A program made the position numbers and the translations under genes. A DNA stretch of 47,429 nt from assembly GCA_000720995.1 (NCBI GenBank), contig JOEL01000052.1, forward strand, positions 1-47,429, written 5' to 3'. This DNA is from Streptomyces celluloflavus. Its GTDB lineage: Bacteria; Actinomycetota; Actinomycetes; Streptomycetales; Streptomycetaceae. Below, piece by piece: positions 1-47,429 of the stretch (within the stretch, counting starts at the first letter, position 1; each line of letters starts with the position of its first letter). The notes below the pieces were generated by a model. The model was not told where the DNA came from, did not search any database, and saw nothing but the letters and a program-made list of their open reading frames with translations.

Positions 1-1
1 C

Positions 2-190
2 CCGAAGCCCGCCCCCACCCCCGTTCACCCGCTCCCGGAGCACTACGCGCCGGTGCCCCGTCAACCGCACGCCGGGCACTCCACGGTGACCACGACCCTG
101 CTGATCACCACCCCGGCCGTCCTGGCCGCCGCCGCCCTGCGCCCCCGTTCGCGCTCCTCGTCCGGCTCCGCCGGACGCCGTTCCCCGTAG
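2..190 (+). CDS. C-terminal fragment of an unidentified protein (truncated by window edge)
   Basis: An open frame runs from the window edge to a TAG at 188-190 and gives about 62 residues. It starts Pro/His-rich and has a hydrophobic stretch (STVTTTLLITTPAVLAAAAL) followed by an Arg/Ser-rich tail. This looks like the last membrane segment and cytoplasmic tail of a longer protein. The stop lies 9 bases before the next start codon and overlaps that gene's ribosome binding site region, so the two genes are probably co-transcribed. The family cannot be named from this fragment. Confidence 0.5.
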   Translation, partial: PKPAPTPVHPLPEHYAPVPRQPHAGHSTVTTTLLITTPAVLAAAALRPRSRSSSGSAGRRSP

Positions 191-199
191 GAGGTCCTC

Positions 200-958
200 A
201 TGTCGCAATGGCTGGTACTGGGCATCGCCATAGCCTCGGTCTGCGGCGTCGTCCTGCTCATCATGGTTCTCAAGCAGCGCCGGATCGGCGACGACGACGA
301 TCCGTCCGACACCCCCGATGCCATCGAGTACATGACGATGATGGTCGGAGTGGTCTACGCGATCGTCCTCGGCCTCGCCATCGCCGGTGTCTGGGAGGCC
401 CGGGGCGCCGCGGAGGACACCGTGCGGACCGAGGCGCAGTCCCTGCACGAGATCAGCGCACGGGCCCGCGCGTACCCACCGGCGGTACGCGATCACCTCC
501 GCGCGGACGTCGACGCCTACGTCTCGTACGTGGTGCACAAGGAATGGCCGGCGATGGCCGACCGGGAAGAGGTCACCCGGCGCGGTACGGATCTGCTCGC
601 GCAGGTGCGGGCCGATGTCACCGACTACCACCCGCGCAACGACTTCGAGGCGCGCTCCTACCAGCCCCTCACGGATCAGCTCGCGGTCGCCGACGGGGCC
701 CGTACCTACCGTGCCGACAACGCCGGTTCGACGCTGCCCGGTGTGGTCTGGTTCGGACTGATCACCGGTGCCGTGATCACCATCGGCCTCATCTTCGCCC
801 TCCAGATCCGCCGCTCCGGAACGGAGTTGCTGATGGCCGCGGTCTTCAGCACCCTGATCGCCCTGCTGCTCTTCCTGGTGTGGGACTTCGACGCCCCGTT
901 CACCCGGGGACTCTCCGCCGGCCCCGAATCCTTCACCGGCCTCTTCCCGCATCTCTGA
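200..958 (+). CDS. DUF4239 (bestrophin-like) membrane protein
   Basis: The product is 252 aa. TM segments lie at about residues 5-24, 45-65, 180-202 and 210-228, with a charged soluble domain (about 70-175) between the second and third. The order of two N-terminal helices, a helical soluble region and two C-terminal helices, with a long E/A/R-rich middle, is what I know of the DUF4239 family. No biochemical role is established for that family. The start is set by AGGAGGT at about 189-195, a few bases before ATG 200. The gene follows the partial upstream gene closely and ends at a strong bidirectional hairpin (1012-1048). The family call is from memory of the architecture. Confidence 0.75.
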   Translation: MSQWLVLGIAIASVCGVVLLIMVLKQRRIGDDDDPSDTPDAIEYMTMMVGVVYAIVLGLAIAGVWEARGAAEDTVRTEAQSLHEISARARAYPPAVRDHLRADVDAYVSYVVHKEWPAMADREEVTRRGTDLLAQVRADVTDYHPRNDFEARSYQPLTDQLAVADGARTYRADNAGSTLPGVVWFGLITGAVITIGLIFALQIRRSGTELLMAAVFSTLIALLLFLVWDFDAPFTRGLSAGPESFTGLFPHL

Positions 959-1011
959 GGCCGTTCCGCCGTCCACGAGGCCGTTGCGGTTCCCGTAGCA
1001 GCGGGGAACGT

Positions 1012-1048
1012 ACGCCGCCGGCCGGTCCGTCCCGTCGGCCGGCGGCGT
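1012..1048. terminator. Bidirectional hairpin terminator between convergent genes
   Basis: A perfect 13-bp stem has ACGCCGCCGGCCG at 1012-1024 and its complement at 1036-1048, around an 11-nt loop. It lies between the DUF4239 gene (+) and the aldolase-like gene (-) and can serve both. There is no U tract, as is usual in Streptomyces. Confidence 0.75.
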
Positions 1049-1113
1049 GCACCGGCCCCCGGCCCGTCCTCCTCGCCGGGACGGGGCGGGGGCGGAACGC
1101 CGGGTCCGCCCCG

Positions 1114-1899
1114 CTAGTCGAAGAGATCCGGCTCGCTCCGGGCGATGTCCTGGTACAGGGGCTGGTAGTTGATCCACGCCACCAGGTCGCTGCCGAGCTG
1201 CTCGCGGGTACGGACGGCGTCGTGGTGGCCGATCGGCACCGGATTGCCCGCGGCCCTGGCGGTCAGCTGTACCTGGCAGGACCGTTCCATCGCGATGAAC
1301 CACCAGGCCGCCGCGTCCACCGAATCGCCGACCGTCAACAGCCCGTGGTTGCGCAGGATCACGGCCTTGTGCGGCCCGAGCGCGGCCGCGATCCGGCGCC
1401 CCTCCTCCTCGTCCACGACGACGCCCGTGTACCGGTCGTAGAGCACATGCGCTTCGTAGAAGGCGCAGGCGTCCTGGGTGATCGGGTCCAGCAGTTCCCC
1501 GAGGGAGGAGAGCGCCCGCCCGTAGGTGGAGTGGCTGTGGGCCGCGGCGACGGCGTCCGGGCGGGCCCGGTGGACCTGCGCATGGATCACGAACGCCGCC
1601 TGGTTGACGTGGTGGCGGCCCTCGACGACCTTTCCGTCGTGGTTGACCAGGATCAGTTCGCGCACCGTGATGTGCCGGAAGGCCATCCCGAAGGGGTTGA
1701 CCCAGAAGCAGTCGGTGAACTCCGGGTCGCGAACGCTGATATGGCCCGCGACGCCCTCCTCGAAGCCCAGCCGGCCGAACAGGCGCAGCGCCGCGGCCAG
1801 GCGTTCCTTGCGGTACTGCCGCTCGCCCTCGACGGTCGCATGCCTCGGCGGCATCGCGAACCGCAACTGCTCGGTGGGCACGGGCGTCGGTTCGGGCAT
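1114..1899 (-). CDS. Class II aldolase/adducin family protein
   Basis: The product is 261 aa from ATG 1899. That start is preceded by AGGAGGAG at a good distance, so the longer in-frame reading to 2019 is not favoured. The fold signature is clear: GHISVRDPEF near residue 52, the metal-ligand pair HSHS at about 121-124, and RNHGLLTVG at about 183-191 supplying a third His. At the place where fuculose-phosphate aldolase has its catalytic Glu, this protein reads VNQAAFVIH. It may therefore bind metal without classical aldolase chemistry. Substrate is unknown. It lies 259 bases downstream of the PfpI-like gene on the same strand with a hairpin between, so it is probably a separate transcript. Confidence 0.8.
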   Translation of the reverse strand: MPEPTPVPTEQLRFAMPPRHATVEGERQYRKERLAAALRLFGRLGFEEGVAGHISVRDPEFTDCFWVNPFGMAFRHITVRELILVNHDGKVVEGRHHVNQAAFVIHAQVHRARPDAVAAAHSHSTYGRALSSLGELLDPITQDACAFYEAHVLYDRYTGVVVDEEEGRRIAAALGPHKAVILRNHGLLTVGDSVDAAAWWFIAMERSCQVQLTARAAGNPVPIGHHDAVRTREQLGSDLVAWINYQPLYQDIARSEPDLFD

Positions 1900-2109
1900 C
1901 TCGGCTCTCCTCCTGGCGGTACGGCACGGCCCGGCCGTACGGGTCGCGGCCGCCGCACGGCCGGCCCCCGGCCGGCTCACGGCTGACTCACCGCGCTCGG
2001 GGCGGAAGCTATCCCCCACCGCGCGAGGAGGCCAGAACTCCGGCAGGCCCGGATGCCGGCGGGCCCCGGATGCCGGCCCGGCCGACCGCCACCGCAGTCC
2101 CCCGCCGGG

Positions 2110-2145
2110 CCCGTACGGTCCGGTTCCGCGACCGGGCCGTACGGG
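2110..2145 (-). terminator. Hairpin terminator of the DJ-1/PfpI gene
   Basis: A 15-bp stem with one G·U pair runs from CCCGTACGGTCCGGT at 2110-2124 to its partner at 2131-2145, around a 6-nt loop. It lies 14 bases past the stop of the minus-strand PfpI-like gene. Confidence 0.7.
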
Positions 2146-2158
2146 CGGGTGCCGCGGC

Positions 2159-2926
2159 CTACGACACCAGCCGGGCGCCCGGTTCCCGGCGCCACACCGA
2201 GCCGCGGCGCTCGTGTTCCAGGGTCTCTTCCATCTCCACCGCCAGGTCGGCGCCGAGTTCGCGCTGGACCATCCAGAGGGCCAGGTCGATCCCCGAGGTG
2301 ATCCCTCCGGAGGTAACGAGGTCCCCGTCGTCCACCACGCGGGCGTCGCGCAGCAGCGCGCCCTGGGCCCGCAGGGTGTCCTTGACCTTGTGGTGGGTGG
2401 TGCAGGGGCGGCCCCGGGTGAGGCCGGCCGCGGACAGCAGCAGGGCGCCGGTGCACACCCCGGCGAGGGTCAGCCCGGGTCGGCGGGCGGCCGCCAGGGC
2501 CCGGGGCAGGGTGCCGCGGCGGATCTCCCGCAGCACTCCCGGGCCACCCTTCCCGTCACCGCCGCCCCCGGGCACCACGAGGATGTCGGCCGCGCCCGGC
2601 GACCAGCCGTGGCCGACGGCGATCCGGGTGCCGTAGACGGCCGTCACCGTCCGGGGCCCGTCGAGGGTGACATAGCGCGTCTCGACGGCGCCGCCGAACC
2701 GCTTCGCCCCCGAGAAGACCTCGTACGGGCCGATGAAGTCCTGCTCCTCCACCCCGTCGAAGAGCAGGACCTGTACGCGCAGCGGTCCGCGCCGGGGCCC
2801 GCCCGCCCCGCCCGTGGCACCGGCCCCGGGTGCCGGCCGGGCGGCCGCGGCGGCGCTGCCCGCGGTCCCGAACGCTCCCGCCACCGCCACCGCCGGTGCC
2901 GACCTCAGAATGTCCCTGCGACGCAC
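2159..2926 (-). CDS. DJ-1/PfpI family protein, probably Tat-exported
   Basis: The product is 255 aa. The N-terminus has MRRRDILRS followed by a hydrophobic Ala-rich segment to about residue 28, which resembles a twin-arginine signal. The mature part has the GATase1-like/DJ-1 fold: LLFDGVEEQDFIGPYEVF at about 54-71, VVPGGGG at about 117-123, and the nucleophile elbow AGVCTGALLL with Cys about 158, followed by a TTHH pair. This layout matches isocyanide hydratase-like and ThiJ/PfpI proteins. An exported member is less usual and its substrate is unknown. It is divergent from a GlxA-type regulator that carries the same fold, separated by 107 bases, so common control is likely. Confidence 0.8.
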   Translation of the reverse strand: MRRRDILRSAPAVAVAGAFGTAGSAAAAARPAPGAGATGGAGGPRRGPLRVQVLLFDGVEEQDFIGPYEVFSGAKRFGGAVETRYVTLDGPRTVTAVYGTRIAVGHGWSPGAADILVVPGGGGDGKGGPGVLREIRRGTLPRALAAARRPGLTLAGVCTGALLLSAAGLTRGRPCTTHHKVKDTLRAQGALLRDARVVDDGDLVTSGGITSGIDLALWMVQRELGADLAVEMEETLEHERRGSVWRREPGARLVS

Positions 2927-3033
2927 TGTTCCTCCTCGTCCCCCGCGCCCCTCTGTCCTTGCCGGATCAGCCTCGCGCCCGGCGGCGGTCCGCCGAAAGT
3001 GGCACGCATGCCGCCGTGCGATAGGTTCTGGCC

Positions 3034-4011
3034 ATGCACACCGTCGCCGTCCTCGCCCCCGACGGGGTGTCCGGATTCGACCTCTCCGCGGCCTGCCAGG
3101 TGTTCGCCAGCGCCCGGCTGCCCGATGGTTCGGCGGCCTACGAGGTCAGGGTCTGTGCGGCGGGCGACGCCACCTCCTTCGCGGCCGGTGTCCCCTGCTA
3201 CCAACTGCGGGCGCCGTACGGCATGGCCGACGCCGCCGACGCTGACACGATCGTCGTCCCGGGGATCGGGGACTCCGCCGCCGAGCCGCCCGCCGAACTG
3301 CTCGCCCTGCTGCGCGCGGCCGCCGGGCGCGGGGCGCGGGTGGTCTCGATCTGCACCGGGGCCTTCGTGCTGGCCGCGGCGGGGCTGCTGGACGGACTGC
3401 GCGCGACGACCCACTGGGCCCTGGCCGGCCGGCTGGCCGAGCGGTACCCGCGGATCGAGGTGGACCCCTCGGTGCTGTTCGTGGACAACGGCCGGCTGCT
3501 CACCGCGGCGGGCGCCGCCGCGGGGTTGGACATGTGCCTGCACCTCGTCCGCGCGGACCACGGCGCGCGGGTCGCCGCCGAGACCGCGCGCCTGGTGGTC
3601 ATGCCGCTGCAACGCGGCGGCGGCCAGGCCCAGTTCATCGCGCAGGCGATGCCGGAGGGCGGGGACGCGGGCGTGAACCTGCAACCGGTCCTGGAGTGGA
3701 TGCAGCGCAATGTGCACCGCGCGCTCACCCTGGACGAGATCGCCCACCAGGCGCACCTGAGCGTACGCAGCCTCAACCGGCGGTTCCGCGCGCAGACCGG
3801 CACCACGCCCGTGCAGTGGTTCCTGCGCGCCCGGATCCACCACGCCCGCGCGCTGCTGGAGTCCACCGACCTCCCGGTCGAGCAGGTGGCCGCGGCGTCC
3901 GGCTTCCGGTCGCCGGTGACCCTGCGGCTGCACTTCCGGCGCCAGGTGGGGACGAGCCCGGTGGGGTACCGGACGGCGTTCCGGCCCCCGGCGCCCCAGC
4001 CGCCCGCCTGA
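3034..4011 (+). CDS. GlxA family transcriptional regulator (DJ-1/PfpI domain + AraC HTH)
   Basis: The product is 325 aa. Residues 1-190 form a DJ-1/PfpI-like sensor domain (LAPDGVSGFDLSAACQVF; SICTGAFVLAAAGLLDG with Cys about 107; THW at about 126-128). Residues about 215-315 form an AraC/XylS double helix-turn-helix (LTLDEIAHQAHLSVRSLNRRF and VEQVAAASGFRSPVTLRLHF). This is the standard GlxA arrangement: a cytoplasmic activator or repressor with an amidase-like ligand domain. Its divergence from the PfpI-like gene suggests it controls that gene. It ends just before a strong hairpin shared with guaA. Confidence 0.9.
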   Translation: MHTVAVLAPDGVSGFDLSAACQVFASARLPDGSAAYEVRVCAAGDATSFAAGVPCYQLRAPYGMADAADADTIVVPGIGDSAAEPPAELLALLRAAAGRGARVVSICTGAFVLAAAGLLDGLRATTHWALAGRLAERYPRIEVDPSVLFVDNGRLLTAAGAAAGLDMCLHLVRADHGARVAAETARLVVMPLQRGGGQAQFIAQAMPEGGDAGVNLQPVLEWMQRNVHRALTLDEIAHQAHLSVRSLNRRFRAQTGTTPVQWFLRARIHHARALLESTDLPVEQVAAASGFRSPVTLRLHFRRQVGTSPVGYRTAFRPPAPQPPA

Positions 4012-4025
4012 CCGGGACCGGTATA

Positions 4026-4066
4026 CGCCGACGCCGCCGCTCAGCGGGTGAGCGACGGCGTCGGCG
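4026..4066. terminator. Bidirectional hairpin terminator between glxA-like gene and guaA
   Basis: CGCCGACGCCG at 4026-4036 pairs perfectly with 4056-4066. Inside it CGCTCA and TGAGCG form a second stem around GCGGG. It sits between convergent stops. Confidence 0.8.
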
Positions 4067-4089
4067 GGACGGGCGGGGTACCGGTCAGG

Positions 4090-5676
4090 TCACTCCCACT
4101 CGATGGTGCCCGGCGGCTTGCTGGTGACGTCGAGGACGACGCGGTTGACGTCGGCGACCTCGTTGGTGATGCGGGTGGAGATACGGGCCAGCACGTCGTA
4201 CGGCATCCGCGTCCAGTCCGCGGTCATCGCGTCCTCGGAGGAGACCGGACGCAGCACGATCGGGTGGCCGTAGGTGCGGCCGTCGCCCTGGACGCCGACC
4301 GAGCGGACGTCGGCGAGCAGCACGACCGGGCACTGCCAGATCTCGCGGTCGAGTCCGGCGGCGGTGAGCTCCTCGCGGGCGATGGCGTCGGCCTCGCGGA
4401 GCAGGTCCAGGCGCTCCTTGGTGACCTCGCCGACGATCCGGATGCCCAGACCGGGGCCGGGGAACGGCTGCCGCTGGACGATGGCGTCCGGCAGGCCCAG
4501 CTCGGTGCCGACCATCCGGACCTCGTCCTTGAAGAGCTGCCGCAGCGGCTCGACGAGCTCGAACTCGATGTCGTCCGGCAGGCCGCCCACGTTGTGGTGC
4601 GACTTGATGTTGGCGGTGCCGGTGCCGCCGCCGGACTCGACGATGTCCGGGTAGAGGGTGCCCTGGACGAGGAACGCCACCGATTCGCCGCTGGCGCCGG
4701 CCTCGGCGACGAGCTCGGCCTGCGCCTGCTCGAAGACGCGGATGAACTCGCGCCCGATGATCTTCCGCTTCTCCTCCGGGTCGGACACCCCGGCGAGGGC
4801 GGTCAGGAAGCGCTCCTCGGCGTCGACGACCTTCAGCTGGACGCCGGTGGCGGCCACGAAGTCCTTCTCGACCTGCTCGGACTCGCCCTTGCGCTGAAGC
4901 CCGTGGTCGACATAGACGCAGGTCAGCTGGTCACCGATGGCCTTCTGGACGATCGCGGCGGCCACCGAGGAGTCCACACCGCCGGACAGCGCGCAGATGG
5001 CCCGCTTGCTGCCGACCTGCTTGCGGATCGCGGCGACCTGCTCCTCGACCACGTTGTGGGTGGTCCAGTCCGGCTCGATGCCCGCGCCGCGGTAGAGGAA
5101 GTGCTCCAGGACCTGCTGGCCGTGGGTGGAGTGCAGCACCTCGGGGTGGTACTGGACGCCGTAGAGCTTCTTCGCGTCGTTCTCGAAGGCGGCGACCGGC
5201 ACCACGTCGGTGGAGGCGGTGACCGTGAAGCCCTCGGGGGCGGCGGAGCAGGCGTCGCCGTGCGACATCCACACCGACTGCTCGGCCGGGGTGCCCTCGA
5301 AGAGCGTGGAGGACGGGCGGGAGACGGTCAGCGGGGTGCGGCCGTACTCGCGGGCCCCGTTGTCGTCGACGACGCCACCGAGGGTGGTCGCCATGAGCTG
5401 GAAGCCGTAGCACATGCCGAAGACCGGGACACCGGCCTCGAACAGCGCACGGTCGACGCTGGGGGCGCCGTCGGCGTAGACCGACGAGGGGCCGCCGGAG
5501 AGAATGATCGCCTTCGGGTTCTTGGCGAGCATGTCGGCCACCGGCATGGTGGACGGCACGATCTCGCTGTAAACCCGTGCCTCGCGGACGCGGCGGGCGA
5601 TGAGCTGGGCGTACTGCGCGCCGAAGTCGACTACGAGGACGACGTCCGGGGCGGCGGCAGGGGGTCCTGATGGCAC
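4090..5676 (-). CDS. guaA: GMP synthase (glutamine-hydrolysing)
   Basis: Converts XMP, glutamine and ATP to GMP. The product is 528 aa from GTG 5676, chosen because GGAAGG sits about 8 bases upstream. The resulting start ([11 protein letters not shown]) fits Streptomyces GuaA as I remember it; ATG 5703 is an alternative. The class I amidotransferase domain has Cys about 89 (GMCYGFQL), His about 177 and Glu about 179 ([11 protein letters not shown]). The ATP-pyrophosphatase P-loop SGGVDSS is at about 231-237. The C-terminal dimerisation domain ends in the canonical KPPGTIEWE. Full length and intact. It is divergent from the chorismate mutase unit across a 248-bp region. Confidence 0.98.
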
Positions 5677-5707
5677 TTCGGCGGCCTTCCGGCGGTGTGA
5701 CAAGGGG

Positions 5708-5737
5708 TTGGACTTTCAATTCTAACGGGCTCATACT
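5708..5737 (+). promoter_or_regulatory. Promoter for the leader peptide/chorismate mutase transcript
   Basis: TTGGAC at 5708-5713 and CATACT at 5732-5737 are separated by 18 bases and match the vegetative consensus reasonably. The expected transcript start at about 5744-5745 falls on the A of the leader ORF's ATG, so that ORF would be leaderless. This is an inference from spacing only. Confidence 0.5.
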
Positions 5738-5744
5738 GAGCCTC

Positions 5745-5816
5745 ATGTCCCAGCAGATGACCTTCGTCTTTACCTATGGCACCGGCCCGTCCGGCTGCCA
5801 TGGTCGTTCTGCTTGA
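5745..5816 (+). CDS. Putative 23-aa aromatic leader peptide (attenuator)
   Basis: ATG at 5745 opens a 23-codon frame ending in TGA at 5814-5816. The product begins MSQQMTFVFTYGTG and contains Phe-Val-Phe-Thr-Tyr at residues 7-11. It has no convincing Shine-Dalgarno, but the predicted transcript start coincides with the ATG, so leaderless translation is plausible. It is followed by a perfect GC hairpin and then the chorismate mutase gene, whose pathway makes Phe and Tyr. That order (aromatic codons, hairpin, aromatic biosynthetic gene) is the layout of ribosome-mediated attenuation. Such a short ORF could arise by chance, so the call rests on its composition and context. Confidence 0.5.
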   Translation: MSQQMTFVFTYGTGPSGCHGRSA

Positions 5817-5840
5817 TCAACTGACAGGCAACTTCCCAGG

Positions 5841-5867
5841 CGCCCCGGGCCGACAAGGCCCGGGGCG
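5841..5867 (+). terminator. Attenuator/terminator hairpin before chorismate mutase
   Basis: CGCCCCGGGCC at 5841-5851 pairs perfectly with 5857-5867 around GACAA. It lies 24 bases after the leader stop and 57 bases before the chorismate mutase ATG. Bases 5846-5852 can instead pair with CGGCCCG at 5783-5789 inside the leader ORF, which would break this stem. The tail after the stem is only weakly U-rich. Confidence 0.6.
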
Positions 5868-5924
5868 TCTGCGTGTGCCGGGCCAATTCTCGGCTCCGGG
5901 GCCATCACCCCAGGAGACACGGAT

Positions 5925-6257
5925 ATGAGCACCGACACCACGGCAGCGGTCACCGGCACGACGGCGGCGGCCGGCGCGGGCCCCGCCCCCGACACCGGGG
6001 CGCGGACCCCGGAGGCCGCCGGCGTGATCACCGATGCCCGCGGCCGGATCGACGATCTCGACGGCCGGATCATCGCCCTCGTACAGGAACGGATGGGCGT
6101 CTCGGCCGTCATCCAGCGCGAGCGCATCGCCTCCGGCGGGCGCCGGGTGAACCTCTCCCGCGAGATGGAGGTCCTGGCCCACTACCGCGACCGGCTGGGC
6201 AAGCCGGGCACCGCACTGGCGATGACCCTGCTGGAGCTCTCCCGGGGCCGGATCTGA
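5925..6257 (+). CDS. Chorismate mutase (AroQ type)
   Basis: Converts chorismate to prephenate, the committed step toward Phe and Tyr. The product is 110 aa; AGGAGA about 10 bases before ATG 5925 fixes the start. The first 35 residues are low-complexity (Ala/Thr/Gly). The all-helical AroQ domain follows: RGRIDDLDGRIIALVQER at about 39-56, then VIQRERI and a C-terminal helix ending LLELSRGRI. The RIDxLD and R(x)K/R positions are those used for substrate binding in the family. It is monofunctional, with no prephenate dehydratase or dehydrogenase domain. The upstream leader and hairpin suggest control by aromatic amino acid supply. Confidence 0.92.
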   Translation: MSTDTTAAVTGTTAAAGAGPAPDTGARTPEAAGVITDARGRIDDLDGRIIALVQERMGVSAVIQRERIASGGRRVNLSREMEVLAHYRDRLGKPGTALAMTLLELSRGRI

Positions 6258-6884
6258 GCGGTCGGCGCGGGCCGGCACGGGGTCCGGCGCACGGCACGGC
6301 CGCCGCATCTGAGTTCGGGTCCGCTCTCACCCGTACGGCGCGTGACCGGCCGCCGAGAGGCTTCGTTGTTCCCGGTGCCACGTCAGCCAGGCGCGGCCAG
6401 TGGGACTACGCGTAGACGCCGCCCCTCGGGCGGAAAGCCGGAGCGATGAGACGCCGACCGCTTGCCGTGGTCCGTGTCGTGGGACCTCGTTCCGGTGCGG
6501 TGGCCGGTCAGCAGGGGACAGCAGCCCGGTCACATCCGAGTGGGGTGGTCGGTCCTGGGGACGCCCGGGGCCGACCGCATCCGGTCGGAACGGTTGCGCC
6601 CGGTGAGGCGCGTCCAGGGCGATGCCTGACGAACCACCTGCCGTGCGTACGGTACGGGTCGGCGCCCGGTGCGCACCGTACGGCACCACCTCCAGCACCA
6701 CCCCAGAGCCAGCGGTGCCACCCCCCGGCGCCGCCCGTCGGTACCGGCGACGCCCTGACGCCGGCGCCGAAAGCCAAGGGCCCCGTGGCCGGCCGCGAAC
6801 CCCCCTCGCGGACGGCGTTCCGGGGCCCTTCGCTCTGTCCCGGACGCGACCCACGGCCCGTATCGCGCGACGGCTCGCCCGCCC
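6258..6884. other. Gene-free stretch with several inverted repeats
   Basis: About 630 bases with no convincing coding frame on either strand. It holds CCGACCG/CGGTCGG (6571-6588, loop CATC), an imperfect GTGCGTACGGT...ACCGTACGGCAC hairpin (6643-6686) and the terminator at 6776-6830. I see no tRNA-like T-loop or other RNA gene. Confidence 0.5.
6776..6830 (-). terminator. Terminator of the GMC oxidoreductase operon
   Basis: AAGGGCCCCG at 6776-6785 is exactly complementary to 6821-6830, with an inner CCGCGA/TCGCGG stem. It lies 54 bases past the GMC gene stop. On the minus strand the stem is followed by GGCTTT. Confidence 0.75.
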
Positions 6885-8774
6885 TCAGGACACCTCGCCG
6901 TCCGCGGCTTTTCCTTCCCCGTCCGCCGTCCGTTTCGGCGGCACCGGCGGTACGGCCAGGAACGGCAGGTTCAGGGCGCCGAACGCCTTCTCGGGGACGG
7001 CGGGGCGGACCGGCGCGACCGGCGCGAGCCGCCGGTACGGCCGGCCCGGGGCGGGGCGGGGATCCCGTTCGCCCTTGTTGGGCCAGAACGACATCGCGCG
7101 TTCGGCCTGGGCGGTGATCGTCAGGGACGGGTTGACGCCGAGGTTGGCGGAGACCGCGGAACCGTCGACGACGGAGATGCCCGGGTGGCCGTGGAGGCGG
7201 TGGTAGGGGTCGATGACGCCGTGGTCCGCGTCCTCGCCGATCGGGCAGCCGCCCAGGAAGTGCGCGGTCAGCGGCGTACCCATCAGCTCGCCGATGTTGC
7301 TGCCCGCGAAGCCGTTGATCTCCCGGGCGATGAGGGTGGCCGCCGCGGTGGCCTCGGGGATCTGCTTCGGGTTGGGCGCGCCGTGGCCCTGGCGGGCGGT
7401 GAGCAGGCCCTTCCCGATGCCGCCGGGTTTGCGGTACGTGGTCAGGGAGTTGTCCAGTGACTGCATCACCAGGCCGATGATGGTGCGCTCGGACCAGCGG
7501 CGGTTGGAGAGCGAGCGGAGCAGCAGCGCGGGGTGGCGGGCGCAGTTGGCGAGCCAGGCGGCGGCGCGCGGGGCCCGGGTGCCGGCCGGCACCTGGAGGA
7601 TGGACAGGGCGCCCATCGCGTTCGATCCCCTGCCGTAGCGGACCGGTTCGATATGGGTGTCGGCGTCGGGGTGGATGGACGAGGTGATCGCGACGCCGCG
7701 GGTGAAGTCGGGCCGGGTGCCGTGTGCCGTGCGGTAGCGGCGGTTGTCGGTCTGCGCGCCCACCAGCGCCTCGGAGTTCGTCCGGGTCAGCTCGCCCAGC
7801 CTGGCGGAGATGCCGGGCAGCAGACCGCTGTCCCGCATCGTGTGCAGCAGGGTCTGGGTGCCGTACGTACCGGCCGCGATGACGACCCGGCGGGCGGTGA
7901 AGGTACGGCCGCGGCCCCTGCGCCGGCGGCCGGTGGGGAGGGTGGCGACGGCGAAGCCGCCCCGGGAGTCCTCGGTGACGGTGACGGCGGAGGTCATCGG
8001 GTGGACGACCGCGCCGGCCTGCTGGGCGAGGTACAGGTAGTTCTCGTTGAGGGTGTTCTTGGCGCCGTGCCGGCAGCCGGTCATGCACTCGCCGCACTCC
8101 GTGCACGCGGAGCGGGCGGGGCCCTGCCCGCCGAAGTAGGGGTCGGGGACCTCGGTGCCCGGCGCGGCCTTCGCGGTGCCGGTCCTTTCCCCGCCGACGG
8201 CGTCCAGGCCGTCGCCGAAGAAGACGCCGACCGGGGCGAGGTGGAAGGAGTCGCCGACGCCCATCTTGTCGGCCGCGGCCTTGAGGTGGACGTCGGAGGG
8301 CGTCATCGTCGGGTTGAGGCGGACCCCGAGCATCCGCCGGGCCTGGTCGTAGTAGGGCGCCAACTCGGCGTGCCAGTCGGTGATGTGGCCCCACTGGCGG
8401 TCCTCGAAGAACTGCCGTGGGGGGACGTAGAGGGTGTTGGCGTAGTTGAGCGAACCGCCGCCGACACCGGCGCCCGCGAGCACCATCACATTGCCGAGCA
8501 GATGGACGCGCTGGATGCCGTAGCAGCCGAGTGCGGGGGCCCAGAGGTAGTTGCGGATGTCCCAGGAGTTCTTGGGGAGCGTCTGCCGGGTGAACCGCCG
8601 GCCGGCTTCGAGGACGCCGACGCGGTAGCCCTTCTCGGTCAGCCGCAGCGCGGAGACGGAGCCGCCGAAGCCGGAGCCGATGACGAGGACGTCGTAGTCG
8701 TATCCGGCGTACCCGTCGGCGCCGGTTTCGTCCGGGTCCGCCGCCCGGGTCCGGGCAGAGTGGTCCTGGGGCAC
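6885..8774 (-). CDS. GMC oxidoreductase (ChoD/cholesterol-oxidase-like flavoprotein)
   Basis: The product is 629 aa from GTG 8774, with AGGAG 6 bases upstream. The FAD dinucleotide fold DYDVLVIGSGFGGSVSALRL lies at about 26-45. It has the GMC signature GAGVGGGSLNYANTL and a Cys-rich segment (CTECGECMTGC followed by RHGAKNT) like that in mycobacterial ChoD. The C-terminal GMC block DGSAVSANLGVNPSLTITAQAER contains the active-site Asn. It probably oxidises a hydroxyl group on a lipid or sterol-like substrate; the actual substrate is unknown. It follows the aldehyde dehydrogenase by 41 bases on the same strand, so the pair probably forms an alcohol-to-aldehyde-to-acid unit. Confidence 0.88.
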   Translation of the reverse strand: MPQDHSARTRAADPDETGADGYAGYDYDVLVIGSGFGGSVSALRLTEKGYRVGVLEAGRRFTRQTLPKNSWDIRNYLWAPALGCYGIQRVHLLGNVMVLAGAGVGGGSLNYANTLYVPPRQFFEDRQWGHITDWHAELAPYYDQARRMLGVRLNPTMTPSDVHLKAAADKMGVGDSFHLAPVGVFFGDGLDAVGGERTGTAKAAPGTEVPDPYFGGQGPARSACTECGECMTGCRHGAKNTLNENYLYLAQQAGAVVHPMTSAVTVTEDSRGGFAVATLPTGRRRRGRGRTFTARRVVIAAGTYGTQTLLHTMRDSGLLPGISARLGELTRTNSEALVGAQTDNRRYRTAHGTRPDFTRGVAITSSIHPDADTHIEPVRYGRGSNAMGALSILQVPAGTRAPRAAAWLANCARHPALLLRSLSNRRWSERTIIGLVMQSLDNSLTTYRKPGGIGKGLLTARQGHGAPNPKQIPEATAAATLIAREINGFAGSNIGELMGTPLTAHFLGGCPIGEDADHGVIDPYHRLHGHPGISVVDGSAVSANLGVNPSLTITAQAERAMSFWPNKGERDPRPAPGRPYRRLAPVAPVRPAVPEKAFGALNLPFLAVPPVPPKRTADGEGKAADGEVS

Positions 8775-8815
8775 TGGCTCTCCTGGGTTTCTGGTGGGCG
8801 GGTCCCGTGGCTCCC

Positions 8816-10474
8816 TCAGCGCAGCCGCAGTGCCTTCATCGCGCGCAGGCCGCGGGACATGAACCGGGCGTACTGCTCGTCCGTCATCCCGAGCGACGGC
8901 CCGAGCGGCAGCACCCGCTGCTGGGCGACGGTCTGCGCCTCCGTGTACTTGAGGATGCCCTCGGAGCCGTGCCGGCGGCCCAGCCCCGAGTCGCCCATGC
9001 CGCCCATCGGCGACTGGACGCTGCCGTAGCCCGCGGCGTAGGACTCGTTGACGTTGACGGTGCCGGTGCGCAGCCGGGCGGCGACCGCGTGGCCGCGGCG
9101 GCCGTCCTTGGTCCAGACGCTGGAGTTCAGGCCGTACGGGGTGGCGTTGGCGAGCGCGACCGCCTCGTCCTCGTCGCCGAAGCGGTAGACGGAGACGACC
9201 GGGCCGAAGGTCTCCTCCTCGCAGACGGCCATCGGTGCCCGTACGCCGTCGAGGATCGTCGGCTCGTAGAACAGCGGGCCGATGTCGGGGCGGGGGCGGC
9301 CGCCGGTGACCAGCTCGGCGCCCTGGGCGACGGCCTCCTCGACATGGCGGGTGACGGTCGCCAGCTGGCGTTCGCCGGCCAGGGAGCCCATCTCGGCGCC
9401 GTAGGCGAGGGCGGTGCCCAGCCGCATCGCCCTGGTGCGGGCGGCGAAGCGCCGGACGAAGTCGTCGGCGATGGACTCGTGGACGTACAGCCGCTCGATG
9501 GAGATGCACAGCTGGCCCGCGGAGGAGAAGCAGCCGCGCACCGCGCCGGCCGCGGCCTTCTCCACGTCGGCGTCGTGCAGCACCAGCATGGCGTTCTTGC
9601 CGCCGAGTTCGAGGGAGACGCCGACCAGCCGGGCGGCGGCGCCCTGGGCGACCTCGCGGCCCGTACGGGTCGAGCCGGTGAAGGAGACATAGTCGGCGTG
9701 CCCGACGACGGCCGGGCCGATGACCGGGCCCTCGCCGATCACGACCTGCCAGACGTCCTCCGGCAGCCCGGCCTCGATGAGCTGCTCACGGGCCCAGAGC
9801 GCGGTCAGCGCGGTCTCCGTGTCGGGCTTCATGACGACGGCGTTGCCCGCGGCGAAGGCCGGCAGCGCGTCGCCGACGGAGAGTTCGAAGGGGTAGTTCC
9901 AGGGGGCGATCTGGCCGACGACGCCGCGCGGCTGGCGCAGTTCGGTGACCTTGGTCAGGGTCGGGACGACACCGGTGTGGCTCCTGGGCCTGAGGTACGC
10001 GGGTGCCTTGCGGCCGTAGTGGCGGGCGGCGACGGCGACCGCCTGCACCTCTTCGTGGGCGTGCAGCCGCGCCTTGCCGGTCTCCAGCTGGATCAGGTCG
10101 AGCACCTCGGCCTGGCGGCGCAGCACCAGGTCGTGGAAGCGGAGCAGGACGGCGGCGCGCCGCTTGACCGGCACCCGGGCCCAGCGCCGCTGGGCGGCAC
10201 GGGCCCGTTCGAAGGCGGTGGCGACATCCGCGGGGGTGGACTCCGGCAGGTCGGCGAGCTTCTCCCCGGTGAACGGGGTGTGGTTGGCGGTGCGGCCGCT
10301 GCCGACCACGCCGCGGGTGAGCCGGGCGGCCACCTCGGGGGTGACCACGTCCGCGGCGGTGCGGGTGCCCGCCGCGGTGGGCGCGACCGGGTTGCCGTCG
10401 GCGGGCGCGGGGGCGGGCGCCGGGGCCTCGTCGGCGGGGGCGGCGGCTGTTCCGGTGTCCTGCGAGTCCGTCAT
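8816..10474 (-). CDS. Succinic semialdehyde dehydrogenase-type aldehyde dehydrogenase
   Basis: The product is 552 aa. A 40-residue Ala/Pro-rich N-terminal extension precedes a complete NAD(P)-dependent aldehyde dehydrogenase. Visible features are the oxyanion Asn about 193 in APWNYPFEL, Lys about 216 in VVMKPDTE, GSTRTGREV for cofactor, general base Glu about 289 in LELGGKN, and nucleophile Cys about 323 in AGQLCISIERL. The overall sequence resembles actinobacterial succinate-semialdehyde dehydrogenases, but specificity cannot be set from sequence. It is the first gene of a two-gene unit with the GMC oxidoreductase. No gabT-like transaminase is nearby, so a GABA role is not supported by context. 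Confidence 0.88.
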   Translation of the reverse strand: MTDSQDTGTAAAPADEAPAPAPAPADGNPVAPTAAGTRTAADVVTPEVAARLTRGVVGSGRTANHTPFTGEKLADLPESTPADVATAFERARAAQRRWARVPVKRRAAVLLRFHDLVLRRQAEVLDLIQLETGKARLHAHEEVQAVAVAARHYGRKAPAYLRPRSHTGVVPTLTKVTELRQPRGVVGQIAPWNYPFELSVGDALPAFAAGNAVVMKPDTETALTALWAREQLIEAGLPEDVWQVVIGEGPVIGPAVVGHADYVSFTGSTRTGREVAQGAAARLVGVSLELGGKNAMLVLHDADVEKAAAGAVRGCFSSAGQLCISIERLYVHESIADDFVRRFAARTRAMRLGTALAYGAEMGSLAGERQLATVTRHVEEAVAQGAELVTGGRPRPDIGPLFYEPTILDGVRAPMAVCEEETFGPVVSVYRFGDEDEAVALANATPYGLNSSVWTKDGRRGHAVAARLRTGTVNVNESYAAGYGSVQSPMGGMGDSGLGRRHGSEGILKYTEAQTVAQQRVLPLGPSLGMTDEQYARFMSRGLRAMKALRLR

Positions 10475-10613
10475 GTCGGCGAGGGTATTCCTCCCCGCGC
10501 GCTTTGTGTACCAGGGAGTAACGAGTTTTCGCGCGGGCCGCGGAATCGCGCCAGTGGCCGCTGGCCGTAAGGGGCCTGGTCAGCACGGATGGCGTGGCGC
10601 GCGGGCTCCGCGC

Positions 10614-12587
10614 TCAGCGGTCCGTGCCCTCGTACGCGTCCTCGTCCGGCTCCTCGTACGCGTCCGGGTCCGCCGCCCGGAAGGTGCCGAGCGCGGTGGC
10701 GAAGTGGCGCCTGGACTCGGCGAGTTGGCCGACGGGGGCGGAGACCCATACGTCGATCATCCGGCCGTCCTGGTCCCAGCTGAGGTCGTAGGTGTGGCGC
10801 GGGCCGCCGTCCTCGGGGCCGCCGTCCCAGGAGAACTCCCAGAGGGCGGCCGGATGTCCGTGGTGGGTGGTCCCGGTGACCCGGCCGGCGTGGTAGCCGG
10901 GGTAGCTGCCGGGGCCCTGTGCGTGCGCCGCGCGCATCGCGCCGAGCGGCCCGTCCGGCGCCGGCCGCTGGAGGTGGATGCCGAGCCGGAAGCGCCGGCC
11001 CGCGGAGTAGTAGTAGACCCGCGGCTTCTCGTAGGAGCGGGTGAACCCGTGCGGTACGGCGAGCGCGAAGCCGGCCGGGTCGCGGACGATGCCGTAGCCG
11101 GCGGGGGCGTCGGCGGTGTCGCCCGGGGCGGAGGGGACGGCAGTGACGGCGGTGCCGGGTGCGCCCTCCGGGTGCCGAGCGCCCGGGGCGGCGCGCCGGG
11201 GCCGGATGTCCTGGGTGGGATGCGGGTCCGGCGCCGGCCGGTACCGGCCGGTCCCGGCGCCCCTGCCGTCCGTTACGTCCCCGGTGTCCCCGCCGTCCGC
11301 GCCGCTCCGGTTCATGATCAGTACCGCGATACCCGCCCCGGCGCCCCCGAGCACGAGCACCGCCAGCACGATGAGCAGGACGGTGCGGATCCGGCCGGTG
11401 TGCGGGCGGGCGGCGGCGGCCAGCGCGCGGTCGTCCAGCGCGTCCGGGATCGGGACGCCGGGGGTCCGGCCGCCCGCCCGGCCCGCGGTGCGGCCGCCGC
11501 GGCCGAAGGACGGACGGCCGTGGGCGCGCCCGTCCGGAGTGCGGCCGGCCGGCCCGGGTCCAGGCGCGCCGCCCGCCGCCGGGAACCGGCCGTCGGCCGG
11601 GTCCTCGCCGGCCGGATGTCCGCTCGGCGGCCCGTCGCCGGGCCCGTCGTGGAGCGGGGCGTGGGTGGCGGGGCGGTCCGCCTCGGGGCGGTGGGCGGCC
11701 GCCGGTGCGCCGACGCCGCCCGGTCCGTGCCCCGCCGCCTCGCGTTCCGGGGCGCGGCCCGAATGGAGATAGCCGCGCAGCAGCCGTTCGGTCTCGCCGA
11801 CGCCGAGCCGGCGCAGCGGATCGCGCTCCAGCAGGCCGCCGACGACGGCGAGCAACGGGCGGGCCGCCTCCGGGAGTTCGATCGTGTCGTGGATGACGGC
11901 GTGCAGGATGCCGCCCAACGAATCGCGGCGGAAGGGCGATTCGCCGCTGAGGGCGGTGCAGAGCAGCACGCCGAGCGACCACAGGTCCGCTTCGGGGCCG
12001 GCGCCCTGGCCCGCCATCCGCTCCGGCGCGGTGTACTCGGGCGAGCCGACGAACCCGCCGGTCTCGGTGAGCGTGCTGACGCCGGGGACCTTGGCGATGC
12101 CGAAGTCGGTGAGCACGACCCGGCCGGTGCCCGCCTCCATCAGGACGTTGGCGGGCTTGAGATCGCGGTGCAGCACCCCGCGCGCGTGCGCCGCCCGCAG
12201 CGCGCCCAGCAGCGCCACCCCGATCCGGGCCGCCTCGCGCGGGGCGACGGGACCGCCGCCGGAGAGCCGGTCGGCGAGCGAGGGGCCCTCCACCAGCTCC
12301 ATCACGATCCACGGCCGGCCGTCCTGTTCGACGACGTCGTGTACGACGATCACGTTCGGATGTTTGATCCGGGCGACCGTGCGTGCCTCGCGCATCGTGC
12401 GCTCGCGCTGCACCTGCTGCGCGGGCTCGCCGGGGTCGTCGTCCAAGTGCAGTTCCTTCACCGCCACTTGACGATCCAGCAGCTGGTCGGAGGCCCGCCA
12501 GACCGTGCCCATACCGCCACGGCCCAGCCGTACTCCCAGGCGATAGCGGCCCGCGATCAGCCGGCCTTCGCCCCCGAAGCTCCCCAT
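10614..12587 (-). CDS. Membrane Ser/Thr protein kinase (PknB/Hanks type)
   Basis: The product is 657 aa from ATG 12587. No strong ribosome site is seen, and in-frame GTGs lie slightly upstream. The kinase domain spans about 15-270: glycine loop GRGGMG at 22-27, VAVKE with Lys about 44, HRDLKPANV with Asp about 142, DFG at 161-163, and an activation loop STLTETGGFVGSPEYTAPE with Thr residues for autophosphorylation. A Pro/Gly-rich juxtamembrane linker (about 275-398) leads to one TM helix at about 401-424. The roughly 230-residue outer domain lacks PASTA repeats, so the signal it senses is not peptidoglycan by the usual route. Monocistronic, convergent with nothing. Confidence 0.93.
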   Translation of the reverse strand: MGSFGGEGRLIAGRYRLGVRLGRGGMGTVWRASDQLLDRQVAVKELHLDDDPGEPAQQVQRERTMREARTVARIKHPNVIVVHDVVEQDGRPWIVMELVEGPSLADRLSGGGPVAPREAARIGVALLGALRAAHARGVLHRDLKPANVLMEAGTGRVVLTDFGIAKVPGVSTLTETGGFVGSPEYTAPERMAGQGAGPEADLWSLGVLLCTALSGESPFRRDSLGGILHAVIHDTIELPEAARPLLAVVGGLLERDPLRRLGVGETERLLRGYLHSGRAPEREAAGHGPGGVGAPAAAHRPEADRPATHAPLHDGPGDGPPSGHPAGEDPADGRFPAAGGAPGPGPAGRTPDGRAHGRPSFGRGGRTAGRAGGRTPGVPIPDALDDRALAAAARPHTGRIRTVLLIVLAVLVLGGAGAGIAVLIMNRSGADGGDTGDVTDGRGAGTGRYRPAPDPHPTQDIRPRRAAPGARHPEGAPGTAVTAVPSAPGDTADAPAGYGIVRDPAGFALAVPHGFTRSYEKPRVYYYSAGRRFRLGIHLQRPAPDGPLGAMRAAHAQGPGSYPGYHAGRVTGTTHHGHPAALWEFSWDGGPEDGGPRHTYDLSWDQDGRMIDVWVSAPVGQLAESRRHFATALGTFRAADPDAYEEPDEDAYEGTDR

Positions 12588-12826
12588 GGGCCCATCTTGC
12601 CGCACCGTCACCGCACCGGCAGTGGCGGCGCCCCGCACACCCGCCCCGTGTCGCCCGCCCGCCGCGCCGGCCGCCGGCCCGCCCCGGCGCCCGAGCCCGG
12701 CGACACACGGGCCGGGGCCCCGGCCGTACGGGAGCCGGCCCCCGCGACACGCGGCGCACAACCCCCGGCGCACCGGGCGCGCCGCCGACACACGGGGTGG
12801 AACCTCCGTCGGCCCGCGGGCCGTCC

Positions 12827-12832
12827 TTGACA
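12827..12832 (+). promoter_or_regulatory. Possible -35 element upstream of the 8-TM protein
   Basis: A perfect TTGACA lies 70 bases before the start at 12903. A matching -10 is not clear (TACCGT-like sequence at a short spacing), so this is only a candidate. Confidence 0.25.
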
Positions 12833-12902
12833 CAGTGAAGCTGCCGTACCGTACCGGACCGGCCGGTGCGGGAGCCGGCGCGGGCGGAGCGGGGGGTCGG
12901 CC

Positions 12903-13976
12903 ATGGTGATGCAGGACGGCGGAGCGGTGGATGTCCGGCCGGACCCCGACCCCGGCCGGGCCGCCCAGGAGCACAGCGGCGGGTATCTCGCGGCCGGTCT
13001 CTGCCTGGCCGTGTGCGGTGGTGCGCTGGCGGCGTGGACGGTCTACGACACCGTCCAACGGGGCGCCGGCGCCGGTGATTTCGTCGAGAGCCTGTTCAAC
13101 CCGGGCGCGTTCTCGGCGACGCAGGTGGTCGGTCCCGGCGAGTGGGCGTTCGCCGCGGCGCTGCTGGTCGTGGCGGTGCTGCTGCTGGCGCAGCGGCGGG
13201 TGGCGCGGACCGCCGCGCTGCTGTGCGGGTTCGTACTGCTGGCCGCCGCGCTGCGCGAGGGCGTGGGCCTGCTGGACGCCGCCTACCGCGCCCAGTACGA
13301 CGCCGACCCGCGGGGCGGCTGGGCGCTCGCCACCCATGGGCTCGGCCTGGTGACGGCACTGGTGGTACCGGCCGCGCTGCTCCCGGCCACCGAGCGCCGC
13401 GACCCGCGCGCCCGGACCGGCGCCGGCGCCCGGCCCGGACCGGACGCCCGCAGCGGTCTCGCCCCCGGCGGCTGGTGGCGCCGCCCGTCCCGGATCTGCG
13501 GGGTGCTCTTCCTGGTCCTGGGGGTGGCGCGGCTCGCCTGGACCGTCTGGGATCTGACGTCCGGGAGGCTGGATACGGCGCGCTATCTGCGCGGGGTGGT
13601 CGACGCCGCCGCGCCCGGCGATCTCCGGCTGGCCGCCACCGCCGGGTTCACGACCGTGGGAACGGTGATCGCGCTGCTGCTGCTCGGGGTGCTGGCGTTC
13701 CGCGGCCGACGCGATGTGCGGGGCGCGCTGCTGGTGTGCGCGGCGGTGCAGCTGTATCTGACCGTCCGGGGGGTGGTGTGGCTGACGGTGTCGGGCTTCT
13801 TCAACCACGCCTTCGACACAGTGACGGGCGCACTGTCCATGGCGCTGACGGCGTACGCCCTGGCGGCGACGACCTCGGTGGTGGTGCTGGCCACCGGCCG
13901 CGCCCGGGGGCCGTACGGCGGGGTCCGCGCGGAGGCGTTCCGCGCGGCGCCGGACGGGCGGTACGGGGAGCGGTAG
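12903..13976 (+). CDS. Polytopic membrane protein with internal duplication, function unknown
   Basis: The product is 357 aa with about eight TM helices (about 28-47, 81-98, 102-124, 143-160, 196-218, 247-266, 274-299, 309-330). The two halves resemble each other. AVCGGALAAWTVYDTVQ near residue 36 matches VLGVARLAWTVWDLTSG near residue 204, and VARTAALLCGFVLL near 100 matches DVRGALLVCAAVQL near 271. This suggests tandem duplication of a four-helix unit joined by an Arg/Pro/Gly-rich loop (165-195). I do not recognise a family and assign no function. It is divergent from the Ser/Thr kinase (315-base gap) and upstream of the RHH regulator region. Confidence 0.8.
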   Translation: MVMQDGGAVDVRPDPDPGRAAQEHSGGYLAAGLCLAVCGGALAAWTVYDTVQRGAGAGDFVESLFNPGAFSATQVVGPGEWAFAAALLVVAVLLLAQRRVARTAALLCGFVLLAAALREGVGLLDAAYRAQYDADPRGGWALATHGLGLVTALVVPAALLPATERRDPRARTGAGARPGPDARSGLAPGGWWRRPSRICGVLFLVLGVARLAWTVWDLTSGRLDTARYLRGVVDAAAPGDLRLAATAGFTTVGTVIALLLLGVLAFRGRRDVRGALLVCAAVQLYLTVRGVVWLTVSGFFNHAFDTVTGALSMALTAYALAATTSVVVLATGRARGPYGGVRAEAFRAAPDGRYGER

Positions 13977-13994
13977 ACGGCCGGATACGCCACA

Positions 13995-14056
13995 TGGCGC
14001 ATGCATGGCGCCACATAGGCTTGCGATGGCACCACGATGGTGCCATGATGACGTCA
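13995..14056 (+). promoter_or_regulatory. Helically phased operator array and promoter of the RHH-DUF4097-ABC operon
   Basis: 8-bp palindromes or near-palindromes of the form TGGYRCCA recur at 13995 (TGGCGCAT), 14006 (TGGCGCCA), 14027 (TGGCACCA), 14038 (TGGTGCCA) and 14049 (TGACGTCA). Spacings are 11, 21, 11 and 11 bases. The array overlaps a promoter-like pair, TTGCGA (14021-14026) and CATGAT (14044-14049) with a 17-base spacer. The predicted transcript start is at about 14056, the A of the start codon, so the first gene may be leaderless. Tandem helically spaced sites are how RHH repressors such as MetJ and omega bind. Confidence 0.65.
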
Positions 14057-14592
14057 TGGACCTCACCCCGTACGTCGACAACCTCCGGCACGAACTCGCG
14101 GTCGCCGCGGACGCCGGCGGCGACGAAGCCCGCGCACTGGCCGAACGGCTCACCGCCCCCCTGGAGTCGGCCGCCCGGCTCACCCTGCTGAACGTCCTCT
14201 CCGCCGCGATGGGCGAAGTCACCCGCGACCTGGCGCCGGGCTCGGTCGACGTACGGCTGCGCGGCCTCGACCCCGAGTTCGCGGTGACCCCGCCACCGGC
14301 TTCGGAGCCGTACCAGCCGGCCGGGGAGCGCGAGAGCGCGCCGAGCGGCGTACGGGCGTCCGCGCCGCCCGCCCCCGCGGAGGGCGACGAGGGCGGTACG
14401 GCGCGGATCAACTTCCGCCTTCCCGCCCACCTCAAGACCCGGGTCGAGGACGCCGCGGGGCAGGAAGGGCTGTCGGTCAACGCCTGGCTGGTCCGGGCCG
14501 TCGCCACCGCTCTGGAACCGGACGGGCGCGACCGCCCCACGGGCCGCAGCCGCCACGGGGGCCGGCAGGGCTTCACGGGGTGGGTCCGCTAG
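14056..14592 (+). CDS. Ribbon-helix-helix (HicB/CopG-like) DNA-binding regulator
   Basis: The product is 178 aa from ATG 14056. The N-terminal region (1-72) is helical and could be an oligomerisation or ligand domain. A Pro/Ala/Glu linker spans about 75-113. The RHH fold lies at about 117-153: strand ARINFRLP, helix HLKTRVEDAAGQEG, then LSVNAWLVRAVATAL. The tail is Arg/Gly-rich. No ribosome site precedes the ATG; the predicted transcript start coincides with it. It opens a four-gene cluster (DUF4097, ABC ATPase, ABC permease) and is very likely the local repressor acting on the palindrome array next to its start. It resembles HicB-family antitoxins in name only, since no HicA toxin is present. 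Confidence 0.85.
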   Translation: MDLTPYVDNLRHELAVAADAGGDEARALAERLTAPLESAARLTLLNVLSAAMGEVTRDLAPGSVDVRLRGLDPEFAVTPPPASEPYQPAGERESAPSGVRASAPPAPAEGDEGGTARINFRLPAHLKTRVEDAAGQEGLSVNAWLVRAVATALEPDGRDRPTGRSRHGGRQGFTGWVR

Positions 14593-14712
14593 CCGGCCCC
14601 GGCGTACCGCGCACCGCCTCCCCTTCACCCCCATCGCCCCCTTCACTCCCTTCGCTCCTTCACCCGCCCGACCGGCGGGAACACACACCACAGCCATGAG
14701 GACGGGACAGCC

Positions 14713-15549
14713 ATGCCTGCTTTCGACACCCCCGAACCGATCTCCGTCACCCTCGAATTCGAGATCGGGACCGCCCGCATCACCGCGGGCAGCCGCACGG
14801 ACACGGTCGTCGAGGTCCTGCCGACCGACGACACCGCGGACGCCGACGTGCGGGCCGCGCAGCAGACCAAAGTCACCTGCTCGGACGGCACCTTGGTGGT
14901 CAAGGGGCCCAAGAAGCGCTCCCCGTTCGGCCGGAACGGATCGCTGGACGTGCGCATCGAGCTGCCGGCCGGCTCGGACGTCCAGGGCACCTCGCCCATC
15001 GGGGACTTCATCTGCGCGGGCCGCCTCGGGAGCTGCCGGCTCAAGACCTCGGTCGGTGACATCCAAGTCGACGCGGCGGCGGCCGTGTATCTGAAGACCG
15101 ATCACGGCGACATCCGCCTGGACCACGCGGCGGGGGACGCCGAGATCACCGGATCGGGCCGGATCGACGCGGGTCTGTTCGCGGGTGCGGCGACGGTCAA
15201 GAACAGCAACGGCGAGACCACGCTCGGCGAGGTCACCGGCGAGCTGCGGGTGAACGCCGCCAACGGCCGGATCTCCGTCGGCGTCGCGCACGCCGGGGTC
15301 GACGCCAAGGCCGCCAACGGCGGCATCCGGATCGGCGAAGTGGCGCGCGGCCAGATCGTGCTGCAGACCGCCGTCGGTGATCTGGAGGTCGGCATCCGGG
15401 AGTCCAGCGCCGCCTGGCTCGACGTACACACCCGCCTCGGCGGTGTGCGCAACACCCTCGACCCGTCCGAGGGCCCCGAAAGGTCCGACGAGACCGTCGA
15501 GGTACGCGCCCGCACCGGGCTCGGCGACATCGTGATCCACCGCTCCTGA
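14713..15549 (+). CDS. DUF4097 family beta-strand repeat protein
   Basis: The product is 278 aa; AGGAC lies about 10 bases before ATG 14713. The chain has repeating short beta-strand units (for example VGDIQVDAAAAVYLKTDHGDIRLDHAAGDAEITGSGRID and NGETTLGEVTGELRVNAANGRISVG), typical of the DUF4097 right-handed beta-helix or adhesin-like fold. No signal peptide or TM segment is present, so it is predicted to be cytoplasmic. It lies between the RHH regulator and the ABC pair in the same orientation. Such genes commonly travel together in Streptomyces, but the molecular role is not established. Confidence 0.88.
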   Translation: MPAFDTPEPISVTLEFEIGTARITAGSRTDTVVEVLPTDDTADADVRAAQQTKVTCSDGTLVVKGPKKRSPFGRNGSLDVRIELPAGSDVQGTSPIGDFICAGRLGSCRLKTSVGDIQVDAAAAVYLKTDHGDIRLDHAAGDAEITGSGRIDAGLFAGAATVKNSNGETTLGEVTGELRVNAANGRISVGVAHAGVDAKAANGGIRIGEVARGQIVLQTAVGDLEVGIRESSAAWLDVHTRLGGVRNTLDPSEGPERSDETVEVRARTGLGDIVIHRS

Positions 15550-15591
15550 CCGGCCACACCACCGCAGAGACAGGGAAGAGACACGACCGCC

Positions 15592-16635
15592 ATGACCGTC
15601 ACGACCGGCCCGACCACACCGACCGCAGCCGCCACGGCCACCCGTCCCCCGGCGATCACCGCCACCGGGCTGGCCAAGTCCTACGGCGACAAGGTGGTCC
15701 TCGACGGCATCGACCTGCGCATCCCCGAGGGCACCGTCTTCGCCCTGCTCGGGCCCAACGGCGCGGGCAAGACCACCACCGTGCAGATCCTCTCCACGCT
15801 CATCCCCGCGACCGCCGGCGAGGCGCGCGTCGCGGGCCACGACGTCACCCGGGACGCCGATGCCGTCCGCGCCGCGATCGGCGTCACCGGCCAGTTCTCG
15901 GCGGTGGACAACCTGCTCACCGCCAGGGAGAACCTGCTCCTCATGGCGGACCTGCACCATCTGGACCGCCGCGAAGGCCGGCGGCGCGCCACCGACCTGC
16001 TGCGCCGCTTCGAGCTGACCGAGGTGGCGGCCAAGCCCGTCGTCACCTTCTCCGGCGGGATGCGGCGCAAGCTCGACCTCGCGATGACCCTGGTCGGCGA
16101 TCCGCGCGTCATCTTCCTCGACGAGCCGACCACCGGTCTCGATCCGCGCAGCCGCCGCACCATGTGGGAGATCATCCGCGGCCTGGTCACCGACGACGGC
16201 GTCACGATCTTCCTGACGACCCAGTACCTGGAGGAGGCCGACCAGCTCGCCGACCGCATCGCCGTCCTGGACCACGGGAAGCTGGTCGCCGAAGGCACCG
16301 CGGAAGAGCTGAAGCGGCGTATCCCCGGCAGCCACGTCCGCCTCCAGTTCGCCGACGCGGACGGGCTCGCGGCGGCCGCCGCGCTCTTCGGCGCCGGCAC
16401 CCGCGACAGTGAGGCGCTCGCCCTGCACCTCCCCGGCGACGGCAGCATCCCCGCCCTGCGCGCCGTCCTCGACGCCCTCGACGCCGCGTCGGTCCGGGCC
16501 GAGTCGCTCACCGTGCACACCCCCGATCTCGACGACGTCTTCCTCACCCTGACCGGGCAGCCCCGGCCCGGCCACCCGGCCGGTTCACCCAGCACATCGA
16601 ACTCGTCGAACTCGTCGAAGGAGAACGCGCGATGA
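15592..16635 (+). CDS. Daunorubicin-resistance-type ABC transporter ATP-binding protein (DrrA-like)
   Basis: The product is 347 aa. Walker A GPNGAGKTT lies at about 60-68, followed by the ABC signature SGGMRRKLD and Walker B VIFLDEPTTGLD. The H-loop region reads TIFLTTQYLEEAD, with Gln in place of the usual His just as in DrrA-type ATPases. The C-terminal extension matches DrrA proteins and ends in a linker of repeated SNSSNSSK residues. Its stop overlaps the permease start by 4 bases (ATGA), so the two are translationally coupled. It powers export of an unknown hydrophobic compound. Confidence 0.92.
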   Translation: MTVTTGPTTPTAAATATRPPAITATGLAKSYGDKVVLDGIDLRIPEGTVFALLGPNGAGKTTTVQILSTLIPATAGEARVAGHDVTRDADAVRAAIGVTGQFSAVDNLLTARENLLLMADLHHLDRREGRRRATDLLRRFELTEVAAKPVVTFSGGMRRKLDLAMTLVGDPRVIFLDEPTTGLDPRSRRTMWEIIRGLVTDDGVTIFLTTQYLEEADQLADRIAVLDHGKLVAEGTAEELKRRIPGSHVRLQFADADGLAAAAALFGAGTRDSEALALHLPGDGSIPALRAVLDALDAASVRAESLTVHTPDLDDVFLTLTGQPRPGHPAGSPSTSNSSNSSKENAR

Positions 16636-17423
16636 CCACCCTGTCCTACGCCGTCAGCGATTCGGCGACGATGCTGCGGCGCAATCTGAAGCACGCGCTG
16701 CGCTACCCCTCGATGACGGTCTCGGTCGTCGCGATGCCCGTCCTGATGCTGCTGCTGTTCAACTACGTCTTCGGCGGCGCCCTGGGGACCGGTATCGGCG
16801 GGGCGGCCAAGGGCGGTGCGGGCTATATCGACTACGTCGCCCCCGGCATCATCCTGATGGCCGCGACCTCGGGGGCCGTGTCCATCGCGGTCGGCGTCTG
16901 CGTCGACAAGACCGAAGGCATCGTCAACCGGTTCCGCACCATGGCGATCTCCCGCGCCTCCTTCCTGACCGGGCATGTCGTCGGCGGCGTGATACAGACG
17001 ATGGTCAGCATCGCGTTCGTCATCGGCGTCGCGCTCCTCATGGGCTTCCGGCCCGACGCCACGCCCGTCGAGTGGCTCGCGGCCATCGGCCTCCTCGCCC
17101 TGCTGACCCTGGCCCTCACCTGGCTGTCGGCCGCGATCGGCCTGGTGGCCAAGACCCCCGAGACCGCCAGCAACATCCCCATGCCGCTGACGTTCCTCCC
17201 CTTCCTCGGCAGCGCCATCGTCCCCCCGGAGTCCATGCCGACCGGGCTCCGCTGGTTCGCCGAGTACCAGCCCTTCACCCCGGTCATCGAGACCCTGCGG
17301 GGCCTGCTGACGGGCACCGCGATCGGCGACAGCGCGCTCATCGCCGTCGCCTGGTGCGCCGGCCTCACCCTGGTCGGCTACCTGTGGGCGCGGGCGGTCT
17401 TCCGCCGCGGCGCCACACGCTAG
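16632..17423 (+). CDS. ABC-2 type transporter permease (DrrB-like)
   Basis: The product is 263 aa with about six TM helices (about 33-52, 70-90, 115-138, 145-168, 180-196, 232-252) in the ABC-2 membrane domain pattern. It includes the EGIVNRFRTMAISRASFLTGHV coupling helix and the NIPMPLTFLPFLGSAIVPPESMP motif common to DrrB proteins. It overlaps the ATPase gene by 4 bases and pairs with it as a half-size exporter. It is the last gene of the RHH-regulated cluster. Its TAG stop abuts a 22-base sequence repeated near 26270. Confidence 0.92.
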   Translation: MTTLSYAVSDSATMLRRNLKHALRYPSMTVSVVAMPVLMLLLFNYVFGGALGTGIGGAAKGGAGYIDYVAPGIILMAATSGAVSIAVGVCVDKTEGIVNRFRTMAISRASFLTGHVVGGVIQTMVSIAFVIGVALLMGFRPDATPVEWLAAIGLLALLTLALTWLSAAIGLVAKTPETASNIPMPLTFLPFLGSAIVPPESMPTGLRWFAEYQPFTPVIETLRGLLTGTAIGDSALIAVAWCAGLTLVGYLWARAVFRRGATR

Positions 17424-17444
17424 GGGGCTTCTGACGGACCTCCG
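17423..17444 (+). repeat. Solitary copy of a 22-base sequence also found at 26270-26291
   Basis: GGGGGCTTCTGACGGACCTC and the two following bases match 26270-26291 with one C/T difference. At the second site the sequence is the left terminal repeat of a roughly 190-bp inverted-repeat element. Here no partner end was found within the next 400 bases. Confidence 0.6.
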
Positions 17445-17828
17445 GGACGACCCCCTGGGGCTGTCGGAGCGGACCCCCAACGGCCGTCGCGTGCACCACG
17501 CGGCGGCCCTCGTCCGGTGGGGCCGCGCGAACGTATTCGGAGCCCGCGCGGAACGCGGGCAGCGCGTCATACGCCCGGCGGCGGCTTCCTCGTACGGGCG
17601 GAATTCCCGTACGGGGCCGGGCGAACGGGGCGGCGGAATCTCACGCGCCGGAGTGAATCAGCGGCGGGCGGCCGGGGTCCCCGGGGCCGGACCCGACCGG
17701 ATCGGACCCGGAACGGGACGCCCGGAGAACGAGAGCGACCGACAACGGCCGGGCGGTGAACGGGTCGGGCCGCCGGCGGTACGGGCCATGAACGGGCCGG
17801 GCCGTCAACGGCGCGGGCCGCGACCGCG
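17424..17828. other. Gene-free convergent region
   Basis: About 400 bases between the permease and STAS gene stops. It holds the repeated 22-mer, the strong hairpin at 17482-17508 and a second inverted repeat CGTACGGG/CCCGTACG (17591-17613, 7-base loop). I see no coding frame worth calling. Confidence 0.5.
17482..17508. terminator. Hairpin terminator after the ABC operon
   Basis: GGCCGTCGCGTG at 17482-17493 pairs with 17497-17508 over 12 bp with one G·U pair, around CAC. It is 58 bases past the permease stop. Confidence 0.7.
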
Positions 17829-18203
17829 TCAGGCCGTCAGCGGTGCGGCCCCCTCGTCGACGGCCGTGTGCAGGTCGGGGTAGACCTCGAAGAGCCGGCG
17901 GACGCCGAGCGCCGCCAGCACACGGTTGACGTGCGAACCGTCGACGGCCCCCTGCGCGGGGAGGATCAGCCGCAGCCGCCCCTGGCAGGAGCGCATCAAC
18001 CGGCGCGCGGCGATCAGCACTCCGACGCCGCTCGAATCGCAGAACAGCACCTCGGAGAGATCGAGCACGATGCTGCGCCGGCCGTCCGCCACCGCGTCGT
18101 GCACATGCTGGCGCACCGCGGGCGAGGTGACCAGGTCCATTTCACCGGAGACCTGGAGTACGGCCCATGCGCCCTGTGCGTCCTCCGCCACCTTCAATGA
18201 CAC
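17829..18203 (-). CDS. STAS domain anti-sigma factor antagonist
   Basis: The product is 124 aa from GTG 18203, with AAAGG about 14 bases upstream. It is a complete STAS domain: VLQVSGEMDLVTSPAVRQHV at about 15-34, then IVLDLSEVLFCDSSGVGVLI at about 45-64. This carries the Asp-Ser-Ser at 56-58 where antagonists of the SpoIIAA/RsbV class are phosphorylated. No cognate kinase of the SpoIIAB/RsbW class lies in the window. It is divergent from a sigma/anti-sigma pair, but that anti-sigma is a zinc type, not the kinase type STAS proteins normally bind. A partnership is therefore uncertain. Confidence 0.9.
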   Translation of the reverse strand: MSLKVAEDAQGAWAVLQVSGEMDLVTSPAVRQHVHDAVADGRRSIVLDLSEVLFCDSSGVGVLIAARRLMRSCQGRLRLILPAQGAVDGSHVNRVLAALGVRRLFEVYPDLHTAVDEGAAPLTA

Positions 18204-18663
18204 GCGCTCGAAGCCTTTCGCTCGCTTTCGTGCTGGATGCTCCCCAGATGTACCGGGAAGTCATCCTTCCCCGGCACGAGTGCCCGGCCTCGCTCCCCTG
18301 AAACTCTTTCGAATCCTTAGCGCAAGAGGCCGTTCCCACCCAACTATGCCCATGAAGAGGCCCCCATTCCCACGGATCCGGTCACACACGGATAACACAT
18401 CGCCCGATACGGGCACGAACGATCCACTTCGCTGCGCTTCGATCCGCCCCAATCGGGCATTACCACCACGAAATGATGCACCTCCGCCGCCTCGTCACCG
18501 CCCGCGTACTCCCGCGGGCACCGTTTGCGCGAAGGGGCATGCGTTGTCGGACCCGCGCACTACATTCGATGACACGGCGGACCGTGTGATCGTGAGCACA
18601 GATCCGGGCACGGGTACCGGCAGATGTGTGAGCACGGCGGCGACGGGCATGGATGGGGGTCCG
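18204..18663. promoter_or_regulatory. Divergent regulatory region between STAS and sigma factor genes
   Basis: About 460 bases, somewhat lower in GC than its neighbours. On the minus strand a GTTT...GGGCAC arrangement resembles a SigB/SigF-type promoter but misses the GGGTA core. No clear vegetative promoter is seen toward the sigma gene. No RNA gene is visible. Confidence 0.35.
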
Positions 18664-19377
18664 ATGGGAAACGACGCACCACCCCGCTGGGACAGGCGGA
18701 TGCAGCAGCGGCTGGCCCGTGGCGAGGCGGCCGCGCTCGGCGAGCTCTACGACCGCTTCGCCTCGCTCGTGCACAGCCTGGCGCACCGCGTCCTGGACGA
18801 CGAGGACGCGGCCGACCGCATCACCCGCGAGGTGTTCGGCTACATCTGGGAGCACCCGGACTCCTACGACCCCAAGCAGGGCTCGCTGCGCTCCTGGGTC
18901 GCCGCCCTCACCCGCCACCAGGCCGTCCAGCGGCTGCGGCAGACCGAGGCCGACTCGGCGCGCGACAGCGGTCCCGACGCCCCGGCGCCCGCCGAGATGG
19001 AGCGGAAGATCCGCGAGGCGTCCACCGCCGCCCGCGCCGACTACATCGTCACGTCCATGCCCGCACCGCTGCGCGCCGCGCTGGAACTCGCGTATTTCCA
19101 GCGGCGGGACTACCGCCAGACCGCCGCCGACCTCGGCGTCACGGAGGACGAGGCGCGCCGCCGGCTCCGCCTGGGCCTGCAACTCCTGTCCACCGCCCAC
19201 AACCACCAGTCCCCGCCGCCCGTCGCATCCCGCTCCGCCCGTCCCCCGCACTCCCCGTCCGCGCCGTCCCCCGCGTCCCAGCCGCCGCACACTCCCCTCG
19301 GCCCCCGGCCGCACACCCCGCACGCGGGCCCGGGGATGAGCCCGCCGCCCGGCACGGACCACGGACGGCCGTGGTGA
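18664..19377 (+). CDS. RNA polymerase sigma factor, ECF-like
   Basis: The product is 237 aa from ATG 18664, with GGGGG a few bases upstream. ATG 18649 and GTG 18628 are in-frame alternatives. Region 2 spans about 20-95 (ALGELYDRFASLVHSLAHRVL, then the -10 recognition helix FGYIWEHPDSYDPKQGSLRSWV). Region 4 spans about 134-178 (PAPLRAALELAYFQRRDYRQTAADLGVTEDEARRRLRLGL). The domain order without region 3 is ECF-type, close to the SigK group by the WEHPDSYDP segment. A Ser/Pro/His-rich tail of about 55 residues follows. Its stop overlaps the anti-sigma start by 4 bases (GTGA), so the pair is coupled. Confidence 0.88.
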   Translation: MGNDAPPRWDRRMQQRLARGEAAALGELYDRFASLVHSLAHRVLDDEDAADRITREVFGYIWEHPDSYDPKQGSLRSWVAALTRHQAVQRLRQTEADSARDSGPDAPAPAEMERKIREASTAARADYIVTSMPAPLRAALELAYFQRRDYRQTAADLGVTEDEARRRLRLGLQLLSTAHNHQSPPPVASRSARPPHSPSAPSPASQPPHTPLGPRPHTPHAGPGMSPPPGTDHGRPW

Positions 19378-20861
19378 ACGGCCCGGACGAGTACGGCGGT
19401 TACGACGGCACCGGGGAACCGCACGATCCGGAGGACCACGAGGGCCGCCCCGGTCCGCGGCCCGACCGGCACGGCCCGCGTGGACCGCAGAACCCGCAAG
19501 AGCCGCAGGGACCGCAAGGACCTCAGGGTGACGCTGTGCCCGGCGTGCCCTTCGGCCTGCCGCGGATACCGGCACCGCGTTCCGCCGCCGAGGACCACGG
19601 CCCGCTGCCCGACGTCGCACCCGCCCCCGGCCCGGTGAGCGGCCCCACCCGGACCGGCTTCGGGCACGCGCCCGCGCTGCCGTCCGGATCCCCGCCCGAG
19701 CCCGCCCCGGCGCCCCTCCCGTTCCCGGTCCCGGGCACGCCCGCCGGGTCCGCCGCGCCGCCGCACCGGGTCCTCAAGTCGCTGCTCGGCGCCTGGGCGC
19801 TGGCCGCCTGCTCCGCCGAGGAGACGGCCCTCGTCGAGGCGCATCTCACCGACTGCGCCTCCTGCGCGGACGAGGCGCTGCGGCTGCGCGACGCCGTCGG
19901 CCTGCTGCACCCCGCCGACAGCCTGGACCTCGATCCGCTGCTGCGCTCCCGCGTCCTGGCGGGCTGCCTCGGCCGCCGTCCGGCCCGTATCCCGGTGCCC
20001 GAGTGGGCGACTCCGTACGACGCCGAGACCGCCAAACTCGACGCGCTGCTCCGCGATATGGGCCAGGCCGAGTGGCGCGCACCGGTGCGGCTGCGCTGGT
20101 TCGAGGGCGACCGGCCGGTCGAGCGCGAGACGACCGTGGCCGGTGTCATCGGGCATCTGACGGCGGTGGACGGCATGGTCGCCGCCTCGCTCGGGCTGGC
20201 CGACCCGCTCGGCGCCGTCCCGCCGGACAACCGTGGGCCGACCGTCCGCACCGAGGCGTTCTGGCGGACGGCGCACGGCGAGCACCGCCCGTCGGCCGCC
20301 CACGGCCCGTGGCGCGAGCAGAGTCACACGCTGATAAGGACGGCGTCGTTCGGCGGCGCCCAGGTGGCCGAAACCGCCGTACCGTACGGCCATTTCGGCC
20401 TTCCCGTGCGCGACGCGTTCCTGGACCGCGCCTTCGAGTGCTGGGTACACGCCGGAGACATCGCGGACGCGGTGGACTATCCGTACGAACCCCCGGTCTC
20501 CGGGCATCTGCACCGGCTGGTCGATCTCGCCGCCCGGCTGCTGCCCCGTGCGCTGGCCCACCGGCGCCGGGCCGGGCTGGCCTCGCCGCCACGGCGGCTG
20601 GTCGAGGCGGGCACCCCGGGCCGTACGCTCCATCTGGAGGTCGAGGGCAACGGCGGCGGTGACTGGTTCATAGCCCTGGACTCCCCGGCCGCCCTCGGCA
20701 CGCGGGAGCTCACCGTCGCGCATATCGCGCTGGACAGCGCCGAGTTCTGCCAGCTGGCCGCCGGTCATGTCGCACCGGACGAGGCCGCCGCGGGCCAGCA
20801 CGGTGAACGCGAGGCGATCCGCGAGGTCCTCTTCGCGGCCGCCTCCCTGTCCCGCCTCTGA
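19374..20861 (+). CDS. Zinc-finger anti-sigma factor fused to a mycothiol-dependent maleylpyruvate isomerase-type domain
   Basis: The product is 495 aa from GTG 19374, overlapping the sigma gene's TGA. Residues 1-128 are disordered and Pro/Gly-rich with short NPQEPQGPQGPQGD repeats. Residues about 131-175 form a ZAS zinc finger (LGAWALAACSAEETALVEAHLTDCASC), with His 157, Cys 161 and Cys 164 in the H-x3-C-x2-C pattern. From about 200 to the end lies an MDMPI/DinB-like domain (AKLDALLRDMG, VAGVIGHLTAVDGMVAASLG). It probably holds the coupled sigma factor inactive, with the fused domain sensing or binding a thiol. No TM helix is present, so it is soluble, unlike most ECF anti-sigmas. Confidence 0.87.
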   Translation: MNGPDEYGGYDGTGEPHDPEDHEGRPGPRPDRHGPRGPQNPQEPQGPQGPQGDAVPGVPFGLPRIPAPRSAAEDHGPLPDVAPAPGPVSGPTRTGFGHAPALPSGSPPEPAPAPLPFPVPGTPAGSAAPPHRVLKSLLGAWALAACSAEETALVEAHLTDCASCADEALRLRDAVGLLHPADSLDLDPLLRSRVLAGCLGRRPARIPVPEWATPYDAETAKLDALLRDMGQAEWRAPVRLRWFEGDRPVERETTVAGVIGHLTAVDGMVAASLGLADPLGAVPPDNRGPTVRTEAFWRTAHGEHRPSAAHGPWREQSHTLIRTASFGGAQVAETAVPYGHFGLPVRDAFLDRAFECWVHAGDIADAVDYPYEPPVSGHLHRLVDLAARLLPRALAHRRRAGLASPPRRLVEAGTPGRTLHLEVEGNGGGDWFIALDSPAALGTRELTVAHIALDSAEFCQLAAGHVAPDEAAAGQHGEREAIREVLFAAASLSRL

Positions 20862-20950
20862 CCGGCACCTGCGGGCGGGACGGCCGGGCCGGTCGGAGGA
20901 CGGACCGGGCCGGCCCGCGCGAAGCCGGACGGGCTGCGGACTACGGGCGC

Positions 20951-20985
20951 GGGCTACGGGCTACGGGCTACGGGCTACGGGCTAC
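20951..20985. repeat. Five tandem copies of GGGCTAC
   Basis: Five exact 7-base units run through the 3' end of purU; the last one contains its stop codon (CTA on the plus strand at 20982-20984). It could vary in copy number by slippage. Confidence 0.85.
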
Positions 20986-21863
20986 GCGAAGACGACCGTG
21001 CGGCTGCCGTTCAGCAGCACCCGGCGCTCGCTGTGCCACTTCACGGCGCGCGCCAGCGCCTGGCACTCCACATCGCGGCCGATCGCCACGAGCTGGTCCG
21101 GCGTGACGCCGTGGCCGACCCGCTCGACCTCCTGCTCGATGATCGGGCCCTCGTCGAGATCGGCCGTCACGTAGTGGGCGGTGGCCCCGATGAGCTTCAC
21201 ACCGCGGGCGTGCGCCTGGTGGTACGGCTTGGCGCCCTTGAAGCTCGGGAGGAAGGAGTGGTGGATGTTGATGATCCGGCCGGACAGCGCCTTGCAGAGA
21301 TCGTCGGACAGCACCTGCATATAGCGGGCGAGCACCACCAGCTCGACGTTCTCCTTGCGGACCAGTTCCAGCAGCTCCGCCTCGGCCGCGGCCTTGGTGT
21401 CGCGGCGCACCGGTACGTGGTGGAACGGGATGCCGTACGAGCCGACGAGCTCGGCGAAGTCCGTGTGGTTGGAGACCACGGCCGCGATCTCCACCGGCAG
21501 CGCGCCGATCCGGGAGCGGAAGAGCAGATCGTTGAGGCAGTGCCCGAACTTGGACACCATCAGGATGATGCGCATCTTCTCGTCGGCCCGGTGGATCTGC
21601 CAGTCCATGTGGAAGGAGTCGCCCACCGCGGCGAAGCCGGCCCGCAGGTTCTCGACGCTCGCCGCGGCGTCCGCGCTGAAGTGGACCCGCATGAAGAACA
21701 GGCCGGTGTCGTGATCGCCGAACTGCTGGCTGTCCTCGATGTTGCAGCCGGTGATGAAGAGGTAGCTGGACACCGCATGCACGATCCCCTGCTTGTCCGG
21801 GCAGGACAGCGTCAGGACGTACTGGTCGGGCCGACCGGGCTGGGGGGACTGCGACTCGCTCAT
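20982..21863 (-). CDS. purU: Formyltetrahydrofolate deformylase
   Basis: Hydrolyses 10-formyl-THF to THF and formate, balancing one-carbon pools and feeding formate-dependent purine synthesis. The product is 293 aa from ATG 21863, preceded by GAGG. The N-terminal ACT domain (about 14-90: YVLTLSCPDKQGIVHAVSSYL) and the C-terminal formyltransferase fold with catalytic residues in INIHHSFLPSFKGAKPYHQA (Asn-x-His) and GATAHYVTADLDEGPII (Asp) are complete. Length is normal for the family. A small conserved gene lies 32 bases upstream on the same strand and is probably co-transcribed. Confidence 0.97.
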   Translation of the reverse strand: MSESQSPQPGRPDQYVLTLSCPDKQGIVHAVSSYLFITGCNIEDSQQFGDHDTGLFFMRVHFSADAAASVENLRAGFAAVGDSFHMDWQIHRADEKMRIILMVSKFGHCLNDLLFRSRIGALPVEIAAVVSNHTDFAELVGSYGIPFHHVPVRRDTKAAAEAELLELVRKENVELVVLARYMQVLSDDLCKALSGRIINIHHSFLPSFKGAKPYHQAHARGVKLIGATAHYVTADLDEGPIIEQEVERVGHGVTPDQLVAIGRDVECQALARAVKWHSERRVLLNGSRTVVFA

Positions 21864-21895
21864 GACCTCATAGGGTCGCACACCTGTGGGACCGG

Positions 21896-22345
21896 TCAGG
21901 CCGGGGAGTCCGCCCTGCGCGTCATGATGGCCAGGACCTCCAGCGAATGCGGCGGCACGTCCGGGTCCTCGCCGTCCGCCACCGCCAGCCGCACATGCGC
22001 CTCCCGGGCCGCCCGTACGGCCTCCGGCCAGGCGTGGTGCCCGACGTAGGCGGCGACCGGGGCATCCGCGCCCACCTGGTGCATGATGCGCAGCACCCGC
22101 AGCACGGCGAGGTCGACCAGGGCCGCTTCCTGGGTGTCCCGGAAGACCGTGCCGATGTATTTGTCGGCGGACCAGTTGTCCAGCCAGGTGTCCTCGACGA
22201 GGCGGTAGACCGCGTCGGTCACGTCTCCGTACCCGGGGAGACCGGCCAGCCAGGCTTCCTGCTGGAAGGCGGGGTCGGAGAGCATGTGCAGCGCGGAGCG
22301 CACATTGCTGCGCCAGCGCCACCACGGCATGTCTTTGAGTGGCAT
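21896..22345 (-). CDS. Small conserved actinobacterial protein, function unknown
   Basis: The product is 149 aa from ATG 22345 (MPLKDMPWWRWRSN); in-frame ATGs at 22354 and 22402 are alternatives. It is Trp-rich and mostly helical, with FQQEAWLAGLPGYGDVTDAVYRLVEDTWLDNWSADKYIGTVFRDTQEA in the first half and a helix VDLAVLRVLRIMHQVGADAPVAAYVGHHAWPEAV in the second. It has no signal peptide or TM segment. I recall similar proteins in other Streptomyces without a known role. It is probably co-transcribed with purU. Confidence 0.75.
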   Translation of the reverse strand: MPLKDMPWWRWRSNVRSALHMLSDPAFQQEAWLAGLPGYGDVTDAVYRLVEDTWLDNWSADKYIGTVFRDTQEAALVDLAVLRVLRIMHQVGADAPVAAYVGHHAWPEAVRAAREAHVRLAVADGEDPDVPPHSLEVLAIMTRRADSPA

Positions 22346-22524
22346 ACCGCCCATGGTGGTCGAGCGGCGCCCGCGACGGGAAGACTTCTCCGAACCTTGC
22401 ACAGTGTTCGATCGTACGTTCCCCGCCGATGGGCTGCGGCGGGCCCCCGGAGTTCACGACCGTGTCACTCTCCGTTGACCCGTCTTCACTCATCCGTTTC
22501 GAGCGGCGCGGAATCTTCCTGAGC

Positions 22525-23841
22525 ATGACCGGACGGCGCCGTACCTTCCCCCGCCCCTTCCCGCCCGCGACCGCTTCGGCGGTGGCGTGTGCGGCGGCCG
22601 TCGCGTCGCTGGTGACGGGCTGCGGCGCCCTCCCCTGGGCCTCGGGCGACTCCGGGGACAAGTCGCCGGTCACGGTGATGACCTGGGCGCCGGAGGGCAC
22701 CAAGGCGACCAATATGCCGGGAATGCCCGCCATGGCGCAGGCATACGCCCGGTGGGTCAACTCCCGGGGCGGTCTCGCCGGGCACCCGCTGACCATCCTG
22801 ACCTGCAACGAGCGCAACGACTCGGTGGCCGCCGCCCGGTGCGCGCAGCGCGCGGTGGACGAAGGGGCCGTCGCCGTCGTCGGGTCGTACAGCCAGTTCG
22901 GCCGCTCGTTCATCTCGCCGCTCGAAGCCAAGGGCATCCCCTTCATCGGCGGCTACGGCGCCTCCGACGAGGAGTTCGCCAGCCCGCTCTCCTACCCCGT
23001 CAACGGCGGCCAGGCGTCGTTGCTCGCCGGGAACGGACGGCAGCTGGCGGCCGCCTGCAAGCGCGTCGCGCTGGTGCGGCCGGACACCCTCCAGGGCGAC
23101 CGGATGCCCGAGCTGCTCAACTCCGGTCTGGAGAGCGGCGGCCGGGACCCGGCGAAGGACATCCGGGCGCCCGAGGACGGCACCGACTACGCGGACGCGG
23201 TGACGCGCACGCTGGACGGCGTACGCGCGGCGGCGGGCGGGACGGCGGCGGGCGGCTGTGTGACCGCCTCGCTCGGCGACCACACGGACGCCTTCTTCGA
23301 CTCCTTCCGGCGGCTCCGGGACGACCGCGCCAAGGTGCGGATCTCCTCCGTCCAGGGCAGCGTGGACCAGTCGCTGGTGAACCGTACGGGCGGCCGGTCG
23401 GGGCCGCTGGAGGGCGCCTATCTCACCGGCTGGTACCCGGTCGCGAGCGACGCCCGCTGGAAGCCGATGCGCAAGGTCATCACCGATTTCGCGTTCGGCG
23501 ACAACCGCATCGACCCGGCCGACCAGGGCGTCCAGACGACCTGGATCGCCTACACCGCGCTGCACGCCCTCGTCCGGCAGCTCGACGACGAGGGCGTCGA
23601 GGACATCACCTCGCACGCCCTCCAGACCGCGCTGGACCGCGGCGGCCGGGCCATCGACACCGGCGGCCTGACCCCGAAGCTGCGCTGGCGCGCCGCCGAC
23701 ATGCTGGCGGTACGGGACTTCCCGCGCATCGTCAACGCGATGGTGACCTACCAGACCGTCCGGGACGGCCGGGTGGTCGCCGCCCAGGACGGCTTCGTGA
23801 ACGTCACGACGACGCTGGAGCGACGCCGCACGGGCGGCTGA
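22525..23841 (+). CDS. Lipoprotein receptor-type substrate-binding protein (branched-chain amino acid ABC receptor fold)
   Basis: The product is 438 aa from ATG 22525. The lipoprotein signal is MTGRRRTFPRPF, a hydrophobic stretch, then lipobox LVTGC with Cys 33. The mature part is a type I periplasmic-binding fold like LivJ: INSRGG-like VNSRGGLAGHPLTILTCN, VAVVGSYSQFGRSFISPLEAKGIPFIGGYG, and ADAVTRTLDGVRAAAG. Such proteins bind amino acids or amides outside the membrane. No permease or ATPase genes are adjacent, so it is an orphan receptor that may serve a remote transporter or act in signalling. It is divergent from the small purU-linked gene. Confidence 0.85.
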   Translation: MTGRRRTFPRPFPPATASAVACAAAVASLVTGCGALPWASGDSGDKSPVTVMTWAPEGTKATNMPGMPAMAQAYARWVNSRGGLAGHPLTILTCNERNDSVAAARCAQRAVDEGAVAVVGSYSQFGRSFISPLEAKGIPFIGGYGASDEEFASPLSYPVNGGQASLLAGNGRQLAAACKRVALVRPDTLQGDRMPELLNSGLESGGRDPAKDIRAPEDGTDYADAVTRTLDGVRAAAGGTAAGGCVTASLGDHTDAFFDSFRRLRDDRAKVRISSVQGSVDQSLVNRTGGRSGPLEGAYLTGWYPVASDARWKPMRKVITDFAFGDNRIDPADQGVQTTWIAYTALHALVRQLDDEGVEDITSHALQTALDRGGRAIDTGGLTPKLRWRAADMLAVRDFPRIVNAMVTYQTVRDGRVVAAQDGFVNVTTTLERRRTGG

Positions 23842-23956
23842 GGAGGTACGGGACCGGCCGCGGATGACCGGGGCGGCCGGGGCCGGGAGCCGCGGGCCGG
23901 GGATCCGCCCGCCGCCCGGAACCGTCCGGCCCCCTCGCCGACCGCCCGGCCGCCGC

Positions 23957-25960
23957 TCAGAGCTGCTCGGGGCGGCGCTCCGTCAGACCGTACTTCTGGG
24001 CGATCGGGTTCCAGATCTTCGCCGCCTGCTGCTTGGCCTTGGTCGCCTCGCCGCTGGCGGTGTTGCCCTGGACGGCGCGCTCGGTGCCGCGGGCCTTGCC
24101 CTTGTGGCAGCCCTTGTCGCCGCCGACCTGGTCGGCCCAGGCCGCGTAGTGGTCGTCCGCCGCCGCGGACGACTGCCATGCCGTGGTCAGCGCCGCGGTC
24201 AGCTGGTCGTTGCCCGGGATCTTGTCGACGGGCAGCTGCTTCAGCCGGTTCACCAGATCGTTGCGCTGCCCGGCCGCGGACCGCAGGTCCTTGGCCGCAC
24301 CGTCGAGGTTGTCGCAGCTCTTGATGTTCTTGACGGCGTTGACCACGGCGGAGCGGCTGCTGTTGCTGTCGCCGAGCAACGCCTCCAGGCCCTTGGCCTG
24401 CGCCTCGGCCGGATCGCCGGCGGACTGCGCCGGCGGCTTGTCCTTCGCCTTCTGCGCCGGCTTCTCCTCGCTCGTACCGGCGTCCGGCTTCTTCGCGGTG
24501 TCGTCGCCGCTGCCGCCGCTCAGCGCCCAGCCGACGCCGAGCCCCACCCCGGCCAGCGCGACCACGACGATGCCGATGACCAGGGCGGGCGCCGGTTTGC
24601 GGCGCCGCCCGTCGTGGCCGTCGTCGTACGACGCCTGCGGCTCATGGCCACCGCCCTGCGGCGGGACCGGCTGCTGCCCGTGGCCCGGCCGGCCGAACGG
24701 CGGCCGGCCCGGCTCCTCGAAACGCGGCAGCTGCGCGGTGGAATCCGGGGTCGCGGCCGGTCCCGGCGTACCCGGCCCGCTGCGGAACAGCCCGTCGAAC
24801 TCGGCGGGCGTAGGCCGCTCCTCGGGCGCGCCGGGGCGGCTCCCGAACGGTGCGCCGGGCGGCGGGGTCGGGCCCCCGCCCGGCGGGGGCGGCGTACCCG
24901 GGCCGATCGGGGGGATCAGCTGAGTGGGCGCCGAACCGTCCACCGCGCCCGCGGCGAGCGGCTGGGACTGCCCCGGGGGCGGGCCCTGCTGCGGTTTGAC
25001 GCGGCGCAGCATCGTGGTGGACTCGCCGGGCGTCTCGGGCCGCGCGTGCGCCCCGGGCAGCGGCGCGGCGCCCGGTCCGCCCGGCTGCGCGCCGATGGGC
25101 GGTATCAGCGCGGTCTCCTCCGCGTCGCTCACCGCGGGCGGCAGCGGCGCACCGGGCTGCGGGGTCGCCGGTACGAGCTGCCCGGAGGCGGCCTGCGGCG
25201 GCTGCTGCCCGTACGCCTGCGGCTGGTGCTGGGGAAGCTGCTGACCGTACGTCTGCTGCCCGTGCTGCTGGGCGAAGTTCTGCTGATGTCCGTAGCTCTG
25301 CTGCTGGGCGAAGTTCTGCTGCCCGCCGTACGACTGGCCCTCGGGCGGCAGCGCGCCGGGGGCACCGGGGCCGTCGTGCGCGGCGATGGGGGGCAGGAGG
25401 GCCGTCGCCTCGGCGTCCGCGGCGGGCGGGGGCGCCTGCTGCGCCATCGACGGCGGCGGCATGGGCGGCACCGGCGGCTGCCCCTGGGCCGGCGGGAACG
25501 CCCCGCCCTGCGGCGGGAACGGCTGTTGCGGCGGGAGCGGCTGCGGGGAGAAGGACTGCTGCGGTGCGAAGGGCTGCTGCGGCATGGGGGCCTGGCCGTA
25601 GGGCTGTCCCTGCCCCTGTCCCTGTCCCTGCCCCGGTATCTGGTGGGAAGGCTCCCCCTGAGGGGAGAACTGCCCCTGGTGGGGAGGCTGTCCCTGGACG
25701 GGCGGCTGCCCCTGGGCCGGAGCCTGGCCGTACGGCTGAGCGCCTGGCTGCTGGCCGCCGGGCTGCTGGGCGGTCTGGCCACCGGGCTGACCGCCGGAGT
25801 GCTGACCGGGTCCCCAGGGCTGGCCCCACGGCTGGCCGGGTGGCGGAGCGGCCTGGTGGTCGGGCGCCCACGGCTCGCCATGGGCGGGCAGCACACGGCC
25901 CTCTCGTGCGGGGCCGGCCGCAGAATTCTGCGGGTCCTGGCCCTGTCCGCTCTGCCTCAC
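23957..25960 (-). CDS. Pro/Gln-rich single-TM protein with repeated TxxI/L motifs
   Basis: The product is 667 aa from GTG 25960, chosen because TAGGAG sits 5 bases upstream; ATG 25975 overlaps that site. Residues 1-455 are disordered and rich in Gln, Pro and Gly, with runs such as PGQGQGQGQGQP and QQNFAQQ. Five Thr-x-x-Ile/Leu motifs lie in acidic or Pro contexts at Thr 186, 283, 315, 346 and 408 (for example EETALIPPIG, APTQLIPPIG). A TM helix spans about 459-480. The outer C-terminal domain (about 485-667) is helical, with two Cys (549, 618) that may pair. No catalytic family is recognised. The cytoplasmic tail looks like a phosphorylated docking region. Confidence 0.85.
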   Translation of the reverse strand: MRQSGQGQDPQNSAAGPAREGRVLPAHGEPWAPDHQAAPPPGQPWGQPWGPGQHSGGQPGGQTAQQPGGQQPGAQPYGQAPAQGQPPVQGQPPHQGQFSPQGEPSHQIPGQGQGQGQGQPYGQAPMPQQPFAPQQSFSPQPLPPQQPFPPQGGAFPPAQGQPPVPPMPPPSMAQQAPPPAADAEATALLPPIAAHDGPGAPGALPPEGQSYGGQQNFAQQQSYGHQQNFAQQHGQQTYGQQLPQHQPQAYGQQPPQAASGQLVPATPQPGAPLPPAVSDAEETALIPPIGAQPGGPGAAPLPGAHARPETPGESTTMLRRVKPQQGPPPGQSQPLAAGAVDGSAPTQLIPPIGPGTPPPPGGGPTPPPGAPFGSRPGAPEERPTPAEFDGLFRSGPGTPGPAATPDSTAQLPRFEEPGRPPFGRPGHGQQPVPPQGGGHEPQASYDDGHDGRRRKPAPALVIGIVVVALAGVGLGVGWALSGGSGDDTAKKPDAGTSEEKPAQKAKDKPPAQSAGDPAEAQAKGLEALLGDSNSSRSAVVNAVKNIKSCDNLDGAAKDLRSAAGQRNDLVNRLKQLPVDKIPGNDQLTAALTTAWQSSAAADDHYAAWADQVGGDKGCHKGKARGTERAVQGNTASGEATKAKQQAAKIWNPIAQKYGLTERRPEQL

Positions 25961-26269
25961 CGGGACTCCTACCATCGCGCAGACCTACGGAATCGTCGGC
26001 TCACGCTACCGGTTCGCAGCGGCGTTCGACCATGTCGCCTGGTCACCACCCCCGCCCTCCCCAAGGGGCGGCGGGCGGACCCGGGCCTCCGGTCCGCCCG
26101 CCGCGGACGGCCAACTCCCCACCATCCCCGCCATCCCCGCCATCCACCGATATCCCCGGCATCACCGAATATCCCCGGCACGCCGTCCTGTCCCCGGCCG
26201 GCCCCGCGGGCTTCTCCGGACCGCTTCCCTTCGCCGCCCCTGTGCCCGCATTCCTCGGGCGGAACGGCT
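25961..26269. other. Gene-free region upstream of the Pro/Gln-rich gene
   Basis: About 310 bases of low-complexity sequence (ATCCCCGCC-type short repeats near 26120-26160) that presumably holds the promoter of the minus-strand gene starting at 25960. No coding frame or clear promoter was identified. Confidence 0.35.
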
Positions 26270-26460
26270 GGGGGCTTCTGACGGATCTCCGTGGCGGAAG
26301 GAGCGGTGCCTGGTGCGTGCGATCGCAAGTCGCCGGGATGCCTTCACAGCGGAGCCATGGGGACATCCCGGCAACGCCGCGTGGGGGTACCTCCCGGCAG
26401 CAGCCGGGCGAGGGCGTGCCAGGCACCGCGACGCCGCGGAGACCGACAGAAGTCCGCTAG
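26270..26460. mobile_element. MITE-like non-coding inverted-repeat element (about 190 bp)
   Basis: The left end reads GGCTTCTGACGGATCTCCGT then GGCGGAAGGAGCGGTGCCTGG. The right end, read on the minus strand, is GGACTTCTGTCGGTCTCCGC then GGCGTCGCGGTGCCTGG. The two are about 40-bp imperfect terminal inverted repeats, with an exact 11-bp core GCGGTGCCTGG (26303-26313 versus 26419-26429). The element has no ORF of its own. The outer end of the right arm is CTAG and overlaps the stop codon of the neighbouring NsdA-like gene. Confidence 0.6.
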
Positions 26461-27854
26461 GCCGCCGCGACGGCCTTCAGCTCCATCCGGGCGCTGAATT
26501 CCCGTACCACCGGTTCGTCCCGGTACGGTTCGAGCCGCAGCTGGAGGTCCTCCACGTACTCCGCGCCGCGGTCCGAGCGCAGTCCGCTCAGCAGTTCCAC
26601 CGCCTGCGTGCCCGTATAGCAGGCTTGCTCGATCTCGCGCTGCTGCGCCTGGGCCCCGGCCAGCAGCACCAGATCGATGGCGCGGCGCCGCACCCGGCCC
26701 TCCGGATGCCCGTCGAGCGCCTCCTGCGCACGCTGGCCGGCCGGACCCGGCTGTCCCAGGTCCCGGTGGCAGTGGGCGAGTTCATCGGCCAGGTACGCCT
26801 GGTCGAAGTGGCTGATCCAGGCCGGGTCGTCGCCCGCTTCGGACGCCGCCTCGGCGCGCTCCAGCGCGGCGACGGCCCGGCCGGCCACCGTCTGGAAGGC
26901 GCGGCCGTCACCCAGCAGCGCGTGTCCGCGCGCCTCCGCCGCGAAGAACATCGCCTCCACCCGCGGGGTGACCTGGCCGCGGGCGCCCTCCTGTGCGGCG
27001 CGGGCGAGCTGGGCGATCTCCCGCGGATTGCCGAGCGAGGCGGCGAGATGGCTCATGCTCGCGGCCAGTACGTAGCCGCCGTAGCCGCGGTCGCCGGCCG
27101 CTTGGGCCAGCCGCAGCGCCTGGATGTAGTAGCGCTGCGCGAGGCCGGGCTGACCGGTGTCGACGGCCATGTAGCCGCCCAGCTCCGTCAACCGCGCCAC
27201 CGCCGCGAACAGTTCGCGGCCTACGGATTCGCGGTACGAGCCCGCCAGCAGCCCCGAGACGACGCTGTTGAGGTAGTGCACGACGACCGGCCGGACGTGG
27301 CCGGCGCCGAAGCGGTGGTCCAGCTCGCCGAGCGCCGAGGTCATGGCGCGGACGGCCGCGACGTCCGAAAGGCCGACCCGGGCCCCCGCGTTCCGGGCGA
27401 CCTGCGAATCGGCGCCGGTGATCAGCCAGTCGCGGCTCGGCTCCACCAGCGCCGAGGCCGCCACCGTCGAACCGCTCAGGAAATCGCGGCGCCCGACATC
27501 GCTGCGCCACAGCTCGCAGACCTGCTCGATCGCGCCGAGAACGGTCGGGGAGAACTGGAGCCCCACCCCGGACGCGAGGTTCTTGCCGTCGGCCATCCCG
27601 ATCTCGTCGATGGTGACCGTGCGGCCCAGTTTGCGGCCCAGCGCCTCCGCGATGACGGCCGGGGCGCGGCCGCGCGGCTGCTGTCCGCGCAGCCACCGGG
27701 CCACGGAGGTCTTGTCGTACCGCAGGTCGAGGCCGTGCTCCGCGCCGCACATGTTGACGCGGCGGGCGAGCCCGGCGTTGGAGCACGCGGCTTCCTGGAT
27801 CAGCGCTTGCAGCCGCTCATTGGGCTGCCGCGCGACGAGTGGCCTGGCGGCCAT
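26457..27854 (-). CDS. NsdA-family regulator (sporulation/antibiotic-associated)
   Basis: The product is 465 aa. The N-terminus (MAARPLVARQPNERLQALIQ, then ARRVNMCGAEHGLDLRYDKTSVARWLRGQQPRG) is a helix-turn-helix-like segment. It is followed by helical TPR-type repeats (about 160-430: GGYMAVDTGQPGLAQRYYIQALRLAQAAGD, AYLADELAHCHRDLGQPGPAGQRAQEAL). This matches the Streptomyces family that includes NsdA, a negative effector of differentiation and antibiotic production, and related sporulation-associated proteins. The role of this copy is inferred. Its stop codon is contained in the right end of the inverted-repeat element. Its upstream region has two pairs of 9-base direct repeats. Confidence 0.87.
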   Translation of the reverse strand: MAARPLVARQPNERLQALIQEAACSNAGLARRVNMCGAEHGLDLRYDKTSVARWLRGQQPRGRAPAVIAEALGRKLGRTVTIDEIGMADGKNLASGVGLQFSPTVLGAIEQVCELWRSDVGRRDFLSGSTVAASALVEPSRDWLITGADSQVARNAGARVGLSDVAAVRAMTSALGELDHRFGAGHVRPVVVHYLNSVVSGLLAGSYRESVGRELFAAVARLTELGGYMAVDTGQPGLAQRYYIQALRLAQAAGDRGYGGYVLAASMSHLAASLGNPREIAQLARAAQEGARGQVTPRVEAMFFAAEARGHALLGDGRAFQTVAGRAVAALERAEAASEAGDDPAWISHFDQAYLADELAHCHRDLGQPGPAGQRAQEALDGHPEGRVRRRAIDLVLLAGAQAQQREIEQACYTGTQAVELLSGLRSDRGAEYVEDLQLRLEPYRDEPVVREFSARMELKAVAAA

Positions 27855-28347
27855 GCTTGTACCCCCTGTTACTGCGGCGCGTTCACCGTCGAACGCCGTT
27901 CCCTGCGATCAATTCCCCACAGATATCCCGGATACCCGAGACTTCCGGGACATCCTGAATACGAGTGATACGAGCGATACGCACTTTGCAAGGGATGCAA
28001 GGGATAGACGGAAAACGAGCGGTTTGGGCGGTACCCTTTGCATCCTCGTGCGAAGCCGGCCCGTATCCGGACCCGTATCCGGGTCCCAGGAGTTGACCTG
28101 CGGGATGAGAATGGCGCGCGGTGCCCACGTACAGATCGCGGCGCCGCCGTGCCCGGGACTGCCGGTGCACCGGGGGCTGCCGTCGGGCGGCCTCTCCGCC
28201 CGTCACGCAGGTGGCTACCCGCTCCCCGGACCACGTCCGCATACGCGCCCCCGCCGATGCACCCATGCGCCCTACGTGCGAGAACGATGCGCCGGGGCAG
28301 CTTCGGGCAGGCCGTAACCCTTGGTGACAGCCAAAGTTGACCCCTGC
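27855..28347. promoter_or_regulatory. Divergent control region with 9-base direct repeats
   Basis: About 490 bases between the NsdA-like gene (-) and the prim-pol-like gene (+), visibly lower in GC. ACGAGTGAT/ACGAGCGAT (27961-27978) and GCAAGGGAT/GCAAGGGAT (27988-28005) are tandem 9-base repeats. CCCTTTGCAT at 28034-28043 nearly complements the second pair. No coding frame is supported. Confidence 0.5.
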
Positions 28348-29019
28348 ATGGAAGAGACCATCGGAGTCACAGCAGTCACACAGCTCCCACGGCAGCGGGA
28401 CGAGCAACTGCTCGACGCTGCGGTGCGTTACGCGGAAGAGCGGCACTGGGACGTATTCCCCGGCGCATGGCTGGAGCACGACAGCGGAGCGCCCCGCTGT
28501 TCGTGCGCCGATGCCGGTTGCACCGCGCCCGGCGCACACCCCACCGCGCCCGGCTGGACGGGCCAGGCCAGCGGCAGCGCGAGCGCGGTGCGCCGGATGT
28601 GGACCAAGCAGCCGGGCGCGTCGATCCTGCTGCCGACGGGCCGGACGTTCGAGGCGGTCGACGTACCGGAGACCGCGGGCTGCCTGGCGCTGGCCCGGAT
28701 GGAGCGGCTGGGCCTGCCGCTCGGCCCCGTCACCCGCACCCCCGGCCGCCGGATGCTCTTCCTCGTACTGCCCGGTGCGGCGGCCAAGGTGCCGGACCGG
28801 CTGCGGGGTCTGGGCTGGTCGCCGGCCGGCCTCGACCTGGTGTGCCGCGGCGAGGGCGAGTACATCGCCGCGCCGCCGACCCGGGTGGGACCGTACGGCT
28901 CGGTGCAGTGGGCGCGCCGCCCGACCGCCACCAACCGCTGGCTGCCGGACGCGGACGATCTGATCAGCCCCCTCGCCTACGCCTGCGGGCGGGACGCGGC
29001 GGCTGCCCGCGGCGCCTGA
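28348..29019 (+). CDS. Bifunctional DNA primase/polymerase N-terminal (prim-pol) domain protein
   Basis: The product is 223 aa from ATG 28348 (MEETIGVTAVTQLPRQRDEQ). A prim-pol-like core is recognisable: AVRYAEERHWDVFPGAWLE, a Cys cluster CSCADAGCTAPGAHP, SILLPTGRTFEAVDVPETAGCLAL, and GEGEYIAAPPTRVGPYGSVQWAR. Members with this short form are common in Streptomyces as stand-alone genes without helicase domains. The acidic metal triad is not obvious, so polymerase activity is doubtful. It is divergent from the NsdA-like regulator, an arrangement that suggests shared regulation. Confidence 0.8.
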   Translation: MEETIGVTAVTQLPRQRDEQLLDAAVRYAEERHWDVFPGAWLEHDSGAPRCSCADAGCTAPGAHPTAPGWTGQASGSASAVRRMWTKQPGASILLPTGRTFEAVDVPETAGCLALARMERLGLPLGPVTRTPGRRMLFLVLPGAAAKVPDRLRGLGWSPAGLDLVCRGEGEYIAAPPTRVGPYGSVQWARRPTATNRWLPDADDLISPLAYACGRDAAAARGA

Positions 29020-29187
29020 TCCGCCCGCCGTCCGCCGTCCACCCGCCCGCGTCCGCACCCTCTCCGACCCGCTGCCGCACGCCGTCACGGGTACCCGCCA
29101 CCCGGCACCTTGTAAGGACATTGCACGTATTGTGGGCGCTTGACGGGGGCACGACCGCCCCTGCGGGGACGTCGAAGGGCAGGACCG

Positions 29188-30108
29188 GTGGCAAACGAGC
29201 CGGAGCACATAGGTCAGCGGAGCGAGTCGGCACCGCCGGAGAACGGGGCGGCCACTTCCCAGGGTGAGCCGCAGGGAGCGTCTAGGGGGGACGCCGTTCA
29301 GGGGGGCGCGACGGCGGCCGGCGGCGGGGCCGCGGCCGGTCCGCCCGCGGTACGCATCCAGGGGCTGTGGAAGAAGTTCGGCGACCAGATCGCCGTCAAC
29401 GGCATCGATCTGACGCTGCCCGCGGGCCGTTTCATCGGGCTGGTCGGCCCCAACGGCGCGGGCAAGACCACCACGCTGTCCATGGTGACGGGGCTGCTGC
29501 GGCCGGATGCCGGAGTGGTGGAGATCGGCGGGCACGACGTCTGGCGTGACCCGGTGGCCGTCAAGTCCCGGATCGGCGTACTGCCGGAGGGGCTGCGGCT
29601 CTTCGAACGGCTCTCGGGCCGCGAACTCCTGGGCTACATGGGGCGGTTGCGCGGGCTGCCCGGCGACGAGGTCGACAAGCGGGCCGGTCAGCTGCTGGAC
29701 GTGCTGGACCTGGCCGGCTCCCAGAACAAGCTGGTCGTGGACTACTCCACCGGTATGCGCAAGAAGATCGGGCTGGCCGCCGCGCTGCTGCACAACCCCG
29801 AGATCCTCTTCCTCGACGAGCCCTTCGAGGGCGTCGACCCGGTGTCGGCGCAGACCATCCGCGGCGTCCTGGAGCGCTACACCGGCTCCGGCGCGACCGT
29901 GATCTTCTCCAGCCATGTGATGGAACTGGTCGAATCGCTCTGCGACTGGGTCGCGGTGATGGCCGGCGGGCGGATCCGTGCCGACGGCCCGATCGCGCAG
30001 GTGCGCGGCGACGCGCCCTCGCTCCAGAACGCGTTCCTCGAACTCGTCGGCGCGCAGGGCCGCGGCGCCGGGCAGAACCTGGACTGGCTGGGCGGCGGCG
30101 CCCGATGA
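29188..30108 (+). CDS. ABC transporter ATP-binding protein
   Basis: The product is 306 aa from GTG 29188, with AGGA 8 bases upstream. A disordered Gly/Ala-rich N-terminus of about 50 residues is followed by a complete ATPase: Walker A GPNGAGKTTT, Q-loop region GVLPEG, signature YSTGMRKKIGLAAALL, Walker B ILFLDEPFEGVD and H-loop FSSHVME. It belongs to the ABC-2 exporter class. The stop overlaps the permease start by 4 bases (ATGA). Substrate unknown. Confidence 0.93.
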   Translation: MANEPEHIGQRSESAPPENGAATSQGEPQGASRGDAVQGGATAAGGGAAAGPPAVRIQGLWKKFGDQIAVNGIDLTLPAGRFIGLVGPNGAGKTTTLSMVTGLLRPDAGVVEIGGHDVWRDPVAVKSRIGVLPEGLRLFERLSGRELLGYMGRLRGLPGDEVDKRAGQLLDVLDLAGSQNKLVVDYSTGMRKKIGLAAALLHNPEILFLDEPFEGVDPVSAQTIRGVLERYTGSGATVIFSSHVMELVESLCDWVAVMAGGRIRADGPIAQVRGDAPSLQNAFLELVGAQGRGAGQNLDWLGGGAR

Positions 30109-31742
30109 GTACCCGATCCGCCGCCCCGGCCGCGCCCCCGGCCGCCGCGCCGTCGCTGACCCCGGTCTTCGTACGGCTGAAACTGTCCCTGCTGCGCAAC
30201 GGGCTGCGCCAGTCGACGGGGCGCACCCTCGCCTACGTGGCGTCGGTCGTCGTCGGCCTGCTCTTCGCGGCCGGTGCCATGGCCGGGCTGATCGCGTTGC
30301 GCGGCAATGCGCACATCGGCTCGCTGGCCGTGCTGCTCACCGGGATCGTCACGCTGGGCTGGGCGGTGATGCCGCTGTTCTTCCCCACCGGCGACGAGAC
30401 CCTCGACCCGACCCGGCTGGTCATGCTGCCGCTGCGGCCGCGCTCGCTGATCGTCTCGCTGCTGACCGCGTCGCTCATCGGCATCGGACCGGTCTTCACC
30501 GTGGCGCTGGTGACCGGCTCGGTGATCGCGGTCGCCGACGGTCCGGTCGCCGCGGTCGTCGGCGTACTCGCCGCCATCCTGGTGGTGCTGGTGTGTGTCT
30601 CGCTGGCGCGCGCCGTCGCCACCGCGTCGGTGCGGCTGCTGACCAGCCGCCGCGGCCGTGATCTCGCCGTACTGGGCGGTCTGTTCATCGCGATCGGCGC
30701 CCAGGGCGTCAACATCGCCGCGACGAAGCTGGGCCGCCCGGACGGCCTGTCCGCGCTGGAGCCGGTGGGCGAGGTGCTGCGCTGGGTGCCGCCGGCCTCC
30801 GCGATCAGCGCCGTACAGGACGCGGGCCAGGGCGCGTACGGGCGGGCCGTGGCCGGTCTCGCGCTGACCGCGCTGGCGCTGGCGCTGCTGCTGTGGTGGT
30901 GGCAACGGACGCTGACGACCGTGATGACCTCGCCCGACTCCTCCACCCTCCAGGCGGCGGGGAAGGACAGCGGGCGCAGCTCCCAGCCGGGCGACCGCGG
31001 ACTGGCGCGGCTGCTGCCCGGCGGGCGGACCGGCCCGGTCATGCTGCGCATGATGCGCTACGCCTGGCGCGACCCGAAGACGAAGATGGCCTGGGCGATG
31101 GCGATCGGCGTCGGCCTGATGGTGCCGGTCGTCTCGTCCCTCCAGGGCAACGGCACCATCTACACGTCGTTCTCGGCGTCCGCGCTGCTCGGCATGCAGA
31201 TGTACAACCAGTTCGGGCAGGACACCTCGGCGTTCTGGATGGTCGCCTCGACGATCTCCACACCGCGGGACGCCTATCTGGAGCTGCGGGCCCGCGCGTT
31301 CACGCTGGCGCTGGTGGCGGTCCCGTTCGTCACGGTGGTCGTGGCCGGTACGGCGGCCTTCATCGGCCCGTGGTCCGACTTCCTGGAGGTGTACGGGCTC
31401 TCGCTGGCCCTGCTGGGCGCGCTGCTGGCCACCGGGGCGCTCGCCTCGGCGCTCTTCCCGTACTCGATCCCCTCGGAGGGCAACAAGAACGTCGCTCCGG
31501 GGCAGGGCTCCATCGCCTGGTTCAGCCTCTTCGGCGGCATCGTGGTCGGCAGCCTGCTGAGCTCGCCGATGCTGGCGCTGACCCTCTGGCTGCATCTGGC
31601 GGACCTGCACGGCCTGTTGTGGATCCTGCTGCCGGTCGGCGCGGTTTACGGAGTGCTCATCGCCCAGCTGGGGCTGCGGGTGGCCGCGCCCCGGGTGGCG
31701 CGGCGGCTGCCGGAGATCCTGCAGGCGGTCAGCAAGGGCTGA
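30105..31742 (+). CDS. ABC transporter permease, large ABC-2 type
   Basis: The product is 545 aa with about 12 hydrophobic segments in two halves. The first starts TLAYVASVVVGLLFAAGAMAGL. The second has KMAWAMAIGVGLMVPVVSS, ALVAVPFVTVVVAGTAAFIG and LFGGIVVGSLLSSPMLALTLWL. A charged cytoplasmic linker lies between (about 265-310: SPDSSTLQAAGKDSGRSSQPGDRG). It is translationally coupled to the ATPase and probably forms an exporter with it. The length is typical of this transporter group. A textbook terminator follows 18 bases after the stop. Confidence 0.9.
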   Translation: MSTRSAAPAAPPAAAPSLTPVFVRLKLSLLRNGLRQSTGRTLAYVASVVVGLLFAAGAMAGLIALRGNAHIGSLAVLLTGIVTLGWAVMPLFFPTGDETLDPTRLVMLPLRPRSLIVSLLTASLIGIGPVFTVALVTGSVIAVADGPVAAVVGVLAAILVVLVCVSLARAVATASVRLLTSRRGRDLAVLGGLFIAIGAQGVNIAATKLGRPDGLSALEPVGEVLRWVPPASAISAVQDAGQGAYGRAVAGLALTALALALLLWWWQRTLTTVMTSPDSSTLQAAGKDSGRSSQPGDRGLARLLPGGRTGPVMLRMMRYAWRDPKTKMAWAMAIGVGLMVPVVSSLQGNGTIYTSFSASALLGMQMYNQFGQDTSAFWMVASTISTPRDAYLELRARAFTLALVAVPFVTVVVAGTAAFIGPWSDFLEVYGLSLALLGALLATGALASALFPYSIPSEGNKNVAPGQGSIAWFSLFGGIVVGSLLSSPMLALTLWLHLADLHGLLWILLPVGAVYGVLIAQLGLRVAAPRVARRLPEILQAVSKG

Positions 31743-31759
31743 CACATCCGACGGAAGCG

Positions 31760-31797
31760 GGCGGGGCCGGGTCCTGACGGACCCGGCCCCGCCTTTT
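31760..31797 (+). terminator. Intrinsic terminator of the ABC operon
   Basis: A perfect 15-bp stem (31760-31774 with 31779-31793), loop TGAC, is followed by TTTT at 31794-31797. This is the clearest intrinsic terminator in the window. Confidence 0.95.
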
Positions 31798-31925
31798 CCA
31801 CACCCTCCGCGCTGCCGGGGAGCCACCGCACGAGCGTCGCCGTGACGTTGTCCACAGGCTCCGTCGGCCGGGGCGCGGGGGCGGTAGCGTCATGGAGCGA
31901 CACGGACAACGGGGGGTGGTGCGGG

Positions 31926-34070
31926 GTGAAGGCAGTGCTGCGCGCCGGAATGGTGCTGCTGGCGGGCTGGCTGACGGTGGTGTGCGCCGCGGGTACGGGA
32001 CAGGCCGCGCCCGCGCCGCCGGACGACCGGGCCCAGACCGCCTATCTCGCCGACCGGCTGCGGGAGAATCCGGTCTACATCAGCGATCAGTTCCCCCGCG
32101 AGGTTCCCCGCTCGACCGCACCCGAATTCGCCGAGCAGGCCCGGCGGGTCGGCGTTCCGACGTATGTGCTCGTCCTGCCCGGCTCCTCCCTCACGGCCAG
32201 CCCGGCCGGGCTGCTCGCCGGCGTCCACGACCGGCTGGGCCGCCCGGGTCTGTATGTCGCGGTGGACCGATCGGGCCTGGCCGCCGTGGAGACCTACGGC
32301 GTGAGCCTGCCCGAAGCCACCGACGCGCGCCGGGCGACGCTGTACGAGCTGCCGTACGACGCCACGGCCCGCGAGGTGTTCCGGCACTTCGTCGACGTGC
32401 TGACGTCGGGGAAGGCCCGTCAGCGTCTCGACGCGGCCGATGCCGGGCACGACGGCGCGACGCGGTCGCACGAGCCGGCGAGACTGCACATGACCCGCAC
32501 CGACCGCGAGAACCAGAGCTTCGTGACCGGTCTCGCGGTCACCGGAATCCCGCTCGCGGCCCTGCTCGTGACGGTCCATGTGTGGCGGCGCCGCCGGGTC
32601 CGCCGGGCCCTCTCGGCGCCCGTCCCCGCGCCGGGCGGCGGCCGTCCGGACGCCGCCCCGGGCGTGTCCCTGCGGAAGCCGGCGGCGTCACCGCCCCGGT
32701 CGCCGTCCGCGGCGCCCGCGCCCGCGCGGCGGGGGCGGGCGGGCCTCGCTTCCGGCCCGTTCCCCCGCGCCCTGCTGATCTCCCTGACCGTGGCCGCTCT
32801 CGCGCTGTCCGGGCTGATCGCGTTCACCGCGTCGCGGCTCTTCACCGACACCACCTCGGGCGACGGTTCGTACCCGACGGCCGCCGATATGCGGGCCCGC
32901 GTCGACCGGGTGGCCGACGGACTGCGCCGCGACCCGCTCTATGTCGACCCCGAGAGCCCGTCGGCGCTGGACGCCGCGGACCGCGCCCGCCTCCGCGCCC
33001 GGCTCGGCTCGCTGCGCGTCCCGGTGCTGATCGCCGCGGTCCCCACCTCGTCGGGCGACGAGTCCGGCGGCAACCCGGCGCTGCTGGCCGCGGCGCTGCA
33101 CGACCGGCTCCACCGCGACGCCCTGATCGTGATCGCCGACCCGGCGACCGGCAGTATCGCCCCCTTCAACCACGGCGCCCCGGTCAACGGCGGGTACCTC
33201 ATCGAACGTCCGCGTGAGACGTACACCGGCGGCACCGACCTCGCGCTCGGCTCCCGGCTGGACGCGTTCCTCGGCTACGTCGCCAAGTCCCCGCCCGCCA
33301 AGGCGGGGGCCACGCCGTACCCCCCGGAGCCGGCGACCGACCCGGTGCAGGAGAAGGCGCTGCCCGGCCTCTTCACCGGGGACTTCCGGCCCGGCCTGCT
33401 GATCGGTGCCTTCCTCGGGGGCCTGGTCTTCGCGCTGGTGGCGCTGGCGCTCTCGCTCGCCCGCCGTCTCCGCCTCCGTCCCGGGCAGTCGTCCGCGGCG
33501 GCGGACGGGGCGCGGGGCGACGCCGCGACGCCGGAGGCCCCGGACCGGCCCGATCCGGCGTGGCTGCGGCGCACCGCCCGGGAGGAGATCGCCGCTCTCA
33601 CCGCCGCGCTGGACCCGGCGGATGCGCTCTCCGCGGAGGCCCGGCGCCGGGCCTGGGAGTGCCTGGACGCCACCGCGCTGCTGATCGACGGCGACAGCGA
33701 CGGCCGGATGGACGCCGATACCGCGCCCGCCGACCTCGCCTGCGCGGTCGTGCTGGCCCGTGCCGGACGGACCGCGATCCGGCGGCCCGACGCCGCGGCG
33801 CAGATCTGCCATCGCAACCCCCTGCACGGTGCGGCCTCCGGGCGCCGGCAGATACGGACCGCGGGAAGCGGCCGGGCACGGTCGTTGCCCGTGTGCCAGG
33901 CATGCCGGGCGGTCCCCGGTCCGGTGCTGCGGCTGGGTTCTTCGCCACGTACCAGGCACGACGCGTACGTCCCGTACGCCACCCTTCCCGGGCCGCTGGC
34001 CACACTGGCCGACGGCGCCGGAATCGATCAACTCACCCGCACCGTCCGGGAGTACTTCGGTGTCCACTGA
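31926..34070 (+). CDS. Membrane protein with two extracytoplasmic PVYxxD domains and a cytoplasmic zinc-type module
   Basis: The product is 714 aa from GTG 31926. Signal/TM lies at 5-27; outer domain 1 at 28-198 (LADRLRENPVYISDQ; VPTYVLVLPG); TM 199-220; basic inner linker 221-280; TM 281-303; outer domain 2 at 304-488 (VADGLRRDPLYVDPESPSAL; VPVLIAAVP; LIVIADPATG); TM 489-512; inner C-terminal region 513-714. The last has helices and a motif Cys 628-x2-NPLHG then Cys 657-x2-Cys 660. The two outer domains are copies of each other and of the domain in the next gene. I do not know a named function. The outer fold may be TPM-like, which is inference. The downstream gene shares every module. Confidence 0.82.
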   Translation: MKAVLRAGMVLLAGWLTVVCAAGTGQAAPAPPDDRAQTAYLADRLRENPVYISDQFPREVPRSTAPEFAEQARRVGVPTYVLVLPGSSLTASPAGLLAGVHDRLGRPGLYVAVDRSGLAAVETYGVSLPEATDARRATLYELPYDATAREVFRHFVDVLTSGKARQRLDAADAGHDGATRSHEPARLHMTRTDRENQSFVTGLAVTGIPLAALLVTVHVWRRRRVRRALSAPVPAPGGGRPDAAPGVSLRKPAASPPRSPSAAPAPARRGRAGLASGPFPRALLISLTVAALALSGLIAFTASRLFTDTTSGDGSYPTAADMRARVDRVADGLRRDPLYVDPESPSALDAADRARLRARLGSLRVPVLIAAVPTSSGDESGGNPALLAAALHDRLHRDALIVIADPATGSIAPFNHGAPVNGGYLIERPRETYTGGTDLALGSRLDAFLGYVAKSPPAKAGATPYPPEPATDPVQEKALPGLFTGDFRPGLLIGAFLGGLVFALVALALSLARRLRLRPGQSSAAADGARGDAATPEAPDRPDPAWLRRTAREEIAALTAALDPADALSAEARRRAWECLDATALLIDGDSDGRMDADTAPADLACAVVLARAGRTAIRRPDAAAQICHRNPLHGAASGRRQIRTAGSGRARSLPVCQACRAVPGPVLRLGSSPRTRHDAYVPYATLPGPLATLADGAGIDQLTRTVREYFGVH

Positions 34071-34287
34071 CCCCCGCCGCCACCCCGCGCCCCTCGCCAC
34101 CGCACAGGGGGCCGCGCCGACCGCGCTACCGGCCGCCGCCGTGGACCACCCGGCCGCGACCGGCGCGGCACACCGCACCGTGGCGCGCCGCGGCGTGCTC
34201 CGCCCGCGCCCCGTCCGCCCCGCGCGTCCGTCGCTCCCCGCCGGTGGTGCGCGCCGCTCCTCGGTGAGCGGGAAACCGGGCCGGCGT

Positions 34288-35550
34288 ATGTCGTGGTCCG
34301 GTGGCGCGCGCCGTCCCGTCCGGACCGCCGCCGCGCTCCTCGCGGCATCCGTCGCCCTGCTGTTCTGCGCCGCGTCGCCCGGGGTGGCCGCGCAGAGCCC
34401 GGGACAGCGGATCGCCGACGCGCTGCGCACCTCACCCGTCTACGTCGATCCCTCCCTCTCCTCGGCCGTCGACCCCGGCCAACGGCAGCAACTCGTCGAC
34501 CGGATCCACCACTCCGGCCTGCCGATCCGTGTCGCGCTGGTGCCACTGGTCGAGGGCGACAGCTGGGGCGGCGACGCCCGGCAGCTCGCCGAGGTGATCC
34601 ACGACCGGATGGGCGGCGGCCCGTCCATCGTCATCACGCTCGGGGAGTTCTCCCCGTCCATCGCCGCCCACGAATGGCCCGCCGACACCCACCATGCACA
34701 GCAGGCCGCCGCCGCGGTCTTCCACCAGCGCGATATGGCGGGCGCGGGGCTGCCCAAGCGGCTCGCCCGCGCGATCGACATCATCGAGGCGGGCAACGGC
34801 GACAAGGTGTACGAGCAGGCCACGGCCGGCCTCCGGGCCCCGGCGCCCAAGGCCGATGCGTCGTCCTCCCCGCTCGCCCGGCTCCTGACCCTCGCCATCG
34901 GCCCGGTGCTGCTGCTCGCGGCGGCCGGGCTGCTGCTGCGGCGGCGCTCACGGATGCGCGATCTGTCCACACCGTTCGCGCTGCCGCGCTCCGTCTTCGC
35001 CGCCGCCCGCCGGGCCGACGAGGCCCAACTCCGCGACCGCGCGGGGGAACAGGTCGTACGGCTCGGTACGGAGGCGCGCGCCGCGCAGGGCGATCCAGCT
35101 GCCATCGAGCGCGCCCTCGACGCCTACGCCGCGGCCGGTACGGTCCTGGACCGGGCGCGCGGAATCCCGGATCTGGCCGGTGTGTTCGCGCTGATCGCCG
35201 AGGGCCGCGCGGCCCTCTCCGCCGCGCCGGACCCGCTCCCCCTGTGCTTCTTCCACCCCCTGCACGGCCCCGCCGTCCGCCGCATACCCTGGCGCCCCCT
35301 CGGGCGCCGCGAGGAACTCCGGGTGGCCGCCTGCGAGACGTGCCTGCGCGCCGTACGGGCCCGCCGCGCACCGGAGGTGCTCACCGACCGTCTGGACGGC
35401 CGCCCGGTCCCGTACTTCGAGGTCCCCGCCGACACCAGCCTCTGGGCGGCCACCGGCTACGGCTCACTGCTCACCGAGGACGCCGAGGACGCCAAGGGCT
35501 CCCTGACCGCCCGCGTCCAGCGCGGCGACTTCACCCGCACCTTGCGCTGA
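34288..35550 (+). CDS. Membrane protein paralogous to the upstream gene (one PVYVDP domain + zinc-type module)
   Basis: The product is 420 aa from ATG 34288: signal/TM at about 12-35; outer domain 36-195 (RIADALRTSPVYVDPSLSSA; LPIRVALVPLVEG; IVITLGEF); TM about 198-217; inner region with helices; then Cys 320-x2-HPLHG and Cys 349-x2-Cys 352. The same C-x2-[NH]PLHG...CxxC spacing occurs in the upstream gene. An alternative GTG at 34060 has GGGAG 7 bases upstream and overlaps the previous stop, which would add 76 residues. I chose the ATG because it gives a normal signal sequence. It probably forms an operon and a complex with the upstream product. Function unknown. Confidence 0.8.
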   Translation: MSWSGGARRPVRTAAALLAASVALLFCAASPGVAAQSPGQRIADALRTSPVYVDPSLSSAVDPGQRQQLVDRIHHSGLPIRVALVPLVEGDSWGGDARQLAEVIHDRMGGGPSIVITLGEFSPSIAAHEWPADTHHAQQAAAAVFHQRDMAGAGLPKRLARAIDIIEAGNGDKVYEQATAGLRAPAPKADASSSPLARLLTLAIGPVLLLAAAGLLLRRRSRMRDLSTPFALPRSVFAAARRADEAQLRDRAGEQVVRLGTEARAAQGDPAAIERALDAYAAAGTVLDRARGIPDLAGVFALIAEGRAALSAAPDPLPLCFFHPLHGPAVRRIPWRPLGRREELRVAACETCLRAVRARRAPEVLTDRLDGRPVPYFEVPADTSLWAATGYGSLLTEDAEDAKGSLTARVQRGDFTRTLR

Positions 35551-35874
35551 CCGGCCGTGCACGGTCTCCGTCCACCCTCTTCCGGTCCGCGTACCCGGGC
35601 ACACGCCCGAGGCGATGTCATCGGCATCCGCGCGCTTGCGCACCACGCCGGGCCTTCGCCGACGGCGGGACAACTACGGCACCGCGATCCTTGGCGAAGG
35701 CTTGCCGGAGCGCCTTGGCGGGGCCTTACCGGACCGCCTTGCCGGACCGCCTTGCCGGACCGCCTTGCCGGACCGCACCGGCCGACCCCGCCTCCCCGAC
35801 CAACGCCCCGCCTCCGGCCCCGGCCTGCATCCCTGGTTCACGCCCCCACTCACGAACCCGGCTCACGCCCCGGC
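35551..35874. other. Gene-free convergent region with minisatellite
   Basis: About 320 bases between converging stops. Apart from the 13-base tandem repeat (listed separately) it has a looser CTCACGCCCCGGCTCATGG-type repetition at about 35850-35905 that runs into the hydrolase 3' end. No gene is supported. Confidence 0.5.
35723..35774. repeat. Four tandem copies of GCCTTGCCGGACC
   Basis: Units start at 35723, 35736, 35749 and 35762. The first has one A for G change, the others are identical. Degenerate copies precede it (about 35697-35722). Confidence 0.9.
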
Positions 35875-36804
35875 TCATGGCTCCGGTTCACGCCCCGGCC
35901 ATGGCCCCGACTCGCCTCCGTCGCCGCCGCCGTGTGGCGGGACGGCCGACCGCAGGAACGGTTCGATCACCCGGCGCCATTCGCCGGGGTGCTCCCAGGG
36001 GAGCAGATGGCCGGCGTCGGGGAGTTCGGCGTAGGAGCCCTGGGGCAGTACGCGGACCATTTCCTGGGCTTCGGCGCGGCCCAGTTCGCCGTCGAGGCCG
36101 CGGACGACGAGGGCGGGGCACCGGACCTGGGCGAGTTCGTCCCAGTGGGCGTCGCGGACCCAGGTCTCGCGGGCGGTGAGCATCTGGCGGCGGGAGAAGA
36201 CGGGGCGCCAGCCGTCGGCGCGCTCGGCCATCACCTCGGCGAAGAACTCGCCGCGGGCCGGTCTGGGCCGCTCCAGAACCGGGTCGTCCGCACCGAACCA
36301 CTTGCGGACGTCCGCGAGGGTGGCGAACGGGACCGGCCAGGTGCGGAACCACTCGGCCCATTCGCGCTGCGAGGCAGCGCCCAGCGCCGCGGCCCGCATA
36401 TCGCAGATGACCAGCGCGCTGACCAGGTCCGGGCGGCGGGCCGCCAGCTGCCAGGCGGTCAGGGCGCCCATGGAGTGCCCGATGAGGGCGACCGGTGCCA
36501 GCCCGAGCTGCTCGATGGCGGCGATGGCGTCATCGACATACGCCTCGCGGTCGTACGGACCGTCGGCGGGCTTCTCGCTGCGGCCGTGGCCGCGCTGGTC
36601 CAGGCCGACCGGGCGGTGTCGCGCGCTCAGCCAGCGGGCGGTGTCCGCCCAGTGCACCGCGCGGCCCATCAGACCGTGGAGCAGCAGCACTCCCGGGCCG
36701 GGCGCGCCCTCCCCCGGACCGCCGCCCGCCTTGGGCGGGTCGGTGAACTCCCAGGCGGCGAGCCGGACACCGCCGGCTCCTGTCACATCGATGCGCCGCG
36801 CCAT
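35875..36804 (-). CDS. Alpha/beta hydrolase
   Basis: The product is 309 aa from ATG 36804 (MARRIDVTGAGG); GTG 36816 is a close alternative. The fold is complete: oxyanion region LLLHGLMGRAVHW, LDQRGHGRSEKP, nucleophile elbow IGHSMGALTAW, acid region LVVRGLDGELG, and catalytic His in LPDAGHLLPWEHP. It resembles epoxide hydrolase, haloalkane dehalogenase and lactonase relatives, but no family-specific residue decides the substrate. The C-terminal 25 residues are Gly/Pro-rich and encoded in the repetitive 3' region. A LexA-like box sits in its promoter. It is a monocistron, convergent with the twin membrane genes. Confidence 0.9.
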   Translation of the reverse strand: MARRIDVTGAGGVRLAAWEFTDPPKAGGGPGEGAPGPGVLLLHGLMGRAVHWADTARWLSARHRPVGLDQRGHGRSEKPADGPYDREAYVDDAIAAIEQLGLAPVALIGHSMGALTAWQLAARRPDLVSALVICDMRAAALGAASQREWAEWFRTWPVPFATLADVRKWFGADDPVLERPRPARGEFFAEVMAERADGWRPVFSRRQMLTARETWVRDAHWDELAQVRCPALVVRGLDGELGRAEAQEMVRVLPQGSYAELPDAGHLLPWEHPGEWRRVIEPFLRSAVPPHGGGDGGESGPWPGREPEP

Positions 36805-36841
36805 CTGCCCTGGCACCCCCCATCATCCCGTGCACAACCCC

Positions 36842-36863
36842 ACAGTATCGAACCTTTATTCGA
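36842..36863 (-). promoter_or_regulatory. LexA-like box next to a -10 element of the hydrolase promoter
   Basis: On the minus strand TCGAAT-AAAG-GTTCGA (36863 to 36848) matches the actinobacterial LexA consensus TCGAAC-N4-GTTCGA at 11 of 12 fixed positions. A -10-like TACTGT (36847 to 36842) follows directly. It lies about 40 bases before the start codon. Confidence 0.5.
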
Positions 36864-37702
36864 ACGCACTGTCCGCACACCCAACACCGCTCGTTCGAGT
36901 GACTTCGCTCAGGGATAGGCCGCACCCCGCGAGGGGAGACAGCTACCGGGAGGCGGGCCCTACCGGGAAGGGGGCCCGCAGGGGAAGACCCTGGGAGCTC
37001 GGGGCTCCGGGTCTCGACGGGGGGACATGGGGAGGCGGGGCCCCGGCTGCTCGCAGCGCCGGGGCCCCGATCGTCCACCGCCACACGGCAGCCCGCACCA
37101 CTCGGCGGCCCCTCCCGCCGCGGCCGCCCCCACCACGGGCCACTCAGCAGCCCCCACGGTCCCGGCAGTCCAATCGGCCCCGGCGGCTCCGGCAGTCCCG
37201 CACCACCTCGGGCCCCGCCCCGTACACCACGCCACGGCCCCACCGGAACCGACGGGCTCGGCCGAGCCGACCGGGCCATCCGGTCCGACCCGGCAGCCCA
37301 GTGCGGCGAATCCAACAAGCTCGGCCAAACCCGCACACCCGACGGACTCAGCGAATCCATCCGAGCCCCCTCCCCGACCCGCGGAGCCGACGGCGGGTGC
37401 CCCTGCCCCGTACCAGTTCAGCCGCCCGGCCCCGGAATTCCGGCGGCACGTGGGTGCCGACATGACTTGTCCGCGTCGGCGCCAGCCTGACATGGCACCC
37501 GGCCGTACCGCACGGATTCCCACAAGTCCGTTCACCGGAGCGGGAGTCGGCACACCCGGCAGGCGGTATGGACGAGCCCGCCGAGCGGCGCGTCGGCGCG
37601 GTTCGGCGGGCTCATGGGAAGCGGTGGAGGAGCGGGCGGACGGGGAGGGTGGGTGAGCGGGAGATACGGAGCGCGGGCGGGGACGGGGCGGGCGCTACGG
37701 GG
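36864..37702. other. Long gene-free region between hydrolase and dmdR1
   Basis: About 840 bases. Open frames exist on both strands but have skewed composition (Pro/Ala/Ser or Gly/Cys-rich), no ribosome sites and no recognisable domain, so none is called. It contains a strong hairpin GGGGCCCCGGC/GCCGGGGCCCC (37037-37068), imperfect repeats near 36940-36980, and a second hairpin at 37574-37613. Confidence 0.5.
37574..37613 (-). terminator. Probable terminator of dmdR1
   Basis: GAGCCCGCCGA at 37574-37584 pairs exactly with 37603-37613 around an 18-base loop. It lies about 90 bases past the dmdR1 stop. Confidence 0.5.
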
Positions 37703-38395
37703 TCAGCGCTTGGCGACGAAGACGTGGGAGGCGATCTCGGCCTCCAGCTCCGCGGCCTCGCCGCTGCTGCCGACCAGCACCCCGGCCGGCGACTCCGTGA
37801 CGCTCACCACCGCGCCCGGCTGCACACCGGCCCGCCGCAGCGTGTACATCAGCTGGGCGTCGGCCTGGATGGGCTCGCCGATCCGGCGCACCACGACCGT
37901 CTTGCCGTCGGTCCCGGCGTCCAGCTCCGTCAGGCTCACCATGCCGGAGTCCAGGAACGGGTCGGCCCCGGACATCTCGCCCAGCTCCTCCAGCCCCGGG
38001 ATGGGGTTGCCGTACGGCGACTCCGTCGGGTGCCGCAGCAGCTCCAGGACGCGGCGCTCGACCGCCTCGCTCATCACGTGCTCCCAGCGGCACGCCTCGG
38101 CGTGCACCTGCTCCCACTCCAGCCCGATGACGTCGACGAGCAGGCATTCGGCGAGGCGGTGCTTGCGCATCACCCGCGTCGCCAGCCGCCGGCCCTCTTC
38201 CGTCAGCTCCAGATGCCGGTCACCCGCGACCGTCAGCAGGCCGTCTCGCTCCATGCGCGCCACTGTCTGGCTGACCGTCGGGCCGCTCTGTTCGAGCCGC
38301 TCCGCGATCCGGGCGCGCATGGGGACCACACCTTCCTCTTCGAGTTCGAGGATGGTGCGGAGATACATCTCCGTGGTGTCGATCAGTCCGGACAT
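37703..38395 (-). CDS. dmdR1: DtxR/IdeR-family iron regulator (DmdR1-like)
   Basis: Iron-dependent repressor of siderophore and iron genes. The product is 230 aa, the length I recall for S. coelicolor DmdR1. The order is winged helix (about 1-70: MSGLIDTTEMYLRTILELEE, then IAERLEQSGPTVSQTVARMERDGLL), dimerisation/metal domain (about 71-140, with LECLLVDVIGLEWEQVHAEACRWEHVMS-type ligands: Cys 102? region and His/Glu residues), and C-terminal SH3-like domain (about 150-230). It is divergent from nagS with a 270-base gap, the same arrangement as SCO4394/SCO4393. No classical iron box was found upstream, so autoregulation is not shown. An antisense gene (adm) has been described at this locus in S. 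coelicolor. Confidence 0.93.
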   Translation of the reverse strand: MSGLIDTTEMYLRTILELEEEGVVPMRARIAERLEQSGPTVSQTVARMERDGLLTVAGDRHLELTEEGRRLATRVMRKHRLAECLLVDVIGLEWEQVHAEACRWEHVMSEAVERRVLELLRHPTESPYGNPIPGLEELGEMSGADPFLDSGMVSLTELDAGTDGKTVVVRRIGEPIQADAQLMYTLRRAGVQPGAVVSVTESPAGVLVGSSGEAAELEAEIASHVFVAKR

Positions 38396-38496
38396 GCGTG
38401 CCCCTCGATATGTCGTGCGGTGGCCCTGGACTCAATTCTGACGCATCCCACTGACAACGGGGTCTCCTTCCTCGTGCGCCGGACCCTGCACTCGTA

Positions 38497-38522
38497 TTGA
38501 CAGGGCACTGGTCCAGACCGCA
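38497..38522 (+). promoter_or_regulatory. TTGACA promoter element overlapped by a DasR-like (dre) site
   Basis: TTGACA at 38497-38502 is followed by ACTGGTCCAGACCGCA at 38507-38522. The latter agrees with the dre consensus ACTGGTCTAGACCAGT at 12 of 16 positions, including the inverted GGTC/GACC core. It lies between the -35 and the expected -10, as expected for repression by the GlcNAc regulator DasR. Confidence 0.6.
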
Positions 38523-38610
38523 ACGTGATCCGCGCCACGACTGCCCGGCCGCCGGAATCTGGCGATACCGCGGTGGCCGTGACACGGGTGGCCCGACGGT
38601 ACGGCGGACG

Positions 38611-38650
38611 ACATCCGATGAGATCCGACGAGATTCGACCAGTTTCGACG
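38611..38650 (+). repeat. Four degenerate 10-base tandem repeats in the nagS leader
   Basis: ACATCCGATG, AGATCCGACG, AGATTCGACC and AGTTTCGACG follow one another in exact 10-base register and end 15 bases before the nagS ATG. Confidence 0.7.
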
Positions 38651-38665
38651 AGAGGGGCCGCGGCA

Positions 38666-39424
38666 ATGGCTGAGAGCGACCGGTTGGCCGGGCAGTACTT
38701 CGACGCCGCGATCGACCTGCTGCGGCAGGTCCGCGACGGGGAGGGCGACCGGATCACCGCGGCCGGGCAGCTGATCGCCGACACCTTCGAGGCGGGCGGC
38801 CGGGTCTTCGCCTTCGGCGCCGGGCACTCCTCGCTGCCCGCCCAGGACACGGTCTACCGCGCGGGCGGCCTCGCGATCATGAATCTGCTCTCCGTCCCCG
38901 GCGTGGTCGGCATCGACGTCCGGCCCGCGACGCTCGGCAGCGCGCTGGAGCGGGTGGACGGGCTGGCCGGGGCCGTCCTGGACACCAGTCCGCTGGAGCC
39001 GGGCGATGTGCTGGTGATCATCTCGCTCTCCGGGCGCAACTCGCTCCCCGTCGAGATGGCGATGAACGCGCGGGCGCTCGGCCTGAAGGTCATCGGCGTC
39101 ACATCGGTGGCGTACGCGGACGCGACCAAGTCCCGGCACACCTCCGGGACGTTCCTCAAGGACCACTGCGACATCGTTCTGGACAGCCGGATCCCGGTCG
39201 GCGACGCGGAGTTGACGATGCCCGGCATCGAGGCGCCCTTCGCCCCCGCCTCGACGGTCGTCACCAGCGCGATCATGCAGGCCGTGGTGGCGACGGCCGC
39301 GGGCGCGCTGGCCGAGCGGGGCATCGTCCCGCCGCTGCTGCGCTCCGGGAACGTGGACGGCGGGCACGACTGGAACGGCCGGGTGATGACCGAGTACGCG
39401 GACCGGATCTACTACCGGCAGTAG
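38666..39424 (+). CDS. nagS: SIS-domain sugar phosphate enzyme, NagS-like (GlcNAc-6-P dehydratase)
   Basis: The product is 252 aa from ATG 38666, with GAGAGGGG upstream. It is a single SIS domain: phosphosugar loop GRVFAFGAGHSS at about 45-56, second loop VIISLSGRNSLPVE at about 117-130, then IGVTSVAY. The C-terminal part has PPLLRSGNVDGGHDWN. By sequence and by its place divergent from dmdR1 it corresponds to S. coelicolor SCO4393. As I recall, that protein was named NagS, acting on N-acetylglucosamine 6-phosphate and linked to aminosugar toxicity. A DasR-like operator in the promoter fits control by aminosugars. Naming rests on memory of the locus. Confidence 0.85.
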   Translation: MAESDRLAGQYFDAAIDLLRQVRDGEGDRITAAGQLIADTFEAGGRVFAFGAGHSSLPAQDTVYRAGGLAIMNLLSVPGVVGIDVRPATLGSALERVDGLAGAVLDTSPLEPGDVLVIISLSGRNSLPVEMAMNARALGLKVIGVTSVAYADATKSRHTSGTFLKDHCDIVLDSRIPVGDAELTMPGIEAPFAPASTVVTSAIMQAVVATAAGALAERGIVPPLLRSGNVDGGHDWNGRVMTEYADRIYYRQ

Positions 39425-39543
39425 GCGGCGAGCCCGATCCACTGCCGGCGGCGGGCGGATCCCCTACCGGAAGCAGCAGCCCGGCGGCCCGCCTCGGGAC
39501 ACCGCCGCCCCGCCCCCGCCCGGCGCTCCGCCCGGCCGCGTCG

Positions 39544-41181
39544 TCAGCCCGTCCACGTCTGCGTCCAGCTCTCCGTCCCCGCCCCGGCCAGGTCGAGGGC
39601 CGCCGCGATACGGGCCGCGACGTCCTCGGCGTAGGCGGCGTCCGCGCGGTCGAAGGGGCGGCGCGAGGGCACCCGCAGGAACGTCGCGACGCCGAGCGTG
39701 CGGCCGCGGCTGCGCAGTGCGACGCACAAACCGTGCACCGTGCCGTCCGGCCATTTACGGGCGGCCGCCCAGCCCTCGGTGGCGGCGCCGCCCGCGCTGG
39801 TGCGCACCGATCCGCGGCGTTCGTACGCCTGGGCCGCCGGATGGCCCGGTCCGTACGCCACCGGGATGCCGGTGGCCGGCAGCGCCTCGGTGGGGCCGGG
39901 TGAACCGGCCGGGGAGGCCAGCGCCCGCACCAGCCGTGGCGAGCCGCCCCGCCACGCATCACCGCCGCCGGGCCCGGCCGCCCCGTCACCACGACGGCCC
40001 GCCCCGGCCTCGGGGACCGCGCCCCCGCCCGTGGCGGTCTCCGTATACGTATCCGCATCGGCGTCCACCGCCCCGTACGCCGCCGGTGCCGACGCCGTCG
40101 CGAGGTCGATCAGGCCGTGGTCGGCGAAGCCCGCCAGGGCGAAGTCGAGGTGGAGTGCGGCGGCCTCGGCCGGGTCGGGGCACTCGGCGGCGGCGCGGCC
40201 CGCGCGGTGCAGCTGATGGAAGCGGAAGCGCAGCAGGGAGCTCTCGCGTTCGGCCCGTTTGGCGTCCGTCACGTCCTGGAAGAGCCAGGCGACGCCCAGC
40301 GGGACCGGTTCCTCGGCCAGCGGGGAGGCCAGCCGTACGAAGCCGCTGCGCCAGCACCGGCGCGGCTGCTCGTCCTCCTCGGAGCGCAGCGTCACCCACA
40401 GGTCGGCGGCGGCCGGCGGGGTGCCCTCGGCCAGGACGTGCTGGAGCGCGCTCTCCAGTTCCTCCACGCCCTGCGCCAGGAGGCCGGCCAGCGGGCGGCC
40501 CAGCAGGGTCGTCCGCCCCACGCCCAGGGTGCGGGCGGCGTGGGTGTTGACGGCGGCGGGGCGCAGATCGGCGTCGACCAGGATGACGCCCCACGAGGCG
40601 TCGTCGAAGAGCGCCTCGCTCAGCGCGATGGACCGCTCCAGGTCGATCTGGGCATGGGCCTCGCTGAAGGCGCAGTACACACCGGCGGCCCGGCCGTCGG
40701 GCCCGCGGACCGCGGAGGACTGGGTGCGGACCAGGACGCGGTGGCCGTCCTTGGTCAGCAGGGCGAACTCATGGACCTGGCGGCCCGGGGCGCGCATCGC
40801 GGCCCGCAGCGTCGCCTCGATCTCGTCGGCGTCCTCCTTGCGGACCGCCCAGCCGGCCAGGCCCGTACGGCCGACCGCCTCCGCGGCGGTCCAGCCCAGG
40901 ATGCGTTCGGCCTCGTGGTTCCAGTGGGTGACCGCGCCGTCCGCCCCGAGGGCGAGCAGGGCGGCGTCCATACCGTCCAGGAGGGCGGCGAGCAGACCGG
41001 AGTCGTCGTTGTCCGGTGGCCGGTCGTGGTCCGCCGCCGGGTCGGACGCCGGACCCGGGGATCCCTGGGCCGGGGCCCGGTCCGCCGCACCGGGCGGCGC
41101 CGCGGAGCGGGCGGCCGAGGACGACGGCGGGTGGGACGGAGAGGAGGGAGACGACGCTGATGAGCCAGATGAAGCAGTCAC
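39544..41181 (-). CDS. PAS-PAS-GAF sensory protein without an output domain
   Basis: The product is 545 aa from GTG 41181 (AAGGGG 5 bases upstream; GTG 41187 is an alternative). A Ser/Pro-rich N-terminus of about 60 residues precedes PAS 1 (about 64-178: ALLALGADGAVTHWNHEAERILGWTAAEAVG) and PAS 2 (about 185-310: GVILVDADLRPAAVNTHAARTLGVGR, ending DVTDAKRAERE). A C-terminal GAF-like region contains a Gly/Ala-rich insertion (about 370-450) and WPDGTVHGLCVALRSRGRTLGVATFLR. The layout is that of Streptomyces PAS/GAF/SpoIIE phosphatases, but no PP2C domain follows; the frame stops after the GAF helix. It therefore probably acts by protein contact, or has lost its effector. Confidence 0.82.
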   Translation of the reverse strand: MTASSGSSASSPSSPSHPPSSSAARSAAPPGAADRAPAQGSPGPASDPAADHDRPPDNDDSGLLAALLDGMDAALLALGADGAVTHWNHEAERILGWTAAEAVGRTGLAGWAVRKEDADEIEATLRAAMRAPGRQVHEFALLTKDGHRVLVRTQSSAVRGPDGRAAGVYCAFSEAHAQIDLERSIALSEALFDDASWGVILVDADLRPAAVNTHAARTLGVGRTTLLGRPLAGLLAQGVEELESALQHVLAEGTPPAAADLWVTLRSEEDEQPRRCWRSGFVRLASPLAEEPVPLGVAWLFQDVTDAKRAERESSLLRFRFHQLHRAGRAAAECPDPAEAAALHLDFALAGFADHGLIDLATASAPAAYGAVDADADTYTETATGGGAVPEAGAGRRGDGAAGPGGGDAWRGGSPRLVRALASPAGSPGPTEALPATGIPVAYGPGHPAAQAYERRGSVRTSAGGAATEGWAAARKWPDGTVHGLCVALRSRGRTLGVATFLRVPSRRPFDRADAAYAEDVAARIAAALDLAGAGTESWTQTWTG

Positions 41182-41290
41182 TGGCACCCCTTACGAACGC
41201 GGCCGCACGTGCTGCACCTCGGCACATTCAACTCGAACGTGACCCAGCCCACACCCGATTCGCGGAAATCGTTGCCTCCCGGAAATTCGG

Positions 41291-41319
41291 TTGTCCGGCG
41301 TGCGTCGGCTTCCTAGGGT
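41291..41319 (+). promoter_or_regulatory. Promoter of a small plus-strand transcript
   Basis: TTGTCC (41291-41296) and TAGGGT (41314-41319) with exactly 17 bases between them form a good vegetative promoter, with a predicted start at about 41326. It reads toward the 12-codon ORF and antisense to pdxH. Confidence 0.6.
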
Positions 41320-41352
41320 GTGGAGCACACAAGAAGGGAGGTGGTTCGGCAG

Positions 41353-41391
41353 ATGATTTCGCACCGGACATGTGAGGTGGCTGCGGGCTGA
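41353..41391 (+). CDS. Putative 12-residue ORF MISHRTCEVAAG
   Basis: ATG 41353 to TGA 41389-41391 encodes MISHRTCEVAAG. It is preceded by a very strong ribosome site GGGAGGTGG (41336-41344), 8 bases before the ATG. A good promoter lies 34 bases further upstream. The same frame is open from GTG 41320, which would give 23 residues but lies before the predicted transcript start. A GTG at 41372 opens a longer frame (131 residues) of poor composition that runs antisense into pdxH. After the stop a GGGC/GCCC hairpin can form. It could be a leader peptide, a small protein or the 5' part of a small RNA. Confidence 0.45.
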   Translation: MISHRTCEVAAG

Positions 41392-41625
41392 CGGCCCGTC
41401 GCTTCACGTAGTGCAGTGCCGGACCGGCGCACCACGCAGGTGCGCAGCCGGCCAATCCCAAGCAGTCACCCGACCCGCGGGCTGCCGGTTCGTCCGACCG
41501 GCCCTTCGCGCCACCGAGCGCGGGGGAAGCAGCCCGCGGGTCGTCTGCGTGTACGGACCCCGAGCCCTTCGGGACGGCCCGCGGGTGCGGCGGTCACGGG
41601 CACGCCCGAGGCGCGCCCGCCCGCG
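41392..41625. other. Untranslated stretch downstream of the 12-codon ORF
   Basis: About 230 bases up to the pdxH stop, rich in short inverted repeats (for example around 41476-41550). No supported gene; it could be the body of a small RNA from the 41291 promoter. Confidence 0.35.
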
Positions 41626-42357
41626 TCAGGGTGCCAGCCGCTCGACCCGCCAGAGGGCCCCGCCGGTGCCGCCGTTGCGGCCCGCCCGTACGTACCGCAG
41701 CCGGTCGTGCAGGCGGTTCTCCCGGCCCTGCCAGAACTCCGCCGCCTCGGCGGTGACGCGGTAGCCGCCCCAGTGCGGCGGTACGGGCACCTGCTCGCCC
41801 TCCGGGTAGCGGGCCGCCAACTCCTCGTAGGCGCGCTCCAGTTCGGCGCGGGAGCCGACCGTCGAGGACTGGTCGCTGGCCCAGGCACCCAGTTGGGAGC
41901 CGTGCGGACGGGTGCGGAAGTAGGCGGCGGTCTCATCCCGGCCGATGCGTTCCGCGGTGCCGGTCACGATGACCTGGCGGGCCAGGGAGTGCCAGGGGAA
42001 CAGCAGGGAGACGTAAGGGTTCTCGGCCAGTTCGCGGCCCTTGCGGCTGGTGTAGTTGGTGAAGAAGACGAATCCGCGGGCGTCGAATGCCTTGAGGAGC
42101 ACGGTCCTTGAGCTCGGCCGGCCCGCGGCGTCCGCGGTCGAGACGATCATCGCGTTCGGCTCGTGCAGACCGGCGGCGGCCGCGTCCTTGAACCAGCGCG
42201 CGAACTGCTCGTACGGGCCGGCGGCGAGTTCGGACTCGACGAGTCCCTCGGCGCGGTAGTGCTTGCGCATGGACGAGGGGTCGGGGGCTGACAGGAGGTC
42301 GGAAGTTTCGTCGGGGGAGGGCGCGTCGGCGGAGTGCACGGCCTCATCTTGCAGCAT
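41626..42357 (-). CDS. pdxH: Pyridoxamine 5'-phosphate oxidase
   Basis: FMN enzyme that makes pyridoxal 5'-phosphate from PNP or PMP. The product is 243 aa from ATG 42357; GTG 42339 (with GAGG very close) is an alternative. Signatures: [13 protein letters not shown] near residue 30, FMN-binding [57 protein letters not shown], and the C-terminal family signature [16 protein letters not shown] followed by WRVERLAP. Complete. Its neighbour on the other side is the divergent citrate synthase. Confidence 0.96.
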
Positions 42358-42768
42358 CGGGCCCGCCGGGGGCACCGGGCGGGCCGGAAGTCTGCCCCCC
42401 GTCGACCGGCCGTAACCCTCTCGTCAGCGAATCGACCCGTGTGCCGGACATCACGCTTCCCCGCACGTCGCGGACCCGCCAAAATCAGGCTCCGCCCACT
42501 GTGGCCTCCGGACCTCGGGAGCTATCGTGTCCCGCCTGAAGGGACACGGGACACGGCTGCGTGCCCTGGCCGTCCCGCCGCGGGCACCACGCCGCGTGGC
42601 GCATGCCCCGTCGGGGGCATACCGCGCATACCGCGCATGCGCGATGACCGGTACGGACCGCGAGCTGCCCGGCGCAGCCGCGTACCCTCGCCAGCACCGC
42701 ACACCAGACTCGACCGCACGGCATCCGGTCACCATCCGCTTGCCGTCCCCATCTTGAGGAGCCGCGTG
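42358..42768. promoter_or_regulatory. Divergent upstream region of pdxH and citrate synthase
   Basis: About 410 bases. It contains a hairpin ATGCCCC/GGGGCAT with loop GTCG (42603-42620), immediately followed by two exact copies of ACCGCGCAT (42621-42638). I see no convincing -10/-35 pair and no gene. Confidence 0.4.
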
Positions 42769-43869
42769 ATGTCCGACTTCGTACCCGGACTTGAGGGTGT
42801 CGTCGCGTTCGAGACGGAGATCGCCGAACCGGACAAGGAGGGCGGCGCGCTCCGGTACCGCGGCGTCGACATCGAGGATCTCGTCGGGCAGGTGTCCTTC
42901 GGGAACGTCTGGGGCCTGCTGGTGGACGGGGCGTTCAACCCCGGTCTGCCGCCCGCCGAGCCGTTCCCGATCCCGGTGCACTCCGGTGACATCCGGGTCG
43001 ATGTGCAGTCCGCGCTGGCCATGCTCGCGCCCGTGTGGGGCCTGCGGCCGCTGCTGGACATCGACGAGCGGACGGCCCGCGACAACCTCGCCCGCGCCGC
43101 CGTCATGGCGCTGTCCTACGTCGCCCAGTCGGCGCGCGGGCAGGGCCTGCCGATGGTGCCGCAGCGCGAGATCGACACGGCGGAGACGGTCGTGGAGCGC
43201 TTCATGAAGCGCTGGCGGGGCGAGCCGGACCCCAAGCACGTCGCGGCAGTGGACGCGTACTGGACGTCGGCCGCCGAGCACGGCATGAACGCGTCCACGT
43301 TCACCGCCCGGGTCATCGCCTCGACCGGCGCGGATGTCTCCGCCGCGCTGTCCGGCGCGGTCGGCGCGATGTCCGGACCGCTGCACGGCGGCGCGCCGTC
43401 CCGGGTCCTGGGCATGATCGAGGAGATCGAGCGGACCGGCGACGCGGCGGCCTACGTCCGCCGGGCCCTCGACAAGGGCGAGCGGCTGATGGGCTTCGGG
43501 CACCGGGTCTACCGCGCCGAGGACCCCCGGGCGCGGGTGCTGCGGCGTACGGCGCGCGAGCTGGGCGCGCCCCGGTTCGAGGTCGCCGAGGCGCTGGAGA
43601 AGGCGGCGCTGGCGGAGCTGCACAGCCGCCGCCCGGACCGGGTGCTGGCCACCAACGTGGAGTTCTGGGCGGCCATCGTGCTGGACTTCGCGGAGGTGCC
43701 GGCGCACATGTTCACGTCGATGTTCACCTGCGCCCGGACGGCCGGCTGGAGCGCGCACATCCTGGAGCAGAAGCGGACCGGCCGGCTGGTGCGGCCGTCG
43801 GCGCGGTACGTGGGGCCCGCCGCCCGTGACCCGCGGGAGATCGCGGGGTTCGGCGACATCGCCGGCTGA
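42769..43869 (+). CDS. Citrate synthase (short, second type)
   Basis: Condenses acetyl-CoA and oxaloacetate, or a related 2-oxoacid (methylcitrate-type activity cannot be excluded). The product is 366 aa from ATG 42769 with GAGGAG upstream. It starts MSDFVPGLEGVVAFETEIAEPDKEGGALRYRGVDIEDLV. Active-site His lies in GPLHGGAPSRVL, a second His in GFGHRVYRAEDPRA, and the acidic residue in the EFWAAIVLDF region. It is shorter than the major GltA type. In S. coelicolor a second citrate synthase lies at this place in the dmdR1-nagS-pdxH neighbourhood. It ends at a strong hairpin. Confidence 0.93.
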   Translation: MSDFVPGLEGVVAFETEIAEPDKEGGALRYRGVDIEDLVGQVSFGNVWGLLVDGAFNPGLPPAEPFPIPVHSGDIRVDVQSALAMLAPVWGLRPLLDIDERTARDNLARAAVMALSYVAQSARGQGLPMVPQREIDTAETVVERFMKRWRGEPDPKHVAAVDAYWTSAAEHGMNASTFTARVIASTGADVSAALSGAVGAMSGPLHGGAPSRVLGMIEEIERTGDAAAYVRRALDKGERLMGFGHRVYRAEDPRARVLRRTARELGAPRFEVAEALEKAALAELHSRRPDRVLATNVEFWAAIVLDFAEVPAHMFTSMFTCARTAGWSAHILEQKRTGRLVRPSARYVGPAARDPREIAGFGDIAG

Positions 43870-43889
43870 GGCGCGCGGCGCGGGGGTAC

Positions 43890-43928
43890 GGGGGACGGGC
43901 GGGGGCCGGCACGGTCCGCCCGTCCCCC
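43890..43928. terminator. Bidirectional terminator between citrate synthase and TetR gene
   Basis: GGGGGACGGGCGG at 43890-43902 pairs exactly with 43916-43928 (13 bp). It sits between convergent stops 69 bases apart. Confidence 0.85.
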
Positions 43929-43938
43929 GCCGCCCGCG

Positions 43939-44571
43939 CTATCCCGTCACCGGGTTCAGTACCCCGTCGAGGATCCTCGACCACTGCGACACGACCCGCT
44001 CCCGGCGGGCCGAATCGTCCGTCAGCAGGTTGGCCAGGCCCAGGCCGCGGGCCATGTCCAGCAGGCCCTGGACGGTCTCGCGCACGCCGGGGACGGTCTC
44101 GTCGGCCGCCAGGAGGGCCACCGCCGTACGGTGTGCCTCGCGGCCGACGCGCGCCTCCAGGGCCGTCACCCGCTCGCGCAGCTGCGCCTCGTCGCCGGCG
44201 GCCACCCACAGGTGGAGCGCGGCCCGGAACAGCGGGCCCGTGTAGAGGCCGACGAGTTCCTCGACGATGATCCGGGTACGGGCGCGGGAACCGGGCGGCG
44301 GCAGGTTGTCCGCGACCGCCTGCACGGCCCCCTGGCGCATCTCCGCGACGTGCTCGACGGCCGCCGTGAAGAGGTCCTCGCGGGTGCGGAAGTGGTGCTG
44401 GGCGGCGCCCCGGGAGACGCCCGCCCGCTCGGCCACGACGGAGACCGTGCTGCCGCTCCAGCCGTGGTCCGCCAGACAGGAGATGGCGGCCTCCAGCAGT
44501 CTGCGGCGGGTGGCGCGGCTGCGCTCCTGCTGGGGCTGCCGGGCGCCGCGGGCCGGGGTCACCGTTGCCAT
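43939..44571 (-). CDS. TetR family transcriptional regulator
   Basis: The product is 210 aa. The N-terminal helix-turn-helix is typical: TRRRLLEAAISCLADHGWSG then TVSVVAERAGVSRGAAQHHF at about 42-61. The C-terminal ligand domain (about 80-205) has no family-specific signature, but its VEELVGLYTGPLFRAALHLWVAAG region resembles regulators of acyl-CoA pathways. It overlaps the upstream crotonase gene by 13 bases and is the third gene of the CoA-ligase operon. It is very likely its repressor, with an aromatic or acyl-CoA thioester as inducer (inference). Confidence 0.93.
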   Translation of the reverse strand: MATVTPARGARQPQQERSRATRRRLLEAAISCLADHGWSGSTVSVVAERAGVSRGAAQHHFRTREDLFTAAVEHVAEMRQGAVQAVADNLPPPGSRARTRIIVEELVGLYTGPLFRAALHLWVAAGDEAQLRERVTALEARVGREAHRTAVALLAADETVPGVRETVQGLLDMARGLGLANLLTDDSARRERVVSQWSRILDGVLNPVTG

Positions 44572-45587
44572 GCCGGGGCCCGTCGCCCGAGGAACGCGGT
44601 CATGCCCTCCCGGGCCTCGGCGGAGCCGAAGAGCCGTGCGGAGCGGGCGGCCAGCGCGTCGGTGTCGCGGTCGAAGACCCGCAGCAGTTCGGCGGTGACC
44701 AGCCGCTTGGACTCGGCCAGGCCCTGCGGCGAGCCCTTGCGCAGCCCGTCGAGGACCGGTGCGAGTCCGGCGTCCACCTCGTCCGCCGCCAGCGTCACCA
44801 GCCCGATCCGGGCCGCCTCCGCCGCGTCGAACCGTTCCCCGGTCAGGTAGTAGCGGGCCGCGGCGCGCGCGTCCAGCCGCGGCAGCAGCGGCATGGAGAT
44901 CACGGCGGGGGCCAGGCCGAGCCGGGCCTCGGTGAAGGCGAAGGTGGCGCCGGGCCCGGCCACCGAGATGTCGCAGGCCCCGAGCAGGCCCAGACCGCCG
45001 GCCCGTACGTGCCCGGTGACCCGGGCGACGACCGGTTTGGGCAGCTCCACGAGGGTGCGCAGCAGCCGGGCGAGGCCGAGCAGTCCGGCCGTGGCGGGAT
45101 CGGTGTCGGTGACCGTCGCTGGCGCCGTGGCGGTGGCCTCCGTGAGGTCGGCGCCGGCGCAGAAGGTGGTGCCGGTGTGGGTGAGGAGGACGGCGCGGGT
45201 GTCCTCGGACGCGGCGGCCGCCGCCAGCCCCGCGTACAGCTCGGCGACCAGACGGGCGGAGAGCGCGTTGCGGTTGTACGGGGAGTCCAGGGTGAGGGTG
45301 GTGATCCCGCGGTCGAACGCGATCCGGACCAGCGGTTCGGGCGGGGCCGCAGCGGTGGCCGAGGCGGCGTCCGAAGCGATATCCGGGCCGGCGTCCGTAC
45401 CCGCTTCCGTACCCACGTCCTTTCCCACATCCGTACCCGCCGCCGTACCGGCCTCCGCACCGGTGTCCGTCACGCCGTCCCCCGTCCGCGCCTCATGTGC
45501 CTGCCCGTCACGTGCCCTCCCGTCCTGCGCATTCCTGTCATGTGCCCTCCCGTCGTCCGCTCCCGCGTCCCGCGTCGTCTCGTTCAT
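44559..45587 (-). CDS. Enoyl-CoA hydratase/isomerase (crotonase) family protein
   Basis: The product is 342 aa from ATG 45587, which overlaps the ligase stop as ATGA. Residues 1-84 are an odd extension of Asp/Gly/Ala/Thr repeats (TDVGKDVGTEAGTDAGPD). The crotonase core follows (about 85-342): oxyanion segments NALSARLV and TFCAGADLTE, then GHVRAGGLGLLGACDISVAG and FAFTEARLGLAP. Of the two catalytic Glu of standard hydratases, only the second (Glu about 220) is present; the first position reads Gly-Leu (200-201). Hydroxycinnamoyl-CoA hydratase-lyases also use the single Glu, and the neighbouring ligase would supply their substrate. A lyase or related activity is possible but not proven. Confidence 0.88.
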   Translation of the reverse strand: MNETTRDAGADDGRAHDRNAQDGRARDGQAHEARTGDGVTDTGAEAGTAAGTDVGKDVGTEAGTDAGPDIASDAASATAAAPPEPLVRIAFDRGITTLTLDSPYNRNALSARLVAELYAGLAAAAASEDTRAVLLTHTGTTFCAGADLTEATATAPATVTDTDPATAGLLGLARLLRTLVELPKPVVARVTGHVRAGGLGLLGACDISVAGPGATFAFTEARLGLAPAVISMPLLPRLDARAAARYYLTGERFDAAEAARIGLVTLAADEVDAGLAPVLDGLRKGSPQGLAESKRLVTAELLRVFDRDTDALAARSARLFGSAEAREGMTAFLGRRAPAWQR

Positions 45588-47245
45588 CGGGCCGTCGAGC
45601 TCCCTTCCCTGGTGCGCAGTTCACGCCGCAGGATCTTGCCGGTGGTGGCGCGCGGCACGCTGTCCAGGAACTCCACGCGGCGCACCTTCTTGTACGGGGC
45701 GACCTGCCCGGCAACGTACGCGATGACCTCCTCGCCGCTCAGCGCGCTCCCCGGCCGCCGTACGACGAACGCCTTGGGGATCTCGTTGCCGTCGCCGTCC
45801 GGGACGCCGATGACCGCCGCGTCGGCGATGTCGTCATGGGCGAGCAGCAGCGCTTCGAGGTCGGCGGGGGCCACCTGGTAGCCCTTGTATTTGATCAACT
45901 CCTTGACGCGGTCCACGACATACAGCCAGCCGTCGCCGTCCACCCGCCCGACGTCCCCGGTGTGCAGCCAGCCGTCGGTGTCGAGCATCGCGTCGGTCTC
46001 GGCCGGACGCCCCAGATACCCCTTCATCACCTGCGGGCCGCGGATGAGGATCTCGCCGGTCTCCCCCACACCGAGGTCGGCGCGCGGTCCCGTACCGCCC
46101 CCGCCGTCGCCCTCCGCCACCGGGACGATGCGCATCTCGGTGCCGGGGAGCAGCTTGCCGACGGCGCCCGGCGGCGGGTTCTGCGCGCCGAGCGGGACGA
46201 CATGGGTGGCGGGCGACAGCTCGGTCATGCCGTACGCCTGCATGACCGGGGGCAGTCCGAGCCGCCGGGAGCAGGCGGCCGCCAGTTCGGCGTCCAGGGG
46301 CGCGGCGGCGCTGACGAGGTACCGGAGGGAGGAGAGGTCGTACTCGGCGACCAGGGGGTGTTTGGCGAGGGCGAGCACGATCGGCGGTGCGACGTACGCG
46401 GCGGTGATGCGGTGTTCCGCGATCGCCGCGAGGAAGCGTTCCAGGTCGAAGCGGGGCAGCACGACGACGGTGCAGCCGTTGCGCAGCGGGGCGTTCATCA
46501 GGGCGGTGAGGCCGTACATATGAAAGAAGGGCAGTACCGCCAGGACGCGGTCACCGGGGCCGCTGGTGATCAGCGAGTCGAGCTGGGCGAGGTTGGTGGC
46601 GATGCTGCGGTGGGTGAGCATCACGCCCTTGGGGGTGCCGGTGGTGCCGGAGGAGTACGGCAGCGCGGCCAGGTCGGTGGCGGCGTCGAGGGTGACGGCG
46701 GGTTCCGGGGCGGTGCCGGCGAGCAGGTCCTGGACCGAACGGTGGCCCTCGGCGCGGTCGCAGACGAAGATCTCGGTGATCCGGCCGGTCTGCCGGGCCG
46801 CGGCGCGGGCGGTGTCCAGCAGCGCCGATACGGTGACGATCCAGCGGGCCCCGGAGTCCGCCAGCTGCTTGCCGAACTCGGCTTCCGTGGCGAGCGGGTG
46901 GACGGTGGTGACGGCCGCCCCGCAGCGCGAGGCGGCGTAGAAGACGACCGGGTAGACGAGGGAGTTGGGGCTGTGCAGGGCCAGCACCTCGCCCTTGCGG
47001 ACCCCGGCCGCGGCGAGGGCGGCCGCGAGCCGGCGGGTGGCGTGGTCCAGCCGGGCGTAGCTGAGGATGGTGCCGTCGAGACCGTCGATCAGTGCGGGGC
47101 GGTCGCCGTAGGAGGCGGCGGGGCCGAGGACGGCCTCGTGGATGGGGAGTTCCACGGGCGCGATGTCGGCGTACTCGCTCCGGTACACCCGGGACGCGGG
47201 TGGCGCGGCGGACGTATTGGAGACACGGGACGTGGAGAACACCAT
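45584..47245 (-). CDS. 4-coumarate/cinnamate:CoA ligase (ANL superfamily)
   Basis: Activates hydroxycinnamic acids via an acyl-AMP to CoA thioesters. The product is 553 aa from ATG 47245, with AGGA about 9 bases upstream. The first 20 residues extend beyond the start of the S. coelicolor homologue (MFRSEYAD; here VYRSEYAD, GTG 47188). ANL motifs are intact: LPYSSGTTGTPKGVMLTH, PFFHMYGLTALMNAP, YGMTELSP, GWLHTGDVG, DRVKELIKYKGYQVAPADLE and PRATTGKILRREL with the C-terminal Lys. Similarity to ScCCL (SCO4383), a characterised cinnamate:CoA ligase, is high as I remember it. It is first in a three-gene overlapping operon. Confidence 0.93.
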   Translation of the reverse strand: MVFSTSRVSNTSAAPPASRVYRSEYADIAPVELPIHEAVLGPAASYGDRPALIDGLDGTILSYARLDHATRRLAAALAAAGVRKGEVLALHSPNSLVYPVVFYAASRCGAAVTTVHPLATEAEFGKQLADSGARWIVTVSALLDTARAAARQTGRITEIFVCDRAEGHRSVQDLLAGTAPEPAVTLDAATDLAALPYSSGTTGTPKGVMLTHRSIATNLAQLDSLITSGPGDRVLAVLPFFHMYGLTALMNAPLRNGCTVVVLPRFDLERFLAAIAEHRITAAYVAPPIVLALAKHPLVAEYDLSSLRYLVSAAAPLDAELAAACSRRLGLPPVMQAYGMTELSPATHVVPLGAQNPPPGAVGKLLPGTEMRIVPVAEGDGGGGTGPRADLGVGETGEILIRGPQVMKGYLGRPAETDAMLDTDGWLHTGDVGRVDGDGWLYVVDRVKELIKYKGYQVAPADLEALLLAHDDIADAAVIGVPDGDGNEIPKAFVVRRPGSALSGEEVIAYVAGQVAPYKKVRRVEFLDSVPRATTGKILRRELRTREGSSTAR

Positions 47246-47336
47246 GACCGGTCCTGCCCTTCAGCGGTGAGAGTGCGGCTCAACGGTGCGAGTGTGGCGC
47301 GGTTTCCCTGCCCTCGGTGCACATCCCCCTACCGTT

Positions 47337-47353
47337 CCTAAACAGTGTTCAGG
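47337..47353 (-). promoter_or_regulatory. Probable operator of the TetR regulator upstream of the CoA-ligase operon
   Basis: CCTAAACAGTGTTCAGG is a 17-base palindrome with one mismatch between its 8-base arms, about 92 bases upstream of the ligase start. A weaker relative, CCGAACGGTGTTGG, lies at 47392-47405. AACA-N-TGTT centres are common in TetR operators. Confidence 0.5.
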
Positions 47354-47429
47354 AGTGGCATTTGCTGCCAGCTCCCGGAACTGCGCGCGTCCCGAACGGT
47401 GTTGGATGCGCTGGTCTCCCGCGTTCGCT

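What the first reader, a model, noticed from the sequence alone, without database searches (positions are those of the whole stretch)
5708..5867. Candidate Phe/Tyr leader-peptide attenuator in front of chorismate mutase
Seen directly: a promoter-like pair (TTGGAC, 18 bases, CATACT) predicts a transcript starting on the ATG of a 23-codon ORF that contains TTC GTC TTT ACC TAT (Phe-Val-Phe-Thr-Tyr). A small hairpin follows at 5778-5799. CGGCCCG (5783-5789) can pair with 5846-5852, excluding the perfect 11-bp terminator stem 5841-5851/5857-5867. Chorismate mutase starts 57 bases later. This has all the parts of ribosome-mediated attenuation, with codons matching the pathway product. Known: trp-type leader attenuation exists in Streptomyces. 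I do not recall a described leaderless aromatic leader for chorismate mutase, so novelty is uncertain.
Basis: partly seen in the sequence, partly recalled or inferred. Interest (0 to 1): 0.78.

Follow-up and report, generated by a model that had tools for sequence, protein, structure and literature searches.

The report
Phe/Tyr leader-peptide switch before chorismate mutase
In front of the chorismate mutase gene, this Streptomyces carries a tiny gene rich in phenylalanine and tyrosine codons whose translation very probably decides whether the enzyme's message is completed, and similar switches sit before aromatic-pathway genes in other actinobacteria.

Summary
Observation confirmed; the attenuator reading is supported as far as sequence alone can carry it. 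The 23-codon, apparently leaderless ORF (core FVFTY) and its downstream hairpins recur before chorismate mutase (CM) in 110 of 110 Streptomyces-type loci examined (107 by pattern; 3 by eye). The second Phe codon is TTT in 109 of 110 and the Tyr codon TAT in 110 of 110, whereas neighbouring guaA genes use TTT in 0 of 849 Phe codons. Outside the genus, 47 of 75 genomes have a short aromatic ORF before CM (7 of 75 on reversed strands; 20 of 225 shuffles), and 21 of 30 have one before type-I DAHP synthase. DAHP synthase leaders add Trp (20 of 21); CM leaders rarely do (4 of 47; 0 of 107 in Streptomyces), matching the pathway branch. Folding predicts that a ribosome held at the Phe codons sequesters the terminator's 5' arm (0.90) and one at the stop codon does not (0.18). 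Transcription, translation and Phe/Tyr response were not measured. A 2005 survey reported no such Phe/Tyr element in Actinobacteria; C. glutamicum aroR-aroF is the nearest described case. A new member of a known kind, with class-wide reach.

The parts
5708..5737 (+). promoter-like pair TTGGAC - 18 - CATACT
   Evidence: sequence; CATACT kept in most of 107 relatives; NANNNT at 5-8 bases before the start codon in 67 of 67 representatives. Transcription itself not shown.
5745..5816 (+). leaderless leader-peptide ORF MSQQMTFVFTYGTGPSGCHGRSA
   Evidence: matching ORF in 110 of 110 related loci; no NCBIfam or Pfam match
5763..5777 (+). sensor codons TTC GTC TTT ACC TAT (Phe-Val-Phe-Thr-Tyr)
   Evidence: second Phe codon TTT in 109 of 110, Tyr codon TAT in 110 of 110; guaA background TTT 0 of 849, TAT 16 of 614
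5774..5803 (+). hairpin 1 (1:2, protector/pause hairpin), overlapping the Tyr codon
   Evidence: fold; 92.3% of cells paired over 67 aligned leaders
5783..5852 (+). antiterminator: CGGCCCG 5783-5789 with 5846-5852, further helices inside, apex hairpin 5810-5830
   Evidence: fold; pair counts; shuffle and swap controls
5837..5871 (+). terminator hairpin, 15 bp, loop 5852-5856; no clear U run after it in the window
   Evidence: 97.1% of cells paired, 4 pairs with changes on both sides
5925..6257 (+). chorismate mutase gene, the regulated gene
   Evidence: NCBIfam NF005894 and Pfam CM_2

Best explanation
A ribosome-mediated transcription attenuator for chorismate mutase. RNA polymerase starts on or near the ATG at 5745 and a ribosome begins on this leaderless ORF (inferred). 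With enough Phe-tRNA and Tyr-tRNA the ribosome runs past the FVFTY codons to the stop at 5814, covers the 5' half of the antiterminator, and the terminator 5837-5871 forms: CM is not transcribed. When Phe (and more weakly Tyr) charging falls, the ribosome halts at 5763-5777, hairpin 1 cannot form, region 5783-5852 folds into the antiterminator, and polymerase goes on into CM. Shown here: the conserved ORF, codons, promoter spacing, mutually exclusive folds and a predicted dependence of the switch on ribosome position. Inferred: transcription, translation, stalling, termination efficiency, effector.
For: Element in 110 of 110 Streptomyces-type loci and directly before CM on the same strand in the 27 same-genus genomes of the class sample that hold CM; the one listed same-genus genome without the element (G473) also gave no CM match. 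After the aromatic codons the reading frame is not kept (11 of 107 peptides have quite different tails), so selection there is on RNA. Predicted sequestration of the terminator's 5' arm, 67 leaders: 0.90 stalled at Phe2, 0.18 at stop, 0.62 with shuffled linkers; by codon it peaks at Phe1-Phe2 (0.88-0.90), is 0.69 at Tyr and 0.2-0.5 further on. Native linkers beat foreign ones, mean 0.78 against 0.66, n=21, Wilcoxon p=4e-5. Codons TTT/TAT far above background. Outside the genus the same plan recurs before CM (47 of 75) and DAHP synthase (21 of 30). In Streptomyces other pathway genes lack it: 1 of 15 DAHPS-II (a doubtful ORF) and 0 of 14 prephenate dehydratase.
Against: No expression data. The window's terminator has no clear U run. 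Without a ribosome the fold is ambiguous: mean sequestration 0.48 over the set, and 0.92 for the window's own leader, so basal termination is not predicted clearly there. Column-wise covariation of the antiterminator is modest: 3 pairs with changes on both sides, 40 of 500 shuffles reach that, and its base helix is paired in 76.1% of cells, partly from a register shift in the alignment. Swap control: own linker not better than 9 or more of 20 foreign ones in 5 of 21 cases. In the probable Mycobacteriaceae (f4) the terminator is weak and several leaders stay sequestered even with the ribosome at stop. The first Phe is Ser in 2 and Leu in 1 of 110. S. lividans transcriptome work listed 8 leader peptides, none for Phe/Tyr (PMC8079986, passages).
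Confidence: 0.88

Rival explanations
1. A nascent-peptide arrest leader: the peptide itself, with or without a small molecule such as chorismate or free Phe, stops the ribosome and thereby exposes the antiterminator.
For: xFTYG is nearly constant in Streptomyces.
Against: Residues before the core vary, those after it can be in another frame, Phe and Tyr replace one another, and outside the genus cores vary as FFYG, YFYYG, FYYG, FYFG, RFFSYG; that fits aromatic codons rather than one arrest sequence. TTT/TAT enrichment fits decoding.
Confidence: 0.06
2. A constitutive terminator with a translated or untranslated leader RNA; it lowers CM expression or makes an sRNA and senses nothing.
For: The terminator is the strongest single fold; no response data exist.
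Against: Conserved aromatic codons, Trp added before DAHP synthase (20 of 21) but not CM, and a conserved antiterminator have no role in this reading.
Confidence: 0.04
3. An RNA that senses tRNA or a metabolite directly (T-box or other riboswitch).
For: Long stretches of the linker are almost invariant in Streptomyces.
Against: No Rfam family at gathering threshold in the window element or in 11 representative loci; the conserved start codon, frame up to the aromatic core and promoter spacing need translation.
Confidence: 0.02

Closest known systems
Corynebacterium glutamicum aroR leader before aroF (DAHP synthase); Mentz 2013, Neshat 2014
   Same: Actinobacterium; leader peptide with Phe-Tyr-Phe before an aromatic-pathway gene; attenuation reported to respond to Phe and not to Tyr (PMC11802643 and PMC4046766, passages).
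   Different: Controls DAHP synthase, not CM. The aroR sequence was not fetched or aligned here, so homology is untested. Neshat 2014 itself was not seen.
Escherichia coli pheL before pheA (CM-prephenate dehydratase)
   Same: Phe leader controlling an enzyme with CM activity by ribosome-mediated attenuation (PMC11802643, passage).
   Different: Bifunctional enzyme; here a monofunctional CM, a leaderless ORF with few aromatic codons including Tyr, and no U run in the window. No sequence relation tested.
Streptomyces trpE, trpS, leuA, leuS, ilvB leaders (Seliverstov 2005; S. lividans 2021)
   Same: Same genus, mostly leaderless leader ORFs with hairpins (PMC1262725 abstract and passages; PMC8079986 passages).
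   Different: Other amino acids. Seliverstov 2005 states that no conserved RNA structures were seen before phenylalanine or tyrosine operons of Actinobacteria.
uORFC-13-1 motif before aroF in Acholeplasma (PMC8632094)
   Same: Predicted Phe uORF with terminator before DAHP synthase (section read).
   Different: Other phylum, with RBS, run of U codons; prediction only.

Membership tests
ribosome-mediated transcription attenuator | short ORF before the gene, with codons for the pathway's product | tested here: met
   110 of 110 Streptomyces-type loci
ribosome-mediated transcription attenuator | mutually exclusive antiterminator and terminator, chosen by ribosome position | tested here: met
   in silico only:
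ribosome-mediated transcription attenuator | terminator = G+C hairpin followed by a U run | tested here: inconclusive
   hairpin met in 107 of 107 rows; U run absent in the window, present in several relatives outside the genus
ribosome-mediated transcription attenuator | transcript starts upstream and ends at the terminator; ORF translated; read-through rises when the amino acid is short | not testable with these tools
   no expression data at hand
C. glutamicum aroR-aroF attenuator | homologous leader sequence and same regulated gene | not tested
   aroR sequence not fetched; regulated gene in the window is CM, not DAHP synthase
T-box or other Rfam riboswitch | match to the family's covariance model | tested here: not met
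   no gathering-level match at the element or in 11 representative loci; below-threshold matches only
arrest peptide | conserved residues of the nascent chain up to the stall point | tested here: not met
   residues before the core vary; Phe/Tyr exchange

The most novel reading that the evidence does not exclude
One attenuator plan is used across the class with its sensor codons tuned to the place of the gene in the pathway: Phe/Tyr codons before chorismate mutase (which feeds only Phe and Tyr), Phe/Tyr plus Trp before DAHP synthase (which feeds all three), with the G-U-wobble codons UUU and UAU, rare elsewhere in these G+C-rich genomes, kept as sensors. A whole layer of aromatic amino-acid control, including in probable Mycobacteriaceae, has gone unlisted.
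Probability: 0.6. Interest if true: 0.72.

Novelty: new member of a known kind. Interest (0 to 1): 0.62.

Why it matters
A published survey of Actinobacteria reported no RNA control of Phe/Tyr synthesis (PMC1262725). If this holds, CM, the branch point to Phe and Tyr, is under translation-coupled control in Streptomyces, whose antibiotics often draw on this branch, and in many relatives. It gives a clean comparative test of how sensor codons follow pathway topology and whether wobble-read codons are chosen as sensors.

Tried and rejected
Considered and set aside: chance (controls); a known peptide family (none); a known RNA family; other copies in the same genome (R1 gave one full match at 7.5e-40; the other six rows are the antisense of it or partial hairpins); aromatic leaders before DAHPS-II (1 of 15, an ORF that looks like the end of an upstream gene) and prephenate dehydratase (0 of 14) in Streptomyces. 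Second CM copies in two Streptomyces genomes (L226, L229) showed no candidate.

Corrections to my own counts: the first count outside the genus (46 of 64 CM, 21 of 29 DAHPS) located genes by tblastn, lost most of family f18, and may hold one genome twice (G228 as L170 and L220). One search repeats it from coordinates, one locus per genome, 75 CM genomes (L213/G265 dropped, too short) and 30 DAHPS genomes (the best 30 of 104; four loci are truncated, so their upstream stretch may be misplaced). Family f18 then has 1 of 16. Two of the 47 CM peptides (L212, L279) look spurious. Reverse-strand and shuffled controls without a terminator demand are not zero (7 of 75; 20 of 225). DAHPS leaders come from four families and 14 of 21 from one (f17), so the Fisher p for Trp (3.5e-12) overstates independence. 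CM upstream regions examined outside the genus are those I fetched, not all 67 non-Streptomyces genomes with a match. The 110 Streptomyces-type loci are best matches (30 of the listed matches, 80 of 316), hence biased to near relatives. L033 was left out of alignment A1 for a 9-base insert (68 chosen, 67 aligned). For the codon background, the gene counts are small for CM (16 Phe codons). Column counts for the antiterminator suffer from a one-column register shift.

Calls that failed or led nowhere: script error, rerun; no paper; D'Halluin 2023 not held; Extended Data Fig. 5 of PMC13236596 shows further predicted mycobacterial attenuators but its legend does not name the genes.

Full report
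1. The thing itself. The ORF 5745-5816 starts 7 bases after CATACT, has no Shine-Dalgarno sequence, and holds TTC GTC TTT ACC TAT at 5763-5777. The predicted terminator state has hairpin 1 (5774-5803, including the Tyr codon), a small hairpin 5810-5830, and a 15-bp terminator 5837-5871; -66.6 kcal/mol, z -5.26, 0 of 200 shuffles as stable. If the stretch before 5778 is taken away, 5783-5852 folds instead into a long antiterminator that holds the terminator's 5' arm. The gene 57 bases on is chorismate mutase; guaA lies divergently.

2. Conservation in Streptomyces. CM is found in 195 of 199 genomes of the genus. From (30 loci; 80 named loci: by record title all Streptomyces but one Kitasatospora and one Microtetraspora) I had 110 loci. 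A pattern found the leader in 107; the other three hold it too, two with Ser in place of the first Phe and one with a longer N-terminus. Second Phe codon: TTT in 109 of 110; Tyr codon: TAT in 110 of 110; first sensor codon: Phe 103, Tyr 4, Ser 2, Leu 1. In guaA genes of 54 of these loci TTT is used 0 times in 849 Phe codons and TAT 16 times in 614 Tyr codons. Start codons: 103 ATG, 4 GTG of 107. After the core the frame is not kept: 11 of 107 peptides end in a quite different tail. A strong hairpin follows in 107 of 107 (in some rows the script took a longer composite hairpin). An RNA model built from 67 leaders finds 27 same-genus genomes in a class sample, always just before CM on the same strand; the one listed same-genus genome without it, G473, also has no CM match.

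3. Structure statistics. Terminator state: 93.4% of cells paired against 26.9-49.2% when slid; 7 pairs with changes on both sides, reached by 1 of 500 shuffles. Antiterminator: 87.6% paired against 31.6-55.9% when slid, but only 3 pairs with changes on both sides, reached by 40 of 500 shuffles; base helix 76.1%. Ensemble folding by ribosome position gives, for 67 Streptomyces leaders, a mean probability that the terminator's 5' arm is sequestered of 0.90 (ribosome at Phe2), 0.18 (at stop), 0.48 (no ribosome) and 0.62 (linker shuffled); for 39 CM leaders of other genera 0.73, 0.27, 0.41, 0.55; for 21 DAHP synthase leaders 0.73, 0.10, 0.52, 0.60. For the window's own leader the no-ribosome value is 0.92, so basal termination is not predicted clearly. 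The profile along the ORF peaks at the two Phe codons, 0.69 at Tyr, 0.2-0.5 beyond; the ranking of Tyr below Phe2 held for assumed ribosome edges of 8, 11 and 14 bases, while Phe1 fell below Tyr at 8. When linkers are swapped among 21 representatives, own linkers sequester better than foreign ones (0.78 against 0.66, Wilcoxon p=4e-5), though in 5 of 21 the own linker does not beat at least 9 of 20 foreign ones.

4. Beyond the genus. The Streptomyces model also hit a divergent leader, YFYYG, before CM in G288, and leaders MQRNFWRFYGYRP... before a gene that is DAHP synthase (NF006421) in family f17. Systematic scan, one locus per genome: a short ORF with three or more aromatic residues in eight codons lies within about 500 bases before CM in 47 of 75 genomes (reverse strand 7 of 75; shuffles 20 of 225); with a strong hairpin after it 35 of 75 (2 of 75; 4 of 225); with four or more aromatics and hairpin 22 of 75 (0; 0 of 225). 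It occurs in 15 anonymous families besides the window's own, fully or partly; f18 has 1 of 16, f12, f21 and f54 none (one genome each). Before DAHP synthase: 21 of 30 (0 of 30; 6 of 90), with hairpin 21 of 30 (0; 0 of 90), from four families, 14 of them f17. Trp lies in the aromatic window of 20 of 21 DAHP synthase leaders but 4 of 47 CM leaders and 0 of 107 Streptomyces leaders. TTT makes 54 of 98 Phe codons in CM leaders against 0 of 16 in the CM genes, and 28 of 42 against 1 of 101 for DAHP synthase. Family f4 has a PcrA/UvrD-like gene divergent to CM, which by recalled gene order suggests Mycobacteriaceae; its terminators are weaker. The other family labels are anonymous.

5. Specificity. 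In 13 Streptomyces genomes the same scan gave 1 of 15 for DAHPS-II, an ORF that looks like the end of an upstream gene, and 0 of 14 for prephenate dehydratase. So within this pathway the switch sits at CM.

6. Mechanism. Best reading: classical leader-peptide attenuation on a leaderless ORF. Shown in sequence and in silico: codons, frame, promoter spacing, the two exclusive folds, and their dependence on ribosome position. Inferred: transcription, translation, stalling, termination and the effector. Phe should be the main signal, Tyr a weaker one; C. glutamicum aroR is reported to respond to Phe but not Tyr (PMC11802643, passage).

7. Literature. Seen: abstract, outline and passages of PMC1262725, which states that no conserved RNA structures were observed before phenylalanine or tyrosine operons in Actinobacteria; passages of PMC8079986 (eight S. 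lividans leaders, none for Phe/Tyr), PMC11802643, PMC7356990, PMC4046766, PMC13236596, PMC4633059, PMC6892785 and PMC4833913; sections of PMC13236596 and PMC8632094. Searches that found no CM leader in Actinobacteria; only open-licence PubMed Central text was searched, so a subscription paper could hold it. Neshat 2014 was seen only as a citation.

8. Verdict. A real, conserved Phe/Tyr attenuator candidate for chorismate mutase. The mechanism is a known kind; the gene, the leaderless Streptomyces form and the class-wide family with pathway-matched codons appear undescribed in what I could search.

Noticed in passing
window 41327-41549 (+): Rfam match Ms_IGR-5 (RF02471), actinobacterial sRNA, 97.2 bits.
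   Followed up: no
L148, L150-L156, L231-L260: Aromatic leaders with a Trp codon (FWRFYGYRP; TRWFGYF; RWFFY) before type-I DAHP synthase in four families.
   Followed up: partly
L161-L181, L210 (family f4): Leaders such as VLNAQRRFFYGYRPAVPVV before CM, with a PcrA/UvrD-like gene divergent; probable Mycobacteriaceae; weak terminators, and none found in 8 of 23 genomes.
   Followed up: partly
leaders of all groups: TTT and TAT, very rare in neighbouring genes, are the preferred sensor codons. T-rich codons could also be kept for RNA structure.
   Followed up: partly
L226, L229: Second CM copies in two Streptomyces genomes lack the leader.
   Followed up: no
family f18 loci L191-L200, L214-L219: CM mostly without a leader (1 of 16): how CM is controlled there is open.
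   Followed up: no
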